Positions 1 to 64,000 of a DNA stretch of 64,000 nucleotides are shown one piece after another. A program made the position numbers and the translations under genes. This stretch comes from Prosopocoilus inquinatus. Taxonomy: Eukaryota; Arthropoda; Insecta; Coleoptera; Lucanidae. The first letter of the stretch is position 1. Each line of letters opens with the position of its first letter. The DNA lies in contig CM069870.1 of NCBI GenBank assembly GCA_036172665.1, positions 40,940,001 to 41,004,000 on the forward strand, written 5' to 3'. The notes under the pieces are model-generated. The model saw nothing but the letters and a program-made list of their open reading frames with translations, ran no database searches and had not been told where the DNA came from.

Positions 1-2357
1 CATTGTTGCTGCTACTCTTTCGCTGAATACTTGAGTGCACATCTTTACCTTCATTTTTGGAATCTTCTCGGGATTTACATGGCATTCTGTAAGCTTTGGC
101 AACAGTCTTGTTTCATCAACTCCTTGGTCTATTGTGTATAATTCCCTTATATGCCTCCATTTTGCAACTGCAGCTTTTCCATTTAAGACGTATCGTACAT
201 TTTTTGTGAGTAAATTATTTCGTATACCTTTCAAGAGATGGGGCGGGTCGAACATAGGGGTTACCTGAATTCCATTAACTTCAAAGAAGTTTCCACGCCT
301 TTCTTCTCCTTTTTTCAAATATTGTACTCTAGTATCTTCTACCAACTGTTTAATTGCAGCTTCATTAGATTTTCCTTGGTCGCAAATAGTACATACTATT
401 TTTACATCTGGTGTTAGTTTCAAAATAATTTCTTTAATCAAACACATCAACCGTGAACTTTTTACACTGCCCTGTGTGAAAGCATAAGCTACCGGTTGCT
501 TATATTTTTTTACAGTACCGCGAATCATAAAAACTAAAACATGATCGGCGAGCTTGCTGCTTCCTCTTCCGTCTCCGTAATCTTCAAAGCCACTTATGAA
601 ATCATGTTTTTCGTTATAATGTACATTAGGCAGTATACTCATTTCATCAAATATCAATGAACAGTATCTATGTTGTGCTGGTAACTTTGACACAGACTGT
701 TTCAAATTTTGTAACAGTAAATCATTAACTCCTGCAGTTATAGGAATTTTTTGAAGCAAATTTCTCAATGTTTGTTTTGCAGGTAAGGTAAACAACCTTT
801 CCAAAAGTTTATATGCTTTTGGACTTTGTTTATATAGTGATAATGATAGTATCTTTTCGTCTAAAGTAAATCGCCTTCCTTTTGCTCTTTTATTGGATTC
901 GCGCATTTGAAGATTTGTAAAAATTTTTGCAGCTGGTGACATATTTGCAGCTACTTTATTAAAATAATCTTGATCGGTGAGTTTTTCAATTGCTTGTATT
1001 CTTGATTTAAAGCTTAGACACTTTCGATTGATTCTTCTCACTTGTCGCTTCAACGTTAAAGCTTCTCCATATATATATCTTGCCTTTGGTGTTAACTGGA
1101 TTTTGCGATGAACTCCCACACTTTCTAAAATGGATGCTCTCTCTCCTGAAATGGAAATTATGTAAGTCATTTAAATGAATTACATAGCAATAGACAAATT
1201 ACTGCTTGGTAGAATTATGTTGCCAACTGAACAGTTTTTAAAACCAACAGTTACCTTTTTGTTTTTTTACAAGAATTTAAATTACAAAAAAATTTGCTTC
1301 TATGGAATTCTCTTTGTTATCCTATACTGAAAATGTATTAATTATTTGTTCTTATTGTAACTTGTAACTGCACAGATTTTTTTTAGGCCTGCTTTTTATT
1401 TAAATACATAATTTTTCATCAAAATGTGTCTGCCCTGCTAAGCTAGGAAGTCAGTTCTGATAATTTTGTTTTCTGATTTTAGTACGTTTAAACATATCTT
1501 TGTATCATATTTAAACTATTCAATTCTAGCTTTACTTAAAGAAAACAGCATTATTATTATATTTTCTTTACCTCGTGATTTTCTTGGAGTAGAGAATGTT
1601 TGAAGATTATGTTCAGCCTCTATGATAGGTATTTCTTGATTCTGTATTATGTCATTTTGAGGTACTATTGGCTCAACAACCATATTATTAGCAGCTTCCT
1701 GAGCAAAATTAGTAGGATTCGAAGAACCTGAAAAAAAATTATGGTAATGAAGAAAACTCGTAAAAAAAGTATAGTGTTCAACTCGTCAAAATCATTTTCT
1801 TAAGCTCGCGAACATTACCAAACTTGGGTTCGCCTCATCTGGTAAATTGTTCTCTCGCTCAAAAAATGTCACTTTCATCACTCGTTCTACAATATACTAT
1901 TTTCTTTCAAACCATGTCATTGCCTATCTACTGTTGGAGTCAATTGTCAGAAATAAAAAGTTTGAAGCATGTGTTGATTGTACTTACTATTCAGAAACAA
2001 TTTTGGAACAGCTTTATAATTTATTCTATTCTTATCTGGCATCAAATCCTTTTCTTCAAAATGGTTTTTACAAATACGTTTCTTGTTATACACCTCCACA
2101 GGTTCGACCCCTAACAAATCGCCACCCACAAGATTGATCCAAAGTAATAGTCAGTGCAAGTCCTTCCGTGGATTTGGAAAGCGATGTCTCTCAGTACCTG
2201 TAATAAGAAATATTATCACTTGCAGTTTATTAAAACCCACGGAATCGAATTAAAACTGAACAATTAGAAACATTTGTCGCCATTAACTGAAAGCAACAGT
2301 CTATTTTTACTTACCAGAGTAAGTACAACCAATAACACAGCATTTGTGAATCCCCAT
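1..2357 (-). pseudogene. THAP-domain P-element-type transposase, 5' four exons, one nonsense codon, runs off the left edge
   Basis: Four minus-strand exons join in phase with GT-AG borders: 2357-2315, 2197-1988, 1727-1572 and 1145-1. Exon 1 starts with ATG at 2357 and gives MGIHKCCVIGC, the first Cys pair of a C2CH THAP zinc finger. Exon 2 supplies the rest (RFPNP, then RICKNHF and AVPKLF). Exon 4 stays open for 381 codons to the edge and carries P-element/THAP9 transposase motifs: IFDEM (candidate first catalytic Asp, codon 646-648), CDQGKSN (second Asp, about 379-381) and FDPPHLLKGIRNN, which precedes the GTP-binding insertion in this family. The role would be cut-and-paste transposition of its own element, or a domesticated derivative. 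The oddity is an in-frame TGA at 2153-2151 inside the THAP domain, where CGA (Arg) would fit; this is a likely CpG decay mutation. The long intact exon 4 shows that the copy is young or was recently constrained. The C-terminal catalytic Glu/Asp would lie outside the window. Confidence 0.88.
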
Positions 2358-4730
2358 TGCGAGACACTTTTCAAATAAACTGAAATTAATAAAGACAATA
2401 TTACATCGATTAGTAAAAATAAATAAAGAAAAAATACACCTACCTTATAACCTAACTAAAATAAAGTATCTACAAAGTTTATATTACAAACACACACACA
2501 AATAAACAAAAACAACCGAAGTTTATAGTACCTACACACACACACAATACACGCAACACACCAACAATACAAAAACCACACAACAACACAAACGAAATCA
2601 GAAAATAATAACACGTGGAACACAAAACTACATGAACGAAGTAAACACAAATCAGAAATCACTGGATCCGGATGAACCATAAACACATTGCGGGTACCGT
2701 ACCAGCGCCAAATTCAAAAATGCGATTCGAGCGCCATTTACGGCTGGCAGCAAAAGTAAGAACACTCATTCTGAATTTGTTATTAAAGATATTACCTCAA
2801 CTCAAAACAACAGCTTTTCAAAATGGCGCAAGGTCACTCAATCTGCACCACCGAGATCAAAGGTGCCGACCGCTTTTGTCACTTCTGGTTATTCTGTGGT
2901 AGCAGACAGCACATGTGCGTGACAAAGTGCGCGATACTCAACGCGCCATTCGTTTTGCCATACAAAAGGCTCGCGTCGAACTGGTTTTCAGTAATACACG
3001 TTATATGGCATGGCGCCCTCCAGGAGTACAACTCGATGCTTTCGAATATGCATTTATTACCGCAAATTAAATGCGATCAGTGTCAAGGACAAATACCCAT
3101 TGCCATAGATAGAGGAGTAAATAGATCAATTGGGTGGCGGCAATGTATATATAAAGTTAGTGCATCCACCGAACAGAGTATTTACTGATAGAGAAAAATG
3201 TTTTGATTGTAAAGAATTTAAACTGAATGGTTAAGTGGAAATGTTAAATCGAACTATTCGAGAAGCACTAATGTGTAGTGCAGGTCAGGGATGGGCACTA
3301 AGCAAGGAAGTGTACCTCCACCATGATAAACGTTATAAATGTGACCGTTGTACTTATTAAGTATTTATTTTCCTTGTGCTTTTCTATAAATGAATTTTCG
3401 GTTATCTGACGCAATGAAGGATGGAATTGAAAGCGGAGGTAGCTCGCTCGATGCACCGAGAGCATCGCTGGTGTAGGTGAATAACGTGAAAGCTGGGAAG
3501 ACCACCTGGTGAATACACACTGTGTCCACATTTCGTTGCTCACCATTGGCATCTCGGTTGTTAGAAAACATAGAGCAACAGTTAAATGGGAAATGTGTCA
3601 TGTGCCTCCCCTTCAATTTTTCCTGAGGTGTTAAGAAAGGCTGCCACTTAGATTGAAGGGATGGCAAGGACCTTTTTTTTTTTATTGTGTGGAGGTAAAC
3701 TCTGCTTCTTAGGCCGGTGGTACAGCAGGGCACAGGGCTCTGGCAGCTTGACTGGACAATATTTTAAAGTAATAAAAGGGACCCCCGAAGATTTCCAAAT
3801 TATTTATTTGTTTTATTTTGTGCCTTAGGAATAAATGAATGATGAGGTGATTTGACCTAAATAGTATGAAGGCAAACAGTTCGTATGACACTCACGAATC
3901 CGGAAATACTGCACTCCGATGGGGCTCCTTCCTGGAGGACGTTAGCTTGAGTCCCTGCGGGGACAACTAGGTGCAGGTTGCTCCGGTCGAATGGTGTGCA
4001 GGTGGAAAATTCATCTTGAGGAAAATAAATTCGGGCAATGATCGCCAGAAACTCACCTGTGGCCACGTGACAATTGAAATTTCGGCAAGGCGCAGGTGGT
4101 CGGGAGGCGTGAGCCCGGATTGTAGCGTAAGATTGGCTCGTTATAAAAAATTTTAGTTCTGTAGGATAATTAGGGGAAAAATTAATTAAAGAAATAAAAT
4201 GAAAAAAGGACTTACATTCATTCTTGAAAACTACAAAGTTGGGAGCACGTGCATGCCGATACGTGGTGAAAGCATAACTCGTTGAACACGTCTTTCCGGT
4301 GGACCCAGTGGACCATTTTTTTTTTTAATTAAGAAACGCGGAAAATTTAAAATTACCTGAGTTATAGGCAGACAAACAGACAGCAGAGTTAGAAGGGTAA
4401 GCACATTAGTGTGGGTCAGAACGTGGTTACTGGTCAATAGATGGCAGAAGAGTAAAATTCTGGGAAATTTAAACTTAAAATTAACTTATGATAACAGTAA
4501 TAACTAAGCTTAAAATTAGTATGTAATTGAAAAATTAGTAATAACAAAAAAAAAGTGGCGTCACAAATGTTTTGCAGAATTCAATGCTCACAACAAAGAT
4601 CATTTCAAATTCACCGTAACTTTTTTAAATTTTATTTAAGATAATTTAATAAAACTAAAATTTGACGATTTCAATATTCCTCGATAACTTGATAACACCT
4701 CATGTGACCTCTTCTAAACTTTTATAAAAC
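2358..4730. other. Upstream and intergenic DNA without a recognised gene
   Basis: This stretch lies upstream of the THAP transposase start. It contains a CA/AC-rich low-complexity patch at about 2485-2600 and two islands of higher GC (about 2660-3010 and 3880-4130). The islands have short open frames on both strands, but I recognise no protein, and composition alone does not justify a gene call. The 2360-2800 part may include the transposase promoter or the element terminus, but I could not identify a terminal inverted repeat. Confidence 0.4.
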
Positions 4731-4733
4731 TAA

Positions 4734-6013
4734 TGGCCGGTTTCACAAAGCTTCATTAAATATTTAAGTTCCGATTAACTCTGCAACGGATGATTAAATA
4801 GGAAAACAACTGCATTTAACGATGATTACTAAACGGCTCGCTCTGTAATCGGTCATCAAATAGTCTTAATGCTCCGTTAAGTGTTTCACAAAGGTCGATT
4901 AAGAGATAACGCTTCGTTTACTTCTGTCTAATCAGGAGATTAATCGATAGAATTCCAGCGATTAAAAAGTAACGAGTGAATTTTCCATAGTTATTATAAC
5001 GCTTTTTTGATATAAAAATTCCACTTATATATCTAAAAAATATTATAATTTTATTTAAAAATGTAACGTACCTTAAATATGAAAAATAATGACATTTCTG
5101 TACTTTTTCCTCACTTATTATATTATATATTACGATACTATTTTGGAAATTATTTTCAACAACAAACAATTCAAAATTATTTCAAAATGTCTGCAACGTC
5201 ACTTTCTTCTCTGACGATAAAGACCTACCTACCTTAAGGTAGGATTCATTTTATAAAAGACAGAAATAATCCTTTTAAAAATTTGGATGATAATGAATTT
5301 AACGTTTCGCTTTTCCAAAGGAGTTATGAAACTCTCTTTGGTCCCACACTAGAACCTGCAACAAACAAAAATAAATTTATTTTATGGTACAAATCAGTTG
5401 CTGATAAACTTACGTTATTATCCACTGAAATATTTCAACAGCTGATTTCTGATTCTTTCAGAAACCATCGTGTCACTCGTTTTATTGCAAGGCAAAGCAA
5501 ACAGTTAATTAAACTGCCAATAGAAGAAGCTTCGCAAGTTAACATTAGGTTTTTCTCATTGGCACCACAGATGGTATCCCATGTTAAAATTATTTCACCT
5601 GGTGGTAATCCCGCTGAACTGTACCACAACAGAAAATGTGTCTGCCATATATGTTCAAGTAATTCAATTGCACTAAAGTTTCCTTCCTCCTTTCTTTTTT
5701 CCTTTTTCATTTTTAAAAATCACTAACTACACTAATGCGAAGAATTTAAGATGTATTTATTTAATATGAGTTTCTAACCTCACACTACCTTCACTTACCT
5801 GACTGCAGGTCTGACGCCATGCCGGACAGATTACTTAAAGCGGTGTCAAAGTGGCAATTTTTCGATGTTGCCAAACGTAAACTCCAATTAGTTAATCAGA
5901 GATTAACATAATAGTTTTTTGTTTTGTGAAACAGCATCAAATTTTTAACACTGATTAAATTTAACGGTTAATTAGTTAATCAACGCTTTCACAAAGCTTT
6001 GTGAAACCGGCCA
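4734..6013. mobile_element. Harbinger-like DNA transposon, 1.28 kb, probably non-autonomous
   Basis: The two ends are perfect 20-bp inverted repeats: TGGCCGGTTTCACAAAGCTT at 4734-4753 and its complement at 5994-6013. Both sides are flanked by the trinucleotide TAA (4731-4733 and 6014-6016). A 3-bp TAA/TTA duplication is the signature of the PIF/Harbinger superfamily. The sub-terminal regions are rich in GATTAA/TTAATC steps on both sides, as expected for binding repeats. Inside, a plus-strand frame at 5283-5726 (147 codons, no early ATG) has no motif I recognise and lacks a DDE triad. The element is too short for an intact Harbinger transposase plus Myb-like pair, so it was most likely mobilised in trans. 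Confidence 0.82.
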
Positions 6014-6389
6014 TAAGTTTTGTTTTTCATATGGTACCCATATTAAATTTTAGGTTAGTTAGATAGTCTATAAAAAGAGCTTTTCAGCGATGTATAGGTA
6101 TGCGTGGCCAGGGCGTGAAACAGTAACTCACGACGAGGCCAGATCGTGAGGGTTGCCAACCAGTGGTTCCTATTCTGCTAGGTGTTGGAGCTGGGAGCGT
6201 AATGAAGATCCTAGCCAAGTGGAGCAGTCCAGTGTGCTGCTGGCAGTTTGGTGAACTGAAATTGTTTGAGTGGCCTAGTGTGCTGCTAACAGACTAGTGT
6301 ACGGAGCTTTGGCACCGTCAATGGAAACAAGAAGGATAAGAAAATTAGTAAATGTGAGAAACGTCTGCGAAAAGTAGAAAGCAGGCCTG

Positions 6390-7065
6390 GTATTGTTTAT
6401 ACCCAAGATAGCCCGTTAGTGGCTTGAAGTCCAGGAGTTTAGTTTTGAATATCGGCTTGGACATGTCATGGGTTTGGGTTGGCACACGTTGATGCCCTAA
6501 GTAGGAATCCGTTGTAGAGTGAGGAAGTTTGTCAAGTTGATTTAACGAAGGCCGATTGGTTGGTAGCTGCGCAGTTGCAAGATGACTCAATCTGTAGAAT
6601 AAGGAAGATTCTAGAAATCGTAGTTATGATTAGAGAAAATAAACAATATTTTCAGTGTTATGTTTTAAAGGAAGGAAAGGTCTGTCGAAAACTAGAAGAT
6701 GACAAAATGTTGACAATTGTGCCAAGGGATGTGCGTTGGTAAGTTTTCAAAATAAACCATGACGAAATGGGCCATTTTGGTACAGACAAAAAAACCTTGA
6801 AGAAGACGCAGCAGAACTATTGATTCACCGGAATGAGTAAATATGTGAATTTTGTTTATAAGTGAATGCATGTGTTACTTGTGTATAGTACAAGGGCCTA
6901 AGTAGGAAGAAGCAAGGAATGCTTTACCCAATTGAAAAGGTGGCCATTCCATTTCACACAGTGCATGCTGACCATCTTGGTCCGTTTGTAATATGCAGAT
7001 GGGGTCATAAGTTTCTATTATAATAATTGTTGATGGTTATACGAAGTTAGGTTGGAACATTTAGC
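6390..7065 (+). pseudogene. Ty3/gypsy pol remnant: end of RNase H and start of integrase
   Basis: Three plus-strand reading frames together give an ordered gypsy pol segment. The RNase H tail comes first (WLEVQEFSFEYRLG near 6410-6460, then LAHVDALSRNP near 6490-6530). A linker follows (AAQLQDDSICRIRKI from about 6565). The integrase zinc-finger start is next (DEMGHFGTDK, about 6757-6790), then the beginning of the catalytic core (EKVAIPFHTVHADHLGPF, about 6940-6990, and IIIVDGYTK, about 7020-7050). Frameshifts and stops occur at about 6417, 6490, 6740 and 6900, so it is non-functional. Only the first catalytic Asp region of the integrase is recognisable; the remainder is lost. Confidence 0.8.
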
Positions 7066-7119
7066 ACTTAAGAATGTTGTCAAGTTTAGATGGTCAATGG
7101 ACACAGAGACAGTGATAAT

Positions 7120-7470
7120 AATGCCCGAAACTTGTACTGTCTGCGCATTATTTGAGTCAAAGTGTAATGACGAGGTCATCAGCGCTAATACAGTGAAGGT
7201 GGCATCTGAGGGTTGTTCTGCCTGCATGCCATCTGAGTTGAGGCGTAATGATGCAGTGAAAGTGGCTCCCGAGGTCTGTTCTGCCTGCATGCCATTTAAG
7301 TGAGACGTAATGACGTAAGTGCTTATGAGGTACGCAATACTGATGAACATTAACCGAAGCCTGTACTGCCTGCTTACTGATTGCGTGTAGAACAAAGTTG
7401 TTAAGGTCTGAGGGTGAGAGTGTTGAGGCCGATACTGTCTGTTCATTCTGTATCTTTGACCCTTGTGTGG
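7120..7470. repeat. Degenerate short direct repeats
   Basis: A unit of about 60-65 bp is repeated in diverged form. The phrase TGTTCTGCCTGCATGCCAT occurs near 7215 and 7278, and weaker versions (ACTGTCTGC, TACTGCCTGC, ACTGTCTGTTC) occur near 7137, 7360 and 7434. Each is followed by a stretch resembling GTAATGAYG. Open frames appear on both strands only because of the repeats. The region follows the gypsy remnant and may be part of its 3' non-coding region. Confidence 0.5.
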
Positions 7471-8310
7471 TTTTAGTAAAAAGTCACCCTTTCAAGATTT
7501 AGTTATGATTTGTTTTAGCAAGTAAAACGGTGGCTAAATAGCAGGCCTAGGCGCATTTTAGGCGGAAGGTTTCGTTATGAGGAACTACTAATATGCTGAA
7601 GCGATCATAGTCGGAAAAAGTTCTAATCTTTAACGCGTCTGCCCTGTAAAAACAAAACAATAAACCAGTCGAAGTCCAAGAAACTTATGCGGCACGCAGT
7701 AACCACTACAGTTCTGGTCGATTGGATATAAAAATTTGTTTACATAACCGATTCATTTCGAAATAAACTCGCATACTTTTTGCAGTGATGGCGCTATAAT
7801 TGGTATGAATTAAATGTATTATGCCAGACTTTTTAAAAGGTACATTAAAGAATTATAATGTTTTCATAATTATTAATTTGAAAGAAACTATAAAGGCAAT
7901 AATGTTACACACGCAATTTATATCAAACAGTTGCTTCTGATGCAATGAGCGCGAGGGTGAGAGTGCCTCGGGCATAAAAGCCGTTCAGCGGCGACGTTGA
8001 AATCTATGCCGCGGCTTTGTTTATCTTTATACTGGTTTTTACCAGATATCCTAGGAATGTCCGACCCTTACTGAATAGTATGAGAACATACTAACAGCAG
8101 GATGGCCGAATGTCCGAAATTCCCACATCCCCACTGTGTCGACGATAACCTTGGTTTGCAGTATCAGTGAAATGCGTTGATAATCTGCGAGACCGGACCC
8201 ATCGTTGTTCTTTGTTTGTTTAAAAATAAGATGACTCCACTATTGGCGTCTTGAGTTTGTAAAATAAAGAATGTCTTACATTAAAAGTTGTATTAAGAGG
8301 ACGTGTTCGA
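7471..8310. other. Possible LTR or 3' untranslated remnant downstream of the gypsy fragment
   Basis: There is no coding similarity. A TATA-like CATAAAAG near 7972 is followed about 290 bp later by AATAAAGAATG near 8262. This order is what the U3-R-U5 of a long terminal repeat would show. No second copy is present in the window, so the LTR reading cannot be confirmed. Confidence 0.25.
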
Positions 8311-9784
8311 TTTTCTTTAATTTTTACTAGATTATCTAGCAAGCATATGATTCAATTCTTCGTAGGACAAGTAATCTTAAAATGCATGAATTTCACTAAA
8401 TTTCTGTAAATTGATACGCACGTTGACACGAACACGATTCCACTGACAAAATTGCTATTGAATGCCTACTTATATCATAAAGAAATCAAGTGCATTTTTC
8501 ACATTATGCAATCTTTCCTCAGAGAATCGTAAACAAATCGTTTTACAATTTTAGTTCAAGATTAAATGTTCATGTTTTGTGTTTTTTTCCTCGAAAGTCT
8601 ATTACTGCTGTGACGTATTCAACTATTTCAGTGACAACCCACAAGTTTACATGTGAATTTTTAATCCATTTTATCTCAAAAACTATACAAGGTAGACCCC
8701 CCCCCACCATTTTATAGTTTTGAGAAAATTAAGGTTACAGTTAACTGAAAAATAAGTTTGTGGATATATTAACTTCATCTGAACACTTCGAAAGAAAAAG
8801 CATGCTTATTTAAAGAACTACTATGGGATTTACAAATATTATTTCTTTTGGCTCTGTTTTTTTTTTGAAAAAATCGCGTTTGGTTCCTTTCCGATAAATT
8901 TACAGTTTTGTACATGGATCTTTTTACACGATGTTTATGATGTTTTAATCTTTTTAAATATAATAACTACCGTCATAGAAATCTGTTAACATGCAAAATT
9001 TTCCGTTAAGTATAGAATTTATTATTTTTTAAGGTAAGAAAAATTTGTTTTCATACAATTTCGGTGTCAATAAGGCAACTAATTACATTGAAAAACAGTT
9101 TACTTATATTTTTAGTTTAATAAACTAACTACTTAAACAAAGTAAACAAATAGCTAGTAAGCTTCAGTATATAACTTCAACAGAAGTAGAACAACACACT
9201 ATTAACAAACTAATCTGTAATTTGTGTCAAACAACTTGTTACTCTTTCCAAAAGAGCAGTTTGGCGTTTGGAGATATTTAGTCTAACTAATATTTTATTA
9301 TACGAGGCGTTTATCTCAAAAAACTCTCTTTGGCGATTCGTACCTTTTAGATAAGCAATATTCAATTTTGTTTTTTAAAGAGCTGTTTGTGACTAACGGG
9401 TCGGACACTTATTCTGAATCAGCCTGTATATGAATACACCGGGTGCATTCAAAAATTTAAATTTCTCGCTCAAACCGGACGAAAAATTATCTTTTCTTAC
9501 TATTATTTAACCGTTTACAGGTGGTTTATAGGTTTATGCGCTTCAAAATCTGTGGTGAACAGTTAATTTTAAGTTTAAGCCAAGCTTTATAGCTTTAAAT
9601 CTGAACAAAACATTGAATATGTTTTTAAAATTAACGTTAAGTTGGTTAGGAGTTACAAAATAATTATATAACGATAATCCACGCAAAGTATGTTATATTT
9701 GGTATCATTTTGAAGCATTTTTTATTTCTTATGTAAATGTAGGTCAATTGACAATGCATAGGGTGCATTGTGTGTGCATTCAGT
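8311..9784. other. AT-rich intergenic DNA, nothing recognised
   Basis: Only short open frames occur on either strand. A C9-type homopolymer lies near 8699. I see no coding, RNA or transposon signature. Confidence 0.5.
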
Positions 9785-9907
9785 AGGTCTGTTTGTTACC
9801 CTGCACTAGTTACACTCAAAGTATTTTTGTCTTGTTCTAACCTCATACATTAATACGAGATGAAGATAGTTTGAGTGTGCATTAGTGCAGAATAACAAAC
9901 AGACTTA
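9785..9907. mobile_element. Hairpin MITE, first copy of a two-copy family
   Basis: Left arm AGGTCTGTTTGTTACCCTGC pairs with right arm GCAGAATAACAAACAGACTT; the stem continues inward through CACTAGT/ATTAGTG and ACACTCAAA/TTTGAGTGT. The loop-side phrase ACGAGATGAAGATA (about 9855) recurs at 55396-55520 as ACGAGATGGAGATA in the same stem position, so the two are copies of one family. Confidence 0.65.
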
Positions 9908-10312
9908 TCGATTCCACCGGTATAAAAGATTGCACCAGGTCGAAACCCATCTCTAATTTGAGGAATAAAAATTTATGTAAAGCTTGTTTAGATAAATAAA
10001 TGCACATTTACGTAGATCAAAAATTTATTTACAGCTCAATTAAAAATTTCCTTTTCTTATACATATTTCGTAATTAAAATATTTTATTAATTTGAGAACC
10101 TTAAATGGAAAAAAAATATTTACACAAATCGTGTTTTGATTGCACAATTCGTTTGTATAAAAAATTTCAAGTACAAAATACAACTCCACATTTACTGTTC
10201 GGTGCACATTTTCAATTTTGCTTACAGAGTAATTTTAGATGCTTTTTAAGGAAATGATTATACGTGTATTTAGTTTCTCTTTAGCGTTGTGCAATTTCTA
10301 ATCTTATTAATT

Positions 10313-13300
10313 ATGTTGCTTGAAAGAAACTTTTTGTTGTTCTTATTATTCTTTATGAAGGACTGTCTTTGTAATAATCAGACGATATTTATTTTAAACG
10401 CCAAAAAGTCAGTGCATGTTGTAAGCGATAAATTTTTAAGTGTATCATTGGATCCAGCTGTTTTATTGAGTGGCTTAAATGTTAGGTAAGCAGATTAAAA
10501 ATATTTGGTACATAATATATTTGAGTTTGAAGTTGTATGAGGCCCTCGACCACTCATAGTGAAGATATAAATGTTAAACAGAAGGAGAGGATAAAATCTC
10601 AGATCTTCTCCACTGCTAACTTTTTTAATATCAACTTTACGCAAGAAAGTTATTCTTTATAAAAAGTTCTGTTTTTCGAGAAACTTCGGAAACAATGCTT
10701 AAATTTTGAATTACAGTCTGCTTAAAAAATTCAAAATGTTTTAATTTTATGTAGCAAATTAAAGTACCGTTTTCATTATTGATTTTAGGCAAGAAAATGT
10801 GCTTTAAAAATTCTGCTGTCTAAACAACTTCAGAAATCACACGTTCATTTATGTTTTTTGACTAACGTGTGTTTAAAATAGACACAGCACATCAATAGGA
10901 ATTGTAATTTATTTTAACACATTTTTATTTTGCCTGGTTCCAAAATCGAGAAACAGTATGTCCGTGATATCCAAATTCTTTTAAGGCAGTATGTTTTAAC
11001 TTTCCATTTTCATAGTTTTTCACTGCGTTACAGCAAAAACTGAAATACTGCATGACGCGTAATTTTGGTCATTTCTTGTTTTTTGATAACTTCTTGTATA
11101 ATTATTTATGTTCGTTATCTTGAAGGCAGAACAGAAGTCACAGCGGGTGTTCTGTTCATTTTTACAATTTAACATCAACCTTTTTGCTACTAATAAACGG
11201 CAATAAAATTTCACCAATTTAAACATATTATATGGGTAAGTAATTGTAGCATATTAGTTCCTGGATTAAATTTAATTTATCAATAATTTTAAGTTAAGTT
11301 GATTCTTGTTCGATGAAAGTTCTTTTTGTTCGTTTCAAGATTTCAAAAAAAAAAAACTGTTTACTTACAATAATTTTAAGAAAAGACACCAAATGTGACG
11401 ACAGTTTTTCTATTAATCGAGTTTACTGCTAATAGTGTTTTGTACGACTCCTTCACATCCAATACTGATTCGGTTCCATCGATTTTTTTTAATAATCGGA
11501 ATGGTTCACGGGACTTAATCGTATCATGAAAAAGATCAATCGCATATTTTTAGAAGGAAACATTTCCATAACATTTCATCAAATAAATCCGTTCTTCCTT
11601 GGTCAACTTTCTTGCTAATGATCATGCTAAATATTAAAACTCATCTGAAAAAAATATTAATTGTTTGTTCTCTAAGAATACAAGATTTGTTAAAAAATTA
11701 TCCAAGGTAACGGTTTCTCGAAAAGCATTCCATAATAAATACGTTACTTTGATTTCTGCAACTTAAATTAACAAATTTGGATTTTTTAAACAGACTGTAG
11801 TTAAGCATTGTTTTTGAAGTTTCTTAACAACCAGAACTTTTTGTAAAAATAAGTTTTTGAGTAAAGTTGATATTAAGAAAGCCTTTCCTTTTGCCAAGTC
11901 GATCCGTGGACACACCGTTTATATGTTTCGCTTTTACATAATGGAAATTAAAAAAAATTAAACTAAGGCCATCTTCAGAAAAAAGTAAAACACCGGGAGT
12001 TAACAAATTAACATAATGAAATAATTAAAAAAGCTCAAGAATTCAGTAAACTAAGAATTGGAGGCATGGTAGCCACGTGTTTTAGCGAAAGCGGGAAAAC
12101 GTTCAGCCTGTTCCATTAACACTCTGGATTTGGTATCGATATAGCAGGCGTCGTGTGAAAACAGTCTAGCACGTATTTATTAAAATTGGCATTTTTTTTT
12201 ATTACCAACGTGAACAAGAATCGATTATTTTGTAATCTATTTGTTCTTTTTAGTGGCGCATCCCTATTATTAACTAGCAATCTCAAGCCAGCCTATGTTC
12301 GACTAGCGGGCTCTTCTATAGAATTTCTTCAATTCATCGAAGACGAAGCAACAACCACATCCCAAATAACGGATAAGGTACTATCCCTAACAATAACTCC
12401 TTTTCAACGCGATTCTCTAAACGAATGGTTTATAAATACAAAATTAGTCCCCATATTCGTAATTAACGACAAATATGGACTACGTGGAAAACTTGATACC
12501 AAAACCATATTCTTTTTGTTGGGACTCTCAAATAAAATTAATGTCAGTTGCCTTTGGCAATTTGGATTTGGTGAGTTTCCTTTATTTTCCAGACACTTAT
12601 TTCACAAACGTAGACAATTGTTTTAGATTCCTCCCAAAAGCAAGTAACTCAATACATCGAAGAAATAAAATCGATTAGGAACGATTTGAACTCTTTGCCA
12701 AGCGAAGCGAAAATTTGGAGAATTGTAGGAGGTGATATTAGTGCATTGCAATACACAAGCTCTGAAAATTTTAGTCAAATTCTTCGCGCCTTAGAAGGAG
12801 TTGCACACTCAGTCATGTGCGAAAAGTATTTATGATTTGATTTAGTAAATTAACCGTGGATATAAAATTTTGCTCTTCAGTAAACAAGACGAGAAATTTT
12901 TTCCACAAGATGATGCTATAACAAACCTATTGTCTGCTCCTACAAAACCTAAGTTATCTGTTTGGACGACGGCACCTAAAAATAAAGATCCAATTTCTTT
13001 TGCGTCTGGTATACTTTGGGCGAAGCAGATTGGAGAAGCGGCAAATAAAGGTTTTAGTGTAGTCTTTCGACAACCGCGAGTTTACGAATTTTTCATTGAC
13101 ACACCTGCAAGTATAATTTATATTCATTTTGTGAAGACGTGACCAAATATTTTTTTTAGGTATATTGGATCTCAGTGCTTCATAAAAAGCTAATGGGAAT
13201 AAATATTTTGGATATCAGAGCCAATAATAATCGAAAAGCTGATATTAATGTTTACGCACATTGCACCAAAAGACAAAATAATTTCTCAAGAAGAGGTGCA

Positions 13301-16154
13301 GTTACCATTTTTATGGTAAACGATGAATCAATCCAACATTCAGTAGCTTTTAGAATTCTTGGATTTACGCAGTTGAAAACCATTGAAGTACAGGCATACA
13401 CCTTAACATCTGATAGTCCAGATTCTGTGTACGTATTTTTTCGGCTGTGAAATTAAATGCATTCGTTAATTTTATTATTCATAGAAACATCTATTTGAAC
13501 GGGCAAAAACTTACTCGCATAATGTTACAAAACAGTCATGTTGTGTTCACCCCAAAGAATCGCAAAGCAAAAGTTAATAAATATTTAACTCTTGACGTTC
13601 CACCAAAATCAATCAACTTCTTCGTTCTTCCAGACGCTGGAGTTCAAACATGTATAAATAGTGAGGATGAAACTAACATCCTTTTCGAAGGAATTGATGT
13701 TGATACAAAAAATAATTTTTCATCTGATTTGCCAATGAAAGTTTCATCCAGGTTTAAAGAAGAAGAAAAAGAAGAAGAAGAGAAAAAGCACGCTACACCA
13801 GTTACTTTAACCCATTTATACAACGAAACGCGGCAGGAATTAGAGGTTGACGAAAAATATTACAGTAGTCTTTCAAAACATGTCCAGAAAGAATATTATT
13901 GGAAGGATCGACAATTGGATGATTTATTTTTAGATGAAACCACATTAGCGTATGACAATAATAAAAATAATACTAACACCAAGGGAAGTGCTGAGGTTTT
14001 CCAAGATAACGCTAAACACGATTTAATAAAGAATAAATTTGCTGAAAAGAAACGCGCGTTTTTAAGGAAATTAACGGAAAATTCGAAACTAATTCGAAAT
14101 GATGCAAATAAAATTGATAAGGCACCGAACATTTCCTTAAGACAGAATCGTGATAGAAAAATAAATACCGCCGAAGGAAACATCAGCTTAGCAAGTAATG
14201 AATTGGATGCGATTATTCTGAGAACCACAAAAATTATAAAAGACGAAAAATTTGGTGTGTCAAAATTCAAACGTGAGGGTGGCGGAAGAGGGGGGCATGG
14301 TAGCGGCCGAGCCTCTAAAGGTCATTTAAAACAAATTGTGACATTTGCAAAACCTATACCTAAACCTATACCTAAGCCTAAATGCAAGCCTAAACGAGCA
14401 ATAAACATGGACCTACTACGTGAAAAAGCAGGCAATGCTGACGTGTCCGGAAAATTTGAAATTAGCCCCAATAAGCAAGTTGTAAAAACTAGAAGCCGAG
14501 ATACTGACTTTGCTTTGGAAATTAAGAAGCAACATGATAAAATAAAAACAGATTTGGAGAAGTTATTGCACCCAAAACAGACGAAAAGCGAACAGAAACT
14601 CCACACAAATTCCTTCAACTCTGTGGAAAAAAGAGATAAAGGAAAACAAGAATTTGCTGCAGAAGCGAAGAAACAGTATCATAAAATGAAGATAGACTTG
14701 GAAGAGATACTACATCCTATAGCGACCAAAAACGATAAAAAATTACAAATATGTGTTTTTAATTCAGAAGAAGATTATTTCGAACAATCAAATAATTTCG
14801 ACTATCTCAGCGACGATGAGGATGATGATGTAAAAAGTTATGAAGAATTTGATGAGGAATTTAAATTCGGTTTACCATTGAAGCAGAATGTGAACAAAGA
14901 ATTATTGAAAAGACGTTTTCACGGGAAAATTCCGAGCAACAGAAAATTAAATCATGCACCAAATTCACTTTTAGGCAAGGAGTTTGTGGTGAATATTAAG
15001 GTTTGTAATTCACAGAAAATTAATCAACACGATGTACCTTATTTTGATTTCAGGATCTACGTGTAGGTGAAAACACAATAAAAAATCTGGAAGATTATTT
15101 TAATAGACCCCAAAATCGCAAATATGAATTAGATGATGATGTATCTGTAGAATATGATTATGACGACTTAGACGATTTTCAGTATCAGAAACTTCCTACG
15201 AGATTTAAAAGAGACGACAAGCATTATACCGAAGCAGATGTCAGGTATTACAGACAACTAATGAATCATAACATCAAACACATGAGAGATAGTATCAGAA
15301 AACAACAAAGAGAAAGTCTTAAATTAAAGAAGAAAATGTCGCCTTTTCAGAAAGTAAAACCCAAATATGTCAAGGTCGATAAAGTTCCAAACCCATTACA
15401 CCCAAATTTATCACATTCGTTAAAAACAAAAAATAATGTCGATCAAATTAAATCGCCAGGAGTGTCTGACTTGAATTATAGCAACAATTCGGCAAATATA
15501 GAAAATATTAAAATCGAGAACGGCATGAAATATCTGAAAAACATACATCGTAAAAGAATTGGAGACGTACAAGGATGGATGCGATTAAGAAACGTCGTTC
15601 CCGAAGTGAATGACGAAACGCAGAGGTTACTGAACCTCATAAAAAATGAATTGAGGAAAAGAAGACCTAGGTCTCTGTCATATGCGAAAGTTTACGAGCC
15701 AGAAAACTCACCAAATCTACTTTGGGAGAGCCTCGAGTCTAATGTAGAGAAGAAAAAAATGTCTGACAAAGGAGACATTATGAAGTCGAGAAAAATAAGA
15801 TGGTTAGAAATTATTGCAGATTTATCGCCAGTCGTTCCAGTTATTTACGGGAGTTTGAAAAAAGTTACGGTCAAACGCTTTTTTGATACGAACACTAATT
15901 ACATCAGGAACGACTTTTTCAATAAGGACAAAAATGTAGAGAATAGTTGGATATCAAAGTTTCCGAATGCAAAATACGAGGAAGTTGAAGAGGCTCTATT
16001 TTGCGATTTAAATAACATAACAGTTAATGCTAATGCTTCCACTGAATTTCGCAAGAATTCTATAAAAAACAAAAGCAAAGCGAAAAGTAAGGAAACAAAC
16101 AGTAGTTTTGTTGATGATATTTTTAATTTTTTTTCAAAACTGTTGTACATATAA
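10313..16154 (+). CDS. Secreted heparanase-like (GH79) pseudoenzyme with a long charged C-terminal tail, 7 exons
   Basis: Exons are 10313-10485, 12254-12570, 12627-12825, 12881-13106, 13160-13428, 13485-15000 and 15054-16154. They sum to 3801 nt (1266 aa) with every phase matching. The ATG at 10313 gives a signal peptide (MLLERNFLLFLLFF). Heparanase landmarks follow in order: VSDKFLSVSLDPAVL, LKPAYVRLAGSS, SCLWQFGF, VWTTAPKN, ILWAKQIG, VVFRQ, VYWISVLHKKLMG, INVYAHCT and SINFFVLPDAGVQTC. Active heparanases have WxxGNEP (proton donor) and a Glu just after VWLG (nucleophile). Here these read WQFGFDS (residues 159-165) and VWTTA (Ala261), and the usual HHYY stretch is missing, so hydrolase activity is unlikely. 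From about residue 453 the tail is Lys/Glu/Asp-rich and probably disordered, with KPIPKPIPKPK and a furin-like RFKR. Introns 2-6 are 53-56 bp. Intron 4 uses GC-AG (GCAAGT donor); an alternative GT donor at 13111 breaks the frame. The molecular role is unknown: a glycan-binding or scaffold protein is possible. Confidence 0.85.
10621..11880. mobile_element. Decayed long-TIR transposon inside intron 1 of the heparanase-like gene
   Basis: Left arm (about 10621-10800) and right arm (about 11690-11880) are imperfect inverted copies. Both contain TTAATATCAACTTTAC, AAAAAGTTCT, GAAACTTC, AACAATGCTTAA, TACAGTCTG and TTAAAAAAT in the same order. Between the arms, the minus strand at about 11630-11410 reads LTKEERIYLMKCYGN and later RLLKKIDGTESV with interruptions. 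This resembles the N-terminal helix-turn-helix (DUF4817-like) of an insect DDE transposase family. The element is inactive. Confidence 0.6.
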
Positions 16155-16193
16155 AATATTTACGAAGTATGATCACGACTGATCAATTAAGGA

Positions 16194-17310
16194 ATCAATT
16201 CTATAACTGGGCTGCAGTCAAAATAGGTTGATAGTAATATTCTTTTAAAGATCAACCGAGCTTTCGGAAAATTTATTTCCTTTATCAAGGTTTCTACAAA
16301 ACAAATTTTAAAATTAATAATTAATAATAAGAACAATTTCACATGATTACTTACTCCTTAGTGAGTATACAAAGTTAAACCACTAGTTATCATAATAATA
16401 AATTTAATTAAGAATAAGTTTTAAGAATTAATTTTGAATTTTATATTTTTGACAGCTAAATTATTTGTGAAATTTAGAAAATTGAAAATTGAATCACGAT
16501 AGAAAAATTGTTTATTCCTTATTAGGTAATACGTTGTAAATTTTGATTTCCAATATCTTGATTTTCTTTCTATTTAGTTTTAAAATTTAATAGGTAGGTA
16601 TAAATACAACTAAGTTTCTCAATATCAGTTCTTTTGTTGATACTTTTTCTGTTCTTTTAATTCTCGAGTGATCAAGAACTCTTCACTTGAGAATTATTTC
16701 TCATAAAAGTGATATTAGACTTAGACCTAATGCTTGTGCTTTATCTGAACATGCCAATAATGAAGACCATAAGATTAATTTTGAAGATGCAAAAATTTTA
16801 GATATTGAACCAGTTTTAAGTCAAAGACTTTTTATTGAAATGTGCCATCTTTTTTGTAATAAAAAAAGTATCAACAAAAGAACTGATATTGAGAAACTTA
16901 GTTTTATTTATACTTACCTATTAAATTTTAAAACTAAAAAGAAAGACAATCAAGATGTTGGAAATCAAAATTTACATCGTTTTACCTAATAATGAATAAA
17001 CAATTTTTCTATCCTGATTCAATTTTCTAAATTTCGCAAATAATTTAGCTGTCAAAGATGTAAAATTCAAAATTAATTCTTAAAACTTATTCTTAATGAA
17101 ATTTATTATTATGGTAACTAGTGGTTTAACTTTATGTACTTACTAAGGAGTAAGTAATCATGTCAAATTGTCCTTATTATTAATTATTAATTTTAAAATT
17201 TGTTTTGTAGAAACCTTGATAAAGGAAATAAATTTTCCGAAAGCTCGGTTGAACTTTAAAAGAGTATTACTATCAACCTTTTTTGACTGCAGCCCAGTTA
17301 TAGAATTGAT
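16194..17310 (+). mobile_element. Penelope-like element fragment with head-to-head inverted 3' ends
   Basis: A plus-strand frame at 16687-16989 reads ISHKSDIRL, CALSEHANNEDHKI, NFEDAKILDIE, RLFIEMCHLF and INKRTD. This matches the C-terminal part of the GIY-YIG endonuclease region of Penelope-like elements. Two inverted copies of the element's 3' end flank it: a left arm at about 16194-16645 and a right arm at about 16868-17310, roughly 440-450 bp each. They begin and end with ATCAATTCTATAACTGGGCTG and its complement. The left arm includes the last codons of the same ORF in reverse. Opposed copies of this kind are common for Penelope insertions. ATAAAATATTTAC occurs on both sides (16151-16163 and about 17309-17322), which may be a target-site duplication. 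The reverse transcriptase is absent. Confidence 0.8.
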
Positions 17311-17468
17311 AAAATATTTACTAATATCTAAATTGTTAAGCTAATTTAATACAGATTATTTTGTATGATGTTATTTAAAATACAATGTGAACTTTTGAAT
17401 CGTTTTTTTTTTACGATAATTATCTTCAGAGTGGTGTCGGAAAATTTAGGAAACAGGTCCTAACGTGT

Positions 17469-17516
17469 AAATGTATGTACGTTTTTATTCCCTAGAATAA
17501 AAACGTACATACATTT
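17469..17516. repeat. Perfect 22-bp inverted repeat (hairpin)
   Basis: AAATGTATGTACGTTTTTATTC is followed by the 4-nt spacer CCTA and then its exact complement. The perfection of the arms in a region of decayed DNA points to a recent event, or to a MITE reduced to its ends. Confidence 0.85.
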
Positions 17517-17634
17517 CTTGGTAAATAAGTAGTTAAGTCAGTTTGACTACTTTTCAGAAAACGACTGAAAGTTATGGAAAATAGAGTTTTCGGAACAAAT
17601 CAGTGAACACATCTCACAATTAACTCCCTTTTAA

Positions 17635-17755
17635 GACAGTACCTGACTTGGCTATACATATATACATTGCAGAGAAAACACCTCCCCGCTTCTCGTAAGC
17701 CATTCAACTCATTTTTGTTAAATTTCGATTTAACCACTTCCACTTGTTTATTAAA
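17635..17755 (+). repeat. Interspersed repeat, copy A
   Basis: It contains CAGTACCTGACTTGG, CACTGCA-like spacing, GCTTCTCGTAAGCCATTCAA and AATTTCGATTTAACCACTT. The same block occurs at about 33470-33565 and about 50385-50455, so it is a dispersed family. No coding potential is visible, and the superfamily is not identified. Confidence 0.6.
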
Positions 17756-19589
17756 ATGACAGATTTATTGAATGAAATTAAAACATAAGAAACTCTAAAT
17801 CAAATTATTGTCTTGTGGATTATCCCTCACAGATAAATCTTCTTTAGTGGAGACCGCGTACTCTAATTTCTAAGGCAAAATAAATTGCCTGTAGTTTAAG
17901 TCGTTTGGATATTCAACAAAACTTTATAGCATAGATCGTAAATTTTTTTTTAAATAATTTCGCTACGGAATTTATCATTCTAACAATAAGTGAAAAACGG
18001 ATTTGTTTAAGAGGCTTTTCTTAGTGCTGACTTTTGTGTTATATATTCTTAAATAAACTGATATAATAATTACCGAATTAATTTAACAAATAAAAGTTAA
18101 CTTGTTCAAAGTTAGTTGCTTATTTAGTATCTAACTTTAACACTTTGATTAAAAAGAAATTTAAAATAAGATTGAGAAAATTTAAAGAGTTGAGAAAGTC
18201 ACGGATATAGCACTTGAGAGGCCTCAGGCTCATTACTGTTTTGAGCCCTCTTCCCCTCCTTCTCAAATATTTACTGCTTTTGTTTATACAGTGCTTTCAT
18301 TAACTGTGGCCATAGGGATTTACATGCTAGAAATTTTACCTTATGTTAACTTACATGTGTTCTAAAAATTAACGAGCAAGTACGAATCGAGTAGGTCAAA
18401 GTCAGTTTTAGAGTAGATGTAGATTGTAGTCTTTTTAGACTACAGTGAATAATTTTTTCTGACATTAACCTATTCCACCAATATTTCTTCATTAAAAATT
18501 TCAACTTTTAATATTAAAATAATTAAATTATTGATGCGCCTATTATTCTGGGAATGTGTAATTGGTAATAAATTATGTAATTGATTATTAGAAACTGAAA
18601 TTAAATTAAATTTTTAAGCAGAACATTGGTTAACATGAAACAAAATTTTTACCACGTAAAACCTACGGCGGTAGTTAAAAAAATCATAATCTGACAGTAA
18701 CTTACCTTATCCCTTTTCGTTTTGAAAATATTGAGAAAAAACTAAAACTATTCATTTTCGTTTTTATTTTTTAAATCGAAAACCGATAAAGCTAGATATT
18801 TGAAACTTATACATTATTTAGGCATTTTTCTACGGAGAATCTAAATCTGTCATCACATTTTCTCGAGCTATCAAAATTATAGATGCCGTATTGGATTTTC
18901 ATACTTCTAAATAAAGACGAGAAAGGATTCTAACAATGTATCACATTATGGTTGAATTGACTTTTTGACCAAAATTTCTATTTTTTATTTTTACGAAGAG
19001 CGCTCTGGAAACATCAAGATTTTGACTTTTATATGGCGCTAGCTTGACGATACTTTTTTAATCGGATAAGTAGACACAAAAACAGATCAGACGTATTTGT
19101 CATTATTATTATTATGTTAAACTTAATCTTGTTTTGCAATATCAATGATAGAAATATGTTATTTCCTTCTTAAAAGTATACCTAGTTCAGTGCTATGGTG
19201 CCGAATATGTTTCTTTGCTATGTACAGTGTGGAAAGACTGCGTCAAAAAAAGAAAATCAGAAAATCAGAGTAAAACTCATATACAAAAACTTGTTCTAAT
19301 AAGTCTTTTTGTTTTTGAGATAAAAATAATTGAAAATTTGTTAAAAATTTGCTGTACGCTAATGAGTTAATCGGGATTGAAAAAGTAATTCTGGTTGTAT
19401 TTCAACAATATTTAGATTTCTTTAGCAATGGTACCTGTAATATCTATGACATTTGTTAAGTTTAATTTTAAATTTGTGAATCCAGCAAAAAGTAATGAAA
19501 TTCCTCATACAACAGTAAACTGATAGGTACTAATTGTTTAATTTTAACTTTAAAAATTAATAAAATTGATTCAAAGTGAACAATCACAA

Positions 19590-20010
19590 TAAATGCAATA
19601 AGTGCCGTCCGTTAGCGTTTAAGCACTTTTCATGTTTCACAAAAAAACTCGTTTTGTTCCCGCTGTCGTTGGACCCACTCGCAAAATCTAACCCGCAAAG
19701 GATAGTCACTGGGAATTAACTCTTATATTCTTTGAATATGGTAAGGTTCTGATCACAACTTTTCGCGGAACACCAACTTGAGCAGCTAGTTGACGGGTAC
19801 ATGTACCTGGATTTTGGCCCACATAGTCCAAAATTATTGATGCTGCATCCAAAACGAAATCTGGAAGCGGCCACAATTCGACGTTTCACAGAACACGTCT
19901 GTCGTAAACGCCGATGCAACTAAATAAATGTTTTACGTGAAGGTATTCGCTTTCCTGGAACATATTCCGCGTAAATCCTAACAGAAACCCTTGTATTGCA
20001 ACTTGATTCA
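19590..20010 (-). pseudogene. Decayed helix-turn-helix/DDE transposase fragment
   Basis: Read on the minus strand, fragments in three frames line up in the order of an insect transposase family with an N-terminal DUF4817-type helix-turn-helix. They are VRIYAEYVPGKRIPSRKTF, LHRRLRQTCSVKRR, AASIILDYVGQNPGT, TRQLAAQVGVPRKVV and FCEWVQRQREQNE-like residues near 19700-19640. Stops and frameshifts separate them. The catalytic DDE part is essentially missing. Family placement rests on remembered motifs and should be treated as probable. Confidence 0.65.
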
Positions 20011-20059
20011 CCGCATACCAAGTACATGTCTACATATTTAATTTACTTAATAGTTTTGA

Positions 20060-23000
20060 ATTTAAAAATTTTATTTGATTTATATGTAACCAATGACAGG
20101 TACCTAGATATGGTTGCACAGATACTGTAATTTTTATGAACACTAATTTTTGATTATGTATTTTTGTGTCAGTAGCGTCAAATACTGTGGATAGGGGTTA
20201 ATATACTCCCATCATTTTGGATCTACTATAAAAGGTTTTTCGGTCCTGTTGGATCCTCTCCTAATGACTCATATTTTTTGGCAGCTTCCTTCGGAACCAG
20301 CCTGCATTATTGAAAACATTCAAAAGTTTAACATGAAATGGAAATGACAAATACGTGTCAAATCTGCTTTTGTGTCTTCTTCATTCGATTAAAAAAAATA
20401 TGAGAAATTTTTTCCAAAAATGTGAAAATTTGTGGACGTAAGTGTTAAATCACTACATGCAGGAAAAGTAAGATGAGAATTAAGATTTTCAAATACGGCA
20501 AAAGTTATTATAAACAATAAAATTTTCTCAGAAATCAATAATAAAAAAGCTTTTCCTCTTGTATCACCTATCTGTGGATACATTGTATACCATATAGGAC
20601 GTTCCAACAGGCGTAGGCTGTACTGTTTCAATTGAAATTATTTCTTCTTCTGCTATTTTACGTTATTTACGTGTAAAGTATGTAGAAAACTGTTAGCGTT
20701 ACGTAGTAATAAGCATTCATTCTTTTTTCTCGTCAGAGCAGGCCGTATTCTAGTTACCTTGGATTACTTACATGAATTTTGATAGATGCCAGAATCTGAC
20801 AAGAAAAATTTTATGACAATTTCACAATCGTAATCTAACCATACTGCCAAATACGAAGAAGCACCCATCTGCGACCGACTCGGGCATAAATAAGTTAGGT
20901 ATAGGTACTTATTACTGCAGTCGAGGTGTGTCAATTTACTAAAATCATAAACTTGAAATTCAAAATAAACATAACCGCTTCATCTAACGTCTATATTTCT
21001 TTGTGATACCAACAAAAATGTCGCCCTAACTCGCCTACGTTGACGAGAAAAAAGAGTGAATGCTTAATATTTTCACGTAAAAAATTATGTATACTATACG
21101 TTGTTCACAAATTAAAAAACCACCACCTGTTGCATTATGTTGGTATAAAACATAAGTTCCCTTTTGATCATTATCAAAATATTAAGTTGGCAATGTATTT
21201 GAAGTTTCATGTCAAAGTAATTTGTCATCTCAATTTTATTTTATTATAGCATTTATATTTATTTTAACAAGTCATTTCAGTACCTGGAAAGCAGAAAAAT
21301 ATTTTATATGTTAAAATGCAAGAAACACTCGACTAACGTTTGTGTTGAAATAAAAACTTGGCGGCAGATTTAAGTAACCGGCAAATACTTGAATCTGATG
21401 GTTCATAACTACTTTTTTTCGGTTCTGGAGATTGTTTATATAATTTCATTAGTTTAATGTTACATTTTAAACTTATACTCTCGTTCTTTTCTCTCTCTGC
21501 AAATGTAAAAATGTAATTACATATATGGCTACGTATTTCTACAAAAAATTCGTATTTCCACAAAAAAGTCGTACATACCTGACACAATGGATAATTACAG
21601 TTTGTCTGTTATAAAATTCATCATGAACGAAGGTAGAAAATATGAATCTATCATAATTATTAAATTTAGAACCATAAATGTTCAGAACACATATCCTTGT
21701 CATTTATTTCAAACACTACTTGTCAGCGTGGCTTGTCAGTTTGTCGTTATCGTTTATTTCAAACACTTCCCAATTTTGTTACCAAATTTTTCTAGGACGG
21801 TTGTATTTTTCACAAGGCAAGGTCTTTTAATTTGTGAACAAATTATATTACTTCATGTATTCTGCAGACCCAACCTTGCACGCGTGCGTACTTCTACGTG
21901 CCCGTTGATTTCTACGACATTAGTATGAATCCGCCTGTCCAGCAGTGTAATGTAAAAGTAATAGAGTGGTAGCAAAAGAAAGAAAGGAAACTGTAATCTT
22001 TTTATTAATGTCCATTCTGACAGTGTTTTTATAACGTTGTGGGTGTTTTACGACTAACAACGTCGTTCGTCTAACTTGTCCTTATTATCTTATTTAATAT
22101 ATAACAACGTGAACAGCCTTATCTAACTAGAGGTACTCTGGCATCTACAAACGTGGTTGTCTCATTGCTTATCAACAATGGATGTAATTAGTGTATAAAT
22201 ACAAAAGGCGGACTACTTTGCGTTTAAATGCAGTTTGCAATACACTCACGGCGACGAGTTATCGTCGAGTTGAATATTTTATTTTACCAATTTATAGAAC
22301 CTTTTACTATCCCGCAGTTGTAGCGCAAAAGCATTCAAAAACAAATGGAAAACTAACCAATTTCGAATCAACAACAATACCTACATTATTTATACTGCGA
22401 ATATCAATTGGTTTAACAATACAACATTGATCAATTTCATAATTAACGATGATTTTCTGTTTATTTTTTCTCGCGTAAATGTATCACTAGCTTTCTTTAT
22501 GTAATATGTCACTTAAAAGCGGAAGCATGAAACTAAAAATAAAATTCAGTGTTGCACATAATCCCCTGTTGAAAAAAAAATTCGTCGCCCACCGAATTTT
22601 ATTTCGTTTCATTAAAACTTCAATGGTCAGAGTCACAAACGCGTGACACGAATATCCATATGCCAGAAGACACCGGTCGAATTGACCATACCAACGTATC
22701 AAACGACGACGACCCTCGCCACTGGTTGTTTTATTTTTTAATTATACTTTTCCGGATTCATTACCACAACAAGTATCAAATTAAAAACAAAATCCATTAT
22801 GATTATTATCAGTAAGTTATTATTAAGGTTGCAGACTATAGTAATTAGATTATACATGTGTCGTTGTCTCCAAAATTTAGATATTAAACGCAATAGTTAT
22901 AAAAATTACCTGAACAGGAAATTCGGCGTAAACGATCTTGGAAAATTTCTCGCCTCAAACGAATGAAAACAATTATTTTAGAGCTAGCCAAAACGTCTGC

Positions 23001-24242
23001 TTCACTCAAATAAGCTGTATCCATTCGTTTCGAGCAAGTTCCATGTAAATACAGAAAATTCACAACAACGCTTTTCTTTAAATTAAGAATATTTTATAAT
23101 AATTTTATATCACACACTAAGTCTAGTCATTTAACATTGCTTATAATGTCACAATAAGTTGAGTAGCTTATAACAACATATAGGAACAATAATTTGGGTG
23201 TATATTTTTACACGCCATCATTTGTTTAATTACATTAAAATAAAATTATGAAATATCGTCAAGTCACAAGTATCCATTTTTAATTTTCTGATGTTTTTGG
23301 ATATTTTTTATGAATCGGTAAAGAATGTTCGACTTAAATGAAGAAAATTTTTCTTTTCTAAAGGTAAAACAAATTGTAATCTACATATGTGTACACAATA
23401 GAAATTCAAGTAATAGCTGTTAATAAAGCATTCTGTGAGTCTTTATCAAACAAACTAACATCCCCTGTCAGTCTATTTAGGAATCTGCGTCATAAAATCT
23501 GGTCTGGTATGTATATACCACGGCTTGTTTGATAGCTGTCTTTCTTACAGTTTACTTATCTGGGGCCACTCCCCACCCTTGAAGAGAATTTTCGGACTAG
23601 AAGTATCAATTTACGTTAATGAAAAAAAAGTTAAAATTACTGATTGTCAATCAAGACTTGTCTCTATTTTTATGTGCCAGTGGTACAAATGGAATTTGAC
23701 ATCAATAAAATATTATTATTATTTTAACATGATGTAATTAATAAAGTGTGTTAATTTTTAAATTTATTAATAATAAAATTTTCCAATAAGAAAATTATCG
23801 CAGATATTTTGCACTATCAAAAAGTGCAACACGAATTAAGAAAGTGGAACTTTACAAGCAAAACCGCAATGTATTACTAAAAGTTTCTTTTATTTGTTTG
23901 ATTAAAGTGATATATCTTACTGTGTAGCTTCAATCTGATCAGTTCCATTTAAACCCTATTTAAAGGTTTCTATGCCTTTCCAAACATGGAAAATGATTCT
24001 TCAGATATATTTTTTCGAATACTTTATGATGGATTAGAAAAGACCTATTTTCGTATTCTGGTACTTAATAAAAAAATAGATTAATAAATAATATCGTAAA
24101 AGTTTACGAAAACGAGAAAAGTTAGTAGATATATTAATTTAATTTTACTAATTATTTTTATTTCTATTTCATGTCATTTTCAAGTCATATATTTTATACT
24201 GTGGCAAATGCCACAGAGGCGATTAAAAAATGCTGAGACCTT
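20060..24242. other. AT-rich intergenic DNA, nothing firmly recognised
   Basis: Short open frames occur throughout without protein similarity. The segment near 20545-20605 (CCTCTTGTATCACCTATCTG and following) resembles the end of the decayed element at about 11880-11920, so it may be a solitary transposon terminus. I see no other structure. Confidence 0.45.
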
Positions 24243-24317
24243 ATTCTCGAATCGAGGAAATAAACTAGCAAGATCACGTCACGATCTTTTGCGAGTTTGT
24301 TGTCTTGATTCGAGAAT
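24243..24317. repeat. Imperfect hairpin, ~33-bp arms
   Basis: ATTCTCGAATCGAGG...GCAAGATC pairs with GATCTTTTGC...TTGATTCGAGAAT around a 7-nt spacer (ACGTCAC). It is probably a MITE remnant; flanking target duplications are not clear. Confidence 0.6.
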
Positions 24318-26560
24318 GCTACCCCTATTTTTCAATAGGAATAGTTTCTGTATTAATTATTAAGATATCTATTAGCGTTTTGTGTATTTGGAATGGTGGA
24401 TTTAATTAATAAATAGCATTAGTTGAAGATTCATTCATTGGTAGCACAATGACGCGATCAGATCTATAAGATCGTATTAAAAGAAAATCATAAAACCTTA
24501 TTCGAGTCATCTTTAAAGTTGTGTGTATTTGATCACGCTAGTGTCAGAGAAAATCGACGATTCAATATTTTATTTATTTTTTTTTAATTAAACTTAAAAC
24601 TCTGAAAGGAAACTAAATATTGAACTGTAACAACACAATTTAAAATTTACACTACCAAACTCAAATAAAGCATAATATTAATACTCTTGTGTTGTAATCA
24701 GATTCCAAAAATACTACATACACAAATTCATATTAAAAACGACGGGTTTTCTGAACATGTTCTGAATATTGCGGAATTATAGTTACTAAACCACATGTAC
24801 AATATTACGGAACTTCGCACTTCCACTCAATTTTTTAACCAGACTCTAACTTTTTACCAAAATATCTCATTTTGCCTTCAACAGTCATATTGTTCAATTT
24901 ATTTTCGGTATAAATTTTTTTTATTTTTTATGAAAAGTTAAATATTGGATACTTGTACTTGTCATAAGCTTATTTACTTCTATCCCGGGTAATTTGTTTG
25001 CAGATATAAGATATAAATTGTCAATATTGAACGAGTTTTTTTCTGTTAGATGCGGTTGTTAAAAATAACACCCAAATTTTCGGCATATCACCGTGACCAC
25101 CGGGTACAACAATGAGGGATAATACCTTATTACTAATTAAGTGTTGCATTGTTTCGCATTAAGAGTGTTATCTTTGAAAAAGAACGGAAAAGTTCTGGCT
25201 GAATAATTAGAACGATGTGTTTCGAGTGTGTTGTATATAGTTAGTTTCGTGTTTCAGTATTTAAAAAAAAATATTTCACCCAAATTCCACGATAAACATT
25301 GCGTTTTGCCAAAAATACATGTATCATTTAAAAACACATCTGAGCAACGACACCTATAATAAATGCACCGATACATTCTAAAGAACACTAAACACAGATG
25401 CAAACATTAAGAATAAGATAGACATAGATATATACGTAGTTCTACTACTACAAAGAGAGATAATGATTATATATAGAGACGTAATTGACACATATACATT
25501 TGATGTGACTTTCAAAAAAATATCGTGAAAAGCTGAAAATAATAGATAAGTAAATAACGACGCGCTTTCTACTTTTACAATTATTTCTTGATAAACTTGT
25601 CTCCAAAGCAAGAGTTGGAAGCGCTTCGTTCATAAAATTTATCAAAAGAAAAAGTGCCGTGAAAAATGCTGTGTACTGAAAGCTATCTGTGAGGAGAATG
25701 TAATGATCAATCAACGTAAAGTACTCTCCGAAATGAATAAGTGCAAATACAAAGAAGATAAAAATTAACGATTTATTATCCTGGTGTTAGAAACTTGGTC
25801 GTAGAGATGTAAGAGACAGGATCTGAGATATCCTTAAAGAGACAGAGAGAAAACAACAACAATTGACGATTGACATGCAACACCGACATAAAAAGCGTTG
25901 TCATGGAAACATGATACACATGACATCTACAACGTGCTAGAAAACAATAGGGAACTGTCATACCCAGTTCATTATTATTACAGTGATGTAATGAGCTATT
26001 TCAGAGTTTAACTTGCCGCAAGATATCTCGACTTGTACATCATATTAAATGAACTGGGGAACATCGGTTACTCACATTCATTAAATCAATAACATCGAAC
26101 AACTAGCGCCATAATAAAGTAAAATTTGTAGTTTACTTTTGGAGAAAATCAAAAGCCGTCTTTTAAATTAGTCAACGACATTCAAAAAGCGCAAATGAAG
26201 TTAATTCAGTGCAGTTATTGTCGACTCTAATCATTTATTCATTTTTGAAATAATTTTAATCATTAAATTTCTTATGAATAGCAAAATATTTTAATAAAAT
26301 CTTATAAGTTCCTGATACGAACTGACACTATTTGTTATTGTTTCAACGAAATACTTATTTTAAAAAGATAATGACAGGTTGACTTATTAGCTCACCGCCA
26401 AGCTTTGCCTTATGAAAGCTCCTGTAATTTTAAGAAAAAAGAAAATCATTTCGAGGGTGTTTGTGAGAAGTCGTTACAGTGGTTCATTTTTTCATTTGCA
26501 TTTTTACGAAGTAACTTAAATTTAAAAATTTCAGAATCTCTTCTGCTAGATTTTATGACA
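24318..26560. other. AT-rich intergenic DNA, nothing recognised
   Basis: Two overlapping minus-strand frames at 25378-25714 are hydrophobic but have no domain signature. I see nothing else. Confidence 0.45.
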
Positions 26561-26569
26561 CCATTAGAA

Positions 26570-27010
26570 CAACAAATGACTATTAAATTTTCGAGATTTT
26601 CACTGTTTTTCAACTTTCTTGAATGGAACATTATGTTTTTTATTGTCGTATTGTATTCAAGATATCAAATTAACTATGTCTGTCAAATATTATTTTCCAG
26701 AGCCTACTATTTTATAAATAGTTTGGTAAATAGATCCTAGTGTTTCAGTAAATGGTCACAATAGCTAACTTTCTTATATAAAATTTCGCGAGGGAAATCA
26801 GAAAAGTTTTAGGACTTTTTCTGTTCGATTTTATAGCAACTTTTGAAAAAGAAATAACTGCCAGTTTTTTTAGATGTTCAAGTACTTTCAACTTTTCTAA
26901 ATGGAATATTTATCATCGTATCGCTATCAGGATGTTAAATTAATTATGTCTGTAAAATATTCTCTTTAAATCTACTATTTTATAAATTATTTGGTAAACA
27001 GTGGTTTTAG
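26570..27010 (+). repeat. Two direct copies of an interspersed repeat
   Basis: Block 1 (about 26600-26740) and block 2 (about 26885-27005) share, in order, TTTTCAACTTT, AATGGAA, ATTRTCGTAT, TATGTCTGT, CTACTATTTTATAAAT and TTTGGTAAA. The same family appears inverted at about 27285-27360 and again inside both copies of the 2333-bp tandem unit (about 47815-47905 and 50148-50238), with the phrase ACATCCTGAACGCGAT on the opposite strand. It is likely a degenerate transposon family; no coding part is visible. Confidence 0.6.
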
Positions 27011-27165
27011 ATATTTTTAACATATCCCGTATTGAACATTCGATACAAATGTTTTTCATATGAACTAAATTTAAAGAAATTTTAATCAAAACAGTTCATA
27101 TAGGTTTGACAGTTTGAAAACACTTCCTTTATTCTCCTGTTTCAACGCTTCACTTTTGAAAGTTA

Positions 27166-27279
27166 GGGTCTATTCTGTATCGAGTACGTTAAATTTAATA
27201 ACCTGTCATAAAGCTTTATGATTGGTTGTTACCATAGCAACAGTTCTTTAAATTTAACGTACTCGATACAGAATAGCCC
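27166..27279. mobile_element. Hairpin MITE, 114 bp
   Basis: The termini CTATTCTGTATCGAGTACGT...AAATTTAA and their inverted complement form arms of about 32 bp, differing by one inserted T near the left end. The left flank is TTA and the right flank is TCA, compatible with a mutated Harbinger-type TTA duplication. Confidence 0.65.
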
Positions 27280-27924
27280 TCATTTATTCAACATCCTGAA
27301 CGCGATACGATGATAAACAACAACGTTCCATTTAAAAAAGATGAAAAAAATTGAAAAACTGAAAATCTAAGGATTATTTGTTTCTCAGATGTTGTTTGGG
27401 AAATAATCTTAATAATATGTATAATAAGATAACTAATTTAAATTTTCATTTGTGTGTTTTTTTATAAATAATTACGAATAGCTTAAACAGTGACATTCTA
27501 AAAAAATTGACCTAAAAAACGATTTCTAACAAATTTTTTAATATATAATTACATTTCAGAGAAAAGTTTCAAATTATACCGGATGTTTCAGATGCTAACA
27601 TAAAAGACCAGGATAAGATTTTTTAATCTTTGTAAATCTGACTATGTACCATAATTTACTTACTTGTCGGTTCTATTAACAGTAAATATTGTTTTAAAAT
27701 AAAGGAAAATTACTTGCATAGAAGATGGTGTCATAGTTAGATAAGTTGTTCAGAATATTTAAGATTTGATATAATATGATAAGTTGTCCTTTTTTTGTTA
27801 GCAATAGTAATTATTTTAGGACAACACAAGTAGGTGTCAGAGAAATAACTTTGACATTTTAACGGGTTAATATGTGTTATGGGTTAATATGTGTTGAGTG
27901 CGGTGGTGATTTTTTAAAAAACTA

Positions 27925-28243
27925 TACAGGGTATCCTAACTTGAGTGGCCTATTAATATATAATTGTGTATCTCAATAAATACTTTTGTTCCGTCGACAG
28001 TTACTGCGAAGAATTGCCATAATTTTACCAAATATACCATTTTTTTGCAATAAAAAATATAGTATTTAATTTAAAATTAGAAAGTTGATGGCGACTTCCT
28101 GCATAACCGGAAGTGATATAAAAGTGAAAATATTTTAGTTCGAAAGATCACTTTCTCCTAAGGTAGTGTATTAATTTTCAGTATGCTTGTATGTTCCTTT
28201 TCTTGAACACTTTTAATAAGCCACTCAACTTGGGATACCTGTA
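27925..28243. mobile_element. MITE, ~319 bp, mariner-like TA target
   Basis: The left end TACAGGGTATCCTAACTTGA and the right end TCAACTTGGGATACCTGTA are inverted repeats of about 32 bp that continue through GTGGC and TATTAA. Both ends are flanked by TA (27923-27924 and 28244-28245). The CAGGG(T)ATCC start and TA target fit the Tc1/mariner superfamily. There is no transposase. Confidence 0.7.
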
Positions 28244-28794
28244 TATTATGAACAACCTCAATCAAAACTAATGAAACACTGTAGTCAGGGTGCAAGGGTG
28301 CTGATTCCGATCTCCCCGTATTTTGCTTCGACGCTCCGGTGCACCGGCTGACTGGCATGATAGAAAAATTTACGTGAATATGTTTTGGGTGGGTCTTCGA
28401 ATTTCGGAAATAATCGTTCGCCACAAGGCTTCATTTTACTCGGTATCTTCTCTCTCTGACTGCAGCCTTTCGGTTTTGAACGTTTTAGTAGTAGCTACTA
28501 AAAACTCAACAATCTGTTATTTGTTTGATAAGGATCAGAGATTGACATTTTAAGAATGTTCAATTTTCAACTTTTTATTTGATATCGCATAAAAATATTG
28601 TTCGTTTACAAACTCAAAAGAACGAAATTAAAAAAAAAAACAATAACAATGAGAAACAAATTTAGACATAGCAAACAAACACTTTAAACACTCACATTAG
28701 GAAAAATTAGATAAACAACAATTTTAATTTCTTTCTCAATTGGGGATGACATTTTTAATTCAGACGAATTGAAACATCAGTCGCTTATTACTAC

Positions 28795-29017
28795 AGTTCA
28801 ATTCAGGAAAGAATACATGCACATGATAAACGGAATTCGTTTGTTTCAAATAATTGCACTACGTTAATCAACACTATTCGAATTTTTATGTATCGGAAAT
28901 ACATCATTAAATCAAGTTCAAATACGAAATTAATAATAGTATTGATTAACATAGTGGAATTATTTGAAGCAGACGAGTTCTGTATATGACATGCATACAT
29001 TCTTTCCTGAACTGAAC
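28795..29017. mobile_element. Foldback MITE, ~223 bp, with 5-bp ACTAC flanks
   Basis: The arms (about 28795-28890 and 28925-29017) are imperfect complements. Both contain CAATTCAGGAAAGAAT/ATTCTTTCCTGAACTG, TTCAAATAATT and GTTAATCAAYACTATT. ACTAC occurs immediately outside each end (28790-28794 and 29018-29022), a good candidate target-site duplication. The superfamily is unclear. Confidence 0.65.
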
Positions 29018-29423
29018 ACTACATAGCAGATCAATTACCTGCTTTTCTAGAAAAAAGGTGGACGGGTGGTCTGAAACAATCGGCGTATTGAGTTGGTTTA
29101 TCAATGTAAGAAATTTAATTACATTAAAAATTATTTACAAAATTATAAATGTCGCAAATTTAGATTCACATATGATATGATATGTTGTAATATAAAATCT
29201 GCACATTTTTACGGTTAAAATTTATTCATCATCAATTACTTTTGTACGTGTATCAATTATACGGAATACAATGATGCACTTGAGTAGCATGTTTTAATTG
29301 TAGCTATAAATAAATAGATAATTAAATCTTTTAAAGGGTGTAAGTTTCAATAATTAACTGTTATTAGTACTTATTAAAATTAAAAAAAAATGTTGCAAAT
29401 CCTTTTTTATTATAGTTAATCAC

Positions 29424-29515
29424 TCGAGCAGCACCTGTACAGCTGTTTCAGCCCTACCTGGCTTCAATTTGTCAATCCTAACGCAATGTTAGGTCAAAAA
29501 GCGATCGTAGGATGT
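29424..29515. repeat. Rearranged retrozyme fragment with half of a hammerhead ribozyme
   Basis: On the minus strand, about 29454-29424, the ribozyme's second half is legible: GGGCT, GAAA, CAGCTGTA and the distal stem CTCGA. The CUGANGA half is missing. Directly adjacent, in plus orientation, is the retrozyme body (about 29460-29515: CAATTTGTCAATCCTA, GTTAGGTCAAAAAGCGAT, GATGTCGCT). The opposite orientations show that the copy is rearranged, and it cannot self-cleave. Confidence 0.7.
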
Positions 29516-30109
29516 CGCTGTTCAAACTATTCAATAAATAAAATGTTCGAAACAAAAGGTATAATTAAATTAAATATGGTATGACTCATATCGATTGCTC
29601 TAGTAGCGCATTAAAAGTCATAACGTAAAAACTTAAACGAGAATGAAAATATTCTGTCTTGCCTTAAATATTCCACACGTAATTATTATGATTTATCCTA
29701 CTTTACTATATGTATAACGTGTCCCAGCTAATGTCTTTGTTATTTATTGATGAATTCTGCTGAAATTTGATAGGTACCTTTAACAAAAACTAAATATTCA
29801 TTCAGCACCATCAAACATAAATAAAATTAGTAAGAGCATCGAATGTTTTCTTGGCTATTCTTACTAAACAGCGAATATGGATGAAACGATTTTGAGAAGT
29901 TTTACGAGTTGTTCAATTGAAAGCCATTTCTGGTCTACAAAAAATATTAAGAAATATATTCACAAATCATTGATACCACAATTCAGGCATACGGTATACA
30001 CCCCATTGTTTCACTAATCGATGCGATGTATACCCTTATCATTCAATTCTTGTGGCTGCTACTTGAAGAATTCTTTCACAGCCTTCTGTACTTCTACGTC
30101 CGATTCAAG

Positions 30110-30460
30110 ACGTTTAACTTTCAACGCCATATTTTTCGACCATGAAGGACTGTTACTGACAGAGTTTAAAGGGCAAAGAGTGAATATCAATGCAGATCTG
30201 TACAATGCAAATTTGAACAAGCTTCTTCAGCTACAAGGACGAAAACGTCCGGGGAAGGTTTTACATGGCGTCATTTTGATTTACGACAACGCTTGGCCTC
30301 ATGTCACTAAGGTAGTAAAAGAAGAAATGGAAGATTTTAGAGAATCCATTCTGCAGCCCAGATTTATTGCTTTGTGATTTCCATATTTTGGGTTACTGTG
30401 AAAAAAAACGTTAAAAGGTAGGTAAGCGTTTTGAAGCGGACATAAATATACAAACGTAAA
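30110..30460 (+). pseudogene. mariner transposase remnant
   Basis: The frame ending at 30377 reads FFDHEGLLLTEF, INADLYNANLNKL, HGVILIYDNAWPH and ILQPRF. This is the middle of a mariner transposase with the second catalytic Asp (DNAWPH for DNARPH). After a frameshift, LLCDFHI near 30360-30380 supplies the third catalytic Asp region (CDFHLF in the family), then GKRFEADI near 30425. The N-terminal DNA-binding domain and the first Asp are not recognised. It is inactive. Confidence 0.78.
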
Positions 30461-31852
30461 AAATTCTTCCATCAGCGTCCACAAGAATTCACGAGCAGGG
30501 TATACATTAGTTGGTGAAAAAATAGAGTGTGTGTTAATTGTTGCGGTAATTATTTGTAAATAAATTTCCGAGTACATTTTTTGTACATCAAAGATAGGTT
30601 TCAATTGAATAAACCTCGTATATTGAACAATACACAAAATAAATTAATAACTGCTACCTTTCTTTATTTTATGTAATACTGAGCTAAAACTGTTCAAAAT
30701 CTTAAAATGTTATTCATACTCACTGTTTAAGTAGCTATCAAAATAGTTGGTGCTCTTAACGATATTATTACTAATAGGCGAAGAAAAAAAGTAGCGTCAT
30801 CGTCATGAGAATGCAAGCAGCTGGGCGCTTGCTTCCAATGCAGCGCGCCGTTACAATCACTTAAATAATTCTTTTTAGTGCGCGCTCGTGGATTTTATGC
30901 CGTATAGTGGATTGCTTGTGTACTATTAATGAGTAATGAAAAGACATTTCAAGGTGTCAGGCAAATAAAACAAGTAGAGTGAGGAAGCGCTTCTGTGGGA
31001 CTCATTAGTAGTACGCAAGCGGCCTACTGTATCGCACAAAAAAAATTATTTAACTGATCGTAACCATTTCATATTTCTCACACGCTCATGACGATGACTT
31101 TACTTTTTTCCTTCGTCTAAACATTAAGTGGTAAGTTTCTTTTTTTAAATGATTTTGATATTGATATGATTATGGTGACTGCTAGCGTAAAGTATGAATG
31201 GTAGTTTCCTCTGAATAATTGTTAGAGCCGACAATCGGGCGGACATCAAAGGCGACATAAGGAATTTGGATGATGACCAATCACAATGTTGGTCGGTCAA
31301 AGAACATAGGGCAGTGGAAGTGTGTTGAAAAAGCCTCAAACATTCTTTGTTGAAAAACTACATGCGTCCTCGATACCGAAAGTAAATTTCTATGCTCACA
31401 TTTTATGTTATTCGTTAAAAATAATAAAAAAACAGGTAAAACTATGTCTATCTACATAATCTGGTAACAATTCTATTAATCTACGACAAAAGTATTATGA
31501 CAACAGTAAATCGGTGTGCCACGTCATCATAATATTTTTGTAATTTGTTAATTGTTTATCGCAGTCTCTTTTGTTATTGGCAGTTTGCTGCGCGACAGAG
31601 CCGTATTCAGGGACAATACGTCATAACTTCTTTCATTAATGCGCGCAAAACAGAAATATATTAAGCTACGATTTATGTTTCCAAAAAATTAAAATGGCTG
31701 AATTTCTAAATGGCATAAAAAATTGATTATAGGTAAACGCTAAGTCATAACTTGTGGTACTCCTAAAACTAATGAATGCATCTAAAGCAGAAGTATTCTC
31801 TCTGAGCTGTTGTTGAGGCCGCGCAGAAAGTGCCTCATGGATGTCTCCGAAT
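30461..31852. other. DNA downstream of complexin, probably including its 3' UTR
   Basis: No coding signal is visible. On the minus strand this is the region immediately 3' of the complexin stop codon. Insect complexin transcripts usually have 3' UTRs, but I could not assign a polyadenylation site with confidence. Confidence 0.4.
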
Positions 31853-32158
31853 TCATTGCATCACACATTTACTTTCTATTTGAGACTTGAGTTCGTTTAC
31901 TTGTGTTTCTATCGTATTCTTCAACTCTGAAAACCAAATTCAGTTACAAACATGTAGAGAGACACTGAAAGTTAAATGAATTACATTTAAATCATATCAT
32001 GTATCGTTCTACGGAAAGAACAATTTCGTCGTAACTTAAAAATTACATCCAAGAGAATTTACAGACGCACACGAATGATACCGATATGAAAAGGTAGGAG
32101 CAGAATAAAAATAAAAATAATAACAACAGGAAGAAAATATAATCCTCTATTATATTAA

Positions 32159-32236
<78 letters not shown>

Positions 32237-35200
32237 TAAATACAAAATAAAATGGAAAATATAAATAAAAATTACAGGTGATTAATTAAAACTATAAATA
32301 TACGTTTTGCAACTTAATCGTCAAGGCAGAAACTAGTTAATTTTGTGACACTTGTGTTGTAGAATAATGATTGTCAATTTATCAGTCTATTTAGTGGAAA
32401 TAAAAAAGGACGAGTCCCTTCGCTTTACAAAAACATGAATAGAATATTTTTATTGTGAGTCCACCATCGGTAATACACATGTCATGTTTCTGTAATGTAC
32501 ACATTAAAACTTGTATAAAATATCTATAAAAATATATGTAATATTACTTTGAATATCGCAAAAATCAGTAATAAATACACAGTTTTTTCTCTGTTTCTCT
32601 AAAGTTTCACATTGATTTAATTATAAATGTTTATTGAAAAAGGTTGTATACATTTATTTAAGTATTAGGAGTAAGTCTAAATAAGAATGTAGTCAACTAG
32701 GAAGTGTAACGTCAAAATTTGTTATTGAATTATCATGTACCTATTTTACTACTTTTTTTTTCATCATTTTCTATAAATGAGAACATCCTAATTTTTGCGA
32801 ACTTATTTTAGTAATGTTTACATTTATCTTCACCATGTTTAATAAATTACCATATGGCGGTTTATTTCTTTCCTAAAAGTACGAACGTACGGATCTTGTC
32901 TGTGGATTTTTCACAGCGCACTTATCGCTCGTTATTTAGATACTTTTTAGTAATATTTAAGTAGACATTTGACATTTTTGTTTTCTCTTAAAAAATGGAA
33001 TATTTTAAAGTAGGGTCATTGTTTGTTGAAAACTCATATAACAAACTTGTAAATTATTTCTCCGACACCTTTAAAACCGCTATTACTAACATTTGGCTGT
33101 CTTTTCCACCCACTGTTGTCGGTAAGTAATGATAAAGATGCATGGAGTCGGTTGTCATTTGCAAGCCTCTTGGCCGAGTTTAATATTTAAACATTTAACA
33201 TAAATATAAAATATTAGATAAAAAAAGTAAAATTAGAAAGAATAGTAAGAAATTTTGTTTTATTGTTTAATTTCTTTATGTAATTATTTTTTTATATCGA
33301 TGACTTTTCTATCTTTATTATATCTGTCGTTTCGGTGAATAAGTGCTTAAATCAGATTTCGCTACTTTTTAAAGCACTAATTTTAAACTCTGAAAAGTTG
33401 AGTAAAATAGGGTTTTTGTAATAATAAATAATAATAATAAATCACACAATTAAATCTTTTTCGAGCCAGTGCCTGATTTGGTTTCACGTACACTGCAAAA
33501 AAACCATCTCTGTGCTTCTCCTAAGTCATTCATTTTGCTCAAATTTCGACTTAATCACTTATTCACCGAGACTACAGATATGTAGATATGTTTTTATTCA
33601 GTACAATCTTTATAACTTAACAGATTCTTCTGTTTTCGTTTTAATAATGAAAAATTGTGTTAGGAATAGTATTTTTAGTGCTAAAAGTCAACTTTCAGTT
33701 TTTCTCTTTCTTTTTTAATCAGAGTAAAAGGGTCGATATGTCTATACTTTGGCAGAATGTGTACCTACTTCTATTCCAAAAATTCAGGAAGAGTTTAATA
33801 CAACTACTTAATAAAATATATCACATCTTACAATAATTTGGTACTGAATGAAGGAAGATCAAGAATCATACGTTATACATTAGGAGTATAGCAATGTTTA
33901 TATAGATGGAAGACCTCAAATATTCATGTAACTTAATCATTCTGTTTAATCACTAAGTTTTCAGATACTTTTCATGGTTTTATTGGTTGTACAAGGTTTG
34001 TATTGTTTGATTTTTTTTCTTTGATACACAGTGTCTTTCAAAAAGTTTGCTGTAAATGGTTTTTTTTCTATTGCAGTCGGTAAGGTAGGGAGCGAGTTTG
34101 AAGAAGAGTAGGGTTGGAAACAGTGACTATGTGACGCGAGTCGAACGTATGTATGGTTAAGCGAAGAAAAGAATAATTCTTTTCTTCCTGATTACAATTA
34201 TTGTAATCAGTTTTATTAAAATAAATACAAAGAAAACCCAAGCTAGTTTTTCAATGTGTGTGTGCCTTCAAATAAACATCAGAAGTGCGATAAAAGATCT
34301 GACCCACAGAAGAAAAATCATCGGCCGTTACTGACGGACCACGAAAGTACGATGCAAAAAGTTGTTCGAGTTTCGTGTGGAAAATTTATCTGCTGTTGTG
34401 CGACGGCTTTATATGTACAGATCGTACCCGACGTACTGTGGAACGAAAAACGGAAGCCCTGTGTTCGTGCACGTACAACAAAGGAAAAACAAGCAACCAA
34501 AAATAAAACATGATGAAAGTGTTACAGATGGGAACGGCGTGATTGCAGTCGGCGGTACCGAGACAAATAACACCTTTGAAATGATAAAGCCATATGAACA
34601 AAACATGGTAATTATGATGGCCCAGATGATTAACATGATTTCTCTAGTGCAAGACAGAGACAGGTAAATAGCAAAATTAAAGCAAAAGGCGGCGGCAACT
34701 GCACCGATTGAAATAAAGTTCGAAGACACCGACACATGGAAAAATGAAACGAAATTACCGTACAGTGAAATTTCGAACCAGATATCGAATTTTGGAAACG
34801 AAAATGAATTGCTTGATGTACGAGGTTGGCTAAAAAGAGTGGATGTCTTGAAACGGCTCTGCGATTTGCCCGATAAGGTAATGCAAGTTTTAGCAACCAA
34901 CAAATTGACAAACAACGTTAAAAAATGGTACGATACTGACAATGACAACTGCGAGAAAGAAAGAAAAGAAACATGCTGGAACGAGATGAAGATATTGAAA
35001 TATTAATGGATAAAATGAAAAATAGGAAGTGGACGAGTGGAAGGTTCTTATCATGACAAAGTAACACTGGCGTGAAGAGCAAGACCGAAAGACTGAAATA
35101 ATTTTCTACGTCATTCGCGGAATTGAGAACTTTAGTGTGAGAGCCCAGTTAATCAGCCCGAGTACGTATCCCATTCAATCGCCATAACGTAGACGTTATG

Positions 35201-38200
35201 TAAGGACAAACGTTATCTGCATGTATCGAGATACAAAATAACGTTCGTCCTTCACATAACGTCTACGTTATAGCGATCGAACGGAATACGTACGCGGGCT
35301 GAATAACAACACAGTGTAGTATGCTGAAAGACTTGTTCAAGATTTTAAAATTGTTAGCCAATGAAATTACTGTAACTGATAAACTGAGAAGTGAAAAAGG
35401 AAAAGATGATGGAAAGTGCGGCATTTGTAAAAAAGGTGGACATGCAAGTGAAAATTGTTTTTTCAAGTCCCAAGAACCAGATAAGCACACTTTTCCAATT
35501 AAAAATAAGAGTGCCAACTAAACAGATTGTTTGTTACACAGTGTAATGAAGTTGGGCACATTTTGACATTCTGCATGAAGAAAGAAGAAAAAAAAACGAA
35601 TCAAGTGCAGCAATGACAGTTCATACTTCGCCAAGATCAAAATTTGAGATCATCAGAATAAAATACTTCAAGTTGACTGCCCTGATTGATGCAGGTACCA
35701 AAAATAATTTGATTAAGCAAACAAGTGTTATGAGAACGGGATTAGTACTCAAAGATGACCAATGCATCTTGATTGGATTAGGTTGTGTAAAAAATTACCT
35801 GTGATGAAACAGTTAGGACCGAAGCGATGATGGATAATGGCTGTTCCGATCTTAAAGCAATCGTTGTCCCGAACAATGCAATGAAAAACGACATAATATT
35901 TAGGACAAGAATTTTTGGATAGCGTAAACTGGAAAGTTGACCAAAATGGAGTACACATCAAGGAAAATGAAACAAATTCTTGGAATAAAAACGTAGAGTG
36001 GATGATAAATATACAGGTAGACCGATCCGAAGTTGAGCTTAATATAAACGATACCACGGATCAGAACATTAAGCAACATAAGCAACAACTTGTTGAAAAC
36101 AGTCAAGTGGGGGAATGCCCAATCAACGAATCTGAAAACCTGGAGTCCTGTGTAAAATTGAAGATTGAGCAGGAGAACCAGAAGTTTGTTCGCTTCTCGC
36201 CAAGACGACTTTCGCGCTATGAAAAACAAGTAGTTGAGGGAATCATCGATGATTGGCTGGAAAAGAACATCATAAGACGGAGCAATTCCGAATACGCAAG
36301 CCCAATGGGTTTGACCAGAAAGAAGAACAATGTGTACAGACTATGTGTGTACTACAGAGAATTTAATAAAATGATAGTTCGCGCTGGATTTCCATTGCCT
36401 ATCATAGACGATTTGTTGAGTGACCTGAGTGAAGTGCGTTATTTTACTGCATTAGACTTGAAGAATTTTTTTTTTTTTCATATAGACATTGATGAGGCTT
36501 CCGTGAAGTATACTTCTTTTGTTGTACCCGGAGGACAACACGAGTTTCTGAAGATGCCCTTTGGATTAACGAATTCGCCTTCAGTGTTCCAGAGAGACAT
36601 GAGCATCATATTTGGTGACTTGTTACGGGAAAAGAAGACATGGACGATCTATTGATTGCAACACATACTCTAGACGGGAACTTGGATATTTTGGAAGAAG
36701 AGAGTACGATTATTAGAGAAAAGAAATTGAAGCTACGGTTGGACAAATGTTGTTTCCTGATGGACAGTATTGAGTATTTGGGATACCTCATCCACGACGG
36801 AGAGATTAGAGCAGGGAAAAATAAGTCAAGAGCAACATAAAATTTCCCGGAACCAAAAAACTTAAGGGAATTGAGGTCTTTATTTAACGAGCTACTTTAA
36901 GTGATTTATATGCTCAAATTGCGAAAACCTTAACGGACCTAACGAAGGGAAACATCATCAAGTTCGACAGCACATCAAAAGCTTCATCCAACCATTTAAA
37001 AGAGTTATATGCTGGGTTAGCGTTGCAAGCTTACAACAGAAACTACAAGATCCAGAAACATACCGATGCGAGTACTGTAGGTTATGGAGCCATACTCCTC
37101 CAGAAGTCAAAGAACTATATCAAGTTTCACCTAGTTTATTTTTACAGCTTAAAAATTACGGATGCTGAAAGCCGTTACGGAAGTTTCGAATTGGAGCTCT
37201 TAGCAGTGATAAAAGTTCTCCACAAATTTAAGGTTTATGTGTTAGAAAAATATTTCGCCTTGGTAACAGACTGTAATTCTATGATGTTGGCTTTAAAGAA
37301 GAAGGAGGTGAAGTCAATATTTGCCGTTGGAGTTTAGCCTTGGAAGTTTGCGATTTCGGGATGATAAATCGAAGCTCTACACACATGCAACATGTGAATG
37401 CTCTGAGCAGGTACTTCGAGGGGAACGTGATTGAAGAGGATAAGGATAATATTATTATGCAAAGGAAAGACCTGGACTTAAGAACATTAAGGCGAAAGCT
37501 GTTGGAAGGTGAAACTGTAAATAGCTATGTCTTGATAAATGGCACTTTGTTCAAGGACTCAGAAGATAGACGAAATATCTTCTAAGTCCTTGAACAAGTG
37601 CCACCAAGACACATGAAGCTATATCTCATGTAGGAGCAGACAAGACTTTAGCTAAATTAAAGGACAAATTCTATTTCAAAAACATATATGTTAGGAGACG
37701 CATTTTAAGTGCATAGGAGCATAATTACAAGAACTTTACAAACGATTCGTTTCTACACTCTGTCGACAAAGGAGACAAAACATGGGATAGGACTCACATC
37801 TTTCATCTAGGACCTTTAACAAAGACAACAAAGGACATAAACATCTGTTTTGTGTTATTGACGGATTTTTCAAATTCATATTTTTAAAACCGACGAAAAC
37901 CACTCAAAGGAATGGCCGGGCTGTAGTCGGTATGGCAGGAAGCGAGTATAAAGAAGAGTAGGGTTGGAAAAATTGACTGTGTGACGCGCATCGAATATGT
38001 ATATATGGTTAAGCGAAGAAAAGAATTGTAATCAGTTTATTAGAATAAATAAAAAGAAAACCCAAGCTAGTTTTTCTGTGTGTGCCTACATTATTACAAA
38101 TTTTCTTAAAAATTTGTTAATGCAGAACACTTCTGCATCCCTTAAAGCCAAATTGGGAAATGTCACTTGAAATTTATCTTGAATGCTATACAGCATGGAT

Positions 38201-40928
38201 ACTAAGAAATGAAAACTGCTTAAGAGTAAAGTGCCCTTATTTCAGAAGATACAGGAGAATATCTTAAGAACAAGTTGTTCATAATTAAAAGTTATAGGCA
38301 GAAATGAAACTATAACCTCATATCTCAAAAAAAAATCAATTTATTGTGATCACTATATACATTATCACACTACGTATATACACGTTCTTATTTCTCAATT
38401 ATTTCTTTTGGTCTTAAGTAACTATTTCAATACGATACGAAATTTTGTGCTTTCTTGTAGCATTCCACATTCCGAACCAAATGAAGAAATTGAGAAATCA
38501 GAACGAATTTAATGTTTCTTTTAAATTTATTTTGGCGGACACTTTAATCACACCAGTATTTCCTAGTGTAGCGTGTATAAAGAGTGGTTTACAATAAATC
38601 GTAATTTATTTAATTTTGAGACAGTAGGCTGTAATTTTATATCTAGTTATAATTTTTAATTCCGAATGACTTATGACATTTTCCTATATCTGGTAAAATA
38701 AATAAAGATACTTTACTCTTAAGGGTCTTCATTTTTCGATGTCCAGATTGTATACTGTTTAAGATAAATTTCATGTGTCCATTTCCCAGTTTGACTATAA
38801 GGGATGCAGAAGCATTCTGTGAAGATAAATTTTTATAAAAATCGATAATTAAAAACAATACAAATACTTTTCGAAAGACACTGTATAAGCTTTGGGATGC
38901 TTCATTAGTATTATATATATCTGAGAGAATAAGTTTTGCACGTATTCAAAATATACTCCCACTACATATAAACCTATTGATTTCATTACGGGCATAGTGC
39001 TAATATACTTTTGGCTTCCTTTGAATATATTCATTAATAATAATTTGTCATCACATGTCTCGCTTAATTAATTTTCTGTACATATTGACATATACGAACA
39101 GATAGGCATGCAGGGGTTGAATGGACACCCTCGAAACATTAAAGGAGTGTGCCAGCGGTGGTGGCGCATAAAAAAGTTCTGGAGAGGGTTTGATCTATAT
39201 GAGGGAAGATTGAATACTTCGCCGAGCGAGCTAAACATAAAATTTATGACTTGGTCATTATACGCGTTCGTAAACATAAGTTTCAGTGTTTATGTTTTTG
39301 GTTTTTCTTCACATTGCCGGCGTATATGGGATAACAAAGTTATAAAATGACAGTGTTTTTAGGGAAGGGGTTATTTTGAGTAGTCTCTGGGGACTTTGTA
39401 CATAAGTTTTCCATTTCCACTAATTTTCATTCATGAAAACATGCGAAAGACGATTAATTTACAAAGTAGAAAAAAATAAGATATCTTAGTCAAAAGGCAT
39501 AAGTTTTGACACAATTATTACAATATACACAAAAAGATGCTTATCTATAACACCAACAAAAAAGTAAACATCGATAGAAAACATCGCCCAGGAAACTCAT
39601 ACACAAACATGAGAAAAATTTAAGAACATGCGTAAATTTTTGGCAATACGTCTTAATATTGTCATAATTTATATATGTACGCGCACGTACAGATCGAAAA
39701 AGGCACGAATATATCAGAAACAATTTTGATTGTATGTATCGACTGGATGTTTCGGTTTCATTTCCACAGTATATAAGAAATTGTATATTTGTACTTAAAA
39801 ATGTTAGGCCAGTGTTTCGTAGTATATCGTAATTGTGCCAAAATGTAAACAAAAGGAACAAATCCAACTCAAAAATAACTCGGGGTTTTAGTTGCTAGTT
39901 AGTTAGTGTAATAATTGTAGGGTAAGTTTACATTAATGTAATAATAAGGTCGTCAAACATGTATAATAAAATAGGGTCTAATTTGTAATATTACTGATTA
40001 TCTTAAAGGGGTCAAAATTTTGTAAATATCATAAAATTTAGAATTACATCTACATTAAAATGATTCACATATAATAATTTGATTAAAGGAATATTCTAAT
40101 TAAGAAATAACAATATATTAAGTATTATCATAAATCGTTAATTGTATTGCGATTTTTTTAATATATAGCTTCTTGCTTTAGCTAGAAAATTTAAATAATC
40201 TAAAAACATTTCTGAAGAAGATTCAAACAAGTTTTTTTTGCACGTGCTCAAAATCCAAAAATAATAAAGTTTTGATAATACGTGGTCCCATAAAAGTGCT
40301 TGATTGATTCTTGATGACGCCATCTTTATGACCGTGATTTTCCTTCACAACTAAAAAAAAGAAAAATTCATAGGCAGTGTAAGTTGGTCCACTCGGTCGT
40401 ATTCACAAGAAATCAAAAAAGGTAGAATAAATATTGATTCCTTAAATTGTTCTTTTAATTTAGGTGTATGAAAGACGTCGTCATCATTACGTTGAATCTT
40501 GCAAAAATGTCTACTGAAGTGGAAGAAACTATTTACTAAAAAAAATCAAACTAAACCTACTTTTAAGTAATGTACGTAAGTAGTGAATATTAATCTATGC
40601 TTAGAAAATGAGCTAAATTATTTTCTTAAGTCAATAAATTTTGAAAAATTATGATTATAGGTATTTGCAACGTTTAATATATTACACTAATATCGGAATC
40701 AACATTTTAATTTTTGGAGCGTAGAAATAAGCGGAAACCAAACAACTAGATCAATGCGCAGCACTTTTTCATTTTCGAAATTCTGGCAAAGCACTCACTT
40801 GTAAATTCATCCTGGTCTGCTTCTTCCGCTTCTTTCGCCAGCTCTTCGGGTGTCTTTTTCTTACGCACTAACGGATTCGGTTCTTCTTGAACAGCATCTA
40901 CGACTTCTTCTTTTTTCTTAATGTTATA
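31853..40928 (-). CDS. cpx: Complexin, last two coding exons
   Basis: Complexin binds the assembled SNARE bundle at synapses, clamping spontaneous release and promoting Ca2+-triggered release. Exon n-1 is 40928-40799 (130 nt): an AG acceptor, then YNIKKKEE and QEEPNPLVRKKKTPEELAKE, ending DEFT with a GTGAGT donor in phase 1. The last exon is 31926-31853: a CAG acceptor, then KLKNTIETQVNELKSQIESK, CVMQ and TGA. The two join in phase and align end to end with the C-terminal half of insect complexin. The YNIKKKEE start corresponds to the end of the SNARE-binding central helix. The amphipathic C-terminal helix and the CAAX box CVMQ (predicted farnesylation, membrane anchoring) are intact. The 8.9-kb intron is filled with nested transposons. 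Upstream exons (N-terminus, accessory and most of the central helix) must lie beyond the right edge; I found none within the window. I also looked for an alternative last exon in the intron and did not recognise one. Confidence 0.93.
32157..32236. repeat. (AT)n microsatellite
   Basis: About 75 bp of nearly uninterrupted TA/AT dinucleotides with single C and G interruptions near the ends. Confidence 0.95.
32995..33121 (+). CDS. Candidate first coding exon of an unrecognised gene, 42 codons
   Basis: ATG in the context AAAAAATGG opens a 42-codon frame: MEYFKVGSLFVENSYNKL, then NYFSDTFKTAITNIW and LSFPPTVV. It ends at a consensus donor (GGTAAGT, phase 1). I do not recognise the protein. The residue mix is protein-like for such AT-rich DNA, but no second exon was found within the next 1 kb, where a gypsy element has inserted. 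It could be a pseudogene exon or chance. Confidence 0.25.
33470..33565 (+). repeat. Interspersed repeat, copy B
   Basis: CAGTGCCTGATTTGG, TACACTGCA, GTGCTTCTCCTAAGTCATTC and AAATTTCGACTTAATCACTT are in the same order as at 17635-17755. Confidence 0.6.
34072..34268 (+). repeat. 5' LTR
   Basis: 197 bp. Shares AGGAAGCGAG-type, AAGAAGAGTAGGGTTGGAAA, GTGACGCG, ATGGTTAAGCGAAGAAAAGAA and AAAGAAAACCCAAGCTAGTT with the 3' LTR. About 27 bp near 34172-34200 are absent from the 3' copy. AATAAA lies at about 34221. Confidence 0.88.
34362..35520 (+). pseudogene. gag remnant with CCHC zinc knuckle
   Basis: Several frames cover the gag region. An upstream piece (34362-34667) is unrecognised except by position. 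A middle piece at 34690-35006 reads ELLDVRGWLKRVDVL, VLATNKL and VKKWYD, typical of gypsy capsid. A 3' piece (35321-35520) contains CGICKKGGHASENC, a perfect C-X2-C-X4-H-X4-C nucleic-acid-binding knuckle. A second, damaged knuckle (CNEVGHILTFC, first Cys lost) follows near 35540-35575. Stops at about 34665 and 35006 and a 148-bp MITE insertion at 35154 break the gene. Confidence 0.75.
35154..35301. mobile_element. Hairpin MITE nested in the gypsy element, 148 bp
   Basis: The arms of about 66 bp start CAGCCCGAGTACGTATCCC and end with the complement of CAGCCCGCGTACGTATTCCG. They include the shared core ATAACGTAGACGTTATGT and are flanked by AAT on both sides (35151-35153 and 35302-35304). It interrupts the gag region, so it arrived after the gypsy element. 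Arm divergence is low, about 10 mismatches by eye. Confidence 0.85.
35613..37920 (+). pseudogene. gypsy pol: protease, reverse transcriptase, RNase H, truncated integrase
   Basis: The protease has ALIDAGTKNNLI (active-site D-A-G variant, about 35675-35710). Reverse transcriptase spans about 36170-36840, with VYRLCVYYREFNK, YFTALDLKNFF, LKMPFGLTNSPSVFQR and MDDLLIATHT. The YMDD box follows a frameshift and reads DMDD (about 36637-36650). A T13 run at about 36465-36477 (FFFF) marks expansion or slippage. RNase H (37030-37440) has HTDASTVGYGAILLQ, ESRYGSFELELLAV, TDCNSM and HMQHVNALSR. The integrase is reduced to LAKLKDKFYFKN, FHLGPLTKT and a DFSN region ending at the 3' LTR. Multiple stops make it inactive. 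Confidence 0.87.
37922..38090 (+). repeat. 3' LTR
   Basis: 169 bp. It matches the 5' LTR throughout except for the missing ~27-bp internal segment and scattered substitutions. The divergence shows that the insertion is not recent. Confidence 0.88.
38887..40798. other. Complexin intron, distal part
   Basis: AT-rich with short open frames only. No exon, RNA or transposon signature is recognised. Confidence 0.5.
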
Positions 40929-42004
40929 CTAAAAATAAAAAAGCAAGTTAAAAATGGTTATTTTTGTATTGTTTAATCGAAACGAAGTCAAAATTAGTTT
41001 TTTGTTTTACAGAAAATGCGAAATTGCATTTCTTATAGCCGACTTACACAAGACTAAAAACAGAAATAAAAGAATGTACATTGAAACACCTACCGAGAAA
41101 AGAGTCAGAAAATACATTAATAAAAATTAAAATTAAGGAAAACAAATTGACTGCATTTTATAATAATTCAAATAAAAGTAAACCTAACTGCGTAAGTAAG
41201 TAAGGAATACCGTTCACATACTCGTAAGAAATAAAGATTTGTAGAATTCTCTGTAAATTTAATAATGTTTTTATGAAAAAATAGAAGTTCAAAAGTACTC
41301 ATAGTCTTAACAATATGCACAGCTCTAGAGCAAATATTTTTGAATTCAGATTTCATGTATTGTAGTTTAGGTGAGCTCGGTTCAAAATGAATTTTTTATA
41401 CCTTGTGTTCACAACAAGCTGTTGGGGTTGAGATACGGACGAGCGTAGCGAAGCGAGCTACAATAAGTCTTCAGAGAAATTTGTATAATAATATACTATT
41501 ACGTTACTGTTTACAATTAATTCTAGGTGCATTCTTCTGCTTACAGAAACGTGATCCAAACGCATTCAGTATCAAAGACGAACGTTCTTTTGCAAACGGA
41601 TTAATCCCCGCTCTGCTTGAAATTTCAGTTCAGATTGATAAATCCCTTTTCGAATCAAACTATTTTTATGTTTGGACTGAATTGCAATTATTTGTAGGCG
41701 AACTATCCTATCAATAATTCAAAGCTGAGGTGTTTTGTTGCAGTAACTACAGAATCCAACTTTAAACTAGTCGAAAACAGATTCAAACTTTTAGGCGAAA
41801 GAAAGAACCTTATGTCACTTTGAAGACCTCAAAGACACAAATTCATTATTCGTCAGGCAGGCCTTTTTACAATTAAACAATTATAAATCGTGATAACATT
41901 TCGTTTCCAGAGCTGTGCTTGTACTTAGCGGTTATAAGTAGTACATTTATTACATCGCAATTGCAAATAAATTGGACAAGTCGTTTTTGTTTGCAGTGGG
42001 AATG
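40929..42004. other. Complexin intron upstream of the 40.9-kb exon
   Basis: Unlike the flanking DNA, 41403-41717 has a 104-codon plus-strand frame beginning at a non-ATG codon, but no motif is recognisable. A short GC-richer stretch (GAGCGTAGCGAAGCGAGC near 41440) is palindromic in part. No upstream complexin exon was found. Confidence 0.4.
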
Positions 42005-42069
42005 TCGAGCTACGTCTCTGCTGACGAAGCCCCAAGCAGGGCTGAAACAGCTGTACAGAGGCTGCTCGA
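42005..42069 (+). ncRNA. Hammerhead ribozyme, type I, solitary copy
   Basis: The core is complete: CTGACGA (42021-42027), stem II AGCCC/GGGCT (42028-42032 with 42039-42043), GAAA (42044-42047), a 3-bp palindromic stem III CAGCTG, then the cleavage triplet GTA with predicted scission after 42055. Stem I is CTCTG (42016-42020) with CAGAG (42056-42060), an internal loop, and TCGAG (42005-42009) with CTCGA (42065-42069). CUGANGA and UH are the known requirements, and both are met. Flanking sequence (about 41955-42000 and 42070-42105) matches the retrozyme unit at 51 kb, but the rest of the unit is missing. Confidence 0.85.
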
Positions 42070-42898
42070 GGTTTTCACTGCAATCAAGAACGATTTGCAC
42101 AATTTTTTTTATAATAATACCGATTGTTTTTAAGAGTACAGTTCCAAAAGTACTTGTAAATGCTAGTTCTTATAACCCAAATACAGTACCAGACAACAAA
42201 GTCTAGGCAAGCATGAGACATAACGTGCTCTTGGATATTTAATACTTAACAAAATCACACTTTATTAGTAGAAATTGCCATGCTATTGTCCTCTAGCGTA
42301 GAGGATTTTTTTATATTTTATACCCTATCTAGAAGGTTTATTTTGGGAGCTAGAGAAAAACTTTAAATGCAAAAGTTGTTGGATTTTATGGCTGTTGTCT
42401 TTCAAAGTTATCACAAGAAACAAAAGCGCATCGCAAATTGGAGAAAAAAATACAGCCTTGTATATTGTTTGCTAAGATAAAAGATTATTTTCTCCTGGTT
42501 TTATAAATATATAATATGATGATGTTATGTTGACACTTAAAACATCATTATAATAACATTTACAAAATCAAGAAGATCCCTAAAGGGGCTCACAAAAGTT
42601 CTTTTCCAAAAGTGAATAATAAGGGAGATGTAAGCGCTAAAAAAAGGGATGAAATAATGTTTCTTGGGAATATCTTCTGAATCTTGTGTTATCAAACTAA
42701 TATTTTACACTCCTGCGTTAGGCATATGACTGCGCATTAGTGACAAATTTGTTGTTCGTTCTTTCTAAGGGATAGTTTTGAGGGCTATGAGAGCTTTCAG
42801 TATTTTATCTGTAACTTTTTACTTTTTACATAGTTGATCAAAACTTTGCGACAGAAATATTCTTCAGACTATTTGACACAAAAAAGGTTTTTTTCGTA

Positions 42899-43655
42899 TA
42901 GCTCTTATTTATAAGGTTTTTCTGACGGTTAATTCTAGGTGTTTACATATTTTTTTTTCGATTTATATACATTATGTTATGTATAATTAAAAAAAAATAT
43001 GTAAACACCTAAAATTAGCCGTCAGAAAAACTTTATAAATAAGAGCTAACCAAACAACACGGAAATATGGAAATAAATAGTCCAAAGACCCGAAAAAACT
43101 TCTTATTCTAACGACTAAATAAGTATATAATTCCCTGTTATTTGATACCTAAAAATCCAGAAAATAAAATATATATTTTATGTATGTCAGAAAACAACCT
43201 ACAGATTAGAGCAAATTACACCCGCACATCATAAGTTAAGAGCACTTTAGGAAAATTTTATATCGGAGAATCCTCACCTTATCAAATATCCAGTGCAAAT
43301 GCGCTTAATTGTCTCTAACACCCCTTTATATATGATTTAGGTAGCGACATCTTGCAGATGATTTTTAACATAACAAGTACGACATCTAGCGGTCAATTTT
43401 TGATTTAAAATCTAAAAAAAATAATAATAATCATAATAATCATATTATACCCTTGATTATTATTATTATTATTATTATTATGTAGATCTTAAGTCAGGTT
43501 AGGTATCAAATAACAGGAAATTATATACTTATTTATTCGTTAGAATAAGAACTTTTTTCGGGTTTTTGGACTATTTATTTCTGTATTTCCGTGTTGTTTG
43601 GTTAGAACTTATTTGTAAGTCTTTTTTGACGGTTAATTTTAGATCTTTACATATT
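42899..43655. repeat. Nested inverted repeats, three arms
   Basis: Arm A (42899-42957) is inverted relative to the start of arm B (about 42995-43150). Arm B is in turn inverted relative to arm C (about 43497-43655) over roughly 155 bp. Shared blocks include AGCTCTTATTTATAA, CTGACGGYTAATTYTAGGTG, GTCCAAAGACCCGAAAAAA and AAATTATATACTTATTTA. A and C are therefore direct copies with B reversed. This is a foldback transposon with one internal partial duplication. Confidence 0.75.
43420..43485. repeat. (AAT)n/(ATT)n microsatellite pair
   Basis: An imperfect AATAAT run and an ATTATT run, separated by TACCCTTG, face each other and could pair. It is the loop region of the foldback structure above. 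Confidence 0.8.
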
Positions 43656-44049
43656 AATTTATATTTACTTACATTTAGACATATATTTTTTAGGTTGATT
43701 TTTATGATTTTATTAGGATGATTAGATTTTTAGATCTTTAGTGCTTTTAAGTTGGTAGCGTACTGAAAATTGCAGCTCAGATGTCGAAATACGTATCTAC
43801 GGATATAAAAATTATTGTGGGCGGAGGTTAATTTCAATTATTTCGACTATTAACTTTTAATTTGTTTATATTGGGTCTAATTAATATTACACGTCAATAA
43901 TTTTAAAATATGCTCCACATGATCCTGTGAAATCTTCATTTGAAACATTTCGTAAAATTAATAATTAGAGACGTATGAAAGAATCTGCCTTAAGTGGGAC
44001 AGCCTGTATAATTAACGCTGATAATTAACCAATCAAACCGACGGGCCAA

Positions 44050-44290
44050 AACTCGCAAACAGCATAAGTCGATAGATTTGAAAATGTTCTTTCGTATTTT
44101 GCGAAAATTTTGTTTGTGCAACATCTGCACAACAAATTATGTGCGTTTATAATTAACACTGCATTAAAAACGCAAAGCCACCAGAACGCCTAATTGATAA
44201 TAATCGATAAACTTCAACATGCTCCTTCGTTTTTTTGCGAAAATTTCATTCGTGCATTGTTTGTACAGAGAGTAATGTGCCTTTGTATCT
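44050..44290 (+). repeat. Degenerate direct repeat, two copies
   Basis: Copy 1 (about 44070-44150) and copy 2 (about 44205-44290) share TCGATARA-TT-AA, ATGYTCYTTCGT, TTTGCGAAAATTT and TGTGCSTTT in order, about 135 bp apart. Confidence 0.5.
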
Positions 44291-44451
44291 GTAATTGCTC
44301 ATTTTCAGTTAATCAGTACTCTATCAAATCGATGGGCCCAAACTTATTGGTGGTATCTCTCGGTAAATTTGGACAATTATTTTCAAGCTGCGTGAAAATT
44401 TCGAACGTAAATACTTCCTCTAATGAGTTTTTTCTTATAATTACGTACTGA

Positions 44452-45577
44452 TTATTTAATTATTATAATTAAATTAGGTTTCGTTTTTTTGTCAGTTGTG
44501 ATATATCAGGACAAACTGCAGTTTCACCTTCATAACGGTGCTAAGTTATCCTTCTGTGATAATTAGAGTGATTTTTGCAGCTAACTGAAATTTTATTGTT
44601 TTGTTGCTGGAGCGTTGTTGCTAACTTCTCACCGGTAGAATATACTGGCAACAGTATTGCTAGCACACGAGCCTAATATAACGCATTTCAATTGCCATTC
44701 GATAACATTTCTGCGGTGGTTACATTTGGTTGGTTGGTTTAAGCTTTAAGGTATAGTTGCAAAATTATAAAGTGGGACAAGTCTCCTTGCTGACGGCTGT
44801 GTCTCATAATTAATTTACTAATGACAGAAATAACTTGTCAATTTAAGTTCTTAAGTATGTTGAAGAAAATAACAAATAAAAACAAATTTTAGTGTTACTT
44901 TATTCAGTGCTATAAGAAATAATTTTCGTCTATCTACTTTGTAAATCAAAAGTATTGTTCTAAGAGAATTTGTTTTTGTAAAATTAATAAAATATTTAAC
45001 GATGAAAAGTATGGATTCAAGTCTAACATAAAATTTAAACAAAAGAAAATGAAGCCTAAACAAATATGCTATTTTGTACATTTTGAGCTTTGACGTAGCT
45101 GGAAGACATAAATTTTCCACAGACTATATATGAACGCCTGTATTTGATTTAACTCGGATAAACTTGTTTACTATAAGTATTATTTCTTCTCAGCGCTCAG
45201 CTTGTTGATTCGTTCGAGCAATGATTTATGCTTTTATTTCATAAAACATCCTCAACATTTCTTTGTTATTCCGAAATACATTACATGTGTTTGCAGACTA
45301 AAATTTTACAGTCGTGAAAAGTAAATGAACTGCTAAACTCCTGATTTGATAATTTTCTCTAACAATAAGAACAGCATCAACTTAAATATTTAAAAAAATT
45401 TATATATTTAAGCAAAACAACGTCAATTTACACGGAAATAAGTAATTTAGAAAGTGAATTACGTGTATGCACGAATGTCACATAGTATACTGCTATAAAT
45501 AATAGTGAATAAAGCTCGCCGTGAGGTACTACAAATAAAAATCTCGGTAAATTTTTGCGTTGATAAAATTAAACGTA
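44452..45577. other. AT-rich intergenic DNA, nothing recognised
   Basis: Only short open frames and no repeat structure that I can name. Confidence 0.45.
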
Positions 45578-47910
45578 AATCTAGTTACAGGCTAGTAATA
45601 CTTAATGTTAGTTTCAATTTCCCAGAAGGTAAAACCAGTAAGTTTGGCATCATATTTCAAGCAGGTTGATTTTAGTTTGGCCAATTTCCCTTGCAAATTG
45701 AAACAAATACATATTGTTGTGAATCGCGCAAAAGTTTTGGCACAGATAACGGGTGCCAAACTTTAACCGCAAAGCTTACTTCGCGGTTTTAAATTACAAG
45801 GTGTGATAAAAATTTCAAAGTACGGAGACCTTCATAACGAAAGTAATATTCTTCGTACATTTCATAAATTTATTTTTAGCCCGCCGTGTTTTTATATTCT
45901 TTACGCTTTCAAGTTTGTTTGTGCATCATAAAAACTCATGATTTTGCATTTGCATACAAATGTACGGCGTACTGTGAATTATTTATGACTTCTCTGCGAA
46001 GAAGTGAAACTCAAATAAAAAATAAGCTGCAGAAATAAATAAAATAAATATTAAATTGCAATCAAAATTTTTCAGTTTTAAATATCTGCACGTATGGATG
46101 TATGCGTAATAAGTAAATAAAAAATATACAAAATAACGATTTTGTTTCTTGAATAAAATATTGAAAGTTAATACCTGTCTTTCTCTAATTTAAAAGAAGT
46201 AACGTGCTATCTTGAAATAAAATTTAATGCGTGTTTGTTTGTTTATTGTTGCATATTTTTCAAAGTGTACCAGTTTTCAAAGGCTGCAAATGTACAGCAA
46301 GGCTGCTCATACAAAGAGATTTGACAAGAATAAAAAAAAGATAAAAGACAACAATTTGTAGAGATAAAACATTTAAGCGATTCTATTTATCAATCTAATA
46401 AACTCTCCAGTTTTTTTTTGGAATACCTCAGGGTTCCATATTAGATTCGTTGCTTTTTGTTATATTTATAAATGACCTCCCAATCAACATCGACGCCACT
46501 ACTACATACATATATACGGATGACACGAATATTGTGGTCATATATAAATAATATTAAGTTGAAAACTGTCACAAAATTAAAGTTACTGGGCGGAATATTA
46601 GACAGCAATATAATTTGATCCTTCCATTTGAAGCCACAGTTGCCAAAATTAAATAAATTCATCTTTTGTACTTTTAAAATCGCGAAGACTATGTGATATT
46701 ACCACATTACGTCTGGTTTACTTCGCATATTTCAATTAAGCCGTAATATAAGGCTTATTAATTACTTTGGAGAACCAAATCCAATTTAAGTCTACGTTGT
46801 CTACACATTGTTTACGTGTAAAGGAATAACTCTGTCTAGTAGATACACTATTTCTGTTTGCGCTTTCTTAAGGCATCTTTTGACGTAGAATTTAAATATC
46901 CTCTTTTTTATGGAACACCAAGCAGGCTTTAACGTTTTTGAATATATTTTATTTTCCTCTTTAATATGATCTAGCATACCAGATATTTATTTTTACAAAT
47001 AAGAAAATTTAAAAAAAAGTATTTTAAAAAAACAAAAAAAAACTATAGGAAAAATCTGGTTTTCGGTCTTTTCGCAGTTGTTCACGTCGTAATTTACGCA
47101 GTGCAGTGTGGTTTAAGGTCAATCAATACACTTCGTGTTCAGCTAGTGACATTAGTGATTTTTTCTATCTATTCTTGTCGCACAAAAAACTCATCTAGGA
47201 ATAAAAAAAAAACAGAGTCGAGAGTTCGTTATTCAAAGTGACGTTTCACAAATGGCAATTTACTCTACTTGACATAATCTAATACATTTTTGACAAGATA
47301 GTTGGCCGTAAACTACTACCATCGAATTCCGGAAGCCCCTGAAACTGTCACTTTCCTTGTTGTTCTTACTACATTTGTATTTGTTATATTTATTACACAA
47401 TAAACTCATGTTGATTCCAGCACCTTAGTTTGGTCAACATTACGTAGGGCATAATTATGTTTGAACATCTTTTGTAATTAATATTCTACTATCACATTAT
47501 TTTTATTTTATTACTGTTTTTTCTTCTTCTTTTATGTTACTATTAATCTGTTCAATTGAAAGAGCACTTTAAGTTTAACAAATTTTTTTAATTTTCTTGG
47601 ATAAGGTGCATAAAAACAAATCAGGATCACTTTTAGACTGAAAATAAAAAAAAATATTTTTAATTGAATTTTTGAACAGGAGAAGAAGTTAGAACACACT
47701 TTTATTCTCTTGTTTCAATGCACACCATATTGTGTTTGTGAATAAAAAGATCATCGTAATGATACACTTCTTCCTGCTAATTTTAAGACTGAATTATTTA
47801 TGAAATATTCTCTTTTGAGAGATAATATTTTAGAGACATACTTAGTTTGACATCCTGAACGCGATGACATTTAAAAAAACATAATGTTCCATTTAAAAAA
47901 TTTGAAAACA
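45578..47910. repeat. 2333-bp tandem duplication, copy 1
   Basis: The sequence from CTAGTTACAGGCTAG at 45581 onward recurs at a constant offset of 2333 bp, through the middle (46441 to 48774) and to the end (47901 to 50234), so there are no net indels. I saw no substitution in the lines I compared. The unit includes a decayed LINE fragment and a copy of the 26.6-kb repeat family at its right end. Confidence 0.95.
46420..46790 (+). pseudogene. non-LTR retrotransposon (LINE) reverse transcriptase fragment
   Basis: Two frames give the core of a LINE reverse transcriptase: QGSILDSLLFVIFINDLP (about 46430-46485), TYIYTDDTNIVVIY (YTDD for the catalytic YADD, about 46500-46545), then TKLKLLGGILDSNI (about 46565-46610). 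Later weak matches to the C-terminal region extend to about 46800. The orientation is plus. Stops and frameshifts make it inactive. A minus-strand open frame over the same DNA is an artefact. Confidence 0.72.
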
Positions 47911-50243
47911 AATCTAGTTACAGGCTAGTAATACTTAATGTTAGTTTCAATTTCCCAGAAGGTAAAACCAGTAAGTTTGGCATCATATTTCAAGCAGGTT
48001 GATTTTAGTTTGGCCAATTTCCCTTGCAAATTGAAACAAATACATATTGTTGTGAATCGCGCAAAAGTTTTGGCACAGATAACGGGTGCCAAACTTTAAC
48101 CGCAAAGCTTACTTCGCGGTTTTAAATTACAAGGTGTGATAAAAATTTCAAAGTACGGAGACCTTCATAACGAAAGTAATATTCTTCGTACATTTCATAA
48201 ATTTATTTTTAGCCCGCCGTGTTTTTATATTCTTTACGCTTTCAAGTTTGTTTGTGCATCATAAAAACTCATGATTTTGCATTTGCATACAAATGTACGG
48301 CGTACTGTGAATTATTTATGACTTCTCTGCGAAGAAGTGAAACTCAAATAAAAAATAAGCTGCAGAAATAAATAAAATAAATATTAAATTGCAATCAAAA
48401 TTTTTCAGTTTTAAATATCTGCACGTATGGATGTATGCGTAATAAGTAAATAAAAAATATACAAAATAACGATTTTGTTTCTTGAATAAAATATTGAAAG
48501 TTAATACCTGTCTTTCTCTAATTTAAAAGAAGTAACGTGCTATCTTGAAATAAAATTTAATGCGTGTTTGTTTGTTTATTGTTGCATATTTTTCAAAGTG
48601 TACCAGTTTTCAAAGGCTGCAAATGTACAGCAAGGCTGCTCATACAAAGAGATTTGACAAGAATAAAAAAAAGATAAAAGACAACAATTTGTAGAGATAA
48701 AACATTTAAGCGATTCTATTTATCAATCTAATAAACTCTCCAGTTTTTTTTTGGAATACCTCAGGGTTCCATATTAGATTCGTTGCTTTTTGTTATATTT
48801 ATAAATGACCTCCCAATCAACATCGACGCCACTACTACATACATATATACGGATGACACGAATATTGTGGTCATATATAAATAATATTAAGTTGAAAACT
48901 GTCACAAAATTAAAGTTACTGGGCGGAATATTAGACAGCAATATAATTTGATCCTTCCATTTGAAGCCACAGTTGCCAAAATTAAATAAATTCATCTTTT
49001 GTACTTTTAAAATCGCGAAGACTATGTGATATTACCACATTACGTCTGGTTTACTTCGCATATTTCAATTAAGCCGTAATATAAGGCTTATTAATTACTT
49101 TGGAGAACCAAATCCAATTTAAGTCTACGTTGTCTACACATTGTTTACGTGTAAAGGAATAACTCTGTCTAGTAGATACACTATTTCTGTTTGCGCTTTC
49201 TTAAGGCATCTTTTGACGTAGAATTTAAATATCCTCTTTTTTATGGAACACCAAGCAGGCTTTAACGTTTTTGAATATATTTTATTTTCCTCTTTAATAT
49301 GATCTAGCATACCAGATATTTATTTTTACAAATAAGAAAATTTAAAAAAAAGTATTTTAAAAAAACAAAAAAAAACTATAGGAAAAATCTGGTTTTCGGT
49401 CTTTTCGCAGTTGTTCACGTCGTAATTTACGCAGTGCAGTGTGGTTTAAGGTCAATCAATACACTTCGTGTTCAGCTAGTGACATTAGTGATTTTTTCTA
49501 TCTATTCTTGTCGCACAAAAAACTCATCTAGGAATAAAAAAAAAACAGAGTCGAGAGTTCGTTATTCAAAGTGACGTTTCACAAATGGCAATTTACTCTA
49601 CTTGACATAATCTAATACATTTTTGACAAGATAGTTGGCCGTAAACTACTACCATCGAATTCCGGAAGCCCCTGAAACTGTCACTTTCCTTGTTGTTCTT
49701 ACTACATTTGTATTTGTTATATTTATTACACAATAAACTCATGTTGATTCCAGCACCTTAGTTTGGTCAACATTACGTAGGGCATAATTATGTTTGAACA
49801 TCTTTTGTAATTAATATTCTACTATCACATTATTTTTATTTTATTACTGTTTTTTCTTCTTCTTTTATGTTACTATTAATCTGTTCAATTGAAAGAGCAC
49901 TTTAAGTTTAACAAATTTTTTTAATTTTCTTGGATAAGGTGCATAAAAACAAATCAGGATCACTTTTAGACTGAAAATAAAAAAAAATATTTTTAATTGA
50001 ATTTTTGAACAGGAGAAGAAGTTAGAACACACTTTTATTCTCTTGTTTCAATGCACACCATATTGTGTTTGTGAATAAAAAGATCATCGTAATGATACAC
50101 TTCTTCCTGCTAATTTTAAGACTGAATTATTTATGAAATATTCTCTTTTGAGAGATAATATTTTAGAGACATACTTAGTTTGACATCCTGAACGCGATGA
50201 CATTTAAAAAAACATAATGTTCCATTTAAAAAATTTGAAAACA
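47911..50243. repeat. 2333-bp tandem duplication, copy 2
   Basis: Directly abuts copy 1 at 47910/47911; the junction reads GAAAACA then AATCTAG. Beyond 50243 the sequence departs to unique DNA. Confidence 0.95.
48753..49123 (+). pseudogene. LINE reverse transcriptase fragment, duplicated copy
   Basis: Appears identical in sequence to the fragment 2333 bp to the left, as part of the tandem duplication. Confidence 0.72.
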
Positions 50244-50384
50244 ATTGAAAAAAAAAACCTGATAGTCATTTGTGTTTCCGAAGGTACCATAAAATCGAGC
50301 AGGAAAAGTTTTCTAATTTACATAAGTCGCACGGTAAAACTACAAATAAGATAGTTAGATATTGTAGCGTCTTCCACTGAACAG

Positions 50385-50455
50385 CTGTATACACCTTCCT
50401 GCTTCTCGTGAGCGACTCAAGTCATTTTAGACAAATTTCATTTTCAAATATTGGC
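50385..50455 (+). repeat. Interspersed repeat, copy C
   Basis: TGCTTCTCGTGAGCGACTCAA and ACAAATTTCATTTT align with copies A and B. Confidence 0.5.
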
Positions 50456-50736
50456 AGTGATAATGTTCAAAAATATAACCACAAACTTAGAAATGAATGT
50501 TGAAATTTTTGACAAGTATATTTTTTGTGCTACCAACACAAATGTTGCCTACTCTGAATGTCAAAAAATCGTGAATGGAAAAAACATATTAATTTTGGCT
50601 GCATCCCTCAACTCCTAAGAAATTGGTACATAATAGTAAAGGTGCGTACAGGGTAAAGTTACAGTTACATCTTGGTGGGGATGTCAGGCAATAAGTTCCC
50701 GTTACGAGCCGTATAACACGATCACTTTTGTGTAAA

Positions 50737-50809
50737 ATACTGAATGTCTCACAACGTACGGAGGAGATTGAAAGGGCATCTCCTCCGTATGTTATGAGAC
50801 ACCCAGTAT
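50737..50809. mobile_element. Hairpin MITE, 73 bp, mariner-like ends
   Basis: ATACTGAATGTCTCACAACG...GGAGGAGAT pairs with ATCTCCTCC...GTTATGAGACACCCAGTAT across a 9-nt loop, giving arms of 32 bp. The TACTG(G)GTGTCTCAT ends and surrounding TA resemble mariner termini. Confidence 0.7.
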
Positions 50810-51105
50810 ACATAAATTTGTTACAAAGTGACAACGCAGCTCAAAACTGCTATATAACCGTTGCGTTGGGTGTCCCTTGTCATGTTGGAATAATTCCAAT
50901 TTGCAGTTTTCACAATATCGAAAGAATCTCAGAAAATGCTGTATTCAGCGATTTTCGCAGAGAAAACCACTGTGGAGTAAAATTCCAAAACTTGGTGAAG
51001 CAGAAGGCGTGCGCAACAAATTCCAACAATTTTTTTATTTTCTCTGTGAAAAAATCGCATTTGCGAATAAATTGGGCAAGTCGTTTTTGGTCTGCAGTGG
51101 GAATG

Positions 51106-51170
51106 TCGAGCTACGTCTCTGCTGAAGAAGCCCCAAGCAGGGCTGAAACAGCTGTCCAGAGGCTGCTCGA
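51106..51170 (+). ncRNA. Hammerhead ribozyme 1 of the array
   Basis: Stem I distal TCGAG/CTCGA (51106-51110 with 51166-51170), internal loop, proximal CTCTG/CAGAG (51117-51121 with 51157-51161). CTGAAGA is at 51122-51128; stem II AGCCC/GGGCT (51129-51133 with 51140-51144); GAAA at 51145-51148; a palindromic 3-bp stem III CAGCTG; triplet GTC with predicted cleavage after 51156. All core positions are canonical (N7 = A). Confidence 0.88.
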
Positions 51171-51416
51171 GGTTTTCACTGCAATCAAGAACGATTTGCA
51201 CAAAATTTTTCTAAAACTTTCATTATGCTTTGACAGCAAGCATGGCCGCCTTGCATGGGGGACTTATTAGGAGCAAATCCCGCTTCAATTTGTCTATCCT
51301 ACTGCAATGTCAGGTCAAAAAGCGATAGTAAGATGTCCCTATTTTATCTGTTCATCATTCTTACATCACAATTGCGAATAAATTGGGCAAGTCGTTTTTG
51401 GTCTGCAGTGGGAATG

Positions 51417-51481
51417 TCGAGCTACGCCTCTGCTGAAGAAGCCCCAAGCAGGGCTGAAACAGCTGTCCAGAGGCTGCTCGA
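51417..51481 (+). ncRNA. Hammerhead ribozyme 2 of the array
   Basis: The same fold as unit 1, with one substitution in the stem I internal loop (TACGCCTCTG). Predicted cleavage is after 51467. All stems and core bases are intact. Confidence 0.88.
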
Positions 51482-51728
51482 GGTTTTCACTGCAATCAAA
51501 AACGATTTGCACAAATTTTTTCTAAAAACTTTCATTATGCTTTGACAGCAAGCATCGCCGCCTTGCATGGGGGACTTATTAGGAGCAAATCCCGCTTCAA
51601 TTTGTCTATCCTACTGCAATGTCAGGTCAAAACGCGATAGTAAGATGTCGCTATTTTATCTGTTCATCATTCTTACATCGCATTTGCGAATAAATTGGGC
51701 AAGTCGTTTTTGGTCTGCAGTGGGAATG

Positions 51729-51793
51729 TCGAGCTACGTCTCTGCTGAAGAAACCCCAAGCAGGGCTGAAACAGCTGTCCAGAGGCTGCTCCA
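51729..51793 (+). ncRNA. Hammerhead ribozyme 3 of the array
   Basis: CTGAAGA, GAAA and GTC are intact, with predicted cleavage after 51779. Stem II is weakened by a G-to-A change (AACCC facing GGGCT), and the distal stem I has one mismatch (CTCCA facing TCGAG), so activity may be lower than in units 1 and 2. Confidence 0.82.
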
Positions 51794-52518
51794 GGTTTTC
51801 ACTGCAATCAAAAACGATTTGCACAAAATTTTTCTAAAAACTTTCATTATGCTTTGACAGCAAGCATGGCCGCCTTGCATGGGGGACTTATTAGGAGCAA
51901 ATCCCGCTTCAATTTGTCTATCCTACTGCAATGTCAGGTCAAAAAGCGATAGTAAGATGTCGCTATTTTATCTGTTCTTTGTTTCCTTCGTTGATTTTTT
52001 TTGACGGAAAAAATAAATTTTTAACTAGTCACTAATCTCATGTACAATTCTTTGAAATTCCTTCACTTCGAATTCTGAAACCAAATTTTCCATCCTTTTA
52101 AGTATTATATCTGTGTAAAATATTGCGCAACTATTAAATTCACCCAATGCAATAAATTCCAAATATCATTCTTAAAATTTATATCATAATTGAAGTTGAA
52201 ATTTATATCATTGAACTATGTAATAATATAGATTAGATAATCTACAATCAGTCAAAGCAGTGCATTTACTGAATTCAAATTGCGGACTTCTGGCAGGTTG
52301 TTCATTGTTAGATATACTTTAGATACAGCTCGTTCTATACCCTACTGTTCTAATATAATAGCTCGGTGTAATTAGATTATATAAACCCCACCTATACCTC
52401 GCACCCCTCCGTCTTTACAACTTGCTGAAATTAATAGCTCTTACAGTAATAAAGTTATAATAATTTAATGAAAATTGCATTGAATTTCTGGAGTGTAATT
52501 AATGAAATAAATTACTTA

Positions 52519-52655
52519 TGCCCGTTTGCACCACTTTCACTTAAAATTTTAAGTCCCACTTAAATTGTTAAGTGACACTTTTTCAATAACAGAAAGTATA
52601 ACTTAGCCACTTAAGTAGGACTTAAAATTTTAAGTGAAAGTGGTGCAAACGGGCA
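52519..52655. mobile_element. Hairpin MITE, 137 bp, TTA target duplications
   Basis: TGCCCGTTTGCACCACTTTC at the left end and its exact complement at the right extend through CACTTAAAATTTTAAGTCC to near-perfect arms of about 39 bp. TTA flanks both sides (52516-52518 and 52656-52658), the Harbinger-type target. The near-perfect arms suggest recent mobility. Confidence 0.88.
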
Positions 52656-55395
52656 TTAAACAGTGAAGTAGAAATAAAACAAATTTCACGTTCTTAGTCA
52701 TACGTAGCTTGATGTCTTCGCAATGTTTTGGGATTTACTTCTAAGAATTACTCAGTATTTTACAACATAGGGATTTAACATAGGAAAAGAGAAACTGATT
52801 TATACGTATTATGTTCCTAGTAAATTCAAACGAATTTGTAGGTTGAAATCGGAAATATTTTGGTATTTTGAAATTAAATTTCTCCACGGCCATTAGTGAA
52901 TGTAATAATTCCGAAATAATTTTTAAGAACTTTTCAGATAGAATGTTCATTCTAAAACACTTGCTTCTTATGTATTTTCATTCCACAGTGATCATCAAAT
53001 GGAAAAAAGCTTTATTTTTTATTTTTTGAAAAAACTTTTTGCGGCAATAATTAAGTCTATTCTGTAAGCATTTCATATCAATTGTTATGCTTGTTACGAT
53101 TGATAAGTAACAAGCATAACAACTGATTTCCTAAAAACCTTCTTCTCTTCAACCGATTGTTACGGCATATTGAAAATTGTTTCAAATTTTGTTTTGCATA
53201 CTACAGTTCAGAACCCAAGAGCAAATTTTATTCCATTGAATATTTTTTATGAATATACATAAATGAATAAGCTAAAGACTCGTTAGAGTTAAATGCCAAA
53301 TGCCCACTGACTCCTTCACATCTTGAACAAAACTGAGAATATCGAAAATCTTTTTTTTTTGTAATATCAGAGAAATTTTGTCCGTTAACCAAGAAACACA
53401 TTTTATAAATATTTATCGAATACTACTAAAATTTTGTCTAATATATCCAACAATTCCAAGTTACATTTTTAAATTTTTTTTGTATCTTAAATAAGTGCTA
53501 CCTTTACTTGAACGTTACTCATCGGCTCTGTCCTGCTTATATTTGGTTATTGCACAAAACTATTTGCGCAAAACGCTTAAAAAGTTTAAGACCGAGATAC
53601 CTTCACATTTTTTGAAGAAAATGCTTTAAGTGTAAGCAAATGCTCCGTTTAATTCATAGAATTAGTCTTATTATAAGTATGAACCTTTTGCTCCAATCGA
53701 AGCAAATGTTTTAATTCAGAGCTCAAAGCAATTATTTCGAAATATTATTCATGTATATTGAAGAATCTTATAGGAAAAGCATTTGCTACATTTTATTCAT
53801 CACATCCAATAACATATTCCTACTGGATGTTAATACAAATAAAGACGTATAAATACGTATTATTGCAATTATAGGCCTATTGTAAGTTTCAATTTAAGTC
53901 AGTAGTCCTATCGCACTTCCTTTTAGTATTCATGGAAGACTGAAATTTTTGTCGAACTCTGCAAAATACAGCCTCATTAAAATAAAAAATTATAACCCCG
54001 TCTCTCTTAAAACTTCATTAATGTTCGTCTTCATTAAACAAGCTGACGCAGATTGATGTTTCATCCCGTATACGACTTAATAAAGTTTAAGGTAAGTTTA
54101 AAGCTAAATTAATACAACATACATTGACGTCAGTGATTACATAAATTATTACTTAAGGCTGTTTGCTCGGCCCCAAAATCGTTTTTCCCATTTCCTGGGC
54201 TTATTTTTCATTAAAATCGTACCAATTTTTCGCGAAAAATTTTTAAATAGATTCTGTTAGGCGGCTAAAGGCTCGTTTTTCGAGAATTGCCAAAAAGGCC
54301 TTAAAAAAAAATTAAAATTAAAAAAATTCGAAAATGTAAGCCTTTAGCCGAAATTTCGCAGTATTCAATAATAATAAACCGTTTAGTTTTTTTTTTTATT
54401 TTTAAAAATAAGGTCAGGAAATGGGAAACAAAATGAAATTTTCGGAATGAAATCGCTGAAATCAAATGTGGTATGTGATACACGCTAGCTCCGCCTTCGG
54501 GCCTAGTGCAAGAGGGGCGAATTCGCACATTCATTCTCCCGATTTAGTGACAGATGAAGAGTATGAGTGAGAGCGAATGCGTTTCAGTGCGTGTATGAGT
54601 GAAACACAGAATACACGCACCATAAACACACAAACGCTACCGAGCGCTGCCAGAAAATAAAGTTCCTATAATTCTAGATTCTAAGTTTTCTCTTTTCAGA
54701 GTCGTGCTTTTTGGTAAATTTTTTTACGGTACATTGAAAGAAACATTTTTGTCATAATAAACTTCTGCAAATCTGGTAGTCATGCACTTAATTAGTTTTA
54801 AAAAGGGGATGTTCAATATTTTGCTCAATATTTTGTTATTTATTTGTGTACACATTTACCTTGACATCATTAAAAATGCCTGTTAATGCATGTAATTAAT
54901 ATTATGTGATAACACAGGAATAAACAATAAGTAAAATGGGTCGGTGATGTAACATTTTGAATATCAAGTTCACCCAAATAGTGAAACGGAACTGCGTCAA
55001 ATAATTTTTGTTTCTACACAACTAATTGAATAAAATATAAATACTTGATGAATACGAGGATTCAGATCTCATCAACTGTAACCTAATCTACAACCACGGT
55101 TTCAAATTTGTAAGTGCATCTGCATTATACGATATTTTTAAACATTCGTCAAGCATCTCAAAAAAAAAAAAATTAAAAGCTTGTTTTTGATCCTGTTAAT
55201 ATTAACGTTCTGGTGATAATAGTGCGGCCATTTTGAATCATATTGTACTACACACTAAAAGAATCTGGAACACGTAATACGTTCTGTTGTAAATACGAGG
55301 AGTTAATTATTGTTGCTATCATGTATTCGTCCGTTTGTTTATATCCGTGTTTTTTAAGTTTCTCTAGAAACAAGTTTAAAATTGCATTCAAACTA

Positions 55396-55520
55396 ATAGC
55401 GTTTTCCACTGGCTGCACTAGTGCGCACTGAGTGTATTTCCAACTCGTTTCAGCTTTATGTAATAAAACGAGATGGAGATACACTCAGTGCATACCGGTG
55501 CAGCCAGCAGAAAACGCTAT
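55396..55520. mobile_element. Hairpin MITE, second copy of the 9785-9907 family
   Basis: The termini ATAGCGTTTTCCACTGGCTG and their inverted partner form long arms continuing through CACTAGTGCGCACTGAGTGTA and its partner. The central ACGAGATGGAGATA and TTATGTAATAAAAC match the loop of the 9.8-kb copy. Confidence 0.7.
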
Positions 55521-56073
55521 AATAAAATAACTCAAATATGTATGCACAACAATTGTCTCAATTTTTTTTTAGTGGACATAGTACAGTTAGATATTATATG
55601 GCATTATATAATATGGAATCTTGCAGAGCAGATTTCAAATACAGATCTATTTCAGAATTGTCACCAGATTATCAGAAAGAGGTTTCAACTGTCCAGATCG
55701 ATCAGGATCGTTATTTTAATTTTCTTTTCAAGCCAGTATAGGCAGCATATGTTCTAAATGAAAATATTTTAACTTCGGCTTCATTTTATGCCAAAAATTG
55801 TCATCTTTTTTAATCTGAAAAAGAAAACGTATTACAGGTGTGTTGTAAATGTAAATTCTTGTTATTTTTTCTAAAATCGTCTATAATTTCTATTTTATAC
55901 ACTAGTCTTCAAAACCAAATCGGTTTTACTTATTTTTATTGTCAAAATTATAGCTTTCGTGTGCTTAAAAGTTGAAACTGTTACAAAAATAATCTTATAA
56001 GATTTCAGAAAAAAATAATGTATTATGATGAATTCAGAACTTTCTTGACGTTTATGTAAATAACATTACTTGT

Positions 56074-56754
56074 TCACATATCATTCCCAAAGGTGTCCAT
56101 ACAACGAATACAACTATTCGTTAAAGCCAACTGCCCTTGAATCCGATAATAGTAGATATGTGTTTTCTTCAGTTTCACAGTATTGCCATCCAAAAAGAAA
56201 TAGGGCATAACTTTCATCTTTGCTGCTTCCTGAGGAGTTATTTTGAACTTCGCTAACTTATAGGGACACTTGATCTCAATTATAGCATCCTCACCAACTA
56301 GTCCATCAGGACTAGCTCCAAGATACGGCATTTCTTTAGATATAAATAATCCGCCGTTCAACTTTATGTCCAAATTCCTATGAAAATTGTTTTCTCGCTA
56401 TTTCTTCATGGTTACGGCACCAATTTGTAACTATACTTTCGAAAAATTAGAGGAAATTAATTTTTACGCCAATTTTTGGGCATCAGTTGTTTGACTTCTT
56501 TTACAGACAATACCAAATTTCGTTGCTGTTAGTCTTCGCTCTTTATGCCATTTCACTTTGGTGTTTTGGCCAACAGTGTTTCCCTCTAACGATTCTAACT
56601 CTACCTGGGTCCTGCTCAAGTAGTTCATTAAAGATGATTTATTTTCTTCTAAGTTTTTAAGAGGGATCACCTCTTCTATTAGTCCGTAGTCACCCTCAGC
56701 TTCGGCTGCCTGTTTTCTTTTCTGCCTTGCCCAAGAAATAGTTGTGCTCTGCAT
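56074..56754 (-). pseudogene. YqaJ-type exonuclease domain of a Mutator-like/YqaJ transposon gene
   Basis: The minus-strand frame at 56754-56464 ends in KWHKERRLTATKFGIVCKR, the R-x-TAS-FG opening of insect YqaJ domains. After stops and a frameshift (about 56464-56380, where HEEIARKQF is readable in another frame), the frame at 56373-56074 continues: GGLFISKEMPYLGASPDGLV, EDAIIEIKCPYKLA, HIYYYRIQGQLALT. The nuclease signature Asp (SPDG) and Glu-x-Lys (EIK) are retained. In insects such domains occur at the C-terminus of transposon proteins that also carry a Mutator-like transposase region, which is found here at 58.3-58.9 kb on the same strand, separated by a 1.3-kb insertion. The gene is broken. 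Confidence 0.8.
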
Positions 56755-56842
56755 TTTCGGTAAAAACGTCTCCTACGCAACTTTGACGTATAAAGTGTAC
56801 CCGGATAGAAAGATGATTAAATTAGCAAAAAGGTGCAGGTTC

Positions 56843-58190
56843 GAGAGCTTATTAAGAATCCTTGAAAATGGATTCTTAATAAGCTCTCAAATTTTCAATA
56901 ATCTAACCTAACCTTAAAATTTTTAATTGGTGATTTTGTGGGCCCTTTTAAGAGAGACTTTTTTTCTAAATGCAATGATGTATCACATGATATGGAAACT
57001 TCTTCAAAATTTTGAGAAACAGAACTTATTCTTTTTATGAATAGAAATCGCTAGTGCCATGATCACAAAACTTTGTTATCGAGACTGTTACAAGCTAACC
57101 GCGCCCTTGTTAACGTTGGTAATAAACGGGCGTTTACATTACATACATATTTGTATTATACATGTGTCCTACATATTGTTTGACAAGTCTGGAATGAATC
57201 TGAAATTTGTCTGATACTACTATTACATTTTTCATGTATTTGACATGTATCCGACATGTTTTACCAGACAGATTTGTATTCCAAATTAATGGAAAACACA
57301 GCGATCGCAGACCATACAAAGGTACTTTACACACGTGCAGAATAGTTAGCTGTTTTAAACTATTAAGCGATCTGATGGTTTGTGACGATGGAGTGATCCA
57401 AAAAGAGCATAGTAATATTATGCTGCCGCGGCCAAAAACAAAAATTGATTGTCATCTTTCACGAGCGATACTTTTTCTTATTATTAAATACTAGATATGT
57501 AGCGAACAGGTCACATAGTGTAAACGATGTCCTGTGCTAGTATTTGTCGAAGACTTGTGCTAAAGATTCATCAGGATTTGTATGCGACAAGTCGACAGGT
57601 TTGTAAAGATTTGTTTTTGAATTTATTGAAGACATGTATGTAATATAAGCACTCCTTAAGGATTGCAGAACTTTAAATAGGTCTCGATTCACTTGATTGC
57701 GACTATACGTATACCAAGTGCTACAAGAACGTAGAACTTACTCGTGAAATATACGAAGCTCAGTATCCAGAAAAGGCTACACAGATGAAGCTGCAGTGCC
57801 ACTGATCGTTCGTAGATAATCGTGTACAAGCGATTAAAATTTTTCACCAATGAAATTCTTATCTTTTTGGCACATTATACCCCTAGCTGATGTGATATTG
57901 GTTTAAAATTTTAATGGCTCGCTCACCATTGGCTGCAATCGATCAGTGCCGCTGCAGAATAACTTGATAAACAAAAAGCAAAGTTTCTGTGATCATGGCA
58001 CTAGCGATTTCTGTTCGTAAAAAGAATAAGTTCGGTTTTCAAAATTTTGAAGAAGTCTCCAAATCGTGTGCTACATCATTGTATTCAGAAATAAATTTTC
58101 TCTTAAAAGGGCCAACAAAATTAGGGAGTACCAATTTAAAATGTTAAGGTTAGGTTAGATTATTGAAAATTTGTAAAAATGAGATTAGTT
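56843..58190. mobile_element. Foldback element splitting the Mutator/YqaJ gene
   Basis: Inverted arms of about 205 bp lie at about 56880-57085 and 57975-58185. Both carry GATCATGGCACTAGCGATTTCT, AAAAAGAATAAGTTC, AAAATTTTGAAGAAGT, CTCTTAAAAGGGCC and AAGGTTAGGTTAGATTATTG (in one or the other orientation). A perfect 19-bp hairpin (56843-56888; GAGAGCTTATTAAGAATCC with loop TTGAAAAT) abuts the left arm. Between the arms, a second inverted pair (CTGCAGTGCCACTGATCG near 57791 and its partner near 57937-57955) marks a further MITE. No transposase is recognised. Confidence 0.7.
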
Positions 58191-58317
58191 TTATTAAGTG
58201 CCCATAAAAGTACTTAAATTATCGTGCAAACTAGTTCAAACCGCATCTCAATATCTTAAGTAACAAAAAAGTTACGGCAAATAAAAGAAATTAGGAGATT
58301 TTGGTTTTTGTAAAATT

Positions 58318-58929
58318 TTAACCAAGTTGGCCATGACAAGTAATATTTGAAAATGGACTGTCAATGAACTCTCGAACCTGCATCTTTTTTAAACATCTCT
58401 CTATCTGTTCAAAGACAGAAGTTACCCATGCTGTTCCTACGTATCCGGGCACACTGTATACTTTGGTATATTTGCCTGGACTTTTCCCGACCATTCTCTT
58501 ATAAATGCGGTGGTAATATTGCTCACTGTAATTATAAGAAACGCTCGCAGAGGGGCATCTCACTTTGTAGCTATTTTTCAAAGAGAAGTTAACTCTTTTT
58601 CCACCAACAAATTTTGAAACAATAGAATTGTACGTCTCCGCTGCATTAATGTTCATATTTAAAAGTAAGCTGTATGCATTATGCGTCAAATGATTACAGC
58701 AAGCAATAATATCATGAAAATCTTTGAACCCGGTGCAAAAATAAACGTCACAGTGAGAATGATCGCTGAATACGTGCTTAGAGCAATTAATAATGTCCTT
58801 TTTTAACGCATTAACTTGCTCTGTGAGCATTTTATCTTCCTTGCGTCGGTACATTAGAGCACTATTAATTCCTATTCCAATAACCTTAAGTACGGTCATA
58901 TTTATTCCAACGTTTAAATCAGGGTTCAA
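58318..58929 (-). pseudogene. Mutator-like transposase C-terminal region
   Basis: A 203-codon minus-strand frame without an ATG start reads LTEQVNALKKDIINCSKHVF, DHSHCDVYFCTGFKD, LLLNMNINAAETYNSIVSKF, GGKRVNFSLKNSY and GKSPGKYTK. This matches the region that precedes YqaJ in insect Mutator-like transposon proteins. After SPGKYTKVY the sequence no longer resembles the family, because the foldback insertion begins nearby. Relative to the neighbouring duplicate, about 14 codons after GFKD are deleted. It is an inactive fragment. Confidence 0.72.
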
Positions 58930-59206
58930 ATCAAACAGGCGATGCGTTTTTTTGTGTCATTGTTTCAATTCTGATAAACTTTCACTTTCCGACAGACGTA
59001 GTTTTATTTCCCGAGTTTTAAATAGTTGCTGTGTTAGATCAGGTCGCCGTTTTTATTTACATCAATTTACATAAAAAATTTTTACTCATCTGAGTGTGCG
59101 CTCGCCCTTAAAAATTTGCAGAAGGCCGCGGGCGGTGCCCATGTGAATGAACCCTTATCCGAATGTTTTCTTGTGGGTGTATCAAACTGATATGTAAACC
59201 ATTCAT
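58501..59206. repeat. Tandem duplicated segment, copy 1 (Mutator-like region plus flank)
   Basis: ATAAATGCGGTGGTAATATTG at the start and TGTCAAAC...GTAAACCA at the end recur about 710-735 bp to the right, at 59207-59940. The duplication includes the Mutator-like fragment, a 5' flank with GCCGCGGGCGGT, and TCACATGG-type sequence. Copies differ by scattered substitutions and indels, so it is older than the 2333-bp duplication. Confidence 0.75.
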
Positions 59207-59940
59207 TCTCTTATAAATGCGGTGGTGATATTGCTCACTGAAATTTTAAGAAAGGCTCGCAGCGTGGCATTTCACTTCGTAGCTATTTTTCAAAGAGAAG
59301 TTAACTCTTTTTCCACCAACAAATTTTGAAACAATTGAAATGTACGTCTCCGCTGCATTAATGTTCATATTTAAAAGTAAACTGTGCATTATGCGTCAAA
59401 TGATTGCAGCAAGCAATAATATCATGAAGTCATCCACACTTCTACTAAGTCTGGAACTGAATTAATTTCATTATCTTTGAACCCGGTGCAAAAATAAACG
59501 TCATAATCAGAATGTTCGCCGAATACGTGCTTAGAGCAATTAATAATGTCCTTTTTTAACGCATGAACTTGCTCTGTGAGTGTTTTTTCTTTCTTGCATC
59601 GGTACATTAGAGCAGTATTAATTCCTATTCCAATAATCTTAAGGCACAGTCATTAATATTTATTCCAACGTTTAAATCAGGGTTCAGTTTTTAAGGCACT
59701 TTTAATGTTTTCATTTGACTTTCACTTTCGGACAGACGTAGTTTTATTTCCCGAGTTTTATATAGTTTCTGTGTTAGATCAGGTCGCCGTTTTTATTTAC
59801 ATCACTTTTACATAAAAAAATTTACTCATCTGAGTGTGCGCTCGACCTTAGAATTTGCAGGAGGCCGCGGGCGGTAACCATGTGAATGAGGCCTTATCGG
59901 AATATTCTCTTGTGGGTGTGTCAAACTGACACGTAAACCA
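59207..59940. repeat. Tandem duplicated segment, copy 2
   Basis: The minus-strand frame at 59607-59422 reads LTEQVHALKKDIINCSKHVF, CDVYFC-like and FKDNEINSVPDLVEVW. The last part keeps codons missing from copy 1, so copy 2 is closer to the ancestral transposon here, although a frameshift and several stops follow. Confidence 0.72.
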
Positions 59941-60139
59941 ATCAAAAATAAAGATCAGTGACAGCAGAGTCATAAATTACAAGGAAAATGTTTAGGTGGT
60001 AATTCTGTTCTCTGTTCTTTTCGTTTGTGTGTAAAAATGCAGGAACACATGTTGAACGTATGTTTCTTCTAAATATATGCGAAAAATAGTGATACGCCCA
60101 TTTGAAATCGAGTTCAGCTGTAAGCGAGCATACAGCCTT

Positions 60140-60310
60140 AACTTAAAAAGTTTTCTGAACATATAATATAGCGACATCTTACTATCGCTTTTTGACCTAA
60201 CATTGCAGTAGGATAGACAAATTGAAGCGGGATTTGCTCCTAATGAGTCCCCCATGCAAGGAGGCGGCCATGCTTGCTGTCAAAGCATAATGAAAGATTT
60301 TTTTTTTTTT
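60140..60310 (-). repeat. Retrozyme body fragment without ribozyme
   Basis: On the minus strand the order CATTATGCTTTGACAGCAAG, CTTGCATGGGGGACTCATTA, CAAATCCCGCTTCAATTTGT, GCAATGTTAGGTCAAAAAGC and GATGTCGCTAT matches the body of the 51-kb units. It ends in a T-rich tract at the ribozyme-proximal side (about 60298-60315), and the hammerhead is absent. Confidence 0.8.
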
Positions 60311-60319
60311 TTTCTAAAA

Positions 60320-60939
60320 AGTTTTCATTAAAACTTCTCTCGTTTAACGTCTAATTTTCTAAACTGGAAACGTAATTAAGTTGAAGATTTTTTTATCAAT
60401 TTTATGGAGTATCCGCTCAACTATAATTACACAGCTATTTGTAGTAATAAATCTGGTTAAAAAAACTGAATTTAAATTGAAATACGTTTTGTGTGTTTCT
60501 AACCGCATCGTTAGCAAAAGTTATAAATAATTTCCGATCACGGTCGAGGCACATTCCTTTCTCGCTGCAGGCCCTGGCGATTTCCCTCAAAGGGAGTCAA
60601 CCTGACTCCGTTAGGGAGTCGCTATAAATTAACGGACTCCCTACTAGAGTCAATTTGACCCCGATTAAGATGCCGGATGGTCCATCTTTGTTCTCGTCTT
60701 CCTTCTGAAGGCTCGATGAGACATACTGGGAATAACAATTCTTGAACGCTAGGAGTATTGCTTATTAGTTATTACTGCATATGCAAATAAAACACTTTTA
60801 AAGAAAACAATAAAATTGTATTTTAAAATGTATTAGGTTGTTCGGAAAAAATGTCGTTATCTTAACTTAGAATGCTTGTATTACACGGAATATATTAATT
60901 TTGATTAAACTATATTATTGCTATATTCTTTAGTGTCCT
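60320..60939. other. Unassigned intergenic DNA
   Basis: A GC-richer patch at 60540-60690 contains repeated GGGAGTC/GACTCC words (AGGGAGTCAACCTGACTCC, TTAGGGAGTCGC, GGACTCCCTA) that could pair. I cannot identify it. Confidence 0.4.
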
Positions 60940-61740
60940 TTGCCATCATTCTACCAGCATTTGTATTTCTCGATACCAGTCAACTTCTCTAAAATCAATT
61001 CTTGATATGCTGTATTCATTAAAATTTCTCTCTTTAAGGAACTGTTTCATCGTACAAAATATATTGTAATTGGAAGAAGCAACGTTCGGACTATATGCAG
61101 AAGAGGAAGAAGAGTGCATTCAAGCTCCATCAGTTTTTATTGAAACCTAATTATATTATGCGGTTTTGAATTATCTTGGTGGCGGATCACGTGATTTGCA
61201 TTTACTAATGCAGGGCACCCTAAACGTAACATTTCGTGCACTTTGGTAAATTTAGCACAATAGACTGCAGCATTAACGGCACGGACATTTGAAATAAGTT
61301 TAGAATCGATCACGGCAAAGATATTCTACCAAACATTAATCATTACTTATCTTCCAAAAACGATATTTGTTAACGACTGAAACTGATATTCGTCGAGGAT
61401 TAAGCTATATCAGCAGGGATTCTTTAAAAAATCCATATTTCTTCATTTGTCATATTTCGTCAGAGAAAACGATTGTCGCGAGGATTTTGGAATAATTTTC
61501 TACAAGTGTTTAGGCTGAGATTCATTTAAGTTATGTAAAATTTTTGTAGAACGTTTAATAATTTTATTACCACCCCTTAAGTGGCACCAAATGGTTGAAT
61601 TGAATGCACCCAACTCGACTGACAATCGATATGCAGTAGTAATCGACTTTTCTTTAATAAATTGCAAAAAAATCTTGGTTAATTTTAAAAGACAACCCTT
61701 GGTACGACGAAAACCAAATTCTTTTCCAAACAACCTAATA
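60940..61740 (-). pseudogene. mariner-family transposase remnant
   Basis: The minus-strand N-terminal part (61733-61500) reads KSITTAYRLSVELGAFNSTI and KILHNLNESQPKHL, the helix-turn-helix and linker of mariner transposases. Further on are VIDSKLISNVRAVN-type and HQDNSKPHNIIR (second catalytic Asp, DN-x-PH, about 61195-61160). Then come SSAYSPNVASSNYNIF, with Asn where the third Asp is expected, and FLKERNFNEYS to about 60980. Many stops and frameshifts. It is a different copy and family from the one at 30.1 kb. Confidence 0.72.
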
Positions 61741-62362
61741 TTTGTAATGCTATTAATTTTTTGACAGGTAAAGTATATTTAAGATTAATTACTCAAACTT
61801 TTCAAAGGATATTTTATTTAATTATTTATATAAATGCCCCAAGAGCAAAAATATTATTAATACATCGCTGTAGTTTTGAGTAATTTAAGAACGTCTTGGT
61901 GTTCGAGCAGAATTGTTCGTAAATTTGAAAATTAAAAGAGTAGGATAGAACATCACTGAAAATTATAAAAAATCTCAAAATAAAAAATTTTAAGTTATCT
62001 CACTATAGAGGCATACTTTATAGATTGCTTCTGAAGTTGAGTTTTATTTTTCATCAGCATAGAACGTTCTAGTTTTAATTGGCAGTAATTTACAGACTCG
62101 ACACTTATTACATTTACCACTATCATAGGGATTCAGGTGCTGTCTCACAATGATCGATAGATTTACGAGATGAGCTGAAGCTGTACCAATCAAAGATATA
62201 AACTTCAACCACAGTCGACGTCTTTTTCCTCCACTGGATTGCAAGATTCGGGACATCTCAATCATTTAGGCATAGAGAAAATCAAATTTAGAGCGCATGA
62301 ACTGGTGATTTGGCCTGAAATGTTTAAACAAATCGAAAAAAAAACTATAGTCTTCTACAGTT
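61741..62362. other. Region 3' of the gypsy-macro gene; LTR not recognised
   Basis: On the minus strand this follows the CCCH reading frame and should contain the element's 3' end. Short repeats of CTATAGTCTTCTA occur at 62340-62390. A minus-strand 73-codon frame at 62265-62044 has two Cys pairs (CNKCRVC) but no firm family. Without a second LTR copy in the window, the LTR cannot be delimited. Confidence 0.35.
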
Positions 62363-63223
62363 CTATAGTCTTCTATAGTCTATAGAAGTATTTGTAAAAT
62401 ATGTATAAAATTTCAGCGGAGAAATACAAAAGAAACACTTCAACCTTCTTAAAAACGTTTCGTCTCGAAATGTTCCTTGTGATAGTCTTGAAGGAGGGTG
62501 TCGGAATCTACATGCTGGCCCATTCTTGCAACTTCCCGTCTGGAAGAAGTAGCAGTCCACGGTTTTGCTGTTGCTGACTATTGCCTGTGGGTGGTTGCTG
62601 CAGACTAGGACTTCAATTCCCGTTCTGTGGAAGATGACTTCCAGCATGCTTCGAATTACTCTCCAGTCTAGTGCGTCCAATCCGCAGCCCAATTTGGGGA
62701 TGGCTAACTTCATCTGGTGGTTCTCTATTAGCTGTCTCCTCAGGCTATATAGGGCTCTTCACATACTTTGATAGTCAGGTTTACCGCTTGATGTCTTCTT
62801 AGTGACTAAATAATGCACGTGGCGCCTCCGATCTGCCGTCGAATCGATGATCTGCAGATACTTGCCTACCACGGGATGCTGTCTTCGGAGCTCCTCGATT
62901 TGGCCAAATTTCTTCCTAAACACCTGAGCAATTCCTTTGGACATTTTCAGGTCTTCTGCTACGCAGTGGGCCAGACTGTACTCCAGTGGCACTTTAAAGA
63001 GATCTTGTTGCTTCTCCGTGGTCACTCCAAACCGTGCCTTACTTCCTTCAGCGTGATGAGACATGAAGGTTTCGAAGTTCACTTCGGAAACTTGCGCCCT
63101 TTTTACTGTCCCTTCATCTGCTTCTCCATGGTAAGGGCCTATCCGGTTGAAGTGGATTACTTTAGGTTTGCCATGGGGGACCTTCTTGATGCGGTAAACG
63201 ACGTCGTTGATCCGTTTCATCAC
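62363..63223 (-). pseudogene. TARG1-like macro domain and CCCH zinc finger downstream of gypsy integrase
   Basis: The frame at 63223-62759 begins with the GPY/F-like end of a gypsy integrase (YKVMKRINDVVYRIKKV), a spacer, and then a macro domain. The domain reads LAHCVAEDLKMSKGIAQVF, KKFG and VHYLVTKKTSSGKPDY, then a TGA at 62761-62759. The next frame (62713-62363; readable from about 62755) completes it: SLRRQLIENHQMKLAIPKL, GCGLDALDW and TGIEVLVC. This is the order in TARG1/OARD1, which removes ADP-ribose from proteins; its catalytic Lys (in TKK) and Asp (in GCGLD) both appear conserved. After a short linker comes CYFFQTGSCKNGPACRFRH, a perfect C-X7-C-X5-C-X3-H zinc finger. The TGA sits where CGA (Arg) would fit. 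Continuity of frame from integrase into macro domain indicates that both belong to the retroelement's pol gene. Confidence 0.85.
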
Positions 63224-64000
63224 TTTGTAAGGGAGGTCTGCAGTTTTGGGGACAGGCCTCGACGTCTTTGGGGGTTATAAAGCCAGACCAGTGCTCCAGG
63301 TTGGTATCCCCCGTTTTGAGCGTTGATGTCATAGTGCTCCTTCATTCGATCGCTGGCCGTCTGTATATTGTGACGCACTTGGTTGTGGATGTCGTCCATT
63401 TTCCTGCGTAATTTGCTCACGTAATCTTCGTCGGCAGAGACTTCGCCAGGCTTCACACCAAACTTCAGGTCGCAGGGCAGTCTCGGCTCTCGCCCGAATA
63501 CCGCTTTCGCGGGAGTCTCCCCTGTTGTCTCATGAACAGACGAGCGGTATGCCATTAGAAACAGGGGAATGTACGTGTCCCAGTCCCTCTGATGATCGGA
63601 AACGACCTTGGACAAATGTCGGTTGATGGTTCTGTTGAACCTTTCCACCATTCCGTCCGACTGTGGGTGGAGTGCAGTTGTTTTAGTTTTTCGTACGCCG
63701 AGCAGAGTACACATGTTCTTGCACAAGGCTGATTCAAAGTTCCTTCCTTGGTCTAAATGCAGTTCCATAGGTGCACCATACCGACTGATCCATTCCCTGA
63801 CAAGGACTTCCGCAATAGTGACTGCCTCTTGGTTAGGTAGGGCGTAAGCTTCAACCCACTTACTAAAGTAGTCCATTACCACGACGATGTACTTGTTTCC
63901 ACCATTCGTTTCTGGAAACGGGCCGGCTACATCGATGGCAACTCTCTCAAAAGGACTTCCAACGTTGTACTGTCTCATGGGGGCATTGCCCCGCCTGTGG
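63220..64000 (-). pseudogene. Ty3/gypsy integrase core, continues beyond the right edge
   Basis: The minus-strand frame is open from the edge to a TGA at 63222-63220. It reads FERVAIDVAGPFPETNGGNK (first catalytic Asp), YFSKWVEAY, LHLDQGRNFES (second Asp), GVRKTKTTALHPQSDGMVER (catalytic Glu in MVERFNR) and PLFLMAYRSSVHETTGETP. The D-D-E triad is complete. The frame is lost at the WEGPYKV junction, where about 8 nt appear deleted (LQTSLTK stop instead of LQ-x-WEGPY). Reading resumes in the next frame as YKVMKRIND and continues into the macro domain. Apart from that shift and one stop, this is a well-preserved, recent element. Confidence 0.92.

Follow-up and report, generated by a model that had tools for sequence, protein, structure and literature searches.

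The window, by which we mean the whole 64-kb stretch of DNA analysed here, contains a short tandem array in which every unit carries the core of a type I hammerhead ribozyme. Tandem Repeats Finder describes the array as having a period of 312, 3.0 copies and 97% matches. Phases within the repeat are numbered on unit 2 as the reference, and two of them, X and Y, mark the positions at which the outer ends of copies elsewhere in the genome lie. The features of the array are as follows.

51054..51977, + strand: retrozyme array of three head-to-tail units (Tandem Repeats Finder, unit mapping)
51054..51364, + strand: unit 1, 311 nt; hammerhead match 51116-51162, expected cleavage after 51156
51365..51676, + strand: unit 2, 312 nt; hammerhead match 51427-51473, expected cleavage after 51467
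51677..51977, + strand: unit 3, 301 nt, ending at site X; hammerhead match 51739-51785, expected cleavage after 51779
51376..51522, + strand: long rod (extended stem I) in unit 2 with the hammerhead at its tip, predicted fold
51519..51529, + strand: site Y region of unit 2 (phase 155-165), outer arm end in 25/25 scored genome insertions
51658..51673, + strand: site X region of unit 2 (phase 294-309), the other arm's outer end in 25/25 scored genome insertions

The first-pass annotation had described three units of about 312 nt with cleavage sites 311 and 312 nt apart, and both points agree with the layout above, in which the GUC triplets end at 51156, 51467 and 51779. CUGAAGA, stem II, GAAA and GUC were found in each of the three units. 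The array and its cores therefore stand as described, and two details of pairing require correction. First, the complementarity claimed for all paired strands holds for units 1 and 2, and is broken in unit 3 by an A.C pair in stem II and a C.C pair in distal stem I. Second, stem III, given as 3 bp, is in the monomer a 2-bp stem (A-U, C-G) with an AGCU tetraloop. Since the three units differ in sequence, assembly cannot have produced the array as an exact duplication. Border analysis showed it to be one-armed and without a clear target duplication. Exact relatives of the array numbered zero in both viral_contigs and genome_contigs, neither of which is expected to include insects. We also considered a coding role for the unit and found it unsupported: one frame is open for 103 codons, but meets one stop per turn. 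The hammerhead also lies within a 43-codon stretch that begins with ATG (unit 50-178, e.g., 51414-51542) and bears no sign of coding, in that four of six changes among copies that were read by eye alter the amino acid.

Several other features lie in the neighbourhood. A 2335-bp direct tandem (45577-47911 and 47910-50244, 100% identity) ends 810 bp before the array and may be a genuine duplication of very recent date or an artefact of assembly. A long, MITE-like palindrome with 64-nt arms occupies 52518-52656, where plant miRNA models match below threshold. At 58492-59944, two tandem copies, 86-94% identical, surround an open reading frame with a weak DUF725 match below the cut-off, and a mir-929 precursor (60590-60663, minus strand, 88.3 bits), of a family whose distribution suggests an insect, is separated by about 290 bp from the retrozyme fragment at 60 kb described below. 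Two relics lie on the plus strand, one of a retroelement with RVT_1 and RNase H (35897-37337) and one of a mariner-type transposase (30018-30374). On the minus strand, 62363-63274 encodes an Integrase p58 C-terminal domain and, after it, a CCCH zinc finger, and is therefore read as the tail of a retrotransposon. The stretch between these two domains is reminiscent of a TARG1-like macrodomain; Pfam listed no macrodomain there at E values up to 0.01, and a literature search returned no relevant report. No tRNA gene was found in the 64-kb window, and a 549-aa open reading frame had no homologue in a search that scored 7998 candidates.

How well is the hammerhead itself supported? In narrow slices, the Rfam model Hammerhead_1 (RF00163; gathering score 34) matched unit 1 with 25.8 bits (E 9.8e-5), unit 2 with 29.7 bits (E 4.9e-6) and unit 3 with 23.3 bits (E 8.6e-4), all below gathering. 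A 1201-base scan returned RF02275 (Hammerhead_HH9) only, for unit 2 (20.2 bits, E 0.046) and unit 1 (16.6 bits, E 0.71), and scans of the whole window listed no ribozyme, either at gathering thresholds or at E values up to 10. The covariance-model check suggested by the first-pass annotation yields matches below gathering for all three units in narrow slices and for none at the scale of the window; the units share with RF00163 and RF02275 the core and the three-helix layout, with scores below the gathering cut-offs. The bare gapped core motif, with three matches in the window against 0.80 expected, is weak evidence when taken alone. A descriptor composed once the motif had been seen, in which stems I, II and III must all form, matched the window three times (42021, 51122 and 51433), against five matches in 300 whole-window shuffles; unit 3 fails it because of the stem II mismatch. 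The match at 42021 represents a fourth hammerhead that, like two further unit fragments in the window, was absent from the first-pass annotation. RF00163 scored this copy (42015-42061) at 20.3 bits in a 101-base slice, below gathering, and a 301-base slice over it did not list the hammerhead.

The predicted fold of the unit includes a long rod of 144 nt with the ribozyme at its tip (-76.7 kcal/mol, z -9.5). For the unit-2/3 circle, the predicted energy is -103.9 kcal/mol, whereas 100 shuffles average -72.9 (sd 5.1); the predicted folds of the two monomers have 62-63% of their bases paired. The lowest-energy fold of the single ribozyme is an inactive one, in which the core GCUG pairs with CAGC of stem III; it is better than the fold with the core held open by 4.9, 4.9 and 4.0 kcal/mol in units 1, 2 and 3, respectively, and the 2-bp stem III of the monomer is predicted to cost a further 1.1 kcal/mol. 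When two strands of units 1 and 2 were folded without constraint, the lowest-energy structure was a double hammerhead, in which stem III is predicted to extend to 8 bp formed by the 8-nt palindrome ACAGCUGU; in the two-strand fold of unit 3, stem II is incomplete. The dimeric folding predicted in the first-pass annotation thus gains in silico support in units 1 and 2. Because hairpins are generally able to dimerise, this result backs the idea of a dimer without proving it.

Outside the array, the window holds three further copies of parts of the unit.

41954..42111, + strand: hammerhead half (unit 1-159, about 94% identical), core CUGACGA, site GUA; dispersed copy
60154..60301, - strand: other half (unit 160-304, about 93%); dispersed copy
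60315..60326, - strand: GAAAACTTTTTA, one of the two 12-bp repeats that border the 60-kb copy
60144..60155, - strand: GAAAACTTTTTA, the second of these 12-bp repeats, on the opposite side
29381..29533, both orientations: older two-armed copy, an antisense piece (unit 160 to 77) fused to a sense piece (227 to 302)

The 42-kb copy may start about 13 nt earlier than 41954, and a clean flanking repeat was not found around it. A 12-bp repeat without mismatches lies on either side of the 60-kb copy; repeats of at least 12 bp arose in about 0.04% of 5000 random placements. This copy also contains an A16 run, which we read as a short, slipped arm that started at Y, given that the complement of Y (CTTTTTAGAAAAAA) can be recognised there. 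We had considered that the two halves might be separate elements, and dropped this idea since the copies in the genome identify X and Y as the starts of arms.

Copy number across the 650-Mb genome (649,647,856 bases, 173 contigs), which the first-pass annotation had proposed to count, came to 824 candidate places for the unit query. The best 40 of these were scored and gave 146 matches of 94-100% identity, which merged into 36 loci including the window. The other 35 were taken with about 3 kb on each side, and two were dropped as repeats of others (L031 of L030, L042 of L040), leaving 33 loci and the window slice; all of them come from the top of one identity-ranked list (the best 40 of 824 places). 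The copies are dispersed over many contigs. Segment mapping of the 33 loci and the window slice resolved 46 copy clusters, of which 28 are inverted head-to-head pairs and 18 have a single orientation. Wherever adjacent segments differ in orientation, the antisense arm precedes the sense arm (28 cases), and the reverse order was never seen (0 cases).

These inverted pairs have three properties in common. First, 25 of the 28 are flanked by a direct repeat of 9-18 bp (12 bp in twelve pairs, 13 in five, 14 in three, 15 in two, and 9, 10 and 18 in one each), the exceptions being L015, one cluster of L022 and L032; the chance rate of a repeat of at least 9 bp is 3.1%, as estimated with somewhat narrower flanks. 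Single-orientation clusters bear such a repeat in 4 of 18 cases, in one of which it is element sequence. Second, in all 25 repeat-flanked pairs, one outer end falls at X (294-309) and the other at Y (155-165), with X on the left in 13 and Y on the left in 12. Were the two sites used independently and equally often, a set of 25 mixed pairs would arise by chance about 3 times in 100 million. This figure has to be read with caution, as the loci on which the rule is counted are those on which it was first noticed. L026 and L033, whose target sequences are similar, may not represent independent cases. Third, the inner ends are free. The phases at which the two arms meet are unrelated, differing by 0-155 nt (n=28). 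At the junctions, overlaps of 1-5 bp occur in 16 pairs and of 9-21 bp in six, the arms of one pair abut, and those of five are separated by 19-176 nt. The lengths of the two arms are uncorrelated (r 0.08), 40 of the 56 arms are longer than one unit, and the longest measures 5.9 units; a locus of single orientation reaches 7.0. Starts that are fixed, stops that are free and arms of several turns are the pattern expected from priming by both target strands on a circular template.

Which enzyme might produce such a pattern? Penelope-like elements (PLEs) of the same genome were examined through a search for GIY-YIG (PF01541), which yielded 2232 candidate places, 150 of which were scored, most with equal score. 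Among neighbours within 10 kb in these 150 of 2232 places, 47 were (-+), none (+-), none (++) and one (--). One PLE locus retains an intact frame of 785 aa with RVT_1 (5.1e-15) and GIY-YIG (9.4e-7). We then compared the borders of 15 PLE loci of one family; since these had been picked for being (-+) pairs, only the end rule and the flanking repeats count as tests. In the first five loci, the two outer ends lay at different sites, here called 1 and 2, with site 2 located 37-39 nt beyond site 1; the rule holds in 15/15 loci, ten of which were fetched after it had been seen in the five. All 15 loci are flanked by repeats of 11-16 bp. X and Y show no sequence resemblance to the PLE start sites (p 0.30 to 0.64), and no sequence common to PLE and retrozyme through which the template might be recognised was found at these sites. 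The end of one PLE locus (L044, 1329-1390) contains CUGAAGA, a hairpin, GAAA and the palindrome AUACGUAU, and so resembles the minimal hammerheads reported in PLEs; its predicted fold does not include a hammerhead.

Many of the sampled retrozyme copies thus bear a scar of the kind left by the PLE, which points to copying of the retrozyme by an element of this type. We consider it quite probable that the array belongs to a non-autonomous animal retrozyme inserted by a PLE protein, with a ring RNA as the template, and we lean towards the wider view that Penelope-like enzymes use the rings of animal retrozymes as two-site templates, with both cut target strands priming, one per fixed site. In such a process, cleavage by the type I hammerheads, for which dimers are probably the best form, would release RNA of about 312 nt from transcripts of tandem units, and this RNA would be closed into a ring. 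The two strands of the target would be cut, at positions about 12 nt apart, by a PLE protein of the same genome. Their free 3′ ends would then serve as primers for reverse transcription of the ring, one starting at X and the other at Y, both sites presumably being used in one event. Each arm would copy round the ring over a variable distance, the arms would join at unrelated phases, often via a few matching bases, and repair would duplicate the target. Several observations count against this reading, namely the 18 of 46 clusters with a single orientation, the three of 28 pairs without a repeat, the one-armed array in the window itself, the dissimilarity of X and Y to the PLE start sites, the Rfam scores below gathering and a hammerhead no less variable than the rest of the unit; in addition, the accessible text of PMC3846280 reports that two PLE types of a rotifer show no evidence of mobilising each other.

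Mobilisation by a PLE might also proceed without two-strand priming on a ring, from a linear multimeric template or by self-priming on the antisense strand, which we regard as unlikely. Tandem loci could give multimeric transcripts, and linear multimers would also yield arms of several turns; self-priming has been inferred from palindromes at inverted junctions of rotifer PLEs, according to the accessible text of PMC3846280. Self-priming should, however, leave similar phases on both sides of a junction, whereas those of the 28 pairs differ by as much as stated above, and a purified PLE protein both cuts and extends both strands in vitro, starting at two adjacent internal sites (PMC11167929).

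Mobilisation by a LINE, with the inverted arms produced by L1-type twin priming, appears improbable. Flanking repeats and inversions occur with LINEs too, and the genome offers 14144 RVT_1 candidates. On the other hand, twin priming has to contend with two fixed outer sites, each used once in 25/25 pairs, and no A-tail was seen at the X and Y outer ends of the sampled insertions. Moreover, the best 150 of the 14144 RVT_1 candidates gave one (-+) and one (++) pair, an imperfect contrast with the PLEs because the reverse transcriptase lies farther from the copied end. Still less probable is an ordinary satellite spread by unequal crossing-over, with the hammerhead as an incidental feature or a relic. 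The array in the window is indeed a plain tandem, its third unit is damaged, and purifying selection on the ribozyme was not seen, the hammerhead being no less variable than the rest (mean variability 0.010 for the core, 0.019 for the hammerhead, 0.019 for the rest of half A and 0.013 for half B; rank tests not significant). Against a satellite stand the spread of copies over many contigs, their fixed ends and flanking repeats, and a catalytic core that 147 of 153 genome units have kept intact. Integration of a viroid-like or HDV-like RNA agent, suggested by the small rod-like RNA with a ribozyme, is scarcely credible given that the minus strand of the array has no CTGANGA core and no Rfam ribozyme match in the slices scanned, that no reading frame is supported and that hundreds of candidate genomic places exist.

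The reading as a retrozyme agrees with what has been described in other animals. In the available text of Cervera and de la Pena (2020; PMC7229834), non-LTR retrozymes, known from coral, mussel and axolotl with repeats of 170-400 nt, are defined as tandem repeats of about 150-450 bp with type I hammerheads, present as dimers to large multimers, with a GC content below 45-50% and target duplications that, when present, exceed 4 bp; Nematostella repeats have 15-bp duplications in the part of PMC4918200 consulted. The size of our unit, its GC content (0.44, within the animal range), hammerhead, multimers, self-pairing and dispersed copies with duplications uphold the first-pass reading of a retrozyme array, and the 2-bp stem III with its tetraloop is a further likeness. 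Animal retrozymes also have contacts between the loops of helices I and II, loops whose letters are visible for our units in the Rfam alignments. Three differences are apparent from the same portions of these sources: animal retrozymes are described as head-to-tail tandems, whereas most of the copies sampled here are inverted, with two fixed outer sites; most metazoan rings are predicted to have the core free (PMC7229834), whereas the lowest-energy fold here mispairs it; and self-pairing of 62-63% contrasts with values above 70% in the examples of PMC4918200.

Two other insect repeats invite comparison, as far as the accessible portions of their descriptions extend. The hammerheads of Aedes aegypti repeats also have a palindromic stem III (PMC3088659) that, as here, could pair fully in a dimer; compared by description, the insertion structure seen here has no described counterpart there. 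For the pDo500 satellite of the Dolichopoda cave cricket, likewise a tandem repeat with a hammerhead, a double form has been proposed (PMC2837043), which keeps stem III within one strand, whereas here stem III would join two strands. With PLE insertions, the copies share head-to-head inverted arms, short target duplications, a tail at one inverted end, two internal start sites and, as proposed here, extension of both strands; in the text available of PMC3846280, such insertions have inverted pLTRs, duplications of 8-10 bp and a tail on one inverted pLTR. Unlike a PLE, the retrozyme has no protein of its own, and its sites lie about 140-170 nt apart on a 312-nt ring, as opposed to 37-39 nt in the PLE of this genome.

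PLEs have been considered a strong candidate for the mobilisation of animal retrozymes (PMC7229834, in the part available). A search of titles and abstract beginnings, with subscription literature mostly outside its reach, found no study of the structure of retrozyme insertions, and PMC7229834 was the only report found that combines retrozymes, Penelope-like elements and target-primed insertion. The two-armed, two-site fingerprint argues for PLEs as the movers in this genome, and can be searched for in any genome that bears retrozymes. The result therefore bears on which reverse transcriptase moves animal retrozymes and on whether the RNA ring is the template. If the proposed model is true, a genomic fingerprint would tie a retrozyme to the enzyme that moves it, and the inverted rolling-circle arms would be explained. 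The use of one start site per target strand, in the retrozyme and the PLE alike, also provides a clue to the mechanism of the Penelope-like enzyme.
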